Shown: positions 1 to 64,000 of the stretch, one piece after another
How the letters are laid out: every line of letters begins with the position of its first letter
Position numbering within the stretch: the stretch's first letter is position 1
Assembly: GCF_000166335.1 (NCBI RefSeq)
Contig: NC_014657.1
Span: 798,501 to 862,500 of the forward strand
Origin: Caldicellulosiruptor owensensis OL
GTDB taxonomy: Bacteria > Bacillota > Thermoanaerobacteria > Caldicellulosiruptorales > Caldicellulosiruptoraceae
Direction: 5' to 3'
DNA length: 64,000 bases
The notes under the pieces: generated by a model
The model's input: the letters and a program-made list of their open reading frames with translations, nothing else
The model's database searches: none
Told to the model about the DNA's origin: nothing
Program-made: the position numbers and the translations under genes

Positions 1-1
1 G

Positions 2-517
2 CTTGCACCAGAGTCAGGTATACTCAACCAGATATTAATGGCACTCAAGATAATAAAACAGCCAATTGTTTGGATGGGAGAGGGACATTACTTTTGGTGG
101 ATATTAGCTCTTTCGAATGTTTGGAAGGAAACAGGATGGAATGCTATAGTATATTTGGCTGCAATGACAAGTATTGATCCAGAACTTTATGATGCTGCAA
201 GTGTGGATGGATGCGGAAGACTACAAAAGATAAGGTATGTAACACTTCCAGGAATTGCACCAACAATTAGTATGCTTCTTATTCTCAATGTTGGTTGGCT
301 TTTGAATGCTGGTTTTGAACAAGTTCTTTTGCTCAGAAACCCGCTTGTTCAAGATTATTCTCAAATTCTTGACACGTATGTTCTTGACTATGGTATTACA
401 ATGTACAGATATTCATATGCTACAGCTGCTGGTATGTTTAAGAGTGTTGTGAGTATTTTGCTTGTATTGTTTGCAAATAAGATTGCTGCAAAATTGAATG
501 CATCTACTGTTGTATAG
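2..517 (+). CDS. Sugar ABC transporter permease, LplB type (5' end outside window)
   Basis: The reading frame is already open at base 2, so this is the C-terminal part of an inner-membrane permease; the first internal ATG is not its start. It carries the binding-protein-dependent permease EAA loop (LYDAASVDGCGRLQKIRYV, followed by LPGIAPT), which contacts the ATPase, and later hydrophobic membrane segments. Such LplB-type permeases import oligosaccharides together with an LplC partner, which follows 55 bp downstream, and a lipoprotein that must lie upstream of the window. The uxu/alpha-glucuronidase genes downstream suggest an aldouronate or xylo-oligosaccharide substrate, which is inference from context. 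Confidence 0.9.
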   Translation, partial: LAPESGILNQILMALKIIKQPIVWMGEGHYFWWILALSNVWKETGWNAIVYLAAMTSIDPELYDAASVDGCGRLQKIRYVTLPGIAPTISMLLILNVGWLLNAGFEQVLLLRNPLVQDYSQILDTYVLDYGITMYRYSYATAAGMFKSVVSILLVLFANKIAAKLNASTVV

Positions 518-572
518 GGATAAAGTTTTTGATAAATTTATGACTATATAATTTTTAGGAGGGAATATTTAA

Positions 573-1472
573 ATGTTAAAGAAAAAAACAACCGAGGATA
601 TTATTGTTGACCTGGTTGTTTATATAAGCTTGATATTTGTAGGTATTGTTACTTTATATCCTTTTTTAAATGTTCTTGCAATTTCATTTAACGATGCTCT
701 TGATACAGTTAGAGGAGGAATTTACATCTGGCCAAGAAAGTGGACTTTAAAAAACTATGAAATTATTGTAAGCAATCCACAGATTTATAATGCAGCTTTA
801 GTATCTGTTGCAAGAACTGTTCTGGGTACAGTTTTAGGTATTATTTGTACAATGTTTGTTGCTTATCCTCTTTCAAGAAAAGATTTTGTATTAAGACGGC
901 CATTTTCAGCGATAATGGTTTTAACTATGTATTTTGGCGCTGGATTAATTCCTACCTATTTGTTGTACAGGTCGTTGGGGCTTTTAAATACATTCTGGGT
1001 TTATATAATACCTGCCCTTTTAGGTATGTTCAACGTGGTTGTTGTTAGAAGTTATATAGAGTCACTTCCTTCGAGCTTGATTGAATCTGCTAAGATTGAT
1101 GGTGCAAGCGAATTTAGAATTTTGTGGCAGATAATCTTTCCGCTTACACTGCCAGCAGTTGCGACAATAGCGCTTTTTATAGGTGTTGGACACTGGAATT
1201 CCTGGTTTGATGTTTATATATTTAACTCACAAAGGCCTGATCTGAGTACTCTCCAGTATGAGCTTCAAAAAATTCTGGCATCTGTAAGTATGCAGGTAGG
1301 GAGAAACCCTGATTATCAGATGGGAGCAATGGCTGATTCTCAACAGGTTACACCAAACTCAGTAAGAGCGAGTATGACAATTGTTGCAACAGCTCCGATT
1401 ATTATGGTATATCCATTTTTGCAAAGATATTTTGTAAAAGGTCTTACTCTTGGAAGTGTTAAAGGAGAATAA
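573..1472 (+). CDS. Sugar ABC transporter permease, LplC/YtcP (CUT1) type
   Basis: This 299-residue inner-membrane permease has about six hydrophobic segments and the EAA motif near residue 175 (SLIESAKIDGASEFRILWQI). The C-terminal GLTLGSVKG is typical of the LplC/YtcP family that pairs with LplB in CUT1 oligosaccharide importers. The ATG start has a GGAGGG ribosome binding site at 557-563. It is the last gene of the transporter operon, because a strong hairpin terminator follows directly. No ATPase gene is present here; CUT1 systems of this kind usually share an MsmX-like ATPase encoded elsewhere (family knowledge). The substrate is probably glucuronoxylan-derived oligosaccharide, inferred from neighbours. 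Confidence 0.92.
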   Translation: MLKKKTTEDIIVDLVVYISLIFVGIVTLYPFLNVLAISFNDALDTVRGGIYIWPRKWTLKNYEIIVSNPQIYNAALVSVARTVLGTVLGIICTMFVAYPLSRKDFVLRRPFSAIMVLTMYFGAGLIPTYLLYRSLGLLNTFWVYIIPALLGMFNVVVVRSYIESLPSSLIESAKIDGASEFRILWQIIFPLTLPAVATIALFIGVGHWNSWFDVYIFNSQRPDLSTLQYELQKILASVSMQVGRNPDYQMGAMADSQQVTPNSVRASMTIVATAPIIMVYPFLQRYFVKGLTLGSVKGE

Positions 1473-1481
1473 TTGAGGTTA

Positions 1482-1518
1482 CAAAGTGGGTGAGTTTTGC
1501 CCACTTTGATTTATTTTT
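1482..1518 (+). terminator. Rho-independent terminator after the permease operon
   Basis: A perfect 9-bp stem (CAAAGTGGG 1482-1490, CCCACTTTG 1500-1508) with a 9-nt loop is followed by a T-rich run. It separates the transporter genes from the two-component system. Confidence 0.85.
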
Positions 1519-1535
1519 ACGGGTAAATAAATACA

Positions 1536-1564
1536 GTTAATATTTTTGTGTATTATGATATAAT
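1536..1564 (+). promoter_or_regulatory. Possible promoter of the histidine kinase gene
   Basis: A consensus -10 TATAAT (1559-1564) lies 22 bp before the start codon, with a poor -35 (GTTAAT, 1536-1541) at 17-bp spacing. The same stretch forms a 7-bp inverted repeat, AGTTAAT (1535-1541) and ATTAACT (1563-1569), that could be a regulator site. The evidence is motif reading only. Confidence 0.4.
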
Positions 1565-1585
1565 TAACTATAGGAGATATAAAAC

Positions 1586-3424
1586 TTGTGGTGGAGAGAA
1601 GTGCTAAAAAAAATTTTTAAATTCTCAAAAGAAAGGCTGCTTGATAAATTTGATAATCTTTCTGTCAGAAAAAAGTTATTACTTGTATATATTCTCTGTG
1701 TTTTAATTCCCACAATAGTGAGCCATCTTATTTTTACCATTTTCATTGTAAAGAATCTTCAGCAGCAAAAAATAAATCAGATAAAAAGTGCCTTTAATAT
1801 CTTAAATACAAATGTGAAAAGGGTCATTGATGAGGCAATATTGTACTCGAATATATTGTATACAGATGATTTACTCAATGATATGCTTGACATTGATTAC
1901 CATGGTATGGATGATTTTTACTCTAATTATATTCAGTATCTGAGAAATAGAATATATCAGGGCAGAAATGTTTATTCCAATATTGCTCGTGTGACAATAT
2001 ATACGAATAATCCTACAATTTTGAATAGTGACGGTTACAAAAAATTAAATATTCAGGAAGTTAACGAATGGTATAATAAACTAATAAATAATCCACAGGG
2101 GATAGTTGTAATACCAACCAGCGACAGTGGAGTAAATGGAGAAGAAGGATATGTGTCGTTAATTAGAAATCTCAATCAATATGAACAAAGGAGCACCGCC
2201 ACAGGTAACAATAGTAAGTATACCAAAATAGCCAAAATCGACATTTATCTTTCAAGCTTTTTTAATTCTATAAATTTTGAGGTATTTGGTGGAGAGATTT
2301 ACTTGCTGGACAACAGCAACAGAATAATTGCAGCGCATACATATAATAGTCTAATCTTTACCAAACCATTTATAAAGTTCGAAGAAGATAAATTTATTCC
2401 AGAAGGTTCATATGTATTTGTTAATAATTTAGACATCAATCTTTTAAATGGTTGGAAACTGGTAGGCGTATTTTCTCGTTCGTATATGATGGGTGAAATA
2501 TATAAAGCAGTGGAATTTATTTTATTTATTTCAATTTTAAGCTTATTATTTGCTACCTTATTAATAAGGCTTATAACTTCTTCTATATCAAATAGATTGG
2601 AACTTTTAGAGCGACATATACGAAAAGTGAAAAAACAGCATTTTGAGATTTTAACGTGTAAAGAGGGCAATGATGAGATTGGAAGCCTAATAAGAGAGGT
2701 TAATAATATGACAGTAAGACTCAAGGAACTAATAGAAAAAGAAATGCTTTCTGAAATCCAAAAGAAGACGCTTGAAGTAGAAAAAAAGCAGGCGGAGATA
2801 AATGCGCTTCAGAGCCAGATAAATCCACATTTTCTTTTCAACACACTGGATTCAATAAGAATGCGTTCTGTTTTAAAGAACGAGCTGGAGACTGCTGAAA
2901 TAATAAAATATTTAACAAGAACCTTAAGAAGGCTAATTTATTGGGGAAATGATATAACCACAGTTCAGGAAGAAATAAATTTTGTAGAAGATTTTCTAAA
3001 GATACAACAATACAGATTTGGTGAAAAGCTGGCATATGAAATTTTTGTAGAAGAAGATGCTAAAAACTGTTTAATTCCAAAGATGACCATTCAACCACTT
3101 GTGGAAAATGCATGTATACATGGAATTGAAGAAAAAGAAGGTAATGGTAGGATAGTGATTCGAGTTAAAAAAGAGGGTATAAAATTAGCAATAGAGGTTG
3201 TTGACAATGGTGTAGGTATGAATGAAAAAAAGCTTGAAGAGCTTTACGCTAATATCAATAATCCGTTATATGATAAAAGTATTGGACTTAAAAATGTTTA
3301 CAGAAGATTAATGCTTTATTATAACGACAATGCTGAGTTTTATATTGAAAGTTCTTTTCAGAAAGGTACCAAGGTTATTATCAAACTTCCTTTAGAATTG
3401 TCAGCATTTGTTCATAGAATATAG
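1586..3424 (+). CDS. Sensor histidine kinase, YesM family
   Basis: This 612-residue membrane sensor has a first membrane helix at about residues 31-55, a large extracellular sensor region, a second helix at about 309-331, a HAMP linker, a His_kinase domain with the phospho-acceptor H415 in INPHFLFNTLDSIRM, and an HATPase with N-box NACIHGIEEK and DNGVGM. It should phosphorylate the YesN-type regulator encoded next. Such pairs control sugar-import and glycosidase genes in Firmicutes (family knowledge). The TTG start at 1586 has AGGAGA at 1572-1577; a GTG at 1601 is a possible alternative. Its partner gene is broken by an insertion sequence, so the kinase may be orphaned in this strain. Confidence 0.93.
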   Translation: MWWREVLKKIFKFSKERLLDKFDNLSVRKKLLLVYILCVLIPTIVSHLIFTIFIVKNLQQQKINQIKSAFNILNTNVKRVIDEAILYSNILYTDDLLNDMLDIDYHGMDDFYSNYIQYLRNRIYQGRNVYSNIARVTIYTNNPTILNSDGYKKLNIQEVNEWYNKLINNPQGIVVIPTSDSGVNGEEGYVSLIRNLNQYEQRSTATGNNSKYTKIAKIDIYLSSFFNSINFEVFGGEIYLLDNSNRIIAAHTYNSLIFTKPFIKFEEDKFIPEGSYVFVNNLDINLLNGWKLVGVFSRSYMMGEIYKAVEFILFISILSLLFATLLIRLITSSISNRLELLERHIRKVKKQHFEILTCKEGNDEIGSLIREVNNMTVRLKELIEKEMLSEIQKKTLEVEKKQAEINALQSQINPHFLFNTLDSIRMRSVLKNELETAEIIKYLTRTLRRLIYWGNDITTVQEEINFVEDFLKIQQYRFGEKLAYEIFVEEDAKNCLIPKMTIQPLVENACIHGIEEKEGNGRIVIRVKKEGIKLAIEVVDNGVGMNEKKLEELYANINNPLYDKSIGLKNVYRRLMLYYNDNAEFYIESSFQKGTKVIIKLPLELSAFVHRI

Positions 3425-3452
3425 TGTGAGGGTGTGTAAATTATGTTTAAGA

Positions 3453-3460
3453 TTCTTTTA
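3453..3460. repeat. 8-bp target-site duplication (second copy 5074-5081)
   Basis: TTCTTTTA occurs directly left of the IS (3453-3460) and directly right of it (5074-5081). One copy belongs to the regulator codons for ILL, so this is a classical insertion duplication. ISLre2-type elements usually duplicate 9 bp; here I can support 8. Confidence 0.85.
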
Positions 3461-3499
3461 CTTAGTGTAAAATATTTATAGGACTTGAGATGGAAAAAA

Positions 3500-3598
3500 T
3501 GCTCCCTCCTCTTGGGAAAAATGAGAGAATGATATAAAATAATGAGCAAAAAAAAGAAGAAGAAAACTGAAAGGAAAAACAAACCAAAGGAGGGAGCA
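3500..3598 (+). promoter_or_regulatory. SD-sequestering inverted repeat and internal promoter of the transposase
   Basis: TGCTCCCTCCT (3500-3510) is an exact 11-nt complement of AGGAGGGAGCA (3588-3598), which is the ribosome binding site of the transposase ATG at 3601. A plausible promoter (TTGGGA 3512-3517, 17 bp, TAAAAT 3535-3540) lies inside the loop. Transcripts entering from the host operon would fold and hide the ribosome site, while the element's own transcript would lack the left arm. This matches the anti-readthrough logic known for IS10 and IS50; its application here is inference. Confidence 0.6.
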
Positions 3599-3600
3599 AA

Positions 3601-5040
3601 ATGTTTGATAATATTATAACAAAAATAGAGGAACTTTTAAATAGATTTGGAGAAGGGATAGTGGAGATATTAAGAGGTGAGAAAGATATAGCGATGTATT
3701 CAATGGAATTGAAGGAGAAGATGGATGAGATAGGGAAGGAGATGATAAAAGAGGCATGCGGACTTGTAGATGAGATTGTAAGGAATGAAAAGAAGAGGAA
3801 GGCAAGGTATGAGGTTGTAAGGAAAGATAAGAGGAGCATAAAGACAATATTTGGAGATGTGGAATATATAAGGACGTACTACAAGAATAAAGAAGAGGGA
3901 GGGTATGTGTATTTAGCAGATGAAATTTTGGGGATAGAGAAATATCAAAGAATAGACAAAGCAGTCAAAGCAGCAATAGTTGAGAAAGTAGTGGAAATAT
4001 CATATGAAAAAGCAGCCAAAGAAGTATTAGGAGAAGAGAAAATGACAAGACAAAGTGTAATGAATATTTTGAGGAGGATAGAGGCAGCTCAGTTAGATAG
4101 AATCGAGCATAATAAAAAAGGAGTTGCAGGCAGTAAAAAAGTGGTAAAAGAACTTTATATAGAGGCAGATGAAGATCATATTTCGTTACAAAACGGAGAA
4201 GGGAAGATAGCGAAGCTTGCGTACATAAATGAGGGATATAAAGAAGAGAAAGGGATTGTCAAAAGAAAGGAATTAAAAGGGGTGCATTATTTTAGCAGTA
4301 TTAAAGAGAGACCAGAAGATTTTTGGTCAAAAGTAAGTGAATATATAGAGGAGCACTATGAAACGGAGAAGATAGAGAAGATATATTTGTTAGGGGATGG
4401 AGCGGCATGGATAAAGGAAGGGCTTGAATGGATAGTGGGTGCAGAATTTGTATTAGACAGGTTTCATCTAATGAGAGAGGTAATCAAAATAAGCGGTGGA
4501 GATAAGAATATTTTTGCTGGGATAGTAGAAGCATTGAGGGATAAGGATAGAGAGAAGTTTGAGGGATTGGTAGCTAAAGCGATGGAAAAGGCTGGAGAGG
4601 ACAAAAGAGCGTTGAAGAGGATAAATGAAAGTAGGAGATATATAGCCAATCATTGGGATAATATAGTATTAGAGTTAGATAATAGGATTATAAAAGGATG
4701 TAGTGCAGAAGGGCATGTAAGCCACGTATTAGCAGATAGGATGAGTTCAAGACCAAGAGGATGGAGCGAACAAGGAGCAGAAGTGATGGTAAAGTTATTG
4801 AGCTTGAAGTATAATGGTGTAAACTTGAAAGAAGCATATTTAAAAGAGATTTGTGGCAAGGAAGAGAAAGAAGAAAAAATATTGAAAGAAATTGTGAGAA
4901 AAAATGTTAAGAAGATAAGGAAACAGATTGAGGAGACGAGGAATAATGTGCCAATTTTAGCAAGAGGAAAAGTTGATTTGACGTTTAGAGTACTGAAAGG
5001 CCTAAGTACTGGAGATTTCTTAAATGCAGTCGTATTTTAA
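3601..5040 (+). CDS. Transposase, ISLre2 family (UPF0236)
   Basis: The 479-residue protein is a full-length UPF0236/ISLre2 transposase by overall appearance: a lysine- and glutamate-rich N-terminal half, a central segment with EADEDHISLQ, LLGDGAAWIKEGLEWI and DRFHLMREV carrying acidic residues expected of the catalytic core, and a C-terminal segment with CSAEGHVSHVLADRMSSRPRGW. It moves the element by DNA transposition. The ATG has a strong AAGGAGGGAG site, which is itself base-paired in readthrough transcripts. The frame is intact, so the element may still be active. Confidence 0.88.
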   Translation: MFDNIITKIEELLNRFGEGIVEILRGEKDIAMYSMELKEKMDEIGKEMIKEACGLVDEIVRNEKKRKARYEVVRKDKRSIKTIFGDVEYIRTYYKNKEEGGYVYLADEILGIEKYQRIDKAVKAAIVEKVVEISYEKAAKEVLGEEKMTRQSVMNILRRIEAAQLDRIEHNKKGVAGSKKVVKELYIEADEDHISLQNGEGKIAKLAYINEGYKEEKGIVKRKELKGVHYFSSIKERPEDFWSKVSEYIEEHYETEKIEKIYLLGDGAAWIKEGLEWIVGAEFVLDRFHLMREVIKISGGDKNIFAGIVEALRDKDREKFEGLVAKAMEKAGEDKRALKRINESRRYIANHWDNIVLELDNRIIKGCSAEGHVSHVLADRMSSRPRGWSEQGAEVMVKLLSLKYNGVNLKEAYLKEICGKEEKEEKILKEIVRKNVKKIRKQIEETRNNVPILARGKVDLTFRVLKGLSTGDFLNAVVF

Positions 5041-6608
5041 TAAAAAATTTCCCTACAAACTCTTGACACTATCTTCTTTTAGTTGAAGATGAAATATTCA
5101 TGAGAAAGGGTATAATTAAACTTATTGATTGGGATAGACTTGGATTTGAAATTGCATATGAAGCGGGGAATGGTCAGGAAGCTCTTGATATCCTCAAGAG
5201 TGAGAAAGTAGATGTGATAATAACAGATATAAAAATGCCAGTAATGGATGGAATTGAGCTGATAAAAAGGGTCTCAGAGAAGTTTGAAAACAAGCCAGCA
5301 ATAATAATTATCAGTGGGTACAATGAGTTTGAATTTGCAAAGGCAGCTATAAAGTATGGCGTAAATGATTATCTATTGAAACCTATAGATGAGAATGAGC
5401 TTATTCAGACATTGGAGAAGATAAAGACAAGGATATTAAGCGAAAAGGAAGAGTATAAAAAGAAAGAATTATTTGAATATGTGAGAAGGAACTCAGCTTT
5501 TATAAAAGCTCTTGAGCTACAAAATAATGATTATCTTGTAAGTAGTAGTAAAGATGGAGTGAAAAAATATCTAGGAATTTCAAAACAGGAAGCTTTTCAA
5601 TATGAAGATGATTTGACCATTTATGAAAAATTAATGGAAACAGAAAAAAGTGTAAATACCAAGTATTCAGACAAATGTATAGAGATTAAATGTTATTGGG
5701 ATAGTTACTTTAACTTACTTTTTGTAGTAAACACCATTCAAGGGTACACGAAAAATAGTTTAATTAAACAGGTTTTTGATGAGATAAGAGACATATTAAA
5801 TTTGCAGGCAATAATTGTGCAGGAGTATGTATCTAACCAGAAGATACATGTATTGTATAAACAGCTCTTGAGAAAATTCAACTTTGTCCAATTTTACGAG
5901 AAGAGTGGTATCATTGAGGCCTCAGAAATAGGGGAATTTGAGCATTATCTTGAGGATAAAAAACTTTCAAAAGAGTTGATTAGACTAATCGAAGAAAAAC
6001 GTTTTGAAGATATAAATATTAAAATTTCAAAATTTTTTGATGAGTGTCATACCAATAAAGTGTCGCCTGAGGTGATTAAAGGTTATATTCTTTTAGCTGT
6101 ACTTGAGATAATAGATTATTTTGAAGCTTATCAAATGCTGGAAACAGATAGTATAAAGTTAATATTTAGATCAAATATACAAAGAAGCAAATTCTTAGAT
6201 GGAATTATAGGAATTTTAAATCAGATTATAAACTATATTGATGAGGATTCGAAATTTAATGGTTCGAGTTTTATGAAGAAAATAGAGTTATTTATAAAGG
6301 AAAATTATAACAAAGATATAACAATTAAAAGCATTGCTCAACAATTTTATATAAATCCTATATACTTAGGAAGGATGTTTAAAAAACATTTTAATATGCC
6401 GTTTAACAAATATTTACATTTAGTGCGCATAGAGAATGCAAAAAGATTACTTCTTAAAACTGATATGAAGATTTATGAAATAGCTAAGGAAGTAGGTTAT
6501 AGCGATCCTGACTATTTTGCACTGAAATTTGAAGAATATGTAGGCAAGAGTCCTTCAAAATTTAGAAATTCAGTTTCTGCAAACGATGGGTAGTATTATT
6601 TTTATTAC

Positions 6609-6628
6609 TTTAGAAATCGTTTTCTAAA
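6609..6628. promoter_or_regulatory. LacI-family-type operator upstream of alpha-glucuronidase
   Basis: TTTAGAAATCGTTTTCTAAA is palindromic with 8-bp arms (6609-6616 and 6621-6628) around a TCGT centre. The core GAAATCGTTTTC fits the GAAAnCGnTTTC type of LacI-family operators (CcpA and uronate or xylan repressors). It lies 26 bp before the ATG of the alpha-glucuronidase gene. No LacI-type gene is present in the window, so the cognate regulator is unknown. Confidence 0.6.
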
Positions 6629-6653
6629 ATTTAAAGAAAGGTGTGATTAAATT

Positions 6654-8735
6654 ATGATTTTATCAAGGAATGGTCATCAAAACTATACTATGTGTTGGCT
6701 TTCTTATAAGCCTGTAATTAAGGAAGACTATCCACAATACGTTGAAGAATTTTTAGGACAAATAATTTTATTGGAGAAAAATATTTATTTCGAAAATGCC
6801 GCAAATGAACTTAAAAAAGCATTGAGTATATTATTTGAGACTGAACCAAAATTAATCAATGCTTCAAGTCTTTATGTTGAAAGTGGAATTATTTTAGGTA
6901 AGGTGACAAATGAAAATCTTAGAGGTTTTATAACCGATGTTGAGAAAGAAGCGGTGGGTGAGGAAGGATTTATAATAAAAGTTATAGATGAAAATAAGAA
7001 AAAATACATCATTGTTGCATCAAGGAGCGAAAAGGGAATAATATACGGAATATTCCATCTAATAAGCCAATTTAGGCTTAAAGTAAAATTGAAAGAACTC
7101 AATTGCATAGAGAACCCCAAAACCTCATTACGGATTATTAACCACTGGGATAATATGGATGGAAGTATTGAAAGAGGATATGCAGGCAAGTCAATATTTT
7201 TTGCAAATGGCAGAATAAAACGCAATTATAAACGTATATGGGATTATGCAAGGCTTCTTGCCTCAATTGGAATAAACGGTGTTGTAATAAATAATGTGAA
7301 TGTAAGAGATAAAGCCATATGGTTGATAACACCCAAATATCTAAATGACCTCTCAAAAATAGCAGAAGTTTTCAGACTCTATGGAATAAAACTTTATCTT
7401 AGCATAAACTTTGCAAGCCCTATTTATATTGGAGGTCTTGACACTGCAGACCCACTTGACAAAAGCGTTCAAAAGTGGTGGAAGGACACTGTAAAAACTA
7501 TTTACAGCTACATACCAGACTTTGGAGGATTTTTGGTTAAAGCTGACTCTGAATTCAATCCTGGACCGTATGTATACGGTAGAACACATGCAGATGGAGC
7601 AAACATGCTTGCAGAGGCATTAGGACCTTATAAAGGAATTGTCATCTGGCGCGCATTTGTTTACAACTGCCTGCAGGATTGGAGAGATACAAAGACAGAC
7701 AGGGCAAAGGCTGCATATGACAATTTTAAACCACTTGATGGGAAATTTTCTGAAAATGTCATTTTACAGATAAAGTATGGTCCGATGGATTTTCAGGTAA
7801 GGGAACCTGTCTCACCTCTTTTTGGCGCTATGGAAAAGACAAACCAGATGATGGAGTTTCAAATAACACAAGAATATACAGGGCAGCAAATTCATCTTTG
7901 CTACTTAGGAACGCTATGGAAAGAAATTTTAGAGTTTGACACATACTGCAAAGGAAAAGGTTCATATGTAAAGAGAATAGTGGATGGAAGTCTATTTGGA
8001 AGGAAATATGCAGGATTTGCCGGTGTTTCAAACATCGGGGATAGCATCAACTGGACGGGTCATGACCTTGCGCAGGCAAATCTTTGGACGTTTGGGAAAC
8101 TTGCGTGGGACCCAGATAAAAAGATTGAAGATATAGCAAGAGAGTGGACCATTTTAACATTTGGAGACGACAAAAAAGTGGTTGACAACATTTTATGGAT
8201 GCTTCTTAATTCTCACACCGCCTACGAAAAGTATACAACGCCGCTTGGGCTTGGCTGGATGGTAAATCCAGGTCATCACTATGGTCCAAACCCGGAAGGG
8301 TATGAGTATTCAAAGTGGGGAACGTATCATCGGGCAGACACAAAAGCAATTGGGGTTGACAGAACTTCAAGAGGGACAGGTTATACATTGCAATATAGTA
8401 AGATGTGGCAGGAAATATTCGATGATATAAATAAATGTCCTGAAGAACTTCTTCTATTTTTCCACAGGGTGCCATATGATTTTAAGCTAAAAAATGGAAA
8501 GACGCTGATCCAATTCATGTATGATTCGCATTTTGAAGGAGTGGAGATGGTAGATGAACTTATAGAAAAGTGGGAGGAACTAAGAGGAAAGATTGATGAG
8601 GAAATCTTCAACAGAGTACATGAAAGATTAAAAATGCAAAAAGAGCATGCAATAGAATGGAGAGATGTTATTAACACATATTTCTATAGAAAGACAGGAA
8701 TACCTGATGAAAAAGGAAGAGTGATATACCCATAA
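6654..8735 (+). CDS. Alpha-glucuronidase, GH67
   Basis: This 693-residue protein shows the GH67 pattern: an N-terminal substrate-handling domain, a TIM-barrel core from about residue 150 ([19 protein letters not shown]), and [20 protein letters not shown], then [12 protein letters not shown]. It removes 4-O-methylglucuronic acid from the non-reducing end of xylo-oligosaccharides. There is no signal peptide, so it acts in the cytoplasm on imported aldouronates, which fits the upstream permeases. It starts at an ATG preceded by AAAGAAAGGTGTGA and heads the operon agu-uxuB-uxuA. The length is normal for the family. Confidence 0.96.
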
Positions 8736-8782
8736 GATGAAATAGAATATTTTTTGAAAGAAAGCGAGGTTGAGAAGTTAAA

Positions 8783-10402
8783 ATGTTGGAACTTAAGAGA
8801 AAAGATATATCGAAGCAAGATTTATGGCAAAAAGCCAATATTGTATTGCCTCAATTTGACATTGAAAAAATAGAAAATGCTACTTACCAAAATCCTGTAT
8901 GGGTGCATTTTGGAGCAGGCAACATCTTTAGAGGATACATTGCAGCAATAGCACAAGATTTAATTGAAAGAGGAGAGCTTGACAGAGGAGTAATCGCAGC
9001 AGAGCTTTTTGATTATGAGATAATAGACAGGATATACAAACCTTATGACAATCTTTGTTTGGTTGTGACATCTGACGCAAAAGGAAATTTAGAAAAAAAA
9101 GTAGTCGCAAGCATTACAGAGGGGCTAAAGTGTGATAAAAGTTTTGAAGCAGACTGGCAAAGACTTTGTAGAATTTTTGAAAGCTCATCTCTTCAGCTTG
9201 TGACATTCACAATAACAGAAAAAGGATATAACCTGTTTGACCTCAAAGGAGATTATCTGCCTGCAGTAAAAGAGGATATAAAAAATGGGCCGCAAAGTCC
9301 AAAAAGTTCGATGGGTAAGGTTGCAGCCTTGGCATATGTTCGATACAAAAGCGGCAGAAAACCAGTTGCATATGTGAGTCTTGATAACTGTTCTAAAAAT
9401 GGTGAAAAGTTACAAAGCTCGATAGTTCAAATAGCCAAAGAGTGGGCAAAAAAAGGACTTGTTGAAGAGGATTTTGTTGAATACTTGAACCATTCTTCTG
9501 TAGTTAGCTTTCCATGGAGCATGATAGACAAGATTGTTCCAAGACCGTCAGAGAGAATAAAAGAGCTTTTAGAGGAAGACGGACTTGAAAATATGGATAT
9601 CATTTGCACATCAAAAAATACGTACATTGCGCCATTTGTCAATACAGAAAAGGCCCAGTATCTTGTAATAGAAGATAGTTTTCCAAATGGGAGACCACCA
9701 CTGGAAAGAGCAGGAGTGTTTATGACAGATAGAAAGACGGTAGAAGATTCTGAGCGGATGAAGGTTCAGACATGTTTGAATCCTCTTCACACGGCTTTGG
9801 CTATATTTGGCTGTCTGCTTGGATACAAGACAATTTACGAAGAAGTAAAAGATGAACATTTGAGAAGACTTATTGAGAAGATAGGATATGATGAGGGATT
9901 GAAGGTTGTAGTTGACCCGAAGATAATAAATCCGAGGAAGTATATAAAGGAAGTGATAGAAGAAAGATTACCAAATCCGTATATACCCGACACACCGCAG
10001 AGAATTGCAACAGATACATCACAGAAAATGCCAATTAGATTTGGAGAGACTATAAAAGCGTATACAGAAAACTCAGATTTGGATGTGAAAAGTCTCAAAT
10101 ATATTCCTCTTGTAATAGCAGGATGGCTGAGGTATTTGATGTGCATTGATGATGATGGAAACGTTCTTGAGCCAAGCCCAGATCCGCTTATACCTGAGCT
10201 TAAAAAGTATCTTGAGGGCATAGAACTTGGCAAAGAGTATGAGGACTTGGAAGAAAGGCTAAGACCAATTCTAACTAATGAGGTTATTTTCAGAGTCGAC
10301 TTATTTAAAGTGGGACTGGCTCAAAGAATAATAGAATATTTCAAAGAGATGATACAAGGCGTTGGAGCTGTGAGGAAGACCTTGCAAAAGTATGTGAGTT
10401 AA
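8783..10402 (+). CDS. uxuB: D-mannonate oxidoreductase / fructuronate reductase (mannitol dehydrogenase family)
   Basis: This 539-residue cytoplasmic NAD-dependent long-chain dehydrogenase has an N-terminal Rossmann motif near residue 45 (VHFGAGNIFRGYIA) and the family active-site segment KVQTCLNPLHTALAIFG (K, N and H) near residue 330. It interconverts fructuronate and D-mannonate in glucuronate catabolism. It is 47 bp downstream of the GH67 gene and 30 bp upstream of uxuA, so the three genes feed released glucuronic acid toward KDG. Related polyol or tagaturonate oxidoreductases share the fold, but the uxuA neighbour supports UxuB. Confidence 0.9.
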   Translation: MLELKRKDISKQDLWQKANIVLPQFDIEKIENATYQNPVWVHFGAGNIFRGYIAAIAQDLIERGELDRGVIAAELFDYEIIDRIYKPYDNLCLVVTSDAKGNLEKKVVASITEGLKCDKSFEADWQRLCRIFESSSLQLVTFTITEKGYNLFDLKGDYLPAVKEDIKNGPQSPKSSMGKVAALAYVRYKSGRKPVAYVSLDNCSKNGEKLQSSIVQIAKEWAKKGLVEEDFVEYLNHSSVVSFPWSMIDKIVPRPSERIKELLEEDGLENMDIICTSKNTYIAPFVNTEKAQYLVIEDSFPNGRPPLERAGVFMTDRKTVEDSERMKVQTCLNPLHTALAIFGCLLGYKTIYEEVKDEHLRRLIEKIGYDEGLKVVVDPKIINPRKYIKEVIEERLPNPYIPDTPQRIATDTSQKMPIRFGETIKAYTENSDLDVKSLKYIPLVIAGWLRYLMCIDDDGNVLEPSPDPLIPELKKYLEGIELGKEYEDLEERLRPILTNEVIFRVDLFKVGLAQRIIEYFKEMIQGVGAVRKTLQKYVS

Positions 10403-10432
10403 AAGATTTTCAAAAAGAAAGGGGTTTAAAAA

Positions 10433-11518
10433 ATGGGTTTTAAAATGACGTTTAGGTGGTTTGGTCCAAAAGATGATAATATTCCTCTTGAGTATATTCG
10501 CCAAATTCCAGGGATATACGGTGTTGTAACAGCCCTTTTTGATATTCCAGTTGGAGAGGTATGGCCGGAGGATAGGATCTTTGAGCTAAAAAGAATGGTA
10601 GAAGATGCAGGGCTAAAGTTTGAGGTAATAGAAAGTGTAAATGTTCACGAGGATATAAAACTTGGTCTTTCAACCAGAGATAGATATATAGAAAATTATA
10701 AGCAAACCATAAGAAATTTAGCGAAAGCAGGTATAAAAGTAATATGCTATAACTTCATGCCTGTATTTGACTGGCTGAGGACAGACCTTGCAAAAAAGCT
10801 TCCAGATGGTTCTGAGGTTATGGAATATAACCATGAGATGCTCAAGAATCTGACACCAGATGAACTTGTAAAAAGTATGGAAAAGGGTTCACAAGGATTT
10901 TCTCTTCCTGGCTGGGAGAGCTACAGATTAAAACAGCTTCAGAGCCTGTTTGAGATGTACAAGGATGTTGATGAGAATAATCTTTTACAAAATCTTATCT
11001 ACTTTTTGGAAAATATAATTCCTGTATGTGAAGAATGCGATGTTAAAATGGCAATACATCCTGACGATCCACCTTGGTCACTTTTTGGTCTTCCAAGGGT
11101 TGTGACAAACAAGGAAAATATAGAAAAGTTTTTAAAAGCGGTTGACAGTCCGTACAATGGTTTGACTTTGTGCACAGGTTCTCTTGGAGCAAACAAGGAA
11201 AACAACATTCCGGAGCTTATAAGATATTTTGGCAAGATGGGAAGAATACATTTTATGCATGTAAGGAACATAAAATTTACAGGTGAGAGGTCTTTTTACG
11301 AGACGTCTCACCTGTCGACAGATGGTTCATTTGACATGTTTGAGATTATGAAGGCTATATACGAAATAGGTTTTGACGGGTATTTGCGACCTGACCATGG
11401 AAGAATGATTTGGGGCGAAAAAGGAAGACCTGGTTATGGACTTTATGATAGAGCCCTTGGCATTGCGTATTTGAACGGGTTGTGGGAAGCAATTGATAAG
11501 ATGTCGAAAATGAAATGA
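10433..11518 (+). CDS. uxuA: Mannonate dehydratase
   Basis: The 361-residue protein matches UxuA from its first residues (MTFRWFGPKDDNIPLEYIRQ). It has metal-site segments MAIHPDDPPWSLFGLPRVV and LCTGSLGANKENN, IHFMHVRNIKF, and a C-terminal DGYLRPDHGRMIWGE. It converts D-mannonate to 2-keto-3-deoxygluconate using a divalent metal in the cytoplasm. The ATG at 10433 follows AAAGAAAGGGG; a second ATG at 10445 is possible. No KDG kinase or aldolase is present in the window, so the pathway is completed elsewhere. Confidence 0.96.
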   Translation: MGFKMTFRWFGPKDDNIPLEYIRQIPGIYGVVTALFDIPVGEVWPEDRIFELKRMVEDAGLKFEVIESVNVHEDIKLGLSTRDRYIENYKQTIRNLAKAGIKVICYNFMPVFDWLRTDLAKKLPDGSEVMEYNHEMLKNLTPDELVKSMEKGSQGFSLPGWESYRLKQLQSLFEMYKDVDENNLLQNLIYFLENIIPVCEECDVKMAIHPDDPPWSLFGLPRVVTNKENIEKFLKAVDSPYNGLTLCTGSLGANKENNIPELIRYFGKMGRIHFMHVRNIKFTGERSFYETSHLSTDGSFDMFEIMKAIYEIGFDGYLRPDHGRMIWGEKGRPGYGLYDRALGIAYLNGLWEAIDKMSKMK

Positions 11519-11542
11519 AGTAGTAGTTATAAACAACAAAAA

Positions 11543-11644
11543 CGGTTGTCCCGAAAACCGCCTGCTGGGGCTGGGAGGCTTTGATATGGCGGACTATAAA
11601 TACCCCAGCCATCTTGAGCCGCTATTCTTTTGCTGCGGCTCAAG
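11543..11644 (+). promoter_or_regulatory. GC-rich structured leader between uxuA and the GH2 gene
   Basis: Three or more stems can form: CGGTT/AACCG (11543-11547, 11556-11560), GCTGGGG/CCCCAGC (11564-11570, 11603-11609), and a perfect 10-bp stem CTTGAGCCGC/GCGGCTCAAG (11613-11622, 11635-11644). CCGCC (11558-11562) can alternatively pair with GGCGG (11588-11592). The last stem ends in the only purine-rich stretch (CAAGGTG) near the GH2 start and is followed by five Ts, so it could act as a terminator or hide a ribosome site. I recognise no known riboswitch. Confidence 0.5.
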
Positions 11645-11663
11645 GTGTTTTTAAGTTTCAAAA

Positions 11664-14096
11664 ATGCAGAAAATAAATTTGGACAGGTCATGGGAATATC
11701 TTGAGCTTGGTTTTGCAAACGTGCTGAGCTTAACAAGTTCAGAATATGAGTGGAAAAAAGTGGATCTACCACATGATGTTGTAATTGAAAAGGAGAGAAG
11801 TGAGGACAATCCCTCAGGTGCCGGTGAAGGGTATACTGCAGGATGCAGTTTGTATTACAAAAAGGAATTGTTCTTGAATGAGCAATGGAAGGGCAAAAAT
11901 TTGATACTTGAGTTTGAAGGAATTATGGGTATAGCCGAGGTTTTTGTAAATGGTAGATTAGTTGCAAAACACTTTAATGGATACACGAGTTTTCTAATTG
12001 ATATAACAAAACATGTAAAGTTCGATGATAAGAACATTGTTATTGTACGTGTAGAGAACACTCATAAGCCAAGTTCAAGATGGTATGCAGGTTGTGGTAT
12101 ATACAGGCATGTGTGGCTACACATCGGTGGCAAGGTGTATATAAAACCGTGGCATTTGCATGTTCAAACCAGAGAAATTGAAAACCAAACGGCAAAGTTA
12201 GAAGTAAGAGCTGCTGTTGTCAACAGTGTGAATGAAAAAATTGAAGGAGTAATAAAGTTTGATGTATTTTCAAAAGAGGAAAAATTAGTGCTCAGTAGTG
12301 AAGAGAGATTTTTGATTGGTGAAAATGAAGAAAAGGTAATTGCTAAAACCTTGGAACTAAAACCATTTAAATATTGGGATGTAGAAGACCCATATCTTTA
12401 TAAAATTCAAGCAACTATTATTTGTGATGAGAGTATTGAAGATAGTGCTTCTACATTGTTTGGTATTCGGACAATTTCAGCTGATCCAAAGGAAGGATTT
12501 AAATTAAATGGTAAGCCATTAAAATTGAAAGGTGGCTGTGTTCATCATGACAACGGACCACTTGGAAGTGCAAGTTTCGATAGAGCAGAAGAGAGAAAAG
12601 TAGAACTTTTAAAAGCTTCTGGATTCAACGCAGTAAGACTTGCACACAATCCATTTGCTCCTGCTTTTTTAGATGCATGTGATAGATTGGGGATGCTTGT
12701 GATAGAAGAATTTTTTGATGTATGGCATGCTGGCAAAGTTAGCTTTGACTACCATCTATTTTTTGATAAGTACTGGGAAGAAGATGTGGAGTCCACCATA
12801 ATGAGGGACTATAATCATCCTTCGATAATAATGTGGTCAATAGGAAACGAGATTACATGGGGAGTTGGAATTGATGTTGATGATGGTAGCAGCTATTCCA
12901 TCTACAGCTGGTGTGAGCGACTATCTAAAAAGGTAAAGAGCCTGGATTCATCAAGGCTGGTAACAGCGGCGCTGTGCGCAATCCCGGATGATTATAAAAG
13001 GCTTTTTGCCATAATTGAAGTAGGTAACTATGTAATTAGAATGCTTAAACAAGAAGCTGATGTTATTGAAGATAAATGGGGCGAGTTTTCAGAAAAGTTT
13101 TCGAAGTTTTTAGATGTTGTTGGTTATAACTATAAAGTAGATAGATATGCATACGATAGGTATAAATATCCTGACCGAATAATTTGTGGGACAGAAACTT
13201 ATCCGTATACTCTTTTCAAAAACTGGAAGGAAACAATGGAAAATTCAAACGTAATAGGTGATTTTGTGTGGACGGCTATTGATTATTTAGGTGAAGCAGG
13301 ACTTGGTAGGGTAAGTATTGAAGAAGATGATCTTAAATCTTTCTGCGGGGCTTATCCATGGTTTTTGGCAAATTGTGGGGATATTGATATTTGTGGTGAA
13401 AAACGACCTCAATCGTATTATAGGGATGTTGTTTGGGGAAATAGAAAAGATCCATATATTGTAATACTTCCACCACAAATGTATGGCAAAAAACTGTACT
13501 TTAAACCTTGGGCATGGGAGCCTGTTGAAAGAAGCTATACCTTTCCTGGATGTGAGGGGATGAAGATAGCAATATATATCTATGCAAATGCAGATGAGGT
13601 TGAACTGTTTGTAAATGGCAGAAGTTTGGGAAGAAAAAAAGCTGATGTTTCTACTGAGTTTAAAACAGTTTATGACACAATTTATGAACCAGGGGTAGTG
13701 GAAGCTATAGCATATAAAGATGGTAAAGAGATTGGCAGGGACAGAATAGAAACAACGGGTGAGCCCGCAGCCTTAAAACTGGTGCCAGATAGAGAAGTTA
13801 TATCCTCTTGTTATGGTGATTTGTGCTACATAAAGATAGTAGCAGTTGATAAAAATGGGAGGGAGGTTGTTTTTGCGGATAACACAATAATTGTAGAGGT
13901 TGAAGGTGTTGGTGAACTTGTTGCTTTGGGAACTGCTGACCCTTTATCGGGGGAACCATTTGTTAGTCGAAAGAGAAAACTTTATAAAGGACGAGCACTG
14001 GCAATAGTAAAGAGCATTGGCAAAAAAGGAGATTTTAAATTGAAAGCTTGGGCAGAAGGATTGGGTGGTACTCAAGTTTTTGTAAAATGCATTTAA
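11664..14096 (+). CDS. Glycoside hydrolase family 2 (beta-galactosidase/beta-glucuronidase-like)
   Basis: This 810-residue enzyme has the GH2 order: a sugar-binding jelly roll (residues 1-170, with YAGCGIYRHVWL), an immunoglobulin-like domain, a TIM barrel from about 275 (GIRTISADPKEGFKLNGKPLK split by context), then C-terminal beta domains. The acid/base Glu lies in IMWSIGNEITW and the nucleophile Glu in RIICGTETYPYTLF. No signal peptide is seen, so it is probably cytoplasmic and trims imported oligosaccharides. The exact specificity cannot be read from sequence. ATG 11664 is the only in-frame start, because TAA lies at 11652, and its ribosome site is weak, which makes the structured leader upstream notable. 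Confidence 0.9.
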   Translation: MQKINLDRSWEYLELGFANVLSLTSSEYEWKKVDLPHDVVIEKERSEDNPSGAGEGYTAGCSLYYKKELFLNEQWKGKNLILEFEGIMGIAEVFVNGRLVAKHFNGYTSFLIDITKHVKFDDKNIVIVRVENTHKPSSRWYAGCGIYRHVWLHIGGKVYIKPWHLHVQTREIENQTAKLEVRAAVVNSVNEKIEGVIKFDVFSKEEKLVLSSEERFLIGENEEKVIAKTLELKPFKYWDVEDPYLYKIQATIICDESIEDSASTLFGIRTISADPKEGFKLNGKPLKLKGGCVHHDNGPLGSASFDRAEERKVELLKASGFNAVRLAHNPFAPAFLDACDRLGMLVIEEFFDVWHAGKVSFDYHLFFDKYWEEDVESTIMRDYNHPSIIMWSIGNEITWGVGIDVDDGSSYSIYSWCERLSKKVKSLDSSRLVTAALCAIPDDYKRLFAIIEVGNYVIRMLKQEADVIEDKWGEFSEKFSKFLDVVGYNYKVDRYAYDRYKYPDRIICGTETYPYTLFKNWKETMENSNVIGDFVWTAIDYLGEAGLGRVSIEEDDLKSFCGAYPWFLANCGDIDICGEKRPQSYYRDVVWGNRKDPYIVILPPQMYGKKLYFKPWAWEPVERSYTFPGCEGMKIAIYIYANADEVELFVNGRSLGRKKADVSTEFKTVYDTIYEPGVVEAIAYKDGKEIGRDRIETTGEPAALKLVPDREVISSCYGDLCYIKIVAVDKNGREVVFADNTIIVEVEGVGELVALGTADPLSGEPFVSRKRKLYKGRALAIVKSIGKKGDFKLKAWAEGLGGTQVFVKCI

Positions 14097-14170
14097 GGAG
14101 ATTTATTTATCAATAATTTTAGTTTAGCTAAATGGATATTTTGATACAAATTGCCTTTCAACAAAAAATA

Positions 14171-14200
14171 TTGCTCAGTAATCGAGTTATATGATAAAAT
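14171..14200 (+). promoter_or_regulatory. Possible promoter of the Co/Ni transport operon
   Basis: TTGCTC (14171-14176) and TAAAAT (14195-14200) are spaced by 18 bp, about 140 bp before cbiM. A transcript from here would run straight into the hairpin at 14255. Confidence 0.4.
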
Positions 14201-14254
14201 TAAACACGACAGAGTAAATAGGGATTACTAAAAGAACAAAATATCTGAATCAAA

Positions 14255-14297
14255 GCCCACGAAGGGTTAAAGGAAAGAGCTTTTCGTGGGCTTTTTT
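14255..14297 (+). terminator. Intrinsic terminator in the cbiM leader (possible attenuator)
   Basis: A 9-bp stem (GCCCACGAA 14255-14263, TTCGTGGGC 14283-14291) is followed by six Ts and ends 42 bp before the cbiM start. The GH2 gene ended 158 bp earlier, so this may simply terminate that operon. Its position after a possible promoter also allows metal- or cofactor-controlled attenuation. I see no cobalamin-riboswitch box. Confidence 0.75.
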
Positions 14298-14338
14298 ATT
14301 TTTTCACAAATACTTTAAAAAAAGGAGGAAAGGTACAG

Positions 14339-14992
14339 ATGCACATTCCTGATGGGTATTTGAGTCCGCAAACTTGTGCAACATTTTATGCTGCATCTGT
14401 GGCTGCAGTTGGCTTTGCATTTGCAAAGTTTAAAAAATCAGTTGATGAAAAGACCTTTGTTCATCTTTCAGTGGCATCAGCATTTACATTTATTGTTATG
14501 ATGTTCAACTTTCCGGTAGTGGGAGGAAGTTCTGCTCATATTACTGGAATACCGCTTATAACTTATCTGTTCGGGCCCTTTGCTTCAATCATAGCATCAG
14601 CAGTGGTCTTGATAATCCAAGCTCTTTTGTTCAGAGACGGAGGAATTTTAGCACTTGGAACAAATGTGTTTAACATGGCTGTTGCTATTCCACTGACTGT
14701 TGTTTTTGTCGACAGCATTTTGAAAACGGCTAACCTCAAGAATGAAAAAGTTAGAATGTTTATAAGCACATACATTTCAACAAATGTAGCTGCACTTTTG
14801 ACAGCAGTTGAGCTTGGACTTCAACCAATTTTATTTACAAAAGCAGGAAAACCGTTATATTTTATGTACGACTTGAAAACAACCATTCCTGCTATGATGG
14901 TTCCACATCTTTTAGTGGTTGGAGTGGTTGAGGCAGCTTTGACAATTTTGCTATATTCAGCTTTAAAAAATTTTGCTAAAATAGAAAAGTAG
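14339..14992 (+). CDS. cbiM: Cobalt/nickel ECF transporter substrate-binding membrane subunit
   Basis: The 217-residue protein begins MHIPDGYLSP, the invariant N-terminus of CbiM/NikM, whose free N-terminus and His2 take part in metal binding. It then has about six or seven membrane helices and the conserved VGGSSAHITGIPLI and GPFASIIAS segments. It is the S-component for Co2+ or Ni2+ uptake and is followed by its small partner, CbiQ and CbiO. AAAGGAGGAAAGG precedes the ATG. The sequence does not decide cobalt versus nickel. Confidence 0.94.
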   Translation: MHIPDGYLSPQTCATFYAASVAAVGFAFAKFKKSVDEKTFVHLSVASAFTFIVMMFNFPVVGGSSAHITGIPLITYLFGPFASIIASAVVLIIQALLFRDGGILALGTNVFNMAVAIPLTVVFVDSILKTANLKNEKVRMFISTYISTNVAALLTAVELGLQPILFTKAGKPLYFMYDLKTTIPAMMVPHLLVVGVVEAALTILLYSALKNFAKIEK

Positions 14993-15013
14993 CTTAAAGA
15001 GGTGATTCGGGTT

Positions 15014-15334
15014 ATGAAAAAGAGAGTTGATAATAACTTCAAAACAATACTAATAATTCTGTTTGCCCTTGCTATTTTGACCCCGCTTGGGATTTTGACA
15101 CAAAACCCGGCGTTTGGCGAATGGACTCAGGAAGAAATAAAGAAGATGCTGGGGTTTGTGCCTGAAGGGTTAAAAAAGTATGCTGAGGTGTATAAATTTG
15201 ACCTCTTTGATGGCTATTCAGTTAAATTTATTTCCAACCAGTATATTGGCTATATTTTATCAGCACTAATTGGGATAGCAGTGATATTCGCGATATTTTT
15301 CTTATTAAAACATTTGATGACTGAAAGGAAGTAA
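15014..15334 (+). CDS. PDGLE-type small membrane component of the Co/Ni transporter (CbiN-like)
   Basis: About 106 residues: an N-terminal helix (TILIILFALAILTPLGIL), an extracytoplasmic segment with FVPEGLKKYAE that is a variant of the PDGLE motif, and a C-terminal helix. Such proteins work with CbiM/NikM in metal capture. ATG 15014 is chosen because AGAGGTGA (14998-15005) lies at proper spacing; the GTG at 15002 overlaps that ribosome site. It sits 21 bp after cbiM and just before cbiQ. Confidence 0.85.
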   Translation: MKKRVDNNFKTILIILFALAILTPLGILTQNPAFGEWTQEEIKKMLGFVPEGLKKYAEVYKFDLFDGYSVKFISNQYIGYILSALIGIAVIFAIFFLLKHLMTERK

Positions 15335-15340
15335 TATAAA

Positions 15341-16132
15341 TTGCTGCCAGATTTTTTGAGAGAAGGAGATAACGTTGAAGTCAAAGTTGCAAAAGAAGGA
15401 TATGTGGAAAAGAGTCTTTCTGGTTACTTGAAAGTTTCTCAATGGTTTTTCAAAAGAAACAAAAGTTTATTTACAAATATTGACGAATGGGCAAAACTTT
15501 TGTTTTTAATATGGTTTAGTTTACTTGTCAGTATCTCTGATAGTATTTTGTTTTTGGTAGTTGCTTTTACTTTTGTATTGGTAGTTGCAGCAATATCAAA
15601 AGCTGATATCAAAGCATTGATTGTTTCGTCTTGGGCGTTTGTACCGCTTGTTACATTTATCATAAGCATTCCTTATATGCTTATTACAAAGAGTATTATG
15701 CCTGCTGTTTTGCAGGTTTTAAAGACAGGTATAATTATAATGACAGGTGAGGTTGTGATATATAACTCAAGAATTGACAGGCTTTTTAAGCCTTTTTCTT
15801 TTTTTGGGGGATTGAAAGAATTTATATGGCTTGTGGAGCTCACGATAAGGAACATCTTTGTACTTTTGCACACAATTACAGATATTTTGTTCGCAAAAAA
15901 GATAAGGACAGTGGGTGTATCAAGGAATAGATTAGATTTTGTAAAGTCTATGATAAGAGCCATTGCTCAAAAGACCATATATATTTCAGAGGTTACTTAT
16001 ATCTCTATGAAAACGCGCGGCTTTTCATCAGGAAATGTTAAATTTGTGTGGAGATTCAAGGTTACAATCTCAGAACTTCTGGTGGTATTTTTATTAATTA
16101 TTATGAGCATTTTGGAGAGGATTTTAAAATGA
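15341..16132 (+). CDS. cbiQ: Energy-coupling factor transmembrane subunit
   Basis: This 263-residue membrane protein has several helices and the cytoplasmic coupling segments typical of ECF T-components (KKIRTVGVSRNR and YISEVTYISMKTRGFS, close to the A-R-G signature). It links CbiM to the CbiO ATPase. TTG 15341 follows AAAGGAAG at good spacing. The stop codon overlaps the CbiO start (ATGA), which indicates translational coupling. Confidence 0.9.
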   Translation: MLPDFLREGDNVEVKVAKEGYVEKSLSGYLKVSQWFFKRNKSLFTNIDEWAKLLFLIWFSLLVSISDSILFLVVAFTFVLVVAAISKADIKALIVSSWAFVPLVTFIISIPYMLITKSIMPAVLQVLKTGIIIMTGEVVIYNSRIDRLFKPFSFFGGLKEFIWLVELTIRNIFVLLHTITDILFAKKIRTVGVSRNRLDFVKSMIRAIAQKTIYISEVTYISMKTRGFSSGNVKFVWRFKVTISELLVVFLLIIMSILERILK

Positions 16133-16878
16133 GTGCAGTGTTTAGAGGGGAAAATATAACATACAGAGTAAACAACAAAACCATTCTTGATAGTGCAAGC
16201 TTTGAGATAGAGAAAGGAAAGGCTTATGCACTTGTAGGTTGCAACGGAAGTGGAAAAACTACGTTAATGAAAATACTTTCTGGAATCATACTTGATTTTG
16301 AAGGAGAGCTTTATTTTTATGATAAAAAAGTTGATAAAACTTCTTTTGATGAACTTTTCAAAAACGGATTTTACAAAAAGGTAGGTTATATGTTTCAGGA
16401 GACAGAACTTCAGCTTTTTAATCTCACTGTGTTTGATGAGATTGCTTTTGGTCCAAGACAATTTATGAATGATGAAAGAAAAATTCAGGAAAGAGTTTTA
16501 GAGGTAGCCAAGTTTTTAAATATTGATAATTTACTTGAAAGTGATATACTAACTTTAAGCGGTGGGGAGAAAAAAAGAGTAGCACTTGCTTCAATACTTG
16601 CAAATAACCCAGAGGTTTTAATACTTGATGAGCCAACAAATGACCTTGACCCCAAAAGCATAAGGTTTTTTGCAAGGATTTTAAAACAGCTAAAAGATGT
16701 CGGGAAAACTCTAATTGTTTCTACACACCACTTTGACTTGCTTTTTCGCCTGGCTGACTACACAATTTTGCTTTCACCAGACCACAGAATCCTGAAGATT
16801 GGTACCACAAAAGAAATTTTAGAGGATAAAAATCTTTTGATTGAAGCTGAGGTCATAGATGAAGAATTTGAGGTTTGA
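16129..16878 (+). CDS. cbiO: Energy-coupling factor ATPase
   Basis: The 249-residue ABC ATPase has Walker A GCNGSGKTT, a Q-loop in MFQETELQLFN, signature LSGGEKKRVA, Walker B EVLILDEPTND and the switch His in VSTHHFD. ATG 16129 overlaps the cbiQ stop and has GGAGAGG 8-9 bp upstream; a longer frame back to 16048 would run inside cbiQ and is not credible. It powers Co/Ni uptake with the three preceding genes. Confidence 0.94.
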   Translation: MSAVFRGENITYRVNNKTILDSASFEIEKGKAYALVGCNGSGKTTLMKILSGIILDFEGELYFYDKKVDKTSFDELFKNGFYKKVGYMFQETELQLFNLTVFDEIAFGPRQFMNDERKIQERVLEVAKFLNIDNLLESDILTLSGGEKKRVALASILANNPEVLILDEPTNDLDPKSIRFFARILKQLKDVGKTLIVSTHHFDLLFRLADYTILLSPDHRILKIGTTKEILEDKNLLIEAEVIDEEFEV

Positions 16879-16929
16879 GATGTTAGGGCTACTAAATCAA
16901 AAATTTTTAAAGGGAAGTGACCAAACCAT

Positions 16930-17645
16930 ATGAGGATTAGTAGACTTGATGATGTGGAAAAATTCAAAATTGAAAATGAAAGATTATTTTTTTCTGCCCA
17001 ACATGAAGAGATTAAAATGGGTTTGACTACAGATATATACTTCATAAAAACACTTGAGGTTTTGAAATACCTTAAAAGAGAGGATGCCTATGTTAAAGCT
17101 GAAATTTTTGCAAGAAGAGAAGGGATATTTTGTGGTCTTCCAGAAGTTTTAAATCTTTTAAAAGATGTTGATTGCAAGGTGTATTCTCTTGAAGAAGGGG
17201 AAAACTTTTCTGCAAAAGAGAGGTTGTAATGAGAATTGAAGGAAGATATGTAGACTTTGGAATTTATGAAACACCTATTCTTGGTATACTTGCAAGTTCA
17301 TCAGCATGGGCAACTGCAGCCAGAAGATGCAAAGAAGCAGCGGGACAAAAGCCCATTTTGTGTTTTGGTGCAAGGTATATACACCCATCTGTTGCGCCTG
17401 TAATGGAAAGGGCAGCGAAAGTGGGTGGAGCAGATGGTGTAAGCTGCATATTGGCAGCAAAGATATTGGGAATTTCAGCATCTGGCACAATTCTTCATGC
17501 TGCAATATTGATTGCAGGTTCTACAGAAAGGGTTGCGGTTGCGTATGATAAGGTAATTCCTGAAGATTCACCACGTATCATTCTTGTTGATACTTTCAAG
17601 GACGAAGTTCAAGAAGCTTTAGATGTTGCAAAAGTACTGAAAGAA
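16930..17645 (+). pseudogene. Nicotinate phosphoribosyltransferase, frameshifted and 3'-deleted
   Basis: The first 97 or so codons (EEIKMGLTTDIYFIKT, GIFCGLPEVLNLL) match the N-terminus of the archaeal-type NAPRTase family and stop at 17229. The continuation MRIEGRYVDFGIYETPILG, CFGARYIHPSVAPVMERAA and DTFKDEVQEAL is in another frame from 17220. One missing base near 17216-17219 explains it: restoring a G gives SAKGEVVMRIEG, matching the family's GEPVMRIEG. The protein then ends around residue 235, before the remaining barrel and substrate residues, and runs into a DUF45 sequence. The enzyme made nicotinate mononucleotide for NAD salvage; it cannot be functional here. Confidence 0.85.
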
Positions 17646-17953
17646 AAGTTGTATCAGAAAAGAGATTTTAAATACAACAAGGTAAATATAACAAATGCAC
17701 AGAGAAGATGGGGTTCTTGCTCTGCAAAGGGTAACTTGAACTTTTCATGGCGGCTCATTATGGCATCGCTGTCTGTAATAGACTATGTGATTGTTCATGA
17801 GCTTGTGCATTTAGAAGAGAAAAATCATGGAAGAAGTTTTTGGACAAAGGTAAAACTGCTCATGCCTGATTACAAGAAACATGAGGATTGGCTGAAGAAG
17901 AATGGGTATCTGCTAACTCTATTAGTAATTAAGCTCAGTACTTTACAAAAAAC

Positions 17954-18009
17954 AAAAACCTGTGCTGACTATTTTTTAGGCTTAACTTTCTTCTCAGCAC
18001 AGGTTTTTT
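17954..18009. terminator. Bidirectional terminator between the DUF45 remnant and tRNA-Arg
   Basis: AAAAACCTGTGCTGA (17954-17968) pairs with TCAGCACAGGTTTTT (17994-18008). A-runs and T-runs flank both sides, so it can stop plus-strand transcription and also end the minus-strand tRNA transcript. Confidence 0.85.
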
Positions 18010-18034
18010 ATTTACTCAAAGATTTATTTTCCCA

Positions 18035-18111
18035 TGGTGCGCCCGAGAGGACTCGAACCTCCGGCACATGGTTTAGGAAACCATTGCTCTATCCTACTGA
18101 GCTACGGGCGC
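18035..18111 (-). tRNA. tRNA-Arg (anticodon CCT), CCA encoded
   Basis: On the minus strand the acceptor GCGCCCG pairs with CGGGCGC. D-arm GCTCAGTAGGATAGAGC, anticodon stem ATGGT/ACCAT around loop TTCCTAA, and T-arm GGAGGTTCGAGTCCTC are all regular. The CCT anticodon reads AGG. CCA (complement at 18035-18037) is encoded. Confidence 0.97.
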
Positions 18112-18131
18112 ACAACATTTTTGCAAACAAT

Positions 18132-18160
18132 ATAATACAACATTTTGAGACCATTGTAAA
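18132..18160 (-). promoter_or_regulatory. Promoter of tRNA-Arg
   Basis: On the minus strand, TTTACA (18155-18160) and TATTAT (18132-18137) are separated by exactly 17 bp, about 20 bp upstream of the mature tRNA 5' end. Confidence 0.75.
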
Positions 18161-18244
18161 GAGCCCTTAGACAAAATTAGAGAACAACTTGAATGAAAAG
18201 ACTCAAAAAATATTTACAACCTCTGAAAATACTGATAAGATTAA

Positions 18245-19570
<1,326 letters not shown>

Positions 19571-19588
19571 AAATTAGGAAAGAAAAAA

Positions 19589-19630
19589 GGTAGCAGCAAG
19601 ACATCATTTAAAGATTGCTGCTACCTTTTT
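19589..19630. terminator. Shared terminator of serS and the convergent DedA/TVP38 gene
   Basis: GGTAGCAGCAA (19589-19599) pairs with TTGCTGCTACC (19615-19625) and is followed by six Ts. The right arm lies inside the last codons of the minus-strand gene, so the hairpin serves serS and overlaps the end of its neighbour. Confidence 0.85.
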
Positions 19631-20318
19631 TGTGTACCCAATTATGAATGGTTTTTATGATATTGTCTCTGTATACAACACCCAAGACAAACAAAATAGC
19701 AGCTGCAGCAGAAACTACAATTGCCATTGTGTAGTTTTTCTCTTCAAGGCTGCTTCCAATGTATGATGAAAAAAATATTCCTGGCAGTCTTGCAATGGCA
19801 ACAATTGCAAAAAATCTTAGTGGTTTTATTGGCGAAAGTCCAGCAATGTATGTCAGAATGTCTTTTGGTAGTCCTGGTATCAAAAAGAGCAAGAATATGG
19901 CTATTTCTCCTTTTGGAGAATTGATAAGTGAGTAAAATTTTCTGAGCTTTTCCTCTGAGACAATTTTCCTCACAAGACTATATCCCAAAAGCCTTGTTAT
20001 ATAAAATACACACACAGAGCCTATCATGATTCCAATTAGTGAATATACTGTGCCAAACAGCGTACCATAAAGATATCCGCCAGAGATTTGTACAGCTTCA
20101 CCTGGAATAGCAGAAATAATAACCTGAAGAATTTGAGTGAGGATGAAAACAAGCACACCAAGATGACTAAAAGACAAAACCCAGCTTTTAAATTTCTGCG
20201 GATTTGAGACAATATTTACAAGAAAATGGGAATATCGCATAGCTACTGCCGTTGCCAGTAAAATAAATCCTGCAATTGCAATGATATTTAAGACAATTGA
20301 AAGATTTTTCCTCTTCAC
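19608..20318 (-). CDS. TVP38/TMEM64 family membrane protein
   Basis: This 236-residue integral membrane protein has an N-terminal helix and the VTT/SNARE-associated domain signature: AIPGEAVQISGGYLYGTLFG, GSVCVFYITRLLGYSLVRK and FLLFLIPGLPKDILTYIAGLSPI. The family is linked to lipid scrambling or envelope homeostasis; the substrate is unknown here. The GTG start at 20318 has GGAGGG at 20323-20329 (complement). It stands alone, convergent with serS and divergent from the por operon. Confidence 0.88.
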   Translation of the reverse strand: MKRKNLSIVLNIIAIAGFILLATAVAMRYSHFLVNIVSNPQKFKSWVLSFSHLGVLVFILTQILQVIISAIPGEAVQISGGYLYGTLFGTVYSLIGIMIGSVCVFYITRLLGYSLVRKIVSEEKLRKFYSLINSPKGEIAIFLLFLIPGLPKDILTYIAGLSPIKPLRFFAIVAIARLPGIFFSSYIGSSLEEKNYTMAIVVSAAAAILFVLGVVYRDNIIKTIHNWVHKKGSSNL

Positions 20319-20447
20319 TTTTGCCCTCCACAGTTATATTTTAAGATGTTTTATGATTTAGTTCTCATTATATTACTATAACCTACTGATGAATTCTTTG
20401 CAATCCCTAATCCAAATATATGCAATTATGGTGTATTCAAAAATATG

Positions 20448-20476
20448 TTGATTTTTTAACATTCAAAATATATAAT
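20448..20476 (+). promoter_or_regulatory. Promoter of the por operon
   Basis: TTGATT (20448-20453), a 17-bp spacer and a consensus TATAAT (20471-20476) lie about 80 bp before porG. Confidence 0.75.
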
Positions 20477-20557
20477 AAAAAGGTAAGTAACCTTCTAGTG
20501 ATGAGTTTATCTTTTTCAAATAAAGTTTTCAAATGTTTTTTTAAGGGAGGTTTGAAC

Positions 20558-21133
20558 ATGGGTAAGATGATTGAGATAAGATGGCATGGCCGAGGTGGCC
20601 AGGGTGCAAAGACAGCTTCACTTCTTTTAGCTGAAGCTGCTTTCAACACAGGAAAATACGTTCAAGGTTTTCCTGAGTATGGTCCAGAGCGAATGGGTGC
20701 TCCTATCACAGCTTACAACAGAATAAGCGATGAGAAGATCACCATTCACAGCAACATTTATGAACCTGACTACGTAGTTGTTGTTGATGAAACATTAATT
20801 GGAAGTGTTGATGTAACAAAAGGGCTAAAAAAAGATGGTGCGATAATTGTCAACACTTCAAAGTCTCCTGAAGAAGTAAAGAAGATGCTTGGGAACTTTG
20901 ATGGAAAGGTTTACACAATTGACGCAAGAAAGATTTCAATGGAGTGTTTGGGCAAGTATTTCCCGAACATCCCTGTTCTTGGTGCAGTTATAAAGGTAAC
21001 AGGTATTATTCCCGAAGAAGAAGCGATAAAGGATATGGAAGGATCGCTTCATCACAAGTTTGCAACAAAGCCAGATGTGATTGAGGGTAACCTCAAAGCG
21101 TTTGTTAGAGGAATGCAGGAGGTGCAAGGATAA
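20558..21133 (+). CDS. porG: Pyruvate:ferredoxin oxidoreductase, gamma subunit
   Basis: The 191-residue subunit starts MGKMIEIRWHGRGGQGAKTA, the classical gamma-domain opening, with YGPERMGAPITAYNRIS after it. The ATG follows AAGGGAGG; the frame extends upstream to 20420 but would include the promoter. The gene order G-D-A-B is that of four-subunit thermophilic 2-oxoacid oxidoreductases, which oxidise pyruvate to acetyl-CoA and CO2 with reduction of ferredoxin. 2-Ketoisovalerate enzymes share this order, so pyruvate as substrate is a likely inference for a fermentative anaerobe. Confidence 0.92.
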   Translation: MGKMIEIRWHGRGGQGAKTASLLLAEAAFNTGKYVQGFPEYGPERMGAPITAYNRISDEKITIHSNIYEPDYVVVVDETLIGSVDVTKGLKKDGAIIVNTSKSPEEVKKMLGNFDGKVYTIDARKISMECLGKYFPNIPVLGAVIKVTGIIPEEEAIKDMEGSLHHKFATKPDVIEGNLKAFVRGMQEVQG

Positions 21134-21432
21134 TGAGAAAGATGAAAATAACAGAAGATGTTACATGGAAGGAAATAACACCGGCAGGTGTAATCATTGA
21201 CCCGGGTAATGCAGAGGACTTTAAAACAGGCGATTGGAGAACAATGAGACCAGTATGGCATGAAGATAAGTGCAAGCAGTGTTTGTTCTGTTTCTATGTA
21301 TGTCCAGATTCATCAATAAAGGTTGAAAATGGGAAGATGGTCGGAGTTGACTATGACCACTGCAAAGGTTGCGGGGTTTGCACAGAGGTTTGTCCATTTA
21401 AAGCTTTTGATTTTGTAGAGGAGAAGAAATAA
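21133..21432 (+). CDS. porD: Pyruvate:ferredoxin oxidoreductase, delta (2x[4Fe-4S]) subunit
   Basis: This 99-residue ferredoxin-like subunit has two clusters of the CxxCxxCxxxC kind (CKQCLFCFYVCP and CKGCGVCTEVCP). It carries electrons from the thiamine site to external ferredoxin. Its start overlaps the porG stop (TAATG), which implies coupled translation. Confidence 0.93.
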   Translation: MRKMKITEDVTWKEITPAGVIIDPGNAEDFKTGDWRTMRPVWHEDKCKQCLFCFYVCPDSSIKVENGKMVGVDYDHCKGCGVCTEVCPFKAFDFVEEKK

Positions 21433-21464
21433 GAATTTTGAATTTTAAGGAGGGGAAACTACAG

Positions 21465-22646
21465 ATGGCTATTCGTGATAGACTTTCTGGTAACGAAGCG
21501 ATAGCTTTTGCAATGAAACAGATAAACCCTGATGTTGTTGCCGCTTTCCCAATTACACCTTCAACTGAGGTACCACAATATTTTTCTCAATATGTTGCAA
21601 ACGGTGAAGTGGACACCGAGTTTGTTGCTGTTGAGTCTGAGCACAGCGCAATGAGCGCATGTATAGGTGCGTCAGCAGCAGGTGCAAGGACTATGACAGC
21701 AACATCTTCCCAAGGTCTTGCACTCATGTGGGAGATGCTATACATTGCAGCGTCAATGAGACTTCCAATTGTTATGGCAGTTATAAACAGAGCTCTTTCT
21801 GGTCCTATTAACATTCACAACGACCATTCAGACTCAATGGGTGCAAGAGACAGTGGCTGGATTCAGATTTACTGCGAAAACAACCAGGAAGCTTACGACT
21901 CTTTGATTCAGGCAATAAGAATTGCTGAACACAAGGATGTAAGACTTCCTGTGATGGTTTGCTATGACGGATTTATTACAAGCCATGCTGTTGAAAATAT
22001 AGAGCTTTTAGAAGATGAACTGGTAAGGAAGTTTGTTGGTGAATACAATCCAGAGTTTTATCTTTTGAACGAGCAAAACCCGGTTTCAATGGGTCCGTTA
22101 GACTTGCCACCGTACTACTTTGAACACAAAAGACAGCAGGCTGAAGCTATGAAAAATGCTAAAAAGGTGGTACTTGAAATTGCAGAAGAGTTTGCTGCTT
22201 TGACAGGAAGAAAGTATGGTCTTTTTGAAGCATACAAGCTTGACGATGCAGAAGTTGCAATAGTTGTAATGAACTCAACAGCAGGAACTGCAAAGGCTGT
22301 TGTTGATGAGTATAGAAGCAAAGGATACAAGGTAGGTCTTTTAAAACCAAGACTTTTCAGACCATTCCCTGTTGATGAGATTGTAGCAGCTCTTAAGCAT
22401 TTGAAGGCTGTTGCTATAATGGATAAGGTTGATGGATTTAACGCAGCTGGTGGTCCACTTTTCACTGAGATTACAAGTGCTCTTTATGGAAGAGCAGATG
22501 GTATAAAAGCTGTTAATTATATTTATGGTCTTGGCGGAAGAGATGTTAAAACAGATGATATTGCAAAGGTTTATGATAGACTTCTTGACATTGTCAAGAC
22601 AGGCAATGTTGGAGAAGTTTACAACTACATTGGTGTGAGAGAATAA
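21465..22646 (+). CDS. porA: Pyruvate:ferredoxin oxidoreductase, alpha subunit
   Basis: The 393-residue subunit has GNEAIAFAMKQ, AAFPITPSTEVPQYF (substrate and thiamine contact) and EFVAVESEHSAMSACIGASA. ATG 21465 has AAGGAGGGG at 21447-21455; the upstream extension to 21438 lacks a ribosome site. It forms the catalytic core with PorB, encoded 17 bp downstream. Confidence 0.94.
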   Translation: MAIRDRLSGNEAIAFAMKQINPDVVAAFPITPSTEVPQYFSQYVANGEVDTEFVAVESEHSAMSACIGASAAGARTMTATSSQGLALMWEMLYIAASMRLPIVMAVINRALSGPINIHNDHSDSMGARDSGWIQIYCENNQEAYDSLIQAIRIAEHKDVRLPVMVCYDGFITSHAVENIELLEDELVRKFVGEYNPEFYLLNEQNPVSMGPLDLPPYYFEHKRQQAEAMKNAKKVVLEIAEEFAALTGRKYGLFEAYKLDDAEVAIVVMNSTAGTAKAVVDEYRSKGYKVGLLKPRLFRPFPVDEIVAALKHLKAVAIMDKVDGFNAAGGPLFTEITSALYGRADGIKAVNYIYGLGGRDVKTDDIAKVYDRLLDIVKTGNVGEVYNYIGVRE

Positions 22647-22663
22647 GGAGGTGTGCTTTTAAA

Positions 22664-23602
22664 ATGGCATACAATATAAAGGAGCTTGCTACTAGACCTG
22701 AAAGATTTACAGGTGGACACAGAATGTGTGCTGGGTGCGGTGCACCTGTTGCTGTAAGAGCAATACTGCGCGCACTGAAACCCGAAGATAGAGCTGTTGT
22801 AGGTGTTGCAACAGGATGTTTGGAGGTTTCAAGCTGTATCTATCCATATACAGCATGGAAAGATTCATTTATTCACAGTGCATTTGAAAATGCTGCTGCA
22901 ACAGTTTCTGGTGCTGAGGCTGCATATAGAGTTTTGAAGAAAAAGGGAAAAGTACAGGGAGAGTTTAAGTTCATCGCGTTTGGTGGCGACGGTGGAACAT
23001 ACGATATTGGTCTTCAGTCTCTTTCGGGTGCAATGGAAAGAGGGCATAACATGGTATATGTTTGTTATGACAACGGTGCTTATATGAACACAGGTATCCA
23101 GAGATCTTCTGCTACACCACTTTATGCTGATACAACAACATCTCCACAGGGCAAGGTTTTACCAGGTAAGATGCAGCCAAGAAAAGACCTTACAGAAGTT
23201 ATGGTTGCACATGGTATACCATATGTTGCTCAAACAGCTTTCATTACTCCAAACCTCAAAGATTTAATTGAAAAGGCTGAAAAGGCACTTTACACAGATG
23301 GACCAGCATTTTTGAATGTTTTGGCGCCATGTCCAAGAGGTTGGAGATATGAAACATCAAAGCTAATTGAAATTTCAAAGCTTGCAGTGGATACATGTTT
23401 CTGGCCACTTTATGAAGTTGTAAATGGTCAGTACAGGCTTACTTACAAGCCAAAAGAAAAACTTCCTGTTGTTGAGTTTTTAAAGACTCAAGGAAGGTTC
23501 AGACACCTGTTTAAAAAAGGGAATGAACATTTAATTGAACAAATTCAGCAGGAAGTTGACAGAAGATGGGAAAGGCTTCTGGAACTTTGCGGTGAGAAAT
23601 AA
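22664..23602 (+). CDS. porB: Pyruvate:ferredoxin oxidoreductase, beta (thiamine diphosphate) subunit
   Basis: The 312-residue subunit has HRMCAGCGAPVAVRAI and the cysteines of TGCLEVSSCIYPY for the internal [4Fe-4S] cluster, and the thiamine diphosphate motif GGDGGTYDIGLQSLSGA continuing to YDNGAYMNTG. It follows a GGAGGTG site. It is the last gene of the operon; a terminator follows. Confidence 0.94.
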   Translation: MAYNIKELATRPERFTGGHRMCAGCGAPVAVRAILRALKPEDRAVVGVATGCLEVSSCIYPYTAWKDSFIHSAFENAAATVSGAEAAYRVLKKKGKVQGEFKFIAFGGDGGTYDIGLQSLSGAMERGHNMVYVCYDNGAYMNTGIQRSSATPLYADTTTSPQGKVLPGKMQPRKDLTEVMVAHGIPYVAQTAFITPNLKDLIEKAEKALYTDGPAFLNVLAPCPRGWRYETSKLIEISKLAVDTCFWPLYEVVNGQYRLTYKPKEKLPVVEFLKTQGRFRHLFKKGNEHLIEQIQQEVDRRWERLLELCGEK

Positions 23603-23625
23603 GCGGTATAATATATAGCATAAGC

Positions 23626-23681
23626 AAAAAGGCTCTCTGCCTGAAAAGTTTAAAGTAAATTTGTAGGCGGAGAGCCTTTTT
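23626..23681 (+). terminator. Terminator of the por operon
   Basis: GGCTCTCTGCC (23631-23641) pairs with GGCGGAGAGCC (23666-23676) with one wobble, and is followed by a T-run. Confidence 0.85.
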
Positions 23682-23751
23682 GATATGTTTGTCTTTTATA
23701 CTTTCACAATCAATGTTAAAATATATAAAAAGCAGGTTATGAGGTGAAAAG

Positions 23752-24573
23752 GTGAAGATTGCATATTTAGGGCCGATTGGGTCATATTCATATGAGGCTG
23801 CAAAAAGGTTTTTTGGCAAAGAAAAAGAGAATAATCTTACTGCATGTGATACAATAGATGACGTATTTGAAGCTGTTGAAGAAAATGAGGCTGAATTTGG
23901 AGTTGTTCCTGTTGAGAATTCTATTGAAGGAAGTGTCTCGACAACCCTTGATTATCTTTTAAAATCTCAGGTTTATATAGTAAAAGAGATAATTTTAAGG
24001 GTAGAACATTATCTTTGCGTAAGAGAAGGGATAGAACAAATTTTGACAGTTGCCTCACATCCACAGGCGTTTTCTCAATGTCATGACTATCTTAGAAAGA
24101 ATTTTAAACAGGCAAAGTTAATTCAAGTTAGCAGTACATCATATGCTGCTAAGATGTGTGCGGAAGGTGAAGTGGATGCAGCAATTTGTTCGCTTTTTGC
24201 CTCACAGCAAAATAACCTCAAAGTTTTGGCTGGGCCAATAAACCACGACAACAATTACACCAGATTTTTTGTTATAACCAAGAGCCCTAACTTTGAAAAA
24301 GGAAATAAAAACAAGACATCAATAATCTTTTCAACCTATGATAAACCGGGAAGCCTTTATAAAATTTTAGCTATTTTTAATCTTTATGATCTGAACTTGA
24401 CAAAGATAGAGTCACGACCTGCAAAAACTAATCTTGGTGAGTATGTTTTTTTTGTTGATATAGAAGGGTTTGTGGATGAAGAGGATGTGAGCGATGCGCT
24501 AAAGGTGGTTCAACGAAAATCTACATTTTTTAAGCTTTTAGGCTCTTATTCTGTTATTTTACCAGATGAATGA
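23752..24573 (+). CDS. pheA: Prephenate dehydratase
   Basis: The 273-residue enzyme has the PDT domain (YLGPIGSYSYEAAKRFF, VVPVENSIEGSVSTTLDYL, and the TR pair in NNYTRFFVITK) followed by a C-terminal ACT domain (KPGSLYKILAIF, KIESRPAKTNLGEYVFFVDI with the ESRP motif), which binds phenylalanine for feedback control. It makes phenylpyruvate in phenylalanine synthesis. GTG 23752 follows GAGGTG. It is a monofunctional enzyme with no chorismate mutase domain. Confidence 0.95.
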   Translation: MKIAYLGPIGSYSYEAAKRFFGKEKENNLTACDTIDDVFEAVEENEAEFGVVPVENSIEGSVSTTLDYLLKSQVYIVKEIILRVEHYLCVREGIEQILTVASHPQAFSQCHDYLRKNFKQAKLIQVSSTSYAAKMCAEGEVDAAICSLFASQQNNLKVLAGPINHDNNYTRFFVITKSPNFEKGNKNKTSIIFSTYDKPGSLYKILAIFNLYDLNLTKIESRPAKTNLGEYVFFVDIEGFVDEEDVSDALKVVQRKSTFFKLLGSYSVILPDE

Positions 24574-24609
24574 GCTGATAAAAATTTTTAGGATGGATGT
24601 GAAAGATAA

Positions 24610-25518
24610 ATGAACAACAAACTTTTAAAGGAAGGACTTGTTTTGATTACTTTTGGAGTTTATCAGGTTATTTTGTTTTTACTTCAGTTTAATCCCATTT
24701 TGGCTTTGGTAGGTTTTCCTCTTTATGTTGTAACCGTAAAAGAGAATTTTGCAAAAAGGATGGCTATATCATATGCCATTTCTGCTCTGATTATTATGAT
24801 TATGGGGAAATCTCCAATTAATTTACTTTTTCTATTGATTACATTTATTTTGCCTATATGCGTATTTTTGTTCTTGCGCATTTCAAAAACTATTGTTATG
24901 GATTTTTCAATACTCACTGCAGGATTTTTGCTGTACCAGGTACTTTTTATAAAGGCTGTAAAGATTCTTTATAAGATAGATATAATCGCTCAACTTCTTT
25001 CTATTTTAAAAGGCATGTTTGAGGATTATTTTAAAATTGTTGGTGATGACAAACTTTCAGAAAAGTTGGTTGAATTTTTGAAACTCTTGATGCCAGGATT
25101 TGTAATTGTTGAGGCAATTACATTAACACTTGTGGGATATTATATTACCAAATTTATAGCAAACAAAGTTGGAATTCAAAAGGAATTTTTACCTTTTTCA
25201 AAGCTGTTTATGCCCAAAGAAGTGACAGTTGGAGTTGTAGTATTTTTTATTCTTTCTCTATTTTTGACAAATATCAATACTCTTTATATTGTTGTGAGTA
25301 ACATGACAATAATTCTTTCGTGGCTTTTGTTTATTCAAGCACTTTCTTTGATATATGCAGTAATAGCCGAGAAGATTTCTTCGCCATTTATTGGAGGTTG
25401 GCTTTTTGTAGTTTTGCTTGTACTTAGTATGCAATTTTTAATTTTAATGATATTTATAGGTTTTCTGGACCTTGTATTTGATTTTAAAAAACGAAAACCA
25501 AAGAGGGTGGAATTGTGA
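24610..25518 (+). CDS. YybS-like DUF2232 membrane protein
   Basis: This 302-residue protein has about eight hydrophobic helices and belongs by context and pattern to the DUF2232/YybS family, always next to gdpP, rplI and dnaB in Firmicutes. Its function is unknown; the S-component-like fold suggests membrane transport or lipid work (family inference). Its stop overlaps the GTG start of gdpP, so the two are co-translated. Confidence 0.85.
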   Translation: MNNKLLKEGLVLITFGVYQVILFLLQFNPILALVGFPLYVVTVKENFAKRMAISYAISALIIMIMGKSPINLLFLLITFILPICVFLFLRISKTIVMDFSILTAGFLLYQVLFIKAVKILYKIDIIAQLLSILKGMFEDYFKIVGDDKLSEKLVEFLKLLMPGFVIVEAITLTLVGYYITKFIANKVGIQKEFLPFSKLFMPKEVTVGVVVFFILSLFLTNINTLYIVVSNMTIILSWLLFIQALSLIYAVIAEKISSPFIGGWLFVVLLVLSMQFLILMIFIGFLDLVFDFKKRKPKRVEL

Positions 25519-27518
25519 AAGAGAAAAAGTCTCACTTTAGATTTGATTTTTCTATCTCCCAGGCAGGTTTTATACTTTCTTTACTTTTTGATTTTGTAAT
25601 CATGTATTTTGATATCAAGATTGGCATGGTTTGTCTTTCGCTGATTGTTTTGCTTGCCATTTACAATTTGAGGCTTAACAGAAAAAAGAACAAACAGCTT
25701 TTAGAATATATAGAAACTCTCACTCTTAACATAGAAACAGCATCAAAAGATACACTCTTGAAGTTTCCATTTCCAATTCTTATTTCAGAGTACAATGGGG
25801 ATATAATATGGTACAATCATAAATTTCTAAATACAGTAAAGAACAAAAAATTGATAGGCAGAAATCTCAAAGATGAACTGCCTGAGCTTTATTCAGCTGT
25901 TTTAGAAGGAAAGAGCAGACTTGAGAAGTTTGAGCATGAAGGTAATTTTTTTGATGTTTTAGTAACTATTGTTGAGGTAGAAGAAGGTAAAAACGATAAG
26001 AAATTTTTAAATCTATTTTACTTTGTTGATGTTACTGATTTTGTTCTTCTTCAAAAGAAATATGAAATGCAAAATATTGTTTTTGGTTATTTGACTATTG
26101 ACAACTATGAAGATGTTCTAAGTTCTGCTCCGGAGGTATCTAAGTCTTCTATTATTTCTGAAATGGAAAAGCGTATTACTGATTGGTTTTACAATCAAAT
26201 AAGGTCAGATGTATTTTTAATGAAGTATGAACGGGACAAGTACTTTTTTATATGCAATAAAGAAGCTTTTAATAAGATGCAAGAAAGAAGATTTAGCATT
26301 TTAGAGCAGATAAAGGAAGTAAATCTATATAACAAGATAATTCCAACTGTAAGTTGCGGTATAGGTATAAGGCAGGATTCTATATTCCAGGCTCAAAAGG
26401 ATGCAAAAACGGCTCTTGACATGGCACTGAGCCGTGGCGGTGACCAGTTTGTAATATTCTACGGTGGCAAGTTTGAATTTTTTGGTGGTAAAACAAAAGA
26501 ACATGAAAAACGCTCAAAAGTGCGGTCGCGTGTTATGGCACAGACAATAAAAGAGATTGTAAAACATTCTGACAAAATATTTATTATTGGTCATCAGTAT
26601 TTTGACCTCGATTGTTTGGGTGCAGCTGTAGGTTTGAGCAAGTTATGTTTAAATTTGGGTAAGGAAGTATACATTGTGATTAATTCCTTCAATCCCACAA
26701 TCAGAAACTTTCTTCAGATGCTACTTGATGATCCTCTATACCAGAATATAATAATTGACCAGCAAAAAGCTTTAAAGATGAAAACAAAGACTTCTCTTTT
26801 ATTTGTAGTGGATACTCAAAGAACAAGTTATGTTGATGTACCCCAGATGATTTTGGAGTTTGAAAAGATAATTGTAATTGACCATCATAGAAGACCTGCC
26901 GACTGGATAGAACAGGCTCTCATTTGCTATTCAGAAACATACGCTTCATCTGTATCTGAACTTGTTGCAGAACTTTTGAGCTATGAAGGGATAAAACTCA
27001 AAAAGCTTGAGGCAGAGATACTTTTAGCGGGTATAATGATTGATACAAAAGGATTTACAAAGAATGTTGGTGTGAGGACATTTGAGGTTGCAACATACTT
27101 AAGAGAAAATGATGCTTTGCCGGAGTCTATCAAAGAGTATCTAAAGGAGGATTTAGAGAGTTATATTTTAAAGAATCAGCTCATTTCAAACTTGCAAATA
27201 CTGCATAATAATATCGCGCTTGTTATTGATTATTCACAAGCTTGTCGAGATAATGTTATAATAGCAAAGGTAGCAGATGAACTTTTGAACATAAAAGGAA
27301 TTGATGCATCATTTGTTGTCTGCAAAATAGAAAATAGCATTTTGATAAGTGGTCGTTCAAATGGAAAAATAAATGTTCAACTTATATTAGAAAAAATTGG
27401 TGGTGGAGGCCATTTAGAAACAGCAGGGGCAAGGCTGGAAAAAATGAGTATTGATGAAGCAAAAGAGGTTCTTGTAAAAGCAATAGAAGAATATATAAAT
27501 GAAAACAAAAATTCTTAA
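25515..27518 (+). CDS. gdpP: Cyclic-di-AMP phosphodiesterase GdpP (YybT)
   Basis: The 667-residue protein has two N-terminal membrane helices (about 15-55), a PAS-like domain, a degenerate GGDEF domain near 200-320, and a DHH/DHHA1 phosphodiesterase ([18 protein letters not shown] at residues 456-458; [13 protein letters not shown] at the end). It hydrolyses c-di-AMP to pApA at the membrane and so affects potassium and envelope homeostasis. The GTG start overlaps the upstream stop; rplI follows directly. Confidence 0.95.
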
Positions 27519-27540
27519 GCAAAAAGGAGTTGATCTTATT

Positions 27541-27987
27541 ATGAAGGTTGTGCTTCTTCAAGATGTAAAAGGGCTTGGCAAAAAAGATTCAATAGTTGAA
27601 GTGAACGATGGATATGCAAGAAACTATTTAATTCCACGAAAACTTGCAGTACCTGCAACAGAAGGTTTAGAAAAGCATATAAAAGAAAAGAAAGAAGCTG
27701 AACAAAAAAAGAAAGAAAGAGAGCTTGAAGCTGCAAAAAGCCTGGCAAGTAAGCTTGAAAAAAGTCAGATTATTATAAAAGCAAAAGCAGGAGAAAATGG
27801 CAAACTTTTTGGTTCTATAACAAATAAAGAAGTTGCTGAAGAGATAAAAAAACAGCTTGGGATTGATATTGATAAAAAGAAGATAGAACTTGATGATCCA
27901 ATAAAACTTATTGGCAGCTATGATGTTATTATTAGACTATATCAAGGAGTTGTGGCAAAGCTCAAAGTTCATGTGACAGCAAGTTAA
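27541..27987 (+). CDS. rplI: Ribosomal protein bL9
   Basis: The 148-residue protein begins [20 protein letters not shown] and has [17 protein letters not shown], a long charged connecting helix and a C-terminal domain with [18 protein letters not shown], the two-domain dumbbell of bL9. ATG 27541 has AAAGGAG at normal spacing; the upstream frame to 27499 overlaps gdpP. Confidence 0.97.
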
Positions 27988-28012
27988 GTGAGTATGAGGA
28001 AGTGAGGTAAAA

Positions 28013-29356
28013 ATGGAGCCCGACATTGTTCAAAATCAAAGTGAGATGCCTGAAAGCCGCGAAGCAGAAGAAGCGGTTGTAGGGGCAATGCTTTTAAGTC
28101 GCGAGGTAATTTCTGATGTTACTGAGATTTTGACAGAAGAGGATTTTGCAACACCACAGCTAAAAGAGATTTTTACTGCTATTATGGACCTTTTTGAAGA
28201 GGGCAAACCGGTAGATATCATAACTGTAGCTGAGAGACTGAGAGAAAGAGGGACATTCGATGCGGTTGGTGGAAGTGAATATCTGACAAACCTTGTGATA
28301 AATACTCCGACAACTGCAAATGCTACATATTATGCAAAGATTGTTGAAGAAAAGTCTTTATTGCGAAAGCTCATAAATTCTTCAATGAAGATTATTGAAA
28401 AGTGCAAGAGCCAGACAGAAAGAGTTGAAGACATTGTTGATTTTGCTGAAAAGACAATCTTCAATGTGATTTCTCACAAAAATTCAAAAGATTTTTCCCA
28501 TTTAAAAGAGATATTAATTGAAACATACAACAAGATAGAGGAACTGTATCTCAGAAAATCACATATCATAGGTGTACCCACAGGATTTGCCGAGTTTGAC
28601 AGAATGACAGCAGGTCTTCAGCCATCAGACCTGATACTTATTGCAGCAAGACCTGCAATGGGAAAGACAAGTTTTGCACTCAATATTGTTCAGCATGCAG
28701 CTTTGAGAGCTGGTGTGCCTGTTGCTATTTTCAGTCTTGAGATGTCAAAAGAACAGCTTGTAACCCGTATGATTTGTTCAGAAGCAATGATAGATAGTCA
28801 CAAACTTAGAACTGGCAACTTAGAGGATGAAGAGTGGAAAAAGTTTGCAAAGGCTTTGGCACTTTTGTCAAACGCTCCAATTTATATTGACGATACACCT
28901 GCCATAACTGTTGCAGAGATGAGGGCAAAGTGTAGAAGGCTCAAGCTCAAAGAAAAAGGTCTTGGACTTGTGATGGTTGACTATTTACAGCTTATGACTG
29001 CTCGCGGTAGATTTGAGAGCAAGCAACAGGAGATTGCAGAGATTTCAAGGTCATTAAAAGCCTTGGCAAGAGAACTAAATGTTCCTGTACTTGCGCTTTC
29101 GCAGCTATCCCGCGCACCTGAGACAAGAGCTGACCACAGACCGATTCTATCTGACCTTCGCGAAAGTGGGGCAATCGAACAGGATGCTGATATTGTTGCG
29201 TTTTTGTACAGAGATGAGTATTACAATCCTGACACTGACAAAAAACATATAGCAGAGCTAATAATTGCAAAGCACAGAAATGGACCTACTGGTACAATTG
29301 AACTTCTTTTCCTGGATAAACATACAAAATTTAAAGATTTAGAAAAAAATAGATAG
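28013..29356 (+). CDS. dnaB: Replicative DNA helicase DnaB
   Basis: The 447-residue helicase has the N-terminal primase-interacting domain (REAEEAVVGAMLL, DIITVAERLRERG) and a RecA-like ATPase with Walker A ARPAMGKTSFAL, Walker B LVMVDYLQLM and the arginine-finger region LSDLRESGAIEQDAD. It is the hexameric fork helicase. The order gdpP-rplI-dnaB is conserved in Firmicutes. No intein is seen. Confidence 0.97.
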   Translation: MEPDIVQNQSEMPESREAEEAVVGAMLLSREVISDVTEILTEEDFATPQLKEIFTAIMDLFEEGKPVDIITVAERLRERGTFDAVGGSEYLTNLVINTPTTANATYYAKIVEEKSLLRKLINSSMKIIEKCKSQTERVEDIVDFAEKTIFNVISHKNSKDFSHLKEILIETYNKIEELYLRKSHIIGVPTGFAEFDRMTAGLQPSDLILIAARPAMGKTSFALNIVQHAALRAGVPVAIFSLEMSKEQLVTRMICSEAMIDSHKLRTGNLEDEEWKKFAKALALLSNAPIYIDDTPAITVAEMRAKCRRLKLKEKGLGLVMVDYLQLMTARGRFESKQQEIAEISRSLKALARELNVPVLALSQLSRAPETRADHRPILSDLRESGAIEQDADIVAFLYRDEYYNPDTDKKHIAELIIAKHRNGPTGTIELLFLDKHTKFKDLEKNR

Positions 29357-29368
29357 ACAAAAAAGGGT

Positions 29369-30622
29369 GTGATGTTATTGTCAATTATCAAAGATTATTC
29401 TTTGTGGGAAGAAGGACTCAAAAAAATTAACTGGGCAAAAAGATTTATGCCTATTTTGAATCAGATAAAAGAAGAATATGGTGCAAAAAAACCGCTCACA
29501 GGTTTGAACGTAGCAATTTCTGTTCATCTTGAGGCAAAGACAGCAAATCTTGCCTTGCTTTTGAAAGATTTGGGTGCCAATGTGTTTGTTACAGGTTCTA
29601 ACCCTTTATCTACTCAGGATGATGTTGCCAGTGCTCTTGTTCATGAGAGCATTGAAGTATTTGCAATAAGAGGTGTGGAGACATCCGAATATTTTGTTCA
29701 TCTTGAAAAGACTCTTGAAAATAATATAGACCTTATAATTGATGACGGAGGAGACCTGACATATCTTCTTCACACAAAAAGGCAAGATTTGGCGAGCAGA
29801 ATAATTGGTGGCTGTGAAGAGACAACAACAGGTGTAATCAGGCTAAGAGCGCTTGAAAAAGAGGGCAAGCTCAAATTCCCTATGATTGCAGTCAACAATG
29901 CTTTTTGCAAACATCTCTTTGACAATCGAATTGGAACTGGTCAGTCTACTTGGGATGGGATAATGAGAACTACAAATATAACAGTTGCAGGCAAGTATGT
30001 AGTTGTTGCAGGATATGGTTTTTGTGGCAAGGGAATTGCAAAAAGAGCCCAGGGACTTGGTGCAAAAGTAATTGTTGTAGAGGTTGATCCGATCAAGGCA
30101 ATAGAAGCATATATGGATGGGTTTGAAGTAATGAAAATGCAAGAAGCCGCCAAGCTTGGCGATATTTTCATTACAGCAACAGGGTGCAAGGATGTGATAA
30201 GATACGAACATATTTTGCAAATGAGAGACGGAGCAATTCTGTGCAATAGCGGGCATTTTAATGTGGAGATAGATATTGCTACGCTTGATAAAAAGGCAGT
30301 CAAAAAGTATGAGGCAAGAAAGAATATCCATGGATATGTTCTTGAAAATGGCAAAGAGATTTTTGTAATAGCAGAGGGAAGACTTGTTAACCTTGCAGCA
30401 GCAGATGGGCATCCAATAGAGATTATGGATATGTCGTTTGCAATTCAAGCTTTGTCAAGCATATATGTTGTCCAAAATCGCAAAAAATTAGAAAATAGAG
30501 TATATAATGTTCCAGAGGAAATTGACAGGTTTGTTGCCGAGGTTAAGCTAAGATCTCTTGGTATTGAAATAGACAAGCTCACACCTGAGCAGGAAAAATA
30601 TCTTGAAAGTTGGGAAGTGTAA
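29369..30622 (+). CDS. ahcY: S-adenosylhomocysteine (or S-inosylhomocysteine) hydrolase
   Basis: The roughly 415-residue NAD-dependent enzyme has NVAISVHLEAKTANLALLL, NNAFCKHLFDNRIGTGQS and the Rossmann motif VVAGYGFCGKGIAKRAQG. It splits S-adenosylhomocysteine into homocysteine and a nucleoside. It ends SWEV without the longer tail of many bacterial and eukaryotic enzymes. GTG 29369, ATG 29372 and TTG 29378 are competing starts; spacing from AAAAGGGTG favours the last two. The next gene is an MTA/SAH deaminase, so the real substrate could be the deaminated form. Confidence 0.9.
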   Translation: MMLLSIIKDYSLWEEGLKKINWAKRFMPILNQIKEEYGAKKPLTGLNVAISVHLEAKTANLALLLKDLGANVFVTGSNPLSTQDDVASALVHESIEVFAIRGVETSEYFVHLEKTLENNIDLIIDDGGDLTYLLHTKRQDLASRIIGGCEETTTGVIRLRALEKEGKLKFPMIAVNNAFCKHLFDNRIGTGQSTWDGIMRTTNITVAGKYVVVAGYGFCGKGIAKRAQGLGAKVIVVEVDPIKAIEAYMDGFEVMKMQEAAKLGDIFITATGCKDVIRYEHILQMRDGAILCNSGHFNVEIDIATLDKKAVKKYEARKNIHGYVLENGKEIFVIAEGRLVNLAAADGHPIEIMDMSFAIQALSSIYVVQNRKKLENRVYNVPEEIDRFVAEVKLRSLGIEIDKLTPEQEKYLESWEV

Positions 30623-30626
30623 GTGT

Positions 30627-31913
30627 ATGGATATATTGATTAAAAATACTATAATTATTACTTGTAATACACAAAATGAGGTTTTAAAGGGCGATATTCT
30701 TATCAAGAATGGTAAGATTGCAAGGATAGCAGAAAATATAGAGCTATCTATTTATGAGCAAGGTAGTGTTAAAGTCATTGAAGGAAAAGATTTAATAGCC
30801 ATACCGGGACTTATAAATGCACATACACACTGCGGTCAGACAATTTTGCGTTCTTTTGCAGATGATATGCCTTTATATGATTGGTTATTTGAGAAGATTT
30901 TCCCGGCAGAAGAAAAGCTTACAAAAGAGATGATTTATTTTTCTTCTCTTCTTGGCATTGCAGAGATGCTAAGAAGCGGCACAACAATGTTTTTTGATAT
31001 GTACTTTCATGAAGATATGACAGCAAAAGCTGTTCAACAAACAGGCATAAAGGCAGTTTTATCACGAGGACTTCAGACAGATGAAAAAGAGGATATTAGA
31101 CTTGATGAGACAAAAGAGCTGTTTTATAATTATTCAAGTGAAAGAATAAAAGTATTTTTTGGACCACATTCAATATACACTTGTTCATATAATCTTTTAG
31201 AAAAGGTTGCACATCTTGCACAAGAATTCAAAACAGGGGTAATGATACATCTTAGTGAATCAGAAAATGAGGTCAATGGATGTTATGAAAAATATGATAT
31301 GTCACCTGTAAAACTATGCAGTCGGGCAGGGCTTTTTGATACAATTTGTATAGCAGCACACTGTGTATATGTAGATGATGAAGATATAGAAATATTGTCT
31401 GAGAAAAATGTATCTTGTGTTTACAATCCGACGAGCAATCTCAAACTGGGCAATGGTTTTGCACCTGTGCACAACATGATAAAGTCTGGAGTAAATGTTG
31501 CCATTGGTACAGATTCGGCAGCAAGTAACAACAACTTGAATATGCTTGAGGAGATACACATTGCCTCTTTGCTTGAAAAAGGAATATACAGATTACCAGA
31601 TATTTTGAATGCCCAGCAGATTCTCAAAATGGCTACAACAAATGCAGCATTGGCAGCAGGAATTTATAACACAGGAGTTTTGCAAGAAGGTTTTTGTGCT
31701 GATATAGTCCTGCTGAAAGCAAATGATTTTAACATGCTGCCATGTTATAATCCAATTTCTAATGTTGTTTATAGTAGCAATCCTTCAAATGTGTATGCTA
31801 CAATAGTGGATGGACAGATTCTTTACATGGATGGCAAACTTTTTACAATTGATGAAGAGGCTCTTGTAAGAGAGATAAAAAGTATAGAAAAATTTTTGAA
31901 AGAGAGTGTTTAG
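30627..31913 (+). CDS. mtaD: 5-methylthioadenosine/S-adenosylhomocysteine deaminase
   Basis: The 428-residue amidohydrolase has the metal site NAHTHCGQTILRSF, HLSESENEV, the later metal His in CIAAHCVYVDD, and the catalytic GTDSAASNNNLNM. It deaminates adenosine, methylthioadenosine or S-adenosylhomocysteine to inosine forms. It starts 4 bp after the hydrolase gene, so the two are probably one translational unit. ATG 30627 is chosen over the overlapping TTG at 30603. Confidence 0.9.
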   Translation: MDILIKNTIIITCNTQNEVLKGDILIKNGKIARIAENIELSIYEQGSVKVIEGKDLIAIPGLINAHTHCGQTILRSFADDMPLYDWLFEKIFPAEEKLTKEMIYFSSLLGIAEMLRSGTTMFFDMYFHEDMTAKAVQQTGIKAVLSRGLQTDEKEDIRLDETKELFYNYSSERIKVFFGPHSIYTCSYNLLEKVAHLAQEFKTGVMIHLSESENEVNGCYEKYDMSPVKLCSRAGLFDTICIAAHCVYVDDEDIEILSEKNVSCVYNPTSNLKLGNGFAPVHNMIKSGVNVAIGTDSAASNNNLNMLEEIHIASLLEKGIYRLPDILNAQQILKMATTNAALAAGIYNTGVLQEGFCADIVLLKANDFNMLPCYNPISNVVYSSNPSNVYATIVDGQILYMDGKLFTIDEEALVREIKSIEKFLKESV

Positions 31914-31947
31914 AAATCTTTTTAAGCCATGAAAGGAAGGACAAGAA

Positions 31948-33504
31948 TTGCAGTATAAAAAAGCTACAAAAATAGCGCTGCAGCTTTTTGTTGTAACAGT
32001 CTTTACAAAACTTATAGGGTTCATAAGAGAGGTAGCATTTGGTGCAAGGTTTGGCACAAGTGTAAAGGCAGATGCTTTTCCCCTTGCACTGCAGCTTCCA
32101 AACATCCTTTTTGCTTCTGTTTTTGCTGCTTTTTCAACCTCATTTATACCATTTTATACAGATATACGTGAAAAAAAGGGCGAGGATGAGGGAATAAAAT
32201 TTACAAACAGTGTAATAAATACATTGCTTCTTGCATCATCAATTGTTGCAATTTTAGGTTTTATATTTTCTAAACAACTTATTTTGCTTCAGGTTCATCA
32301 GAGCAAAGAACTTCAGATTATGTATGCATCAAAAATTTTAAAAATCACAATCTTTATGATAATATTTACAAGTTCAGCAAACATACTTCAAGGTTTTTTA
32401 CAGGCAAACGGGAATTTTACAAAACCGGTACTATCAAGCATTCCTTTTAATTTCTCAATTTTTGTCGCGATATTTTTATCGTACTTTGAACCGTTCAAGA
32501 AATTTGATATATATATAGTGGCGATAGGATTTGTTGTCGGGTATTTTTGGAGTTTGGTTTACCAGCTTAATAATTCAAAAAAATATGGCTTTAAATTTTA
32601 TCCTGTGATAGGGCTGAAAGATGAAAACATAAAAAAGATGATAAAATTTTCTTTCCCGGTTTTTATAAGCAGCAGCATGGCACAGCTTTATACCTTTATA
32701 GACAGATATCTTTTGACAGGAACGTCAACTGGTGCTGTTGCGGCTGTTGCATATGCGGGGAAGCTCAATGATGTGGTGGTTGGAGTTTTTTCATCATCAA
32801 TTTCTGTTTTAGCTTTTTCTACTTTATCTAATCTTCAGGCAAAAGGAGATAAAGAAAATTTTAGAAAATTTTTCGTGTCTGCAGTAAATTCAATTATACT
32901 AATGATGATGCCATTTGCAATTGGTGGTATGATTATGGCAAAAGAAATAACAAGATTAATCTATCAGAGAGGAAATTTTACTACTGAATCTACCTTACTT
33001 ACAGCTTCACCACTTATGTTTTACTGTTTGGGTTTTGTAGGGCTTGGGCTCAGGGATATATTAAACAGAACTTTGTATGTTTTGAAAGATTCAAAAACAG
33101 CCGTAAAAAACGGTGTTATTGCTATTATTTGCAACATAATACTTGATGTAATATTTATTCATAAGTTCAAACACACCGGTGCTGCTATGGCTTTTGCGAC
33201 GGCAAACTACATTGCAGCAGTTTTGCTTTTTATTTCTCTGAGAAAAAAGCTGGGTTCAATTGGCTGGAAAAGGATTGCAGGTGTATTTGTAAAGGCACTT
33301 GTTGCAAGCTTGGTAATGGGTGTCTTTGTATATGCATTTAAACAAAAATTTATTTATTTAACAATGCCATTTAAATACTTTGCCATTTATACCTCGGCAA
33401 GTATTTTGCTTGGAATGGGAATATATGCAGGACTTATATATCTTTTGAAAGTTGAAGAAGTAGGTTTTATTGTAAAAATGGTAAGAGAAAAATTTGGGAT
33501 TTAA
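31948..33504 (+). CDS. murJ: Lipid II flippase MurJ (MviN family)
   Basis: The 518-residue polytopic protein has the MviN/MurJ opening (TKLIGFIREVAFGARFGTSVKADAF split by context), conserved LPNILFASVFAAFSTSFIP and about 14 membrane segments. It flips lipid II across the membrane for peptidoglycan synthesis. TTG 31948 follows AAAGGAAGGA. The arginines typical of the central cavity region are present in FIRE. Confidence 0.9.
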   Translation: MQYKKATKIALQLFVVTVFTKLIGFIREVAFGARFGTSVKADAFPLALQLPNILFASVFAAFSTSFIPFYTDIREKKGEDEGIKFTNSVINTLLLASSIVAILGFIFSKQLILLQVHQSKELQIMYASKILKITIFMIIFTSSANILQGFLQANGNFTKPVLSSIPFNFSIFVAIFLSYFEPFKKFDIYIVAIGFVVGYFWSLVYQLNNSKKYGFKFYPVIGLKDENIKKMIKFSFPVFISSSMAQLYTFIDRYLLTGTSTGAVAAVAYAGKLNDVVVGVFSSSISVLAFSTLSNLQAKGDKENFRKFFVSAVNSIILMMMPFAIGGMIMAKEITRLIYQRGNFTTESTLLTASPLMFYCLGFVGLGLRDILNRTLYVLKDSKTAVKNGVIAIICNIILDVIFIHKFKHTGAAMAFATANYIAAVLLFISLRKKLGSIGWKRIAGVFVKALVASLVMGVFVYAFKQKFIYLTMPFKYFAIYTSASILLGMGIYAGLIYLLKVEEVGFIVKMVREKFGI

Positions 33505-33534
33505 AAAACCAAAGAAAGGAGAAGAAGTATTAAG

Positions 33535-34725
33535 ATGGATATCGAACATCAATTGAAGGTTTTTAAAAAAGGTGCTGCTGAGATAATTACAGAAGAGGAG
33601 CTTGTTGAAAAGTTAAAGCAAGACAGACCTTTAAACATAAAACTTGGGCTTGACCCAAACGTGCCAGACGTTCATCTTGGACATGCTGTGGTTTTGAGGA
33701 AACTTAAACAGCTTCAAGACCTTGGACACAATATAATCTTGATAATTGGTGATTTTACTGCAATGATTGGTGACCCGACAGGAAAGTCGGAGACAAGAAA
33801 ACAGCTTACAAAAGAAGAGGTCCAAAAAAATGCAGAACCTTTCAAACAGCAGGTTTTAAAGATATTAGACCCAAAGAAGACAACAGTCAGATACAACAGC
33901 GAATGGCTTGAGCCTATGAACTTCTTGGATGTTATAAACTTGGCATCAAAATACACAGTTGCAAGAATGCTTGAAAGAGAGACATTTAAGCAGAGAATGG
34001 AAAAGAACTTGCCACTCTCAATACATGAGTTTTTCTACCCGCTTATGCAGGGGTATGACTCTGTTGTTATAGAAGCCGATGTTGAGCTTGGCGCAACAGA
34101 ACAGAAATTTAATATTCTAATGGGAAGAACTCTTCAAAAAGAATATGGTTGCAAGACTATTCAGGTTGCGCTTTTGATGCCAATTTTGGTTGGTACAGAT
34201 GGTGTTAATAAGATGAGCAAGAGCCTTGGAAACTATATTGGAATAAATGAACCGCCAAATATAATGTATGGAAAGGTAATGTCAATCCCTGATGAGATTA
34301 TGATTTCGTACTATGAACTAACAACCGATTTAGAGCCTGAAGAGATTGAAGAGATGAAAAGAAAGCTTGAAGAAGGGACCCTTCATCCAAGAGATGCAAA
34401 GATGAGACTTGCAAGAGAGATTGTAAAGCTCTATCATGGCGAAGAGGCGGCGATAAGGGCTGAAGAAGAATTCATAAAAGTGTTCCAGAAAAAAGACATA
34501 CCAGACAACATTCCTGAGGTTGAGCTTCAAAGCTCAAAGGTGTATTTGCCAAGGTTTATGGTAGAAAATAAGCTCTGCTCATCTACGAGTGAGGGAATGA
34601 GACTTATCAAAAGCGGTGCTGTTAAACTCAACGGTGAGAAGGTAAATGACCTTGACATTGAACTTCAAAACGGCGATGTTTTGCAGGTAGGCAAGCTAAA
34701 ATTTGTAAAAGTAAAGCTTTTGTGA
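33535..34725 (+). CDS. tyrS: Tyrosyl-tRNA synthetase
   Basis: The 396-residue class I synthetase has LGLDPNVPDVHLGHAVVLRK (HIGH motif as HLGH), KMSKSLGNY, and a C-terminal S4 RNA-binding domain (STSEGMRLIKSGAVKLNGEK). Its last codons (KFVKVKLL, 34699-34725) sit inside the terminator stem. They are copied as relics at 36307 and 37983 by the tandem duplication downstream. No T-box is visible in the 30-bp gap from murJ. Confidence 0.96.
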   Translation: MDIEHQLKVFKKGAAEIITEEELVEKLKQDRPLNIKLGLDPNVPDVHLGHAVVLRKLKQLQDLGHNIILIIGDFTAMIGDPTGKSETRKQLTKEEVQKNAEPFKQQVLKILDPKKTTVRYNSEWLEPMNFLDVINLASKYTVARMLERETFKQRMEKNLPLSIHEFFYPLMQGYDSVVIEADVELGATEQKFNILMGRTLQKEYGCKTIQVALLMPILVGTDGVNKMSKSLGNYIGINEPPNIMYGKVMSIPDEIMISYYELTTDLEPEEIEEMKRKLEEGTLHPRDAKMRLAREIVKLYHGEEAAIRAEEEFIKVFQKKDIPDNIPEVELQSSKVYLPRFMVENKLCSSTSEGMRLIKSGAVKLNGEKVNDLDIELQNGDVLQVGKLKFVKVKLL

Positions 34726-34754
34726 AGGTAAAACCTTTGCAAAAGCTTTTTTGT
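34713..34754 (+). terminator. tyrS terminator (copies at 36329, 38005 and 38362)
   Basis: AAAGCTTTTG (34713-34722) pairs with CAAAAGCTTT (34740-34749), with an inner AAGG/CCTT extension, and a T-run follows. Near-identical copies stand at 36329-36370 and 38005-38047, and a degenerate one at 38362-38406. Confidence 0.85.
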
Positions 34755-34830
34755 TTTACATAAAACAATAGTTGTATTTTTATCAAAATATTACAAGTGC
34801 TACAAAATAAAAATTTAGGCAGTTTGCATA

Positions 34831-34860
34831 TTGTTGTTGTTATTGTTGTTGTGATATAGT
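34831..34860 (+). promoter_or_regulatory. Possible toxin 1 promoter with TTG-triplet spacer; region 34755-35056
   Basis: TTGTTG (34831-34836) and TATAGT (34855-34860) are 18 bp apart, and the spacer is made of TTG triplets. The rest of the 34755-35056 gap holds TAAAAATTTAGGCA just upstream, an AGAGGTGA followed only by TTG-TTA-stop, and AGAAAGGAG before the toxin ATG. The same sequence is repeated at 36447-36476. No other gene is seen in the gap. Confidence 0.45.
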
Positions 34861-35056
34861 AAAAGTAAATAAATAGTTAAAGAGGTGACATTGTTATAAA
34901 AAGTTTTAATTTGAACTAAAGAAAAAGTGTTGCCTGTGGTAATTAAAATTATTATTTTTGTCCTTTGCAGCCAGTAGAAGTTATAAGAATTTTGTTATTG
35001 GATAGGTAGGTAGAGAAGAAATTATAATGTAAAAAGTAGAAAGGAGATTTGGATAT

Positions 35057-35857
35057 ATGAGAAGAGGCATCTTAAGACTTACAGGTATGATAGCTATAAT
35101 ACTTGTATTAGTAGGAGTTTTTTGTACGAGAACTTTAGCAAATGTAGAGGATGATTTAAGAGCACAACAGGTTACTAATATTACCCATAACTATGGCAAT
35201 GAAATTTTAGGTAGTTCGGATAGCAGTTCTGAAATTAGAGGAATTCAAACTAATAAAGGCGAGGAGAAAATATTAGGGAACACATTACCCAATTATGTAA
35301 TATTAAATTGGAATGCAACAGAAGATTCAATTATTTTTGATATAACAAATTTAGGAATAGATTTAGTAGACTTGGTATATGGTACTATTGATACTGGGAA
35401 CATGAAGAAAAGCTTTCAATTTTCTAATGTTGGGATTGGAAAGAACAAATACACTGTAAGTGGAGTTCCGCTTTTAACTTGTGAGGAAAAAATTAAAATA
35501 GTGTGGTATGCTAAAGATGGTGGAGAAACTTTTGGAAGTGCTACTTCAACAGGAAGTCGTCAAATTCCCCAGAGTTTACTTAATCTCTGGGGACCAGGAA
35601 GTTTTGGTTCAAGAACGAAGTGTTTAGATTATCATTTCGGGCAACATGGTCGAGAAGTATCTGCATCAAATATATGTGAGTATGTAAGATTGGCTGATGA
35701 ATTTAGGAAAAGAGTTATTGAATTGAAATTAACACCACAAAAACTTGTTGATGGTAAAACTCCTAATGTGTACAGATTTAGATACAATGGGTATTATTTA
35801 GATGCAGTATGCGTGAACTTAGTTCCAATCGGGGATTTAATTAGTTTTGGTAAATAA
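35057..35857 (+). CDS. Secreted toxin-like protein, copy 1
   Basis: The 266-residue protein has a Sec signal peptide (MRRGILRLTG to a cut after residue 28, TLA/N), a beta-rich middle domain (about 70-165) of no family I recognise, then a C-terminal domain with CLDYHFGQHGREV (H193, H197, G198, E200), TPNVYRFRY, YYLDAVC and a final GDLISFG. That HxxxHG-E plus terminal ISFG pattern resembles BECR-fold RNase tips of polymorphic toxins; this is pattern recall, not a search. There are no Rhs, LXG or wall-anchor features, so it seems to be exported free. The ATG has AGAAAGGAG. A putative immunity gene follows 43 bp later. Confidence 0.65.
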   Translation: MRRGILRLTGMIAIILVLVGVFCTRTLANVEDDLRAQQVTNITHNYGNEILGSSDSSSEIRGIQTNKGEEKILGNTLPNYVILNWNATEDSIIFDITNLGIDLVDLVYGTIDTGNMKKSFQFSNVGIGKNKYTVSGVPLLTCEEKIKIVWYAKDGGETFGSATSTGSRQIPQSLLNLWGPGSFGSRTKCLDYHFGQHGREVSASNICEYVRLADEFRKRVIELKLTPQKLVDGKTPNVYRFRYNGYYLDAVCVNLVPIGDLISFGK

Positions 35858-35900
35858 TAAAGGTGTATTAATTTATTACATTATGGAGGTGTTTTTGTAA

Positions 35901-36260
35901 ATGTACAAAGGTACAATGTGTGAATTTGGTATTATTGACGAGATAGATAGAAACAAAGATTATTGTAAGTATGAGCCTGAAAAGTATGATTGTATATATG
36001 TGGATAGTGATATTGTATTGGACTGGTGGGAGATGGGGCTAAGGAGAGTAAAAACGTATATTGGAGGGGGTTTTGATGAAGAGTTTTATGGTATAGACGT
36101 AAATGGAGTTACATTGATACCGCCCGAGTCTCTTTTTGAGTTAGAGAAAGTAGTAGAAAGTGACCCGAGGACAAAAGAAGACAAAAGTCTACAGGAACTT
36201 TTAAAGAAGATTAGAAAAGCGAAAGAGGAGAATAAATATATGATTTGTTATGGAGTTTAA
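35901..36260 (+). CDS. Putative immunity protein, copy 1
   Basis: This 119-residue soluble acidic protein has CEFGIIDEIDRNKDY, EPEKYDCIYVDSD, a WWEMGLRRVKTYIGGG stretch and LIPPESLFELEKVV. It has no signal peptide, as expected for a cytoplasmic inhibitor of a neighbouring toxin before export or on re-entry. I do not recognise a named family; the immunity role is inferred from the gene pair. ATG 35901 follows GGAGGTG at 9-bp spacing. From its 6th or 7th codon on it is nucleotide-identical to copy 2 except at the last codon. Confidence 0.6.
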   Translation: MYKGTMCEFGIIDEIDRNKDYCKYEPEKYDCIYVDSDIVLDWWEMGLRRVKTYIGGGFDEEFYGIDVNGVTLIPPESLFELEKVVESDPRTKEDKSLQELLKKIRKAKEENKYMICYGV

Positions 36261-36672
36261 AGTTTAAGATTGACATTTAAAAGTTTTGATCCATACGGAT
36301 AAAAGATAAAATTTGTAAAGCCAAAAGTAAAGCTTTTGTGAAGGTAAAACCTTTGCAAAAGCTTTTTTGTTTTACATAAAACAATAGTTGTATTTTTATC
36401 AAAATATTACAAGTGCTACAAAATAAAAATTTAGGCAGTTTGCATATTGTTGTTGTTATTGTTGTTGTGATATAGTAAAAGTAAATAAATAGTTAAAGAG
36501 GTGACATTGTTATAAAAAGTTTTAATTTGAACTAAAGAAAAAGTGTTGCCTGTGGTAATTAAAATTATTATTTTTGTCCTTTGCAGCCAGTAGAAGTTAT
36601 AAGAATTTTGTTATTGGATAGGTAGGTAGAGAAGAAATTATAATGTAAAAAGTAGAAAGGAGATTTGGATAT

Positions 36673-37488
36673 ATGAGAAGAGGCATCTTAAGACTTACAG
36701 GTATGATAGCTATAATACTTGTATTAGTAGGAGTTTTTTGTACGAGAACTTTAGCAAATGTAGAGGATGATTTAAGAGCACAACAGGTTACTAATATTAC
36801 CCATAACTATGGCAATGAAATTTTAGGTAGTTCGGATAGCAGTTCTGAAATTAGAGGAATTCAAACTAATAAAGGCGAGGAGAAAATATTAGGGAACACA
36901 TTACCCAATTATGTAATATTAAATTGGAATGCAACAGAAGATTCAATTATTTTTGATATAACAAATTTAGGAATAGATTTAGTAGACTTGGTATATGGTA
37001 CTATTGATACTGGGAACATGAAGAAAAGCTTTCAATTTTCTAATGTTGGGATTGGAAAGAACAAATACACTGTAAGTGGAGTTCCGCTTTTAACTTGTGA
37101 GGAAAAAATTAAAATAGTGTGGTATGCCAAAGATGGTGGAGAAACTTTTGGAAGTGCTACTTCAACAGGAAGTCGTCAAATTCCCCAGAGTTTACTTAAT
37201 CTCTGGGGACCAGGAAGTTTTGGTTCAAGAACGAAGTGTTTAGATTATCATTTCGGGCAACATGGTCGAGAAGTATTTGCATCAAACATATGTGAGTATG
37301 TAAGAATGGCTGATAATGTAAGACGGGAGATTATTAACCAAAAATTAAAGCCTGTAAGACCTGTTAGTGGTGCAACTCCAAATGTATACAGATTTGAATA
37401 CGGGATATATTATTTGCATGCGGTATGCAAAAACTATGTTCTATCTGGTGATTTAATTAGTTTTGGTGAAAAAAATTCTAGTCCTTAA
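36673..37488 (+). CDS. Secreted toxin-like protein, copy 2 (variant tip)
   Basis: The 271-residue protein is identical to copy 1 in residues 1-201 (signal peptide, middle domain and H193/H197 motif). From residue 202 it differs: ADNVRREIINQKLKPVRPV replaces the copy 1 segment, YFEY-type residues follow, and the end is SFGEKNSSP. Motif positions TPNVYRF, YYL-AVC and GDLISFG are kept, so the fold is probably the same with a changed surface or specificity. The nucleotide break is sharp at 37277, which suggests recombination with another member of the family. Confidence 0.65.
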   Translation: MRRGILRLTGMIAIILVLVGVFCTRTLANVEDDLRAQQVTNITHNYGNEILGSSDSSSEIRGIQTNKGEEKILGNTLPNYVILNWNATEDSIIFDITNLGIDLVDLVYGTIDTGNMKKSFQFSNVGIGKNKYTVSGVPLLTCEEKIKIVWYAKDGGETFGSATSTGSRQIPQSLLNLWGPGSFGSRTKCLDYHFGQHGREVFASNICEYVRMADNVRREIINQKLKPVRPVSGATPNVYRFEYGIYYLHAVCKNYVLSGDLISFGEKNSSP

Positions 37489-37584
37489 TTAATTATCAAA
37501 AAATTAAGTAACACGAATATCAAAACAATTAACATTTTTTATATGAATTATTACATATTATCCAAGGGAGGTATTATTAAAAAA

Positions 37585-37935
37585 ATGTATACATGTGAAT
37601 TTGGTATTATTGACGAGATAGATAGAAACAAAGATTATTGTAAGTATGAGCCTGAAAAGTATGATTGTATATATGTGGATAGTGATATTGTATTGGACTG
37701 GTGGGAGATGGGGCTAAGGAGAGTAAAAACGTATATTGGAGGGGGTTTTGATGAAGAGTTTTATGGTATAGACGTAAATGGAGTTACATTGATACCGCCC
37801 GAGTCTCTTTTTGAGTTAGAGAAAGTAGTAGAAAGTGACCCGAGGACAAAAGAAGACAAAAGTCTACAGGAACTTTTAAAGAAGATTAGAAAAGCGAAAG
37901 AGGAGAATAAATATATGATTTGTTATGGAGTGTAA
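37585..37935 (+). CDS. Putative immunity protein, copy 2
   Basis: The protein is 116 residues from ATG 37585 (MYTCEFGIIDEIDRN), preceded by AAGGGAGG at 37564-37571; a longer frame from 37543 overlaps that ribosome site. From CEFGIID on it is identical to copy 1 although the toxin tip upstream differs. Only the first three residues and the 97-bp gap from the toxin are unit-specific. Confidence 0.6.
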   Translation: MYTCEFGIIDEIDRNKDYCKYEPEKYDCIYVDSDIVLDWWEMGLRRVKTYIGGGFDEEFYGIDVNGVTLIPPESLFELEKVVESDPRTKEDKSLQELLKKIRKAKEENKYMICYGV

Positions 37936-37982
37936 AGTTTAAGATTGACATTTAAAAGCTTTGATGCCATACGGATAAAAGA

Positions 37983-38406
37983 TAAAATTTGTAAAGCCAA
38001 AACTAAAGCTTTTGTGAAGGTAAAACCTTCGCAAAAGCTTTTTTGTTTTTGTAAGGTTATAAAGCCAGAATTGAATATATTTAAAATAAGTGGCATTAAT
38101 TGTGGCAGAGTCAAATTTTTAATTCAAAGTCTCCATTTTGCCCAATTATATAGATTCCACTGCAGATGATTTATCATTTTAAGTTGCAGTATAAACATAA
38201 TAAACATTTTACATCTATTCCAGTTTCACAAGTACCAGAATTAAAATTTAGGCAGGTTGTATATTGTTGTTGTGCTATATTAAAAGTAAATAAATTACTG
38301 AAGAGGTGACATTGTTATTTAAAGTTTTATTTTGTACCAAAGAAGAATTTTTGAAAAAGATAAAGCTTTTGTCAAGGTTACTTCTTTGCAAAAGCTAATT
38401 TTTTAT
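37983..38406 (+). repeat. Decayed third unit (tyrS relic, terminator, leader fragments)
   Basis: A second tyrS-tail relic (37983-38014) with terminator (38005-38047) follows unit B. A degenerate leader (TAAAATTTAGGCA 38242-38254, short TTG run, TATATT 38276-38281, AGAGGTGACATTG) and a worn terminator (38362-38406) come after it. No toxin or immunity codons remain. In this copy the promoter spacer is about 12 bp shorter. The 38048-38241 stretch shows nothing I can name. Confidence 0.7.
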
Positions 38407-38414
38407 TTTTTAAA

Positions 38415-38458
38415 TTGACTTTTAGTCATTGACGCTTGGTCAATACATATGTTAAAAT
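38415..38458 (+). promoter_or_regulatory. Promoter and double palindromic operator of the MMPL exporter
   Basis: ATTGACGCTTGGTCAAT (38428-38444) is a perfect 6-bp inverted repeat overlapping the -35 TTGACG (38429-38434). A second palindrome, TGACTTTTAGTCA (38416-38428), adjoins it. The -10 is TTAAAA or TAAAAT at 38452-38458. The arrangement suits a TetR- or MarR-type repressor, as is usual for efflux genes; no such gene is nearby. Confidence 0.6.
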
Positions 38459-38491
38459 AGGTTATGTAAAATTTTAAAAGAGGTGAGGTGT

Positions 38492-41400
38492 GTGGGCATA
38501 ATTTTAAAGCGTCCATGGCTTAGTACTATTATATGGGCTATTTTAACAGTAATATTTGTCGTTACGATGCCTGATATAAATAAAATAGTAAGACTCAAGG
38601 GTGAACCCAAAATTGGCCAAACTTATCCTTCTCAGGTTGCTGCTGTATTAGAAAAAGAATTTCAGGGTGCACCAAAAGATAAAAAACTTTCAACAATAGC
38701 TATGGTCTTTTATAATAAGAGTGGTTTAACAAAAGATGATATTATAGCAGCTAAAAAGATAATTGATGAACTTGACAAGAACAAAGAAAAATACAATATT
38801 CAAAGCATTTCAACTCATTTCAAAAATCCCGAATTAAAAAACTATTATGTATCAAGTAACAACAAGGTTATCCTTGCAAGCATTCAGGCAGATAAAACAA
38901 AAAGAGAAATTATTGAAATAAGAGATGATATGTATAGACTAATAAACTCAACTCAAAAACCAAAGAGTCTTGAAATATATCTTACAGGTGGAGATTTAAT
39001 CACCCAGGATTTTGTTAAAGCCTCTGAAGATGGCGTCAAAAAGACAGATGTAATCACAATAGTGTTTATTATAGTTGTTTTAATTCTTGTGTTCAGATCT
39101 CCTGTCACTCCGATAGTTTCACTTTTGACAGTTGGAGTGTCGTTTTTGATTTCCCTCAGTATAGTTGGACACCTTGCAGATAAGTTCAACTTTCCTATAA
39201 ATACTTTCACAAGAACATTTATAGTTGTATCTTTATTTGGTATTGGAACTGACTATAACCTTTTAATTATTTCAAGATTCAGAGAAGAGCTTGCAAATGG
39301 GAAAGATGTTGATAAAGCAATAATAACAACATTTAAAACAGCAGGGAAGACAGTGATATTTAGCTGTCTTGCAGTTTTTACAGGATTTGCAGCTTTTGCA
39401 GCAGCATCTTTTAACTTTTTCAGGGCAATGTCAGCTATTGCTGTAAGTGTACTTATACTTTTGCTTGTGCTTTTGACACTGGTTCCAGCAGTGCTCAAAA
39501 TTTTTGGTAAAAATCTTCTCTGGCCATTTAATAAAGAAATACAGCACACACATAGCAGGATTTGGGAGGCTGCTGCAAGACTCTCAACTAAATATCCTTA
39601 TGTGGTGTTGACAACAGTGATATTAATCTTAATACCTTTTCTCTTATCAGTAAGAAGTGACTTGTCCTTCAACACACTAAATGAGCTTTCTGAAAAGTAC
39701 AAATCGGTAAAAGGATTTAACATAATTTCAAAGAACTTTAGCAGCGGAAAAACATTTCCTGTTACAATTTATTTAAAATCCAATAAGAACTTAACAACTT
39801 CAGATGCACTATCTGACATTGAAAAAATAACTGAAATATTGAGCAAACAAAAAGGTATAAAAGACGTATATTCAGTTACAAGACCTCAAGGAGAGATTAT
39901 AAAACAATTTACTTTGTCAGACCAAGCAGATACTGTTATAAAAGGCATTGATAGTTTGAGAGATGGTCTTTTGAAAGTAAACAATGCAATTGAGACTATA
40001 AACAAAAATTTAAATGTGTCAACAAAAGAATTTGATGTTCAAAAACTTGTAAGTGGCATTTCACAGCTTGAGAATGGCGTATATGAATTGAAAGTTTCTT
40101 TAGAAAAACTAAATGGTGGATTTGAACAGGGTTTAAATGGTTCTAAGAAGATATATGATGGTCTTAATAAGCTTTCAAGTGGAAGCAGCAAGCTGTCTGA
40201 AGGTTTTAAAGAATTTTACTCTGAATATACAAAGTCAATAAACAAAGTAAAAGGTGAATTACAGGGATTTGATGTAAATCAAATTGAACTTTTATTGACA
40301 GGTATTAATACTGCTAATAACAATTTAAAAGCACTTTCAAATAAGTATCCGGAAATCTCAAAGGATATAAATTATATTATGGCATCTGAAATCTTATCGA
40401 AAATTGAAACTGAAACAAACAAGCTTGCTCCAAAGTTAAAAGAGTTTTCATCTGAATATGAGAAAATTTCAACCCAGATAAATGAAGCTGAAAAGGCTCT
40501 AAAGCTTATTTCAACATCCATTGATAGCATAGCCTCAGCTTCAAAACAGCTTGCAGATGCTCAAGGTAAAGTTCTAAGTGGCTACAATCAAATTGACAAA
40601 GGTCAAAAGCAAATAATCTCCGGTGTAAATCTTATGTATTCAAAGCTTCAAGAATTTGACAATCAAAAAGAACAGATTCTAAAAAAAGTAAATGAACTTC
40701 AGACAGGGTTTACAAGCTTAAAATCAGCGCTTTTGCAGATTTCTGATGCACTTAACAAGATGGCAAATTCTATTGATGGTATGAAGAGTTATTTTGAAGG
40801 CTACAGAAAAACAAACATTTTTTATGTTCCACCAGAGGCTATAAAAAGCAGTAGCTTCAAAAAGGCTATAGATTCATATATGAGCAAAGATAAAACAATA
40901 ACAAAGATAATTTTAATTCTTGACACAAATCCATATACAAACAAGGCAATCGATGTTGTTGCTAATGTGGAAAAGGTTTTAAATAACTCTTTAGAATTTG
41001 TAGATACCAAGTTTGTATCAGTAGGAGTTGGAGGGATATCATCTTCAAACCACGATTTGAGAAGCATATATTTTAAAGATTTTAAGACTTTAAGGTTAAT
41101 AATGATAATAAGTATTTTCATTTTGATGTTTCTTATTTCAAGGTCAATTTTCAATGCAGCAATAATGGTCATAATCGTTTTTGCTGACTATTATCTTGCA
41201 CTATCTATCACAGAGATGATTTTCAAAGGCATTTTCAAATACGAAGCACTCAACTGGGCGGTGCCATTTTTCACCTTTGTTGTGTTCTTAGCTCTTGGAA
41301 TAGACTACAGTGTGTTTTTGCTCATAAGGTTTTATGAATATAAAGACTTGGAGATAAACGAGGCACTCAGGCTAACCTCAGCAAACATTGGGCATGTTGT

Positions 41401-41572
41401 GACATCTGCAGTGATAATTTTAGCAGGCACATTTGCGGCAATGCTGCCATCTGGGATACTGACGCTTATGCAGGTTTCCATCTGCGTTGTGATAGGCCTT
41501 ATTCTGCTTGCGTTTTTCCTTCTGCCGTTTTTGTACAATACTTTGATGAGGGTAAAAATGGATATAGTCTAA
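38492..41572 (+). CDS. MMPL/RND-family exporter with long YhgE-like periplasmic coil
   Basis: About 1026 residues: a first helix, an extracellular domain, helices TM2-6 (about 185-340), a long extracytoplasmic region (about 395-840) rich in heptads with repeated SGxxxLxxG patterns, as in YhgE/Pip proteins, and a second membrane half with LGIDYSVFLLIRFYEY. The matching GTDYNLLIISRFREE in the first half is the MMPL proton-relay type motif. It probably exports lipids or amphipathic compounds; the substrate is unknown. GTG 38492 is chosen because AGAGGTGA at 38479-38486 precedes it; a GTG at 38483 would lie inside that ribosome site. Confidence 0.85.
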   Translation: MGIILKRPWLSTIIWAILTVIFVVTMPDINKIVRLKGEPKIGQTYPSQVAAVLEKEFQGAPKDKKLSTIAMVFYNKSGLTKDDIIAAKKIIDELDKNKEKYNIQSISTHFKNPELKNYYVSSNNKVILASIQADKTKREIIEIRDDMYRLINSTQKPKSLEIYLTGGDLITQDFVKASEDGVKKTDVITIVFIIVVLILVFRSPVTPIVSLLTVGVSFLISLSIVGHLADKFNFPINTFTRTFIVVSLFGIGTDYNLLIISRFREELANGKDVDKAIITTFKTAGKTVIFSCLAVFTGFAAFAAASFNFFRAMSAIAVSVLILLLVLLTLVPAVLKIFGKNLLWPFNKEIQHTHSRIWEAAARLSTKYPYVVLTTVILILIPFLLSVRSDLSFNTLNELSEKYKSVKGFNIISKNFSSGKTFPVTIYLKSNKNLTTSDALSDIEKITEILSKQKGIKDVYSVTRPQGEIIKQFTLSDQADTVIKGIDSLRDGLLKVNNAIETINKNLNVSTKEFDVQKLVSGISQLENGVYELKVSLEKLNGGFEQGLNGSKKIYDGLNKLSSGSSKLSEGFKEFYSEYTKSINKVKGELQGFDVNQIELLLTGINTANNNLKALSNKYPEISKDINYIMASEILSKIETETNKLAPKLKEFSSEYEKISTQINEAEKALKLISTSIDSIASASKQLADAQGKVLSGYNQIDKGQKQIISGVNLMYSKLQEFDNQKEQILKKVNELQTGFTSLKSALLQISDALNKMANSIDGMKSYFEGYRKTNIFYVPPEAIKSSSFKKAIDSYMSKDKTITKIILILDTNPYTNKAIDVVANVEKVLNNSLEFVDTKFVSVGVGGISSSNHDLRSIYFKDFKTLRLIMIISIFILMFLISRSIFNAAIMVIIVFADYYLALSITEMIFKGIFKYEALNWAVPFFTFVVFLALGIDYSVFLLIRFYEYKDLEINEALRLTSANIGHVVTSAVIILAGTFAAMLPSGILTLMQVSICVVIGLILLAFFLLPFLYNTLMRVKMDIV

Positions 41573-41591
41573 AAGGAACTTCGAAAAAATT

Positions 41592-41626
41592 AAAAAGCTG
41601 CCTCCGAGGGGTGGAGGCAGCTTTTT
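41592..41626 (+). terminator. Terminator of the MMPL gene
   Basis: AAAAAGCTGCCTCC (41592-41605) and GGAGGCAGCTTTTT (41613-41626) form a perfect 14-bp stem with a 7-nt loop. Confidence 0.92.
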
Positions 41627-41736
41627 ATTTGCGAAAAAACGTGAGAAAATTTAAGAAATTTAGAGATATTTGAAGAAAGAGAGAGCTGATAAATAAAAAT
41701 TGCTAAAAAATTGATTAAAAAAAGTAAAAAACGCGT

Positions 41737-41765
41737 TTGACAAAATAAAATTACCAATGTAAAAT
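41737..41765 (+). promoter_or_regulatory. Promoter of the secreted propeller/NlpC gene
   Basis: A consensus TTGACA (41737-41742), a 17-bp spacer and TAAAAT (41760-41765) are followed by a leader of about 215 nt. The stretch 41627-41736 between the MMPL terminator and this promoter shows nothing else. Confidence 0.8.
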
Positions 41766-41841
41766 TTAGGCAAAGATAGTAAGGAGGATATTAATAGATA
41801 TAACAATTTATACATTGTCTTATCAAAATAATATAGTTTAT

Positions 41842-41934
41842 ATACCAACAGGTTGATTTGCTATTTGGTATTAAACCTGTATATGATTAAAATTATTTCT
41901 TAAGAGGTTATAGCTTACAATGGCATCAACCTCT
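41842..41934 (+). promoter_or_regulatory. Leader with competing hairpins
   Basis: ATACCAA (41842-41848) pairs with TTGGTAT (41865-41871), while ACAGGTT (41848-41854) pairs with AACCTGT (41874-41880). The two 7-bp stems share a base and interleave, so they compete or form a strained pseudoknot. A third stem, AGAGGTT/AACCTCT (41903-41909, 41928-41934), repeats the AGGTT/AACCT theme and can swap partners with the second. The gene starts at 41987. I know no riboswitch of this form. Confidence 0.45.
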
Positions 41935-41986
41935 CATGGGTGCTCATGAAGGGATGTAAAATAAAATAGGTAGGAGGAATGGGAAT

Positions 41987-43603
41987 ATGAAAAACCACAA
42001 AAAGATTTTAGCATTTTTAATTACACTTACTTTAATGATAGTAAGCATTTTCTATTTTTCAACTCATAAAACTGCTGCAATTTCAGCTTCTGCTATTCAA
42101 AAAACTAACTTTCTAAACTTCAAAACTATAGTAAATATTCCTGTTTCGAAAGATGGTATCGAATATACTGGAATGGTTGGATATGGTTCTCATGAAGGCC
42201 CTAATGCTTTTGATGTAAAAGGTGATAAGGTTTACGTTCTGGATAATGTTCATCACAGAGTACTTATATACAGCAAGAGAGATGGTAATTTGATTGAAAA
42301 GATTAATATACCAGATGAACAGTGGATTCATGGTATGGCAGTAGATAAAGAGGGTAAAATATATTTGTTTAATGCTGGTACAAATACTTTAATTGTAATA
42401 AATAATGGAACAGTTGATATCTCAACAAATCAAGAACTGAGATTGGAACCATTTTATAAATTTGAGGTAAATGATAAAGGTCCATTTGTTGTGCTTTCTG
42501 GAGACAAAATGACAACATTTTTTTTAGCTAAAGATATCAACAAAAATAAGTTGTATGTAGCAGAAGAAAGAGAAGGAATATTTTCGTCTGATGGAAGCGT
42601 GAGTGAAGTAAAAGCTTCTGCTTGTAAAGCGAGCGTAGATGTAAATGATGCTTTTGAATTTCCAAGATGGCTTGTTAATGAAGATTGTGCTTATGATTAT
42701 ATTGGTAAGAGAGGTTTTATTCAATTCTGGAAGATAACTAACGATTACGGTGAATGGATAGTCAAGTTAAATTCAAAAACACAGAATATTGAAGGACTTG
42801 TTAAGATTCCAGATGGTAAATATTATTTTCCAGTGCGTGATGCAGTACTTGAAGATGGTGATATCTTTGTATTGTTGCCGTGTGAAAAGAATGTGTATGT
42901 ATTAAAAGTGGATTCATGGATGACAAGTGCACAATATATGAAGTACACAGAATCTGTAGAAAGTAAAGTAAATTTAATTGACAGCAAGAACGGAACAATA
43001 CAATTTACGGAGGAAACTAAATATACTGTAAGTGCTTCAAGTATAACGAGAGACCAAATAATGTCAACTGCTTTCCAATACAATAATTACAAATGGTATT
43101 GTTCAAAACAAAATTATGATGGTTCAAAGGCAGCAAATCCTAATTTGTGGCGAAGACCATGTTTTATAACATCATATAATACTTACTATTATCAGGTACC
43201 ATATTGTTGGGGTGGAGGGCACTTTCTATCAGAGTTTGAACAGAAAATTAAGGATGGTTATGCTGCAGGAAATGTTTATACAAATACTAGTTCATATTTG
43301 GATGGAACAACTGGAGTCGATTGTGCGGGTTTTGTTAGTAAATGCTGGGGGATGTCTGGTAGATGGAGTACTTATGATATAATGAAATATTGCAGTAAAA
43401 TCAGTTTCATTGCTTTGCAAAAAGGAGACGCTTTATGTAACAGTGGTCATGCTATGCTATTTTATCAGAAGGATGCTTCTGGTAACTATATAGTATATGA
43501 GAGCACAACTGGAGGTTATGATCGAGTTATTCACCGAGCACGAAGCAAGTCTGATGTAGAAGGTTCATATGGTGCATACAAATGTCCTTTTGTGACAAAT
43601 TAA
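41987..43603 (+). CDS. Secreted beta-propeller plus NlpC/P60-like protein
   Basis: The 538-residue protein has a signal or anchor segment (about 7-25), NHL-like propeller repeats (about 60-320; VYVLDNVHHRVLIY, IHGMAVDKEGKIYLFNAG) and a C-terminal papain-like domain with C446 (GVDCAGFVSKCWG) and H488 (NSGHAMLFY). NlpC/P60-like enzymes cut peptide stems of peptidoglycan or related bonds; the exact substrate is unknown. GTAGGAGG precedes the ATG. It lies in the accessory region after the toxin array and exporter, with its own promoter and structured leader. Confidence 0.75.
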   Translation: MKNHKKILAFLITLTLMIVSIFYFSTHKTAAISASAIQKTNFLNFKTIVNIPVSKDGIEYTGMVGYGSHEGPNAFDVKGDKVYVLDNVHHRVLIYSKRDGNLIEKINIPDEQWIHGMAVDKEGKIYLFNAGTNTLIVINNGTVDISTNQELRLEPFYKFEVNDKGPFVVLSGDKMTTFFLAKDINKNKLYVAEEREGIFSSDGSVSEVKASACKASVDVNDAFEFPRWLVNEDCAYDYIGKRGFIQFWKITNDYGEWIVKLNSKTQNIEGLVKIPDGKYYFPVRDAVLEDGDIFVLLPCEKNVYVLKVDSWMTSAQYMKYTESVESKVNLIDSKNGTIQFTEETKYTVSASSITRDQIMSTAFQYNNYKWYCSKQNYDGSKAANPNLWRRPCFITSYNTYYYQVPYCWGGGHFLSEFEQKIKDGYAAGNVYTNTSSYLDGTTGVDCAGFVSKCWGMSGRWSTYDIMKYCSKISFIALQKGDALCNSGHAMLFYQKDASGNYIVYESTTGGYDRVIHRARSKSDVEGSYGAYKCPFVTN

Positions 43604-43818
43604 ATATATTTTTTTGTTAATTTGCATTATGCATAAAAATGATGCCTCTTTTGTGGTTAAATATTTAATTGACCACAAGGGAGGATTTTCATATTTTTTA
43701 AGTTTAAATTATTAGGTTTAAGATTTTAAGCAAATTTATTGCAAACATATTAAATAAGTTAGTATTAAAGTAAAATTTAATTAAATTTTATATCAAAAAA
43801 AGAGAAAGGATGTGAATA

Positions 43819-45024
43819 ATGAAGTCAAATAACAAAGTTACTATAAAAAAACTTCTTTTTGCTGGGCTGATATTATTTGCAATAGTTTTACTTGGATGTT
43901 TGTATGCATATTTTCAATCAGGCATTGAAAAAATAGGATATGTAAAAGTATTAAATAACAAAAATCGAAATGTGTTATATGGTAGAGAGTTTGAGGGAAG
44001 ACTTGTTGACAGCCGTGGAAATGACCATTTGTTGTTCAAATTCAAAACAACCGATGCTGAGGTTGACAAGAATTTTACGCTTTTTCCACGTCGATTTTTT
44101 GCATGGGGGAAAAATTATGTAGCTTATACACAAAATCTTAAAGAAGTAATTCTGGTTGATTATAAAACCAGAAAAGAAGTATGTAGGCAGGGACTCAATG
44201 AGAGGGTTGAGTTTATTAATGTAAACAAGGAAAAAGAAGAATTTGTAATAGCCTCTGAAAAAGCACTGTATGTATTGAAATATCAGAAAAAACAGGGTAA
44301 TGAGAAAAAATCTCCGTTTATATTGGCACGTATAGCAGAAGGTAAATTTTGCTGGCCGTCTCTTTCTTGTGATAGCAGATATATAGTGTGTGGGGAAAAT
44401 AACAAAAAGGAAAACTATTCAGCTACATCGTTTGTTTTGATTGATTTACAGAATAATACAAAGAAAAAGATTCTCTCTGAAAAAATAGGCAATTTACCCT
44501 TGACACAAGATTATAGATTGATATTTTCTACTGCCATAAGCAATGATAATAAATGGGCTGTAATTAGTACCGCCTCATCGGCATCTCCACCATATGTATA
44601 TTTAGTGGCTGTAAACTTAAAAAGCGGAACTGTAAGAGAATTTTCTGGAAATACAGGTTTATGCAACTCACCAGGTTTCTTTATTTCAAATGATAAATAC
44701 ATGTTTGCACAGGGAGAACCAGAATACAAAGGATTTGGGGATTATTCTTCTATTATTGACCCGTTTAGATCAAAACCGGTTATTCTTGACCTTAATACTG
44801 GAAAGTTGGAGATTGTTAACGATGTGCCCAAAGACATTAATGCCTATTGGCCGATATATGGAAATGATAAAGCAATTTATTTTATTGACAGGAACTATCA
44901 GTCATTTGTGCCTAATAAAATTTTTGATACCAATATTTATAGACTAAAAAATAAAAAGGTTGAGCTATTATTTCAAATAAAGGGCGGTATTGTAAGTTAT
45001 GATGTGATTTCAAGTATTCATTGA
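43819..45024 (+). CDS. Membrane-anchored WD40-like beta-propeller protein, function unknown
   Basis: The 401-residue protein has one N-terminal membrane helix (about residues 10-32) and an extracytoplasmic region of repeated beta blades with D/N-rich turns (WPSLSCDSRYIVCGEN, STAISNDNKWAVISTA, KPVILDLNTGKLEI), like TolB/WD40-like propellers. I recognise no specific family. The ATG follows AGAAAGGATGTG. A 215-bp gap before it carries an inverted repeat TTGTGGT/ACCACAA around 43660-43687. A truncated DUF5412 gene follows closely. Confidence 0.65.
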   Translation: MKSNNKVTIKKLLFAGLILFAIVLLGCLYAYFQSGIEKIGYVKVLNNKNRNVLYGREFEGRLVDSRGNDHLLFKFKTTDAEVDKNFTLFPRRFFAWGKNYVAYTQNLKEVILVDYKTRKEVCRQGLNERVEFINVNKEKEEFVIASEKALYVLKYQKKQGNEKKSPFILARIAEGKFCWPSLSCDSRYIVCGENNKKENYSATSFVLIDLQNNTKKKILSEKIGNLPLTQDYRLIFSTAISNDNKWAVISTASSASPPYVYLVAVNLKSGTVREFSGNTGLCNSPGFFISNDKYMFAQGEPEYKGFGDYSSIIDPFRSKPVILDLNTGKLEIVNDVPKDINAYWPIYGNDKAIYFIDRNYQSFVPNKIFDTNIYRLKNKKVELLFQIKGGIVSYDVISSIH

Positions 45025-45103
45025 GAATTTTAAAAATTACAGTATAATAACTATTTTGATGCTCCGAAAGACCAAGAAGCAATTAGGAAAGGAATATCAT
45101 GGT

Positions 45104-45568
45104 ATGAGCAGAATTTATAAATCTAATGGTTCAGCTAAAGTAAACAAAGGTTCTTTTAAAAGAATATTAATCAAATTACTGAAAACAATATTAATGCTTA
45201 TATTATTATTTTCTTTTTTTGTCTACTGGCTATTTTTTGATATAAACAGACTTCCGCATGGCGAATTTTTAAAGGAATCTTTATCCCCTGATGGGAAATA
45301 TAAAATTAAATTTTACTTAATCAACGGCGGTGCCACAACAGCATATGGAGTTTGAGGAGAGCTGTGTTATAAAAATGGCTTAAAAATTAGAAACATATAC
45401 TGGAACTACCCGGAAGATAAAGCTGATGTTAAATGGATAAATAATCATGTAGTTATAATTAATGGTCACAGATTGGACATTTTTAAAGACTCTTTTGATT
45501 TTAGAAAAGAATCTTTAAAAAGTCTGATAGAAAAACTTCAAAGTAAAAAAACAAAAATTTCAGAGTAA
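45104..45568 (+). pseudogene. DUF5412-family membrane protein with in-frame nonsense codon
   Basis: The frame starting at ATG 45104 (AGGAAAGG at 45085-45092) gives an N-terminal helix and HGEFLKESLSPDGKYKIKFY, then stops at TGA 45353-45355 after INGGATTAYGV. The same frame then continues without another stop to 45568 as GELCYKNGLKIRNIYWNYPED and VVIINGHRLDIFKDSFDF. The family has Arg at this place (AVRGEL), so a single CGA to TGA change explains the break. Readthrough seems unlikely. The family has no known function. Confidence 0.75.
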
Positions 45569-45663
45569 ATTAAAGTATACTTTTGTTAAAAGACGATTTT
45601 TAACCTTAAATGATCCGTAATCCTTTATATTCAAGTAGTTGCAGGTTCTGTTTATTTCAAAAG

Positions 45664-45696
45664 AGGGGCTATCAAAATATTTTCTTGACAGCCCCT
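45664..45696 (-). terminator. Terminator of the minus-strand alcohol dehydrogenase/azoreductase pair
   Basis: AGGGGCT (45664-45670) pairs with AGCCCCT (45690-45696), with an inner TCAA/TTGA extension. It lies 29 bp past the azoR stop and may also stop plus-strand transcription. Confidence 0.65.
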
Positions 45697-45724
45697 GTTT
45701 TAATCTGTCCCCAAAATTTTCTTT

Positions 45725-46204
45725 TTAAAACCTTTTTGCTGTCTCCTCAGCCTCTTTCAACGCATTTGAGATAATCTTCTCTAAATCCTCACCTGCAATG
45801 TCAAGCCGTTGAGCTGAAATTAGCTGAAAGTCCTCAACTCCCATAAAACCCAGAATTGTTCTTAGGTACCTGTTTGCCATTTCAAAGTCTGAAGATGGTG
45901 GTGTTTTGTATTCACCGCCTGTTGCCATGATATGAACTGCTTTTTTACCACGAAGGAGTCCAACAGCCCATTGTTCTGTATATTTAAAGGTTATTTCTGA
46001 GACTGTGATGTAGTCTATATATGCCTTAAGGATTGCGGGAATGCTCAAATTCCACATAGGTGCTGCAATTACGTATTTGTCAGCCTCGGCAAACTGACAA
46101 GCATATTTTAAAATAGGGTGATTTTTAGAAGACTCAGTCTTTGGAGCAAATATATCGTTGATATCTTCTGCAGTGAGAAAATGAATTCCTGAATTTGTTT
46201 TGAA
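45725..46204 (-). pseudogene. FMN-dependent azoreductase (AzoR-like), 5'-truncated
   Basis: The open frame begins directly after the stop codon of the alcohol dehydrogenase gene (46205-46207) and reads SGIHFLTAEDINDIFAPKTE, DKYVIAAPMWNLSIPAILKAYID, VHIMATGGEY and so on. AzoR proteins have about 45 more residues at the N-terminus with the first beta-strand and the FMN phosphate loop; these are absent. No ATG, GTG or TTG start lies between 46204 and the internal ATG at 46057. A deletion joining the dehydrogenase end to azoR explains it. The protein would otherwise reduce quinones or azo compounds with NAD(P)H. Confidence 0.75.
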
Positions 46205-47299
46205 TTACTCAACCGAACCTTTTAAAACATCTATCATTTCTTCAAGCGAGATTGAATGTCTTAAATTTGCCACATTTTTGGACTCAAGCGCTCTTTTTGC
46301 ATAATATTCAATTCTGTCGCTTGTCAGATTTGGAATAGAATCATTAATAAAAAATCTTACAAACTCAGAAAACTCATCTATACTATCAAACCCCATACAA
46401 TTTAGAACAAAGTTTACTTCCTCTTTTAAATATTTGCTTTCAAGTTTCAAAAAGCTTGAAAGTAAGATTGCATTTGCTCTTCCATGTGGAATGTCGTGGT
46501 AATAGGTAAAGTTATATCCTAAAGGATGAACAATGAGAGTACCAGTCTGTGCAATTATAATTCCACCAATCAATGATATCCATGCAAACTTTTCAAGATC
46601 AGTTTCTTCTAGAGCGTTTTCTTTTAGATTATCTTTTGAACTTTCAAACAGCTTCATGGCTTTTTTAGCATAAGCTTCAATTATGTAATCAGAGGCTTTG
46701 GAAAGGTAGCCTTCTATTACGTGGGAGAGAGCATCAAAAAGGGTATTTACAATAACGTTATATGGCAATGTTAAAAGATATTTATAATCCACAATTGCTA
46801 TTTTCGGAAAAATTAATTCTGATGCAAAGCTCTTTTTGTTTTCAATTGTTTTGATTGTAAGAATTGAGTATGGAGTAACCTCACTTCCTGTGCCACATGT
46901 TGTAGGAATTGCAACTATAGGTAAACACTTTTCAAATTTTGAGTCAAAAAGGTCCTGAGCTTTTAGATTTTTTTCAGCACACAGCACTGCCACTGCCTTT
47001 GATGAATCAAGAGGAGAACCTCCACCAATTCCAATTATAAAGTCTGGCGAAAACTCTCTTGCCAGTTTTGAAACCTCGTCTATTTGTTCTACACTTGGGT
47101 TTTGAGCAATTTTACTGTATATTGAGTATTCAATAGAAAGCTTTTCTAATACAGTTGTTACATCTTCTAAAGAACCGTTCATCAGAGAAGATGGAGAGGT
47201 CACGATAAAAGCTCTTTTGCCAAGCTTGAAAAGTTCTTTATTCTTCAGAACACCTTCTTTTTCAAATATTACTTTTGTGGGTAGAAAAAATTTGCTCAC
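46205..47299 (-). CDS. Iron-containing alcohol dehydrogenase
   Basis: The 364-residue group III enzyme has GIGGGSPLDSSKAVAVL, IPTTCGTGSEVTPYSIL, and the metal ligands around DALSHVIEGYL and HPLGYNFTYYHDIPHGRA. It reduces aldehydes or ketones with NAD(P)H in the cytoplasm. The GTG start has AAGGAGG at 47309-47315 (complement). The C-terminus (DVLKGSVE) is about where the family ends, although the deletion that removed the azoR start lies right behind it, so loss of a few residues cannot be excluded. Confidence 0.88.
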   Translation of the reverse strand: MSKFFLPTKVIFEKEGVLKNKELFKLGKRAFIVTSPSSLMNGSLEDVTTVLEKLSIEYSIYSKIAQNPSVEQIDEVSKLAREFSPDFIIGIGGGSPLDSSKAVAVLCAEKNLKAQDLFDSKFEKCLPIVAIPTTCGTGSEVTPYSILTIKTIENKKSFASELIFPKIAIVDYKYLLTLPYNVIVNTLFDALSHVIEGYLSKASDYIIEAYAKKAMKLFESSKDNLKENALEETDLEKFAWISLIGGIIIAQTGTLIVHPLGYNFTYYHDIPHGRANAILLSSFLKLESKYLKEEVNFVLNCMGFDSIDEFSEFVRFFINDSIPNLTSDRIEYYAKRALESKNVANLRHSISLEEMIDVLKGSVE

Positions 47300-47448
47300 T
47301 TTTTGAGACCTCCTTCAAAATTGCTGTTTTACTTTAAAATAAATTATAGCACATAATTTCTACAAAAGATGTATAAAAACTCACCTTTACAGGAAAGTTA
47401 ATTATAGAAAAAAACTATTTTTTAATATGCAACAGGAGTGATCAGAAT

Positions 47449-47619
47449 ATGTCAAGCAAAGAACAGCAAAGAGCAGTTGCAAAATTGTGTCCGGAGTTTA
47501 ACGATGGTGGTTACTCTCACAAAGGTGATGAAAGATGTGATGTCTGCATTCACTGGGACGGGAAAAAGTGCGATATAAACTATTTTGATAACGTTCTGAC
47601 CAGCATGGACCAGACATAG
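47449..47619 (+). CDS. Small cysteine-rich protein, unknown
   Basis: This 56-residue soluble protein has four cysteines (KLCPEFNDGG, ERCDVCIHWDGKKC), which could hold a metal. ATG 47449 follows CAGGAG at 47433-47438. It lies alone in the gap between the divergent alcohol dehydrogenase and the glp leader. I recognise no named family; the good ribosome site and codon structure support a real gene. Confidence 0.7.
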   Translation: MSSKEQQRAVAKLCPEFNDGGYSHKGDERCDVCIHWDGKKCDINYFDNVLTSMDQT

Positions 47620-47645
47620 AGTTTGTAATGGGTCAAAAATTTTTA

Positions 47646-47674
47646 TTGATTTTTTGATTGAATTGTCTTAAAAT
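47646..47674 (+). promoter_or_regulatory. Promoter of the glycerol-3-phosphate operon
   Basis: TTGATT (47646-47651), 17 bp and TAAAAT (47669-47674) give a start near 47681. The transcript begins 20 nt before the leader hairpin. Confidence 0.65.
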
Positions 47675-47699
47675 AAAGCTTGGCAAGAGATGTGGAGAG

Positions 47700-47744
47700 C
47701 CTGCAAATAGCTTCTTTCAAAGAGAGGCTATTTGCAGGTTTTTT
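47700..47744 (+). terminator. Leader terminator of the glp operon (probable GlpP antitermination target)
   Basis: CCTGCAAATAGC (47700-47711) and GCTATTTGCAGG (47727-47738) form a perfect 12-bp stem followed by six Ts, between the promoter at 47646 and the first operon gene at 47780. GlpP, encoded at 50874-51440, is an mRNA-binding antiterminator of such glp leaders in Bacillus; the link here is inference from the gene pair. Confidence 0.8.
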
Positions 47745-47779
47745 GTTTACCATATTATGAAAAGGGTGATAATAAGAGG

Positions 47780-49213
47780 ATGATTTATGATGCTGTTGTA
47801 ATTGGTGCTGGGGTTGTGGGTATGTCTATTTTGAGAGAACTTACAAGATATGACCTGAAAATCTGTTGTGTTGAGAAAATGGAAGATGTTGCAGAAGGTG
47901 CGTCCAAAGCAAACTCTGGAATAGTGCACGCAGGTTATGACCCAATTGAGGGAACTAAAAAAGCGAGATTTAACATTGAAGGTAACAATATGTTTTCGGA
48001 AATTTGCAAACAACTTGATGTTGAGTATAAAATGATTGGTTCTCTTGTTGTTGCATTTGATGACCATGAAATAAATATATTGGAAGAACTTTTGCAAAGA
48101 GGAAAGAGAAATGGAGTAAAGGGACTGGAGATAAAAGATAGAGAGTGGCTTTTTAAAAATGAACCGAATTTAAGTAAAGAGTTAAAAGCTGCACTTTTTG
48201 CTCCATACTCTGGAATTACGAATCCATATAAGCTGACAATAGCGCTTTTTGAAAATGCTATTCAAAATGGGGCAGAGGTTATTTTTGGTTTTGAGGTTTG
48301 CAGGATAGAAAAAGATGATGATTTCTTTATAGTTCGTTCAGCTGACGGTCGGGTTGTAAGAACCAGGATTTTGATAAACTGTGCTGGTGCGTACGCAGAT
48401 GAAATAAGTAAAATGGTAGGTGCAAAAAACTTTAAGATATATCCAAGAAGAGGTCAATATTATATCTTAGACAAGCCAGAAAAATTGCCAGTAAACAGGG
48501 TGATTTTTCAGGTACCCACAGAAAAGGGAAAAGGAATTTTAGTTGCCCCGACTGTAGATGGAAATGTACTTGTTGGACCAAACTCTGAGTATGTGGATTC
48601 AAAAGATGATACATCAACAACTCAAGAAGGACTCAATGAGATATTTGAAAAGGCAAGGAAAGTATTGCCAAGTCTGAGCAAGAGAGATGTAATAACAATC
48701 TTTTCGGGAATCAGAGCAACGCCAGATACTCATGACTTTATTATTGGAGAAGATGAAAATATCGAAAACTTCATAAACGTTGCGGGAATTGAGTCACCTG
48801 GTCTTACCTCGTCAGTTGCAATTGGAAGGTACGTTGCTGAAATTGTAAGTTGTAAGCTAAACGCAAAAAGAAATCCTAATTTTAATCCTTATAGAGAAGA
48901 TATAAAAAGGTTTTCAGAGCTTTCTGATGAAGAAAGAGAAAAGATGATTAAGCTTAATCCAAGCTTTGGCAACATTGTATGCAGGTGTGAGCTTGTGTCT
49001 GAATATGAAATTATTGAAGCAATAAAAAGAGGTGCAAGGACTGTAGATGGAATAAAAAGAAGAACAAGAGCTGGGATGGGAAGATGCCAAGGAGGATTTT
49101 GTCTACCTCGTGTGATGGATATACTTTCAAGGGAGCTAAAAATTGACAAAACTCAAATAACAAAGTTTGGTAAAAACTCTTATATTCTGACCGAGAAAAG
49201 GTGGGAAGATTGA
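47780..49213 (+). CDS. glpA: FAD-dependent glycerol-3-phosphate dehydrogenase, GlpA-like, with BFD-type Cys domain
   Basis: The 477-residue flavoprotein has VIGAGVVGMSIL (FAD fold), SKANSGIVHAGYD and a C-terminal BFD-like [2Fe-2S] domain with cysteines in VCRCELVSEYEI and GMGRCQGGFC. It oxidises glycerol-3-phosphate to dihydroxyacetone phosphate. ATG 47780 is the start; a frame back to 47732 would pass through the terminator. The two genes downstream complete a clostridial three-gene module (FAD enzyme, NAD/FAD oxidoreductase, DUF1667). Confidence 0.88.
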   Translation: MIYDAVVIGAGVVGMSILRELTRYDLKICCVEKMEDVAEGASKANSGIVHAGYDPIEGTKKARFNIEGNNMFSEICKQLDVEYKMIGSLVVAFDDHEINILEELLQRGKRNGVKGLEIKDREWLFKNEPNLSKELKAALFAPYSGITNPYKLTIALFENAIQNGAEVIFGFEVCRIEKDDDFFIVRSADGRVVRTRILINCAGAYADEISKMVGAKNFKIYPRRGQYYILDKPEKLPVNRVIFQVPTEKGKGILVAPTVDGNVLVGPNSEYVDSKDDTSTTQEGLNEIFEKARKVLPSLSKRDVITIFSGIRATPDTHDFIIGEDENIENFINVAGIESPGLTSSVAIGRYVAEIVSCKLNAKRNPNFNPYREDIKRFSELSDEEREKMIKLNPSFGNIVCRCELVSEYEIIEAIKRGARTVDGIKRRTRAGMGRCQGGFCLPRVMDILSRELKIDKTQITKFGKNSYILTEKRWED

Positions 49214-49214
49214 G

Positions 49215-50480
49215 ATGGAAAAATATAGAGTAGTTATAATAGGTGGTGGACCAGCCGGGCTTGCAGCAGCGTTAGAAAGTTTTAAAAATTTAAAAGGCGA
49301 TAAAAGAGTTCTAATTATAGAAAGAGACAGGTTTTTAGGTGGGATTTTAAATCAGTGTATTCATCCTGGTTTTGGACTTCACTATTTTAATGAAGAGTTA
49401 ACAGGTCCTGAGTATGCCCACAGATTTGTTGAGCAGGTATTAGAAAATCGGATAGGGTATCTTACCGAAACTCACGTGATAGATATAACCTCGGAAAAGG
49501 AGATAGTAGCTGTCAATAAAAAAGGACTTAAGAGGATAAAAGCAGATTCAATTGTGCTTGCAATGGGATGTAGAGAAAGAACAAGAGGTGCTATAATAAC
49601 CCCTGGAACAAGACCTGCAGGTATTTTCACGGCAGGTCAGGCCCAAAGGTTTATAAACATTGAAGGCTACAGGATTGGCAAAAAAGCAGTAATTGTTGGC
49701 TCTGGTGACATAGGTCTTATCATGGCAAGACGTCTTACTTTAGAAGGAATAGAGGTAAAGGCAGTAGTAGAGATAATGCCTTACTCTACAGGGTTAAGGA
49801 GAAACATTGTTCAGTGCTTAGATGATTTTGGGATACCTCTTCTTTTGTCTCATAAGCTTGTCAAAATTCACGGGAAATACAGAGTTGAAGGTGTTACAAT
49901 TGCAAAGGTGGACTCTCAGCTGCAAGAAATTCCGTCAACAGAAAGGTTTATCGAATGTGATACAGTGCTATTTTCTGTTGGGCTGATACCTGAAAATGAA
50001 CTGAGTAAAAAAGCTGGAATTGTTCTTGATATGAGAACAGGAGGTCCAGTTGTTGATAATACATTTTCAACCTCGCAAAAAGGTATATTTGCCTGTGGAA
50101 ATGTTCTTCATGTTCATGACCTTGTTGACAATGTTACAAAAGAAGCACAGACAGCAGGAAGATATGCTGCAATATATTCTCAGCACCCTGAGCTTTTTGA
50201 GGATAACATTCATATAAATGTAGTGGCAAAAGATGGTATAAGATATGTTGTGCCGCAAAAACTAAACAAAAATTTTGTCCAGCCCTTTGTTCTCAGGTTT
50301 AGGGTAGATAATCTTTATAAAGATGCTGTTGTGACTATTTCCAATGCAGGCAAAATTCTTATTGAGGTCAAAAAAAGCATTCTAACACCCGGTGAGATGC
50401 AGAGTATAGAAATTTCACAAAAGATTCTCTCTCAGCTGGATTTTTCTAGTGATATTGTGGTAAGCTTGCAAAACATTTGA
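49215..50480 (+). CDS. NAD(P)/FAD-dependent oxidoreductase of the glycerol-3-phosphate module
   Basis: The 421-residue protein has an FAD motif IGGGPAGLAAALES, NQCIHPGFGLHYF, a second nucleotide-binding motif VIVGSGDIGLIMARRL and GIFACGNVLHVHDLVDNVT. It probably passes electrons from the GlpA-like partner to a carrier such as NAD. It starts 1 bp after the glpA stop with GGGAAGATTGAG as ribosome site. Family members are sometimes named after GlpB or opine/sarcosine oxidase subunits. Confidence 0.85.
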   Translation: MEKYRVVIIGGGPAGLAAALESFKNLKGDKRVLIIERDRFLGGILNQCIHPGFGLHYFNEELTGPEYAHRFVEQVLENRIGYLTETHVIDITSEKEIVAVNKKGLKRIKADSIVLAMGCRERTRGAIITPGTRPAGIFTAGQAQRFINIEGYRIGKKAVIVGSGDIGLIMARRLTLEGIEVKAVVEIMPYSTGLRRNIVQCLDDFGIPLLLSHKLVKIHGKYRVEGVTIAKVDSQLQEIPSTERFIECDTVLFSVGLIPENELSKKAGIVLDMRTGGPVVDNTFSTSQKGIFACGNVLHVHDLVDNVTKEAQTAGRYAAIYSQHPELFEDNIHINVVAKDGIRYVVPQKLNKNFVQPFVLRFRVDNLYKDAVVTISNAGKILIEVKKSILTPGEMQSIEISQKILSQLDFSSDIVVSLQNI

Positions 50481-50507
50481 AAACTAAAAAGGAGAGAAGA
50501 AGCCAGG

Positions 50508-50885
50508 ATGCAGAAAAATAAAGTCACATGCATTCTTTGTCCAAGAGGTTGTACGATTGAAAGAAATGTACAAGGTGAGAAAATTGAATTAAATGGTTTT
50601 GGGTGTAAAAGAGGACTTGAATGGGCAAAAGAAGAGTTTACAAACCCTAAAAGAATTCTTACAACCACACTCCATGTTAAAGATGGTGAGATAGAGTTTG
50701 TGCCTGTTCGAACTAACCTACCTATTCCAAAAGATAATATTTTTGAAGCCATCTTGCTCTTAAAAAACATAGAGGTTGTAGCACCAGTTGAAATAGGGAG
50801 TGTGATTATGAAAAATATTCTTGACACTGGTGCTGATGTTATTGCAACAAGAAGGGTTAGCAAAAAAAACTCATCAAATGATTGA
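50508..50885 (+). CDS. DUF1667 protein (third member of the glp module)
   Basis: The 125-residue protein has CILCPRGCTIE and the later Cys of NGFGCKRG, which probably bind an Fe-S cluster, then the conserved PVRTNLPIPKDN. DUF1667 genes regularly follow glpA-like and NAD/FAD oxidoreductase genes, so it is likely an electron-transfer subunit. Its 3' end overlaps the convergent glpP gene by 12 bp. Confidence 0.88.
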   Translation: MQKNKVTCILCPRGCTIERNVQGEKIELNGFGCKRGLEWAKEEFTNPKRILTTTLHVKDGEIEFVPVRTNLPIPKDNIFEAILLLKNIEVVAPVEIGSVIMKNILDTGADVIATRRVSKKNSSND

Positions 50886-51440
50886 AAAAAGCTCAGGTTT
50901 GCTTGTTGAAATTGCTACAGCACCTGAAGACAAAGCGTGGATTATCTCTTCTTTTGTTTCAATCATACCACCTGCAATGATTGGAACTGTGGTTGAAATA
51001 GCCAACCTTTGTATCGCTTTTGGTATTACACCAGGTAAAACTTCGATTAGTGTTGGCTTAGAGTTTTCTATTATCTTAAGACCGGAGGTTATGGACTGCG
51101 AGTCTATCAAAAATATTCTTTGAACGCAAGGTACAGAAAGAGAAGCAGCATGGTTGATTAAGTTTTGCCTTGTTGATATAATACCATCAGCACCGCAGTT
51201 TATTACAAATTCAATCCCTTTTTCGTCTTTTCCCACACCCTCAATTAGGTCTATGTGGACAAAAACTATTTTGTTTTTCTGTTTTATCATATTAATTTCA
51301 TCTTTTATGGTTAAAATAGAAGAGTGAAGAAGAAAAATGATTTTACACTCAGAATTTATTGCATATTCAAGTATTGCTTTGTCTCTTATAGCTGGTATAA
51401 TAGGATTTTGAATGAGTTTGTCTATTAAATTTTCAATCAT
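50874..51440 (-). CDS. glpP: Glycerol-3-phosphate-responsive antiterminator
   Basis: The 188-residue TIM-barrel-like protein has the GlpP pattern: PIIPAIRD at the start, FLLHSSILTIKDEI, VFVHIDLIEGVGKDE, GADGIISTRQNLI, VQRIFLIDSQS, EVLPGVIPKAI and IIAGGMIETKEEI. It binds glycerol-3-phosphate and glp leader RNA. ATG 51440 has AAAGGAG (complement at 51447-51453); a longer frame to 51482 has no ribosome site. It is transcribed toward the operon it probably controls. Confidence 0.93.
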   Translation of the reverse strand: MIENLIDKLIQNPIIPAIRDKAILEYAINSECKIIFLLHSSILTIKDEINMIKQKNKIVFVHIDLIEGVGKDEKGIEFVINCGADGIISTRQNLINHAASLSVPCVQRIFLIDSQSITSGLKIIENSKPTLIEVLPGVIPKAIQRLAISTTVPIIAGGMIETKEEIIHALSSGAVAISTSKPELFSII

Positions 51441-51520
51441 GAGTATTAGCTCCTTTCGAGAGTTTTTAATATAATTATACACTTTGAAAACAAAATTATA
51501 AAAACGGAGGCAGATAAAAT

Positions 51521-53848
51521 TTGAGCAGCACAGTATCTACAAGAACAATACCAGTGATTCCTCTGCGTGGGCTTGTGGTTTTTCCATACATGATGCTTCA
51601 CTTTGATGTTGGAAGACAGATTTCTCTTAAGGCATTAGAACAAGCTATGGAAAACGACCAGCTTGTTTTGCTTCTTTCTCAAAAAGACCCAAAACAAGAA
51701 GAGCCTACACAAAATGATATGTATCAGTTTGGCACAGTTGCAAAGGTAAAGCAGATGTTAAAACTGCCGAGTGAGACTTCAAGGATACTTGTTGAAGGTC
51801 TCTACAGAGCACGGGTAGTAAGATATTTGTCAACAGACCCATATTTTTTGGTTGAGGTCGAAGAGTATAAAGAAAATGAAATTAAATTAGAAGATGACCC
51901 TGAATTAGAGGCGCTTATAAGGAATGTGGTTGGGGCATTTGAAGAGTTTGCAAGACTTACAAATAAAATTCCACCTGATGCTATTTTGTCTGTCACTACA
52001 ATTCAAAGCCCTGACCAGCTTGCAGATGTTATAGCCGCAAATGTTGTTGTGAAGCTTGAAGATAAACAGCTTTTACTTGAGAAGGTTGACTTAAAAGAAA
52101 GACTTGCAAAGCTATATGAGATGATACTAAAGGAAAAAGAGATAATTGAGATTGAAAGAAAAATTGCTATCAAAGTAAAAAAACAGATTGATAAAACACA
52201 AAAAGAGTATTATTTAAGGGAACAATTAAAAGCAATCCAGAGCGAACTTGGGGAAAAAGATAGTCTTTTCTCTGAAGCCCAGGAATATAGAGAACAGATA
52301 AAGAAATTGGGATTGAGTGAGGAAAGTCTTCAAAAGGTGTTCAAAGAAATAGACAGGCTTGAGAAATTGCCTCCAAACTCACCCGAGGTCGGGGTTATAA
52401 GAACGTACCTCGACTGGATTGTAGACCTTCCATGGAATGTAAGAAGTGATGAGAAGATTGATATAAATGTGGTCAAAAAGGTACTTGATGAGGACCACTA
52501 TGGGCTTACAAAAGTAAAAGAAAGGATACTTGAGTATATTGCTGTAAGGAAATTAAAAAATGATATGAAAGGACCTATTTTGTGTCTGGTGGGACCACCT
52601 GGTGTTGGAAAGACATCAATTGCAAAGTCGATAGCACGTGCACTTAACAGAAATTATGTAAGAATTTCACTTGGTGGTCTTCGGGATGAAGCAGAAATAA
52701 GAGGACACAGGAAAACCTATGTTGGTGCAATGCCAGGGAGAATAATTTATGCTCTTCGTCAGGCAAAGACAAAAAACCCTCTTATACTTTTAGATGAGAT
52801 TGACAAGATGTCGCACGATTTTAGAGGGGACCCTGCATCTGCACTTTTAGAGGTCTTGGACAGTGAACAAAACTTTGCTTTCCGCGACCATTACATTGAA
52901 ATTCCGTTTGATTTGTCTGAGGTAATGTTCATTGCAACAGCAAACACACTTGAGACAATTCCAAGACCTCTACTTGACAGGCTTGAAGTGATAGAGATTA
53001 CAGGGTATACTGAAGAGGAAAAACTTGAGATTGCAAGAAGGTACCTTTTACCCAAGCAGATGGAACAAAACGGGCTTAAAAAATCTCAGTTAAGATGCGA
53101 CCCGGAAGCTATCAGGGATATAATAACATTTTATACACGCGAGTCAGGTGTCAGAAACTTGGAAAGAGAAATTGCAAGGCTTTGCCGACGTGTTGCAAAA
53201 GAAATCTTAGAAGAAAATAAGAAGATGGTGAGAGTTACTAAAAAGAATTTGGAAAAGTATTTAGGTGTTCGAAAATACAAAAGAGATGAGCTGATTGAAC
53301 AGGACAGGGTAGGAATTGTAACAGGTCTTGCATGGACTCCTTTTGGTGGAGAGACGTTATATGTGGAAGCGCTTGTGATGCCGGGAAGTGGGAAATTAGA
53401 ACTGACAGGTCAACTGGGAGATGTTATGAAAGAATCGGCAAAGGCTGCTGTGAGCATTATAAGGTCAAGGGCCAAGGAGCTTGGGATTGACGAGAACTTT
53501 TATAAAGACTGCGATATTCACATTCATGTTCCGGAAGGTGCTATTCCAAAAGATGGACCGTCTGCCGGAATTACAATGGCAACTGCAATGGTTTCTGCCT
53601 TGTCAAAGAGAAAAGTAAGATATGATGTTGCAATGACAGGAGAAATTACTTTAAGCGGCAGGGTTCTTCCAATTGGTGGAGTAAAAGAAAAGGTTTTAGC
53701 AGCAAAAAGAGTGGGTATTAAAAATGTTATCCTGCCTTTTGAAAACAAAAAGGATGTAGATGAACTTGAGGATTACGTAAAAAAAGATATGAACTTTATA
53801 TTTGTAAAGACAATTGATGAGGTATTTGATATTGCAATTGTAAAGTGA
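51521..53848 (+). CDS. lon: ATP-dependent protease La
   Basis: The 775-residue protease has the N-terminal substrate domain ([20 protein letters not shown] split by context), Walker [14 protein letters not shown], Walker [12 protein letters not shown], and a C-terminal Ser-Lys protease domain with S681 ([12 protein letters not shown]) and K724 ([12 protein letters not shown]). It degrades misfolded and regulatory proteins in the cytoplasm. TTG 51521 follows ACGGAGG. It is divergent from glpP, with an 80-bp gap. Confidence 0.97.
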
Positions 53849-53865
53849 AGGGGGTGAAAGCTAAT

Positions 53866-54480
53866 TTGAAAATCAATCTTTCCAATGCAAGACTTGAAAA
53901 AGTTGCTGTGAAAAAAGAAGACTATCCCCCAATTAAGATGCCAGAGATGTGTATATGTGGAAGGTCAAACGTGGGGAAATCTTCTTTTATAAATGCGGTG
54001 TTCAAAGACAAGCTTGCAAAGGTTGGGTCAACACCTGGTAAAACCCGAACAATCAATTTTTTCAATATAGATAACAAATTCAGGGTTGTGGATCTTCCAG
54101 GTTATGGTTATGCTGAGGTTTCAAAAGAAGAAAAACGAAGATGGAAAAAAATGATTGAGGAATATCTGCTTGAAAGGCAGGAGCTAAAACTTTCTGTTTT
54201 ACTTTTAGATTCAAGGCATCTTCCCACAGAAGATGATAAAATAATGCTGAGCTTTTTTGACAAAAAAGAAATTCCTATAATGATTGTACTAACAAAGTGT
54301 GATAAACTTTCAAATAATGAACTTGCAAAAAATACAGAACTTATTTCAAAAGAACTGGGAATTGAAAAAGAACTATTTTACAAATTCTCTGCTAAATCTG
54401 GTATGGGAGTAAAGCAGGTTCAGTATGCCATAACAAAGTTTATGGAAGAGGCAATATTGCAGGAGAAGGGAAAAAAATGA
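53866..54480 (+). CDS. engB: Ribosome biogenesis GTPase EngB (YsxC)
   Basis: About 204 residues with G1 GRSNVGKSSFIN, G2 region GKTRTINFF, G3 DLPGYGYAEVS and G4 TKCDKL. It helps 50S subunit assembly. TTG 53866 is chosen because AAGGGGGTGA (53848-53857) lies 8 bp upstream; the GTG at 53845 overlaps the lon stop and would lie in front of that ribosome site. The lon-engB order is common in Firmicutes. Confidence 0.95.
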   Translation: MKINLSNARLEKVAVKKEDYPPIKMPEMCICGRSNVGKSSFINAVFKDKLAKVGSTPGKTRTINFFNIDNKFRVVDLPGYGYAEVSKEEKRRWKKMIEEYLLERQELKLSVLLLDSRHLPTEDDKIMLSFFDKKEIPIMIVLTKCDKLSNNELAKNTELISKELGIEKELFYKFSAKSGMGVKQVQYAITKFMEEAILQEKGKK

Positions 54481-54893
54481 GGTACGCACTTATCAGCAGC
54501 TGTCTTATAGGTCTTAACACAAAATATAATGGGACAAACAATTTGAGACAGGAAATTGTTGAAAGATTAAAAAGTGAATATGTTCTTATCCCACTTTGTC
54601 CTGAACAGCTTGGAGGACTTCCGACACCAAGAAATCCTTGTGAGATAAAAAATGGAAGGGTTATAGATACAACAGGTAGAGATTTTACCGATAATTTTTA
54701 TAAAGGTGCTATAGAAGCTTTAAAGCTTGCAAGGTTTTTTGGTGCCCAGATTGCATTTTTGAAGTCTAAAAGTCCTTCGTGTGGTTATGGAAAAATTTAT
54801 GATGGAAGCTTTTCAGGCAGACTGGTTGAAGGAAATGGAATAACAGCGACCATATTAATACAAAACGGTGTAGAAGTAGTCTGTATTGATTAA
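54477..54893 (+). CDS. DUF523 family protein
   Basis: The 138-residue protein has SSCLIGLNTKYNG, LCPEQLGGLPTPR, and FLKSKSPSCGYGKIYDG, the conserved cysteine-containing segments of DUF523. Its function is unknown. Its start overlaps the engB stop (ATGA). Confidence 0.88.
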   Translation: MRYALISSCLIGLNTKYNGTNNLRQEIVERLKSEYVLIPLCPEQLGGLPTPRNPCEIKNGRVIDTTGRDFTDNFYKGAIEALKLARFFGAQIAFLKSKSPSCGYGKIYDGSFSGRLVEGNGITATILIQNGVEVVCID

Positions 54894-54917
54894 GATTATA
54901 GAGGGTGTAAAGAAGAT

Positions 54918-55793
54918 ATGGATTTTAAAGAGATAATTAAATATGACGATTTAATCTCAGTTTTAGACAATTTTTCATACATCACGGGAATCTCAGCAAA
55001 TTTTTTAACAGCTGATAATAAATGGGTTGAAAATAAAAAGAAAGGCACGTGCGAGTTCTGCACCATCATGAAAAACTATTACAAAAATGGTGAAGCGTGC
55101 AGGGAATCTGATTTGAACGGTGCACAGACTGCTCAAAAGAAAAAGGGTATACATGTTTACAGATGTCACATGGGGCTTATTGAGGCTGTTATTCCACTGT
55201 TTTTCAACACAAGTTATATAGGTTCACTTTTTATTGGTCAGATTCTTTTAGAGCCGCCATCAGAAAAGATGTGGGAACAAATTGCAAAAAAATTAGATGG
55301 TCAGCCAGTTGATATACAAAGAGCAAGAGAGAGTTTTTTCAAGCTTACCTTCATTGACCAGGAAAAACTTAAAAGTGTACTTGATATGATGCATATTGTA
55401 GCAAAATATATTATAGATTCTGAGATGATAAGAATTTCTTCACTTTCTTCAATTGAAAGAATAATTGAATACATCAAGAATCATTACATGGAAGAAATAA
55501 CGCTTGATGATCTGGCAAAGATGGTGTACCTGTCACCAACTTACTTGAGTTATCTTTTTAAAAAGCAGCTTGGTGTGACATTCAAGGAATACCTCATCAA
55601 TATAAGGCTCAAAAAATCAAAAGAGCTCATAGAAACAACAGACCTTCCGATTGGAGAGATATCAAAACTGGTAGGGATAGAAGACCAGAACTATTTTAGC
55701 AGACTGTTTAAAAGAAAGTATGGAGTGTCTCCAATGAATTACAAGAAAGATAAATATATTTACGATACATCTAAAAAAAATGCTAATACATAG
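54918..55793 (+). CDS. AraC-type transcriptional regulator with PocR sensory domain
   Basis: The 291-residue protein has an N-terminal PocR ligand-binding domain (about 10-165) with cysteines in GTCEFC, GEACRESD and YRCHMGLIEAVIPL, then two AraC-type HTH motifs (ITLDDLAKMVYLSPTYLSYL and PIGEISKLVGIEDQNYFSRLF). PocR domains bind small hydrocarbon derivatives (family knowledge). Position 92 bp before galT suggests that it could control the gal genes, but no operator is apparent and a terminator separates them. Confidence 0.88.
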   Translation: MDFKEIIKYDDLISVLDNFSYITGISANFLTADNKWVENKKKGTCEFCTIMKNYYKNGEACRESDLNGAQTAQKKKGIHVYRCHMGLIEAVIPLFFNTSYIGSLFIGQILLEPPSEKMWEQIAKKLDGQPVDIQRARESFFKLTFIDQEKLKSVLDMMHIVAKYIIDSEMIRISSLSSIERIIEYIKNHYMEEITLDDLAKMVYLSPTYLSYLFKKQLGVTFKEYLINIRLKKSKELIETTDLPIGEISKLVGIEDQNYFSRLFKRKYGVSPMNYKKDKYIYDTSKKNANT

Positions 55794-55795
55794 AA

Positions 55796-55828
55796 AAGAA
55801 GTGCATTCAAATTGCACTTCTTTTTTTT
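55796..55828 (+). terminator. Terminator between the PocR/AraC gene and galT
   Basis: GAAGTGCA (55798-55805) and TGCACTTC (55813-55820) with flanking AA/TT pairs form a hairpin, followed by eight Ts. Confidence 0.9.
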
Positions 55829-55884
55829 AGAATGAAAATTAGGAAGAAAGGAGAAGAAATTTTATTTGATGTGGGGGAGAAAAA

Positions 55885-56877
55885 ATGGCAGAACTCAGAT
55901 GGAATCCTCTTTTGCGTGACTGGGTAATGATTGCATCGCACAGACAGGAAAGACCTCAGATGCCCAAAGACTGGTGCCCGTTTTGTCCTGGCTCTGGCAG
56001 AGTTCCAGATAATTATGATGTTTTGGAGTATGATAACGACTTTCCAGCCCTTATGCAAAATCCGCCACAGCCAGATGATGTTGCAACATCTTTTTACAAG
56101 GTTGCATCTGCGTACGGCAAGTGTGAGGTAATTTTATACTCTCCAAATCACACGATAACACTGCCCGAGCTTGAGGTCTCTCATATAAGAAAGCTTGTGG
56201 ACCTGTGGGTTGAGAGATTTGAAACTCTAAAGAAAGATAAAAACATAAAGTTTATATTTATCTTTGAAAACAGAGGCGAGGTAGTGGGTGTCACAATGCC
56301 GCATCCACACGGTCAGATATATGGATATTCATGGATACCACTAAAAATCTTGCGTGAACTTGAAAGTGCCAAGATGCACTATGAGCAGCATGGTGAGTGT
56401 TTAATCTGCAGGATTGACAGGGAAGAGAAGGAGTTTAAAAAGAGAATAATCATAGAAAACGACCATTTTGTAACATACCTGCCTTTCTTTACTGAATATC
56501 CTTATGGTGTATTTATATCTCCAAAGCGACATGTAGGTGTTATTTCTGACCTTACAGAAGAAGAAAAAGACAGCTTTGCAAAGATATTAAAAGAGACCAC
56601 AGGAACGCTGGACAGTCTTTTTGACTATCAATTCCCGTACATGATGTGCATGCATCAGCTTCCTGTCAATGTCGATGAGGACTATTCTAAATTTTACCAT
56701 TTTCATGTAGAGTTTTACCCGCCCATGCGGTCAAAAGACAAGCAAAAGTTCAATGCATCGAGTGAAACAGGGGCGTGGGCACCGTGTAACACCACCTCAC
56801 CCGAGGAAAAGGCAGAAGAGCTGAGACAGGCTTATAAAAGATTTATGGAAAAGATGCAAGGAGGAGACAAGAAATGA
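55885..56877 (+). CDS. galT: Galactose-1-phosphate uridylyltransferase
   Basis: The 330-residue HIT-superfamily enzyme has RWNPLLRDWVMIASHR, zinc-site CPFCPGSG, and the active-site GVTMPHPHGQIYGYSW (HPH, nucleophile His). It moves UMP between UDP-glucose and galactose-1-phosphate in the Leloir pathway. Its stop overlaps the galK start. Confidence 0.95.
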   Translation: MAELRWNPLLRDWVMIASHRQERPQMPKDWCPFCPGSGRVPDNYDVLEYDNDFPALMQNPPQPDDVATSFYKVASAYGKCEVILYSPNHTITLPELEVSHIRKLVDLWVERFETLKKDKNIKFIFIFENRGEVVGVTMPHPHGQIYGYSWIPLKILRELESAKMHYEQHGECLICRIDREEKEFKKRIIIENDHFVTYLPFFTEYPYGVFISPKRHVGVISDLTEEEKDSFAKILKETTGTLDSLFDYQFPYMMCMHQLPVNVDEDYSKFYHFHVEFYPPMRSKDKQKFNASSETGAWAPCNTTSPEEKAEELRQAYKRFMEKMQGGDKK

Positions 56878-58043
56878 AGATTGAAGAGCTTTTGAAGATA
56901 TTCAAGGAGGTTTATGGTGAAGGCAAAGAGCCTATCAGGTGCTTTTTTTCAAGCGGAAGAGTAAACCTAATTGGTGAGCACACAGACTACAACGGCGGGT
57001 ATGTTTTCCCTGCGGCGCTCAATGTTGGTACCACCGTTCTTGTCCGAAAAAGAAACGACAAAAAAATTTGCTTGTATGCCACAGACTTGAAAGAGCTTGT
57101 TGAAGCAGATATCGATAAGATTGATGAGTATAAAAATATCAGGTGGGGGAACTATCAGCTTGGTGTTGTAAAAGAGCTAAAAGAGGCAGGATATGAAGTT
57201 GGAGGACTTGACATGCTCTTTCACGACACTGTACCGCACGGAGCAGGGCTTTCATCATCTGCTGCGATTGAGTGTGCAACTGGAATTGCAGTTTACTCAC
57301 TCTTCAATAGCAAACCAATTGACAAGGTTGAACTTAGCTTTATATGTCAGAGGGCTGAGAACAGGTTTGTTGGGGTAAACTGTGGTATCATGGACCAGTT
57401 TGCTTCAAGTCTTGGAAAAAAAGACCATGCCATTTTTCTCAACACACGCACTATGGAGTACAGGTATGTACCTTTAAAACTTGGTGATTACAAGATTGTG
57501 ATCAGTAACACTAACAAGAAAAGAAGTCTTGCAGAATCAAAGTACAATGAGAGAAGGTCTCAGTGTGAAAGAGGGCTAGAATTTTTGAAAAGAAAGCTTA
57601 ATATTTCATGCCTTGGCGAGCTTGACGTTGAGACGTTTGAGAAATATAAAAATTTGATTGATGATGAAATAATTTTAAAAAGAGTAAGACATGTTGTGTA
57701 CGAAGACGACAGAGTTTTAAAGTCCATTGACGTTTTGCAAAAAGGAGACCTTGAAGGTTTTGGCAAGCTTATGATACAATCTCATATATCACTAAGAGAT
57801 GACTATGAGGTAACAGGATTTGAGCTTGACACACTTTTTGATGAAGCTTTAAAGGTAGAAGGGGTAATTGGCTCAAGAATGACAGGTGCTGGTTTTGGTG
57901 GCTGTACAGTCTCAATTGTTCATAAGGATGCTATAGAAGAGTTTGCAAGAAAAGTAGGGGAAAATTACCATGCAAAAACAGGCCTTGTGGCAGATTTTTA
58001 TACATTTGAAATTGACGATGGAGCAAGGGAAATAGAGATTTGA
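56874..58043 (+). CDS. galK: Galactokinase
   Basis: The 389-residue GHMP kinase has GRVNLIGEHTDYNGGYVFPAA, the phosphate loop PHGAGLSSSAAIE, CGIMDQFASSLGK and motif 3 GSRMTGAGFGGCTVS. It phosphorylates galactose at C1 with ATP. ATG 56874 overlaps the galT stop, so translation is coupled. Confidence 0.95.
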   Translation: MKIEELLKIFKEVYGEGKEPIRCFFSSGRVNLIGEHTDYNGGYVFPAALNVGTTVLVRKRNDKKICLYATDLKELVEADIDKIDEYKNIRWGNYQLGVVKELKEAGYEVGGLDMLFHDTVPHGAGLSSSAAIECATGIAVYSLFNSKPIDKVELSFICQRAENRFVGVNCGIMDQFASSLGKKDHAIFLNTRTMEYRYVPLKLGDYKIVISNTNKKRSLAESKYNERRSQCERGLEFLKRKLNISCLGELDVETFEKYKNLIDDEIILKRVRHVVYEDDRVLKSIDVLQKGDLEGFGKLMIQSHISLRDDYEVTGFELDTLFDEALKVEGVIGSRMTGAGFGGCTVSIVHKDAIEEFARKVGENYHAKTGLVADFYTFEIDDGAREIEI

Positions 58044-58076
58044 AAATTCTTTTATAAAGAAAGGATTGATACAAAG

Positions 58077-59060
58077 ATGATTTTGGTTACAGGTGGAGCA
58101 GGATATATTGGAAGCCATATGGTTTGGCTTTTGCTTGAAAAGGGATATGATGTTGTGGTTGTTGACAATCTTGAAAAAGGTCACAAGAAAGCAGTTTTAG
58201 GCGGAAAGTTTTATGTTGGTGATCTTAAAGACAAAGAGTTTTTGGAAAATGTCTTTGCGGAAAATAACATTTCGGCAGTTATCCATTTTGCTGCATCTTC
58301 TTTGGTGGGAGAGAGCGTTCAGAATCCTATAAAGTATTACTACAACAACGTTTATGGTACTCTAAATCTTGTTGACACAATGATAAAACACAATGTAAAA
58401 AAACTTGTGTTTTCTTCAACAGCTGCCGTCTATGGAGAACCAGAGAACATCCCTATACTTGAAGAGGACAAAACCCAGCCTACAAACCCTTATGGTGAGA
58501 CAAAACTTGCAATTGAAAAGATGCTAAAGTGGATGGATGTTGCCTATGGGCTAAAATTTGTGTCACTGAGGTATTTCAACGTTGCAGGTAGCCACCCCGA
58601 CGGTATTATTGGAGAAGACCATAATCCTGAGACACACCTTATTCCAATAGTGCTTCAAACAGCACTTGGTATTCGTGAAAAGGTTATCGTATATGGCAAT
58701 GATTACAATACCAAAGATGGTACTTGTATAAGAGATTACATTCATGTTATAGATTTGTGTGATGCTCATCTCAGAGCGTTAGAATATTTGGAGAAGAATA
58801 ATAAAAGTGAAATATTCAATTTAGGAAATGGAATGGGATTTTCAGTAATGGAGGTAATTGAAAAGGCAAGTGAGGTTGTTGGTAAAAAAATCCCATATGA
58901 GATTGGACCAAGAAGAGCAGGTGACCCTTCAGTCTTGGTTGCATCGTCGCAGAAAGCTCAAGAAATTCTTGGATGGCAGCAGAAATATAATAGTTTGGAG
59001 ACAATAATTTCTACAGCGTGGAAATGGCATTCAACTCATCCCCGTGGATATGAAGAATAA
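58077..59060 (+). CDS. galE: UDP-glucose 4-epimerase
   Basis: The 327-residue short-chain dehydrogenase has VTGGAGYIGSHMVW (NAD binding), FSSTAAVYGEPE and the catalytic YGETK, then LRYFNVAGSHPDG. It interconverts UDP-glucose and UDP-galactose, completing galT-galK-galE. A terminator follows. Confidence 0.95.
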   Translation: MILVTGGAGYIGSHMVWLLLEKGYDVVVVDNLEKGHKKAVLGGKFYVGDLKDKEFLENVFAENNISAVIHFAASSLVGESVQNPIKYYYNNVYGTLNLVDTMIKHNVKKLVFSSTAAVYGEPENIPILEEDKTQPTNPYGETKLAIEKMLKWMDVAYGLKFVSLRYFNVAGSHPDGIIGEDHNPETHLIPIVLQTALGIREKVIVYGNDYNTKDGTCIRDYIHVIDLCDAHLRALEYLEKNNKSEIFNLGNGMGFSVMEVIEKASEVVGKKIPYEIGPRRAGDPSVLVASSQKAQEILGWQQKYNSLETIISTAWKWHSTHPRGYEE

Positions 59061-59071
59061 ACAAACAATAA

Positions 59072-59112
59072 GGGTTGGAAGAAGTTGTATGTTTTCCTTC
59101 CAACCCATTTTT
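59072..59112. terminator. Terminator between galE and convergent gltX
   Basis: GGGTTGGAAG (59072-59081) and CTTCCAACCC (59097-59106) form a perfect 10-bp stem, followed by ATTTTTG. Confidence 0.85.
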
Positions 59113-59116
59113 GTAT

Positions 59117-60559
59117 TTAGGCAAATTTTTTAATAGTTTTTTCTATTCGACTTACTACTTCATCTTTTCCAATTACTTCCATCATCTCAAAAAGACCGGG
59201 TGTTACAGTCCTTCCACTTATACACATTCTTATTGTGTGAATTATATTTGCAGCTTTTGTGTTCAGCTCTTCAGCCTTTCTTCTCACAAGCTTTTCAATT
59301 TCTTCTGCTGAGAAAGGCTTTATATTTTTCAGGTCATCAAGAAGAAGTTGAAGATTTTTAAGGTTATCAGGAGTGAAGTATTTTTCCACACCCTTTTGTT
59401 CGTATTCATAATTAGAATCAAAAAAGTAGGTGCTTGCACTAACTACCTCAACAAGTGTTTTGACCTTTTCACGCACAAGCTTTAAAACAGACTTTACATA
59501 TTCTTTATCAAACGAAGTTATGTCAATTCCCTCTTTTGAATAAAAATATTTCATTCTTTCATATAAATCGTCAATATCTATTTCTTTCAGGTAATATCCA
59601 TTTATCCATGTCAGCTTATTTATATCATAAATAGCTGCATTTTTTGAAACCTTTTCAAGCTCAAATTTCTGTATTGCTTCGTCAAGAGTGATGATAGTTC
59701 TATCTTCTCCAGGCGACCAGCCAAGGAGCAAAAGGTAATTGACAATTGCTTCTTTTAAGTATCCATTCTCAAAAAATTCTTCAACAGAGGTTGCACCATG
59801 TCTTTTACTCAGCTTACTTCTATCAGGTGCTAAAATCATTGGGACATGTGCAAACTGTGGTGGCTGAATATTTAAAGCCTCGTAAATTATTAGCTGTTTT
59901 GGGGTATTCGAAAGATGCTCTTCGGCCCTTATAACATGCGATATTTTCATAAGATAATCGTCAATTACACACACAAAGTTGTATGTTGGATTCCCATCAG
60001 ATTTTAGGATTATAAAGTCATCTAAGTGGTCATTTGAAAATTCAACATCTCCACGGATGATGTCATGCACAACTGTTGTTCCTTCCATTGGTGCCTTTAT
60101 TCTAACAACTGCCTTTTCACCATTTTCGATTTTCTTTTTAGCATCTTCCAAACTTATGTTCCTGCACTTTTTGCTGTACTTGTACGGTATCTTTTGCTGC
60201 CTTGCAATTTCCCTTTCTCTTTCTATCTCTTCATGTGTGCAAAAACAGTAATAAGCCTTTCCTTCTTCTAAAAGCTTTTGGATGTATTCAAGATAGATTT
60301 CCTTTCTCTGAGATTGAAAATACGGTCCAAATTCACCGCCAACGTCAGGACCTTCATCCCATTCAATTCCAAGCCATCTCAAGCTTTTCATAATACCTTT
60401 TGCCCACTCTTCTCTTGACCTTTCAAGGTCAGTGTCTTCTATGCGTAAAACAAATTTTCCGTTGTGTTTTCTGGCAAATAGATAGTTGAAAAGTGCTGTT
60501 CTTGCACCGCCTATGTGAAGTTGCCCGGTCGGACTTGGTGCAAATCTGACTCTTACCAT
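59117..60559 (-). CDS. gltX: Glutamyl-tRNA synthetase
   Basis: The 480-residue class I synthetase has RFAPSPTGQLHIGGARTALF (HIGH motif as HIGG), the zinc-type insertion region CFCTHEEIE, KLSKRHGATSVEEF and an anticodon-binding C-terminal part. The ATG has AAAGGAGT upstream (complement). It reads convergent to galE and divergent from ylxM. Discriminating versus non-discriminating charging cannot be read here. Confidence 0.95.
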   Translation of the reverse strand: MVRVRFAPSPTGQLHIGGARTALFNYLFARKHNGKFVLRIEDTDLERSREEWAKGIMKSLRWLGIEWDEGPDVGGEFGPYFQSQRKEIYLEYIQKLLEEGKAYYCFCTHEEIEREREIARQQKIPYKYSKKCRNISLEDAKKKIENGEKAVVRIKAPMEGTTVVHDIIRGDVEFSNDHLDDFIILKSDGNPTYNFVCVIDDYLMKISHVIRAEEHLSNTPKQLIIYEALNIQPPQFAHVPMILAPDRSKLSKRHGATSVEEFFENGYLKEAIVNYLLLLGWSPGEDRTIITLDEAIQKFELEKVSKNAAIYDINKLTWINGYYLKEIDIDDLYERMKYFYSKEGIDITSFDKEYVKSVLKLVREKVKTLVEVVSASTYFFDSNYEYEQKGVEKYFTPDNLKNLQLLLDDLKNIKPFSAEEIEKLVRRKAEELNTKAANIIHTIRMCISGRTVTPGLFEMMEVIGKDEVVSRIEKTIKKFA

Positions 60560-60689
60560 CTTTTTACTCCTTTCGTGCTAAGTTGTATTTGGATTGAAAT
60601 TATAAATTGTTCGGTTTATAACAGATTGTATTATAACACAAAATGCTGTTGAGAGAGCTGATTTTTTGAAACGAATCTTTAAAAAATTT

Positions 60690-60718
60690 TTGACAAAACA
60701 TTATAAATCAATTATTAT
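60690..60718 (+). promoter_or_regulatory. Promoter of the ylxM-ffh operon
   Basis: A consensus TTGACA (60690-60695), 17 bp and TATTAT (60713-60718) lie 35 bp before ylxM. Confidence 0.8.
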
Positions 60719-60752
60719 ATATAAGTGTCAAGTTTTTAAACTTTACAGAGAG

Positions 60753-61115
60753 ATGAAATTGAAAATGCAACAAGAAAATAAGGTATATTTAAGTCTTCTT
60801 TATGACTTCTATAAAGACTTTTTGACCGAAAGGCAAAAAAAGATTATTGAGCTGTATGTAAATGAAGATTTAACCTTGGGAGAAATATCGAAAGAACTTG
60901 GCATATCACGGCAGGGTGTTTTTGATGCATTCAGAAAAGCAGAAATGGTCTTAAAAAAATATGAGGCAAAGCTCAAGCTTGCGGATAGGTATTATAAAAA
61001 CATAAGTTTAATTGATGAAGTATTGCAAAAACTGAGGAGAATATACGATAGATATAAAGACGAAGAAATTATGAGTATAATAAATAGTATTCAGGAGTGG
61101 CAAGAAAATGTTTAG
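60753..61115 (+). CDS. ylxM: YlxM-type HTH protein, SRP-associated
   Basis: About 120 residues with an HTH domain (LTERQKKIIELYVNEDLTLGE split by context, ISKELGISRQGVFDAFRKAE) like sigma-70 region 4, the UPF0122 pattern. YlxM genes precede ffh in Firmicutes, and the protein modulates the signal recognition particle (family knowledge). ATG 60753 or 60765 is the start; a frame back to 60666 contains the promoter. The 3' end overlaps ffh by 8 bp. Confidence 0.9.
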   Translation: MKLKMQQENKVYLSLLYDFYKDFLTERQKKIIELYVNEDLTLGEISKELGISRQGVFDAFRKAEMVLKKYEAKLKLADRYYKNISLIDEVLQKLRRIYDRYKDEEIMSIINSIQEWQENV

Positions 61116-62439
61116 CAGTCTTTCTGAAAAATTACAGGATGTCTTTAAAAAGTTGAGAGGGAAGGGCAAGCTCACAGAAAAGGATATCAAAGAAGCTATG
61201 AAAGAGGTGAAGCTTGCCCTTTTAGAAGCTGATGTAAACTACAAAGTGGTAAAAGATTTTATTAACAATGTTACGCAGAAGGCTGTTGGAGAAGAAGTTT
61301 TGGAGAGCCTTACACCTGCTCAACAGGTAATAAAGATTGTTTACGATGAGATGGTAAACCTGTTGGGTGGTAGTGACGCTAAACTTACATTTTCACCAAG
61401 CGGGTTTTCAATCTATATGATGGTAGGACTTCAGGGTTCTGGTAAGACGACTACAGCTGGTAAGCTTGCAGGGCTTTTGAAAAAACAGGGGAAAAATCCT
61501 TTGCTTGTTGCATGTGATATTTACAGACCTGCTGCAATAAAGCAATTAGAAGTTGTTGCGCAAAAGGTTGGTGTAAAATGCTATGCAGATTATACAAGTC
61601 AAGATGCTGTCAAGATAGCAAAAGATGGCATTGAGTTTGCAAAATCAAACAGGTCTGACGTTGTTATAATAGATACAGCAGGAAGACTTCATATAAATCA
61701 GGAACTTATGGATGAGCTTAAAAATATAAAAAATGCTGTGAAACCTACAGAAATTTTGCTTGTAGTAGATGCTATGACAGGTCAAGATGCTGTTAATGTT
61801 GCAGAAGCTTTCAATGCTCAACTTGGCATAGATGGAATTATTATGACAAAGCTTGACGGTGACACACGAGGCGGAGCAGCACTTTCTGTTAAAGCAATAA
61901 CAGGAAAACCTATTAAATTTGCAGGCGTTGGCGAAAAAATGGAGGATTTAGAGCCGTTTTATCCTGATAGGATGGCTTCGAGAATCCTTGGTATGGGGGA
62001 TATTTTAACTTTAATAGAGAAAGCTCAGGAGGCAATAGACCAGAAAAAGGCTGAGGAACTTGAAAAGAAGCTCAGAAGTATGCAGTTTACTCTTGAAGAT
62101 TTTTTAGATCAGCTAAAGCAAATAAAGAAGATGGGACCTTTATCTCAGATTATTTCCATGATACCCGGCATTAAACTAAAGGGTGATGTGGATTTTGATG
62201 CTGGTGAGAAGGAACTTAAGAAGATAGAAGCAATTATAAATTCAATGACAAGAGAAGAACGCCAAGACCCAAGCATTATTAATTCCAGCAGAAAAAGACG
62301 AATTGCAATGGGGTCAGGCACCACTGTTCAAGATGTAAACAGGCTTTTGAAACAGTTTGAAGACATGAAAAGGATGATGAAGCAATTTTCGAACCCCAAC
62401 TTTGCTAAGAAAGGAAAAATTAAATTTCCTTTCATGTAA
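61108..62439 (+). CDS. ffh: Signal recognition particle protein Ffh
   Basis: The 443-residue GTPase has the N domain, G domain with [37 protein letters not shown], and a methionine-rich M domain (MRMF-like [10 protein letters not shown] at the end) that binds signal peptides and 4.5S RNA. It directs membrane proteins to FtsY. Confidence 0.96.
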
Positions 62440-62477
62440 TATACATTAAAACGTTTATAGGAGGAGGTGATTTTAAA

Positions 62478-62723
62478 GTGGCAGTAAGAATAAGGCTCAA
62501 GAGAATGGGTGCAAAAAACAATCCTTTTTATAGAATTGTTGTTGCGGATTCAAGAACGCCAAGAGATGGAAAAACAATTGATGAGATTGGTTATTACAAT
62601 CCTCTAAAAAATCCAGCTGAAATAAAGGTGGATGTTGAGAGAGCTAAAAAATGGCTTTCAAACGGTGCTCAGCCAACAGATACAGTTAAAATTCTACTTA
62701 AAAAAGCTGGTGTGATTGAATAA
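62478..62723 (+). CDS. rpsP: Ribosomal protein bS16
   Basis: The 81-residue protein has [20 protein letters not shown] and [19 protein letters not shown], the bS16 signature. GTG 62478 follows AGGAGGAGGTGA. It belongs to the 30S subunit. Confidence 0.97.
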
Positions 62724-62752
62724 AACATATGTAGAAGGAGGGGTAGTTTATC

Positions 62753-62986
62753 ATGCTAAAAGATTTAGTTGAAGTCATAGCAAAATCTCTTGTTGACAAT
62801 CCAGATCAGGTAAAAGTAAGCGAAATCCACGGTGAGCAGTCAGTAATTATTGAGCTCAAAGTTGCTCCTGAAGATATGGGAAAGGTTATTGGCAAGCAGG
62901 GAAGAATAGCAAGAGCTATAAGAACAGTTGTCAGAGCTGCAGCAAACAAAGACAACAAGAGAGTTATAGTTGAAATTTTACAATAA
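62753..62986 (+). CDS. khpA: KH-domain RNA-binding protein KhpA (YlqC)
   Basis: The 77-residue protein is one KH domain with the GKVIGKQGRIARAIR loop. With KhpB it binds many RNAs and affects cell elongation in Gram-positives (family knowledge). It is always found between rpsP and rimM. A hairpin terminator begins at its stop codon. Confidence 0.93.
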   Translation: MLKDLVEVIAKSLVDNPDQVKVSEIHGEQSVIIELKVAPEDMGKVIGKQGRIARAIRTVVRAAANKDNKRVIVEILQ

Positions 62987-63020
62987 AAGAGTTAGGCATG
63001 CTTATGCCTAACTCTTTTTT
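62985..63020 (+). terminator. Hairpin between khpA and rimM
   Basis: AAAAGAGTTAGGCAT (62985-62999) pairs with ATGCCTAACTCTTTT (63004-63018), with more Ts behind. It would end or attenuate the ribosomal operon before rimM-trmD, unless read through. Confidence 0.85.
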
Positions 63021-63036
63021 AAAAAGGAGGTAGATT

Positions 63037-63546
63037 ATGTATAAATACCTCCAGGTTGGCAAGATTGTAAACACATTTGGACTCAAGGGTGAAGTGAAAG
63101 TAATACCTCTTACAGATGAGGTTGACAGGTTTTCTGAGCTTGAATATGTTCTTTTGGAAGACAACCTTTCAACAAAGCTCACAATTGAGAGGTATAGAGT
63201 AAAAGATAATATCGTGATAATAAAGTTCAAGGAGATTTCGAGCATAGATGAAGCACAAAAGCTGAAAAACAGGTATATAGTGATAGAAAGAGAAAGAGCC
63301 AAAAAACTGCCAAAGGACACTTATTTTATATGTGATATTATTGGGCTTGAGGTGTATGATTTAGATGGTAGAAAACTGGGTAGAATAAAGGATGTTTTAA
63401 AAACTGGCAGCAATGATGTGTATATTTGCGACAGCTATATAGGAAAGAAAGACATACTGATTCCTGCTTTGAAAGACATTGTAAAAGAGGTCAATATTGA
63501 AGAGGGATATATGAAAATAAGGATTGTTGAAGGGTTGTTAGATTGA
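63037..63546 (+). CDS. rimM: 16S rRNA processing protein RimM
   Basis: The 169-residue protein has [20 protein letters not shown] (N-terminal barrel) and a C-terminal PRC barrel ([33 protein letters not shown]). It assists 30S head maturation. AAAAAGGAGG precedes the ATG; trmD follows with a 2-bp gap. Confidence 0.95.
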
Positions 63547-63548
63547 AG

Positions 63549-64000
63549 ATGATATTCAAAGTTCTAACTTTGTTTCCAGAAGTGATTTTGTCTGCAACAA
63601 ATTACAGCATATTAAAAAGAGCTCAACAAAAAGGGCTGATAAAGATAGAGGCAATTAATATACGAGATTTTACAATTGATAAACACAAGAGGACAGATGA
63701 CTATCCATACGGTGGCGGGTTTGGAATGGTTATGACTGCCCAGCCGATAATTGATGCGTATGAGAGTATAAAACCAGCCAAACCTCACAGAGTTATTTAT
63801 CTCACACCTCAAGGAAAAACATACACTCAGCGGTATGCAGAGCAGCTGTCAAAAGAAAAAGAGATTGTAATAATATGTGGGCACTATGAAGGAATTGACC
63901 AGAGAGTAATTGACATGATTGTGACAGATGAGATTTCTATAGGAGACTATGTTTTAACTGGAGGAGAGTATGCTGCACTTGTGGTGATTGACTCAGTTTC
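63549..64000 (+). CDS. trmD: tRNA (guanine37-N1)-methyltransferase, 3' end outside window
   Basis: The open frame from ATG 63549 ([20 protein letters not shown]) runs to the window edge with [15 protein letters not shown] and the trefoil-knot SAM site [13 protein letters not shown], then [15 protein letters not shown], all diagnostic of TrmD. It methylates G37 in tRNAs. About 150 of roughly 240 residues are visible. Confidence 0.95.

What the first reader, a model, noticed from the sequence alone, without database searches (positions are those of the whole stretch)
11543..11644. GC-rich multi-stem leader between uxuA and GH2, unlike any riboswitch I know
In AT-rich surroundings this 100-nt stretch forms three stable stems with an alternative CCGCC/GGCGG pairing, and the last perfect 10-bp stem ends next to the only possible ribosome site of the GH2 gene and a short T-run. 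It could be a terminator/antiterminator or translation switch, or a processing hairpin balancing expression.
Basis: partly seen in the sequence, partly recalled or inferred. Interest (0 to 1): 0.55.

Follow-up and report, generated by a model that had tools for sequence, protein, structure and literature searches.

The report
Transposon guide-RNA relic kept as leader
The structured stretch in front of this sugar-degrading enzyme gene is the guide-RNA end of a jumping gene that lost its nuclease, and bacteria of this genus have kept its folded shape in front of the same gene, probably to control how much enzyme is made.

Summary
The structure is real, but it is neither a riboswitch nor an ordinary terminator. 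Window 11549-11647 is the right end (omega-RNA scaffold) of an IS605-type TnpB transposon. A covariance model of its core finds 55 strong copies in 12 genomes of the genus: 41 lie just after tnpB, 11 are this site, 3 are one-off solos. The window genome has only this copy and no TnpB of this family. The solo copy sits between uxuA and GH2 in 11 of 11 genomes with the GH2 gene, and is absent from the one genome without it. Its core is far more conserved than four-fold synonymous sites (0.964 against 0.801 in eight species; 0 of 5000 resamples reach it). The pseudoknot stems are kept, partly by compensatory changes; the last hairpin (13 bp, not 10) changed sequence but stays paired in all 11. 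The parent transposon inserts directly after Shine-Dalgarno GGAGG, and GH2 lacks a recognisable Shine-Dalgarno in all 11 genomes. Best reading: an omega-RNA exapted as a cis-acting mRNA leader. Origin and selection are shown by sequence; the mode of action (most likely structure-controlled, SD-poor translation of GH2) is inferred. Guiding a TnpB in trans is less likely.

The parts
11549..11647 (+). Solo omega-RNA-derived leader element (P1-PK-P2 pseudoknot plus P3 hairpin)
   Evidence: CM R1 hit, the only strong one in own genome; orthologous in 11 of 11 GH2-bearing genomes
11554..11609 (+). Conserved core: 0.964 mean identity in 8 species against 0.801 at four-fold sites
   Evidence: only 6 of 56 positions vary in clade 1, all in 11577-11586
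11549..11552 (+). P1 5' arm (TCCC)
   Evidence: pairs with 11573-11576; both-side changes in other species and IS copies; shortened here against 9 bp in IS copies
11573..11576 (+). P1 3' arm (GGGA)
11558..11562 (+). PK 5' arm (CCGCC)
   Evidence: paired in 11/11 and 24/24 sequences, never varies
11588..11592 (+). PK 3' arm (GGCGG)
11564..11570 (+). P2 5' arm (GCTGGGG)
   Evidence: compensatory U-A to C-G change in G007
11603..11609 (+). P2 3' arm (CCCCAGC)
11610..11622 (+). P3 hairpin 5' arm; homologous in position to the transposon right-end hairpin
   Evidence: all 11 orthologues fold a hairpin here, -17.9 to -25.9 kcal/mol over the segment
11635..11647 (+). P3 hairpin 3' arm; ends 16 nt before the GH2 ATG (15-17 nt in the 11 genomes)
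11648..11663 (+). Linker to the start codon: T5 here, no conserved U-run, no Shine-Dalgarno; place where an omega-RNA guide would begin
11664..14096 (+). GH2 glycoside hydrolase gene served by the leader
   Evidence: Pfam GH2 domains; orthologues in 11 of 12 genus genomes
10433..11518 (+). uxuA, upstream gene in all 11 loci

Best explanation
An IS605-type, tnpB-only transposon that inserts directly after Shine-Dalgarno sequences landed in front of the GH2 gene in an ancestor of this genus. Its left end and tnpB were lost, but the right end, which encodes the omega-RNA scaffold, stayed and has been kept by selection as a cis-acting RNA in the uxuA-GH2 transcript. The pseudoknot (P1/PK/P2) adjoins hairpin P3, which ends 15-17 nt before the GH2 start codon. 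GH2 has no proper Shine-Dalgarno, so the structure most likely sets how efficiently 30S subunits start on GH2, and may also shield the 5' side of the GH2 segment from RNases. SHOWN by sequence: transposon origin, conserved position, purifying selection, paired structure, missing SD. INFERRED: that it acts in cis as RNA, that it acts on translation, and a single ancestral insertion rather than two at the same SD.
For: Origin: the core is a repeat in the genus and in other genera (22 of 37 class genomes, 2 of 8 genera). 41 of 55 strong genus copies follow tnpB within 300 nt. The protein matches NCBIfam TIGR01766 (TnpB-related) and TIGR01765 above cut-off, with RuvC-like D220, E283 and D353 invariant in 9 of 9. 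SD targeting: 22 of 24 distinct left ends follow GGAGG; 25 of 30 intact right ends have a start codon 5-12 nt downstream, against 11% of random positions for a 3-16 nt range. Selection: core identity 0.964 against 0.801 at 339 four-fold sites in 8 species, and 0.912 against 0.654 in 11; 0 of 5000 resamples reach it in either set. Structure: 98% of cells paired against 32-58% when slid. P3 sequence differs completely between the two clades yet is paired in all 11. Position: uxuA-element-GH2 in 11 of 11 GH2 genomes. Not dependent on TnpB: the window genome lacks this TnpB and has 0 core changes on its branch (G000 and G010 identical at 56 of 56) against 25 of 370 four-fold sites. In G005, G009 and G007 the ACTA loop, kept in 44 of 46 intact transposon copies, has changed although TnpB is present. 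GH2 anti-SD energies are +0.3 to -5.3 against a median of -8.6 for window ORFs.
Against: No expression data, so that the element is transcribed with GH2 is inferred from operon layout and the absence of a predicted promoter. P1 is shortened to about 4 bp in the window's clade. The SD comparison picks the best start per window ORF, which favours strong SDs in the control. The G000-branch result is weak alone (about 3.8 changes expected, 0 seen). Two independent insertions at the same SD cannot be excluded, because P3 differs between clades. TnpB identity has no Pfam or PDB support and NF040570 is below cut-off. G000 still has 8 other TnpB-type matches that might bind it.
Confidence: 0.55

Rival explanations
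1. Selective RNA processing and stabilisation element: the polycistronic mRNA is cut near the element and the pseudoknot/hairpin protects one of the halves, setting the GH2 to uxuA ratio, as with intergenic stem-loops of the clostridial cip-cel operon.
For: Very stable hairpin at a gene junction in an operon-like row GH67, oxidoreductase, uxuA, GH2; precedent in PMC4423207 (abstract and outline).
Against: A simple stabiliser does not need an invariant pseudoknot core with conserved single-stranded bases, nor explain the persistent lack of an SD; compatible with the best explanation as a second effect.
Confidence: 0.22
2. Working guide RNA in trans: TnpB (or a dead relative) takes this omega-RNA from the uxuA-GH2 mRNA and uses the GH2 5' end as guide, or binds the leader and blocks GH2 translation.
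For: Core and in clade 1 also the loop match transposon copies; 10 of the 11 genomes with the leader carry this TnpB family; spacing of P3 to a would-be guide fits omega-RNAs (PMC10278001 section 13).
Against: Window genome has no such TnpB; loop changed in G005/G007/G009 where TnpB is present; the ACCAGG right-end terminus is lost in all 11; no GGAGG-flanked match to the guide in the window and none among the eight inspected genome hits.
Confidence: 0.12
3. Intrinsic terminator or attenuator: P3 plus the T-run ends part of the transcripts before GH2.
For: In the window P3 is directly followed by five T (11648-11652).
Against: An unbroken T5 occurs in only 2 of 11 orthologues; it does not explain the pseudoknot core.
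Confidence: 0.06
4. Neutral relic of a transposon end that has not yet decayed.
For: Solo right ends occur elsewhere as one-off relics (3 of 55 copies).
Against: Core conservation above every resample of four-fold sites, retention in 11 of 11 GH2 loci including species with about 45% four-fold identity in GH2, paired P3 with wholly changed sequence.
Confidence: 0.03

Closest known systems
Omega-RNA (reRNA) of IS200/IS605 TnpB elements, e.g. ISDra2
   Same: Lies at the transposon right end; scaffold with a pseudoknot and a subterminal 3' hairpin shortly before the guide position (PMC10097598 passages; PMC10278001 section 13).
   Different: No tnpB and no left end at this site; right-end terminus lost; single copy; kept in front of one gene; not in Rfam 15.
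TldR: exapted nuclease-dead TnpB with guide RNA
   Same: Host use of a part of a TnpB transposon.
   Different: Here the RNA is kept and the protein is gone from the locus; TldR keeps both, with a dead nuclease (PMC13418256 passages).
Selective RNA processing and stabilisation stem-loops (cip-cel operon)
   Same: Stable structure between genes of a sugar-utilisation operon.
   Different: Pseudoknotted, transposon-derived, next to an SD-less start; processing untested.
Structured cis-regulatory mRNA leaders (general class, recalled)
   Same: Conserved structured RNA just before a start codon.
   Different: No Rfam match; no ligand evidence.

Membership tests
IS605-type TnpB right end / omega-RNA | Homologous copies directly downstream of tnpB | tested here: met
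   41 of 55 strong genus copies; not at the window copy itself, where tnpB is absent
IS605-type TnpB right end / omega-RNA | Pseudoknotted scaffold with subterminal 3' hairpin | tested here: met
IS605-type TnpB right end / omega-RNA | Intact transposon terminus (ACCAGG) and left end, so mobile | tested here: not met
   terminus absent in all 11 GH2 loci; no left end found by the pattern in the GH2 loci
Functional omega-RNA | Binds a TnpB protein | not testable with these tools
   cognate TnpB absent from own genome; needs a binding assay
Functional omega-RNA | Guide with a TAM-flanked target | tested here: inconclusive
   no GGAGG-flanked guide match in the window or in eight inspected genome hits; whole genome not searched for TAM plus guide
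TldR | Adjacent nuclease-dead TnpB gene | tested here: not met
   no TnpB beside the element; flanks are uxuA and GH2
Intrinsic terminator | Stem followed by a conserved U-run | tested here: not met
   unbroken T5 in 2 of 11; the scan allows loops of 3-8 only and could not judge the 12-nt loop
Known riboswitch or Rfam family | Match to an Rfam covariance model | tested here: not met
SRPS element | Processed RNA ends at the junction | not testable with these tools
   no RNA data

The most novel reading that the evidence does not exclude
A transposon that targets Shine-Dalgarno sequences brings its own RNA fold as a substitute: the omega-RNA pseudoknot has become an SD-independent translation-initiation or translation-control element, so that solo omega-RNA leaders (GH2 here, yjbQ in Thermosediminibacterales) form a class of transposon-derived cis-regulators.
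Probability: 0.17. Interest if true: 0.85.

Novelty: new variant of a known kind. Interest (0 to 1): 0.62.

Why it matters
Domestication of TnpB transposons is known for the protein (Cas12, TldR). Here the guide-RNA half is kept without its protein at the locus, in front of one enzyme gene, under measurable selection. A transposon family that aims at Shine-Dalgarno sites places its guide-RNA fold in 5' leaders, which makes such recruitment likely to recur and easy to search for. It is directly testable with reporters in laboratory strains.

Tried and rejected
Riboswitch or known RNA: no Rfam match at gathering or relaxed threshold. Internal promoter: none found between uxuA and GH2. Leader peptide: the core differs by 5 nt in length between clades (4-nt and 1-nt insertions, alignment A3), which breaks any frame, and changes cluster in one linker. 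Switch between P3 and a second hairpin (CTCAAG..CTTGAG just before the ATG): favourable in G001, G002, G004, G006 and G008 (about -9 to -10 kcal/mol), weaker in G003 and G010, about -1 in the window, absent in G005/G007/G009, so not general. Weak CM hits in the genus (E above 1e-6) were not followed; of those in the own genome only G000:27453 was looked at, which is AT-rich noise. TnpB by fold: not tried; sequence searches of the PDB gave nothing relevant. I did not test whether the element is one insertion or two. A claim that exapted solo omega-RNA leaders are not in print rests only in the held open-access library.

Full report
1. The observation. Window 11543-11644 was reported as a GC-rich multi-stem stretch between uxuA and a GH2 gene. 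It is there: uxuA ends at 11518 and GH2 starts at ATG 11664. The strand folds better than all 200 shuffles. The precise anatomy is P1 11549-11552/11573-11576, PK 11558-11562/11588-11592, P2 11564-11570/11603-11609 and P3 11610-11622/11635-11647. P1, PK and P2 cross each other, so the CCGCC/GGCGG pairing is part of a pseudoknot rather than an alternative fold. P3 is 13 bp. No Rfam family matches.

2. It is a transposon end. Window 11520-11680 is single copy in its own 2.43-Mb genome. In relatives, however, the part corresponding to 11549-11614 is a dispersed repeat, up to 11 matches per same-genus genome. In those copies the repeat directly follows a gene of about 484 codons that scores above cut-off for NCBIfam TIGR01766 (TnpB-related) and TIGR01765, below cut-off for NF040570, and without a Pfam match. 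Three RuvC-like acidic residues (D220, E283, D353) are invariant in 9 of 9 aligned proteins (that these are the RuvC residues is my reading). PDB sequence searches found no relevant relative. A covariance model of the core (R1) gives 55 strong matches in the 12 genus genomes: 41 have tnpB within 300 nt upstream, 11 are the GH2 leader, 3 are other solos (eight weaker matches were left out of this count). The window genome has only the GH2 leader and no TnpB of this family, though 8 matches to the wider TnpB-related domain. The literature describes omega-RNAs as transposon right ends with a subterminal hairpin close to the guide (PMC10278001, section 13 read) and a pseudoknot (PMC10097598, passages).

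3. The parent transposon aims at Shine-Dalgarno sequences. Of 30 rows, one is a chance match and five repeat another row's place or flank; of the 24 left, 22 left ends directly follow GGAGG (exceptions L076 and L094). Of 30 distinct intact right ends (ending ACCAGG), 25 have a start codon 5-12 nt further on and 26 within 44 nt; random positions give 11% for 3-16 nt and 27% for 2-44 nt. G-rich TAMs are reported for a small subset of TnpBs (PMC10278001, section 14 read). The only paper found with TnpB and GGAGG that bears on this describes GG-containing targets of group B IStrons (PMC4227781, passages).

4. The GH2 copy is old and under selection. GH2 is found in 11 of 12 genus genomes and in no other of the 37 class genomes at E 1e-100. 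All 11 have uxuA, then the element, then GH2, with 131-152 nt between the genes; the twelfth genome (G011) has neither GH2 nor a solo copy. Two clades exist: eight genomes with 88-100% GH2 identity to the window, and G005, G007 and G009 with 73-75%. Core 11554-11609 has mean pairwise identity 0.964 in the eight (four-fold sites 0.801, n 339) and 0.912 in all 11 (0.654, n 287). 0 of 5000 resamples reach the observed value in either set, and only 6 of 56 positions vary in the eight, all in linker 11577-11586. In the named pairs of P1, PK and P2, 98.0% of cells pair, against 31.9-57.7% for slid versions, with three pairs changed on both sides; 31 of 500 shuffles also reach that count of three and 496 of 500 reach the count of further pair types, but none reach the paired percentage, the count of doubly changed cells or the covariation score. 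Over 24 transposon and solo sequences, ten pairs and 46 cells show both-side changes, against 5.3 and 14.3 in shuffles. P3 has an entirely different sequence in the second clade but is a hairpin of similar length at the same place in all 11, ending 15-17 nt before the ATG (in G001 the minimum-energy fold of the segment splits it into two hairpins). The 24 rows used for model and counts were chosen by me from available loci, not at random.

5. How it may work. GH2 has no convincing SD in any of the 11 (anti-SD energy +0.3 to -5.3 kcal/mol; median -8.6 for 43 window ORFs of 200 or more codons, GH2 included, where the best start was chosen for each, which favours the control). The simplest history is that the transposon entered at GH2's SD and later lost its left end and tnpB, while the right end stayed. 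The lasting absence of an SD, easily regained by mutation, together with an invariant structured core, suggests that the structure sets GH2 translation. Protection or processing of the mRNA is an alternative or additional role (cip-cel precedent PMC4423207, abstract and outline). Against TnpB guiding in trans: no cognate TnpB in the window genome, 0 core changes on that genome's branch against 25 of 370 four-fold sites (about 3.8 expected, weak alone), a changed ACTA loop in G005, G007 and G009 although TnpB is present there (the loop is ACTACA or ACTATA in 44 of 46 intact right ends), and a lost right-end terminus. The U-run after P3 is unbroken in only 2 of 11, against termination.

6. Wider picture. 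Solo copies also occur upstream of a yjbQ-like gene (name from recall of the protein family) in Thermovorax subterraneus and a Thermosediminibacteraceae MAG, each with its own SD. They were found with an exact pattern, so their similarity is biased upward. Three one-off solos occur in the genus. In the held open-access library no paper combining these themes was found (listings only unless stated). TldR, the exapted dead TnpB, is the nearest published domestication (PMC13418256, passages; the original TldR paper is not held). The genus is probably Caldicellulosiruptor, but that is recalled from gene content and rests on no call.

7. Verdict. Origin as a TnpB transposon right end: about 0.95. 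Conserved by selection as RNA structure: about 0.9. Acting in cis on GH2: about 0.8 in some form; on translation in particular about 0.5. New variant of a known kind.

Noticed in passing
L070-L097 and other tnpB loci: A tnpB-only IS605-type family whose left ends follow GGAGG (22 of 24) and whose right ends lie 5-12 nt before start codons (25 of 30): a transposon aimed at Shine-Dalgarno sites, so that its guide would be the gene start.
   Followed up: partly
L054:1806-2364 (-) and L056:380-919 (-): Solo omega-RNA cores upstream of a yjbQ-like gene in two Thermosediminibacterales genomes, each followed by a normal SD: a possible second exapted leader.
   Followed up: partly
L098:3116-3226 (+), L099:3378-3488 (+), G008:C1:6350-6419: One-off solo copies of the core in single genomes; the first two have changed loops.
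   Followed up: partly
window 11635-11655: In five of eight clade-1 species the 3' arm of P3 could instead pair with a CTTGAG copy just before the ATG (about -9 to -10 kcal/mol); weak in G003 and G010, nearly lost in the window. A further ATCTTGAGC lies in GH2 codons at about 11698-11706.
   Followed up: partly
G002:C1:40772-42217: A full tnpB match with no strong omega-RNA core match beside it at the thresholds used.
   Followed up: no
G000:C1:902965-903201 and seven other places: The window genome holds 8 matches to the TnpB-related domain TIGR01766 of other families; whether any acts on the leader is unknown.
   Followed up: no
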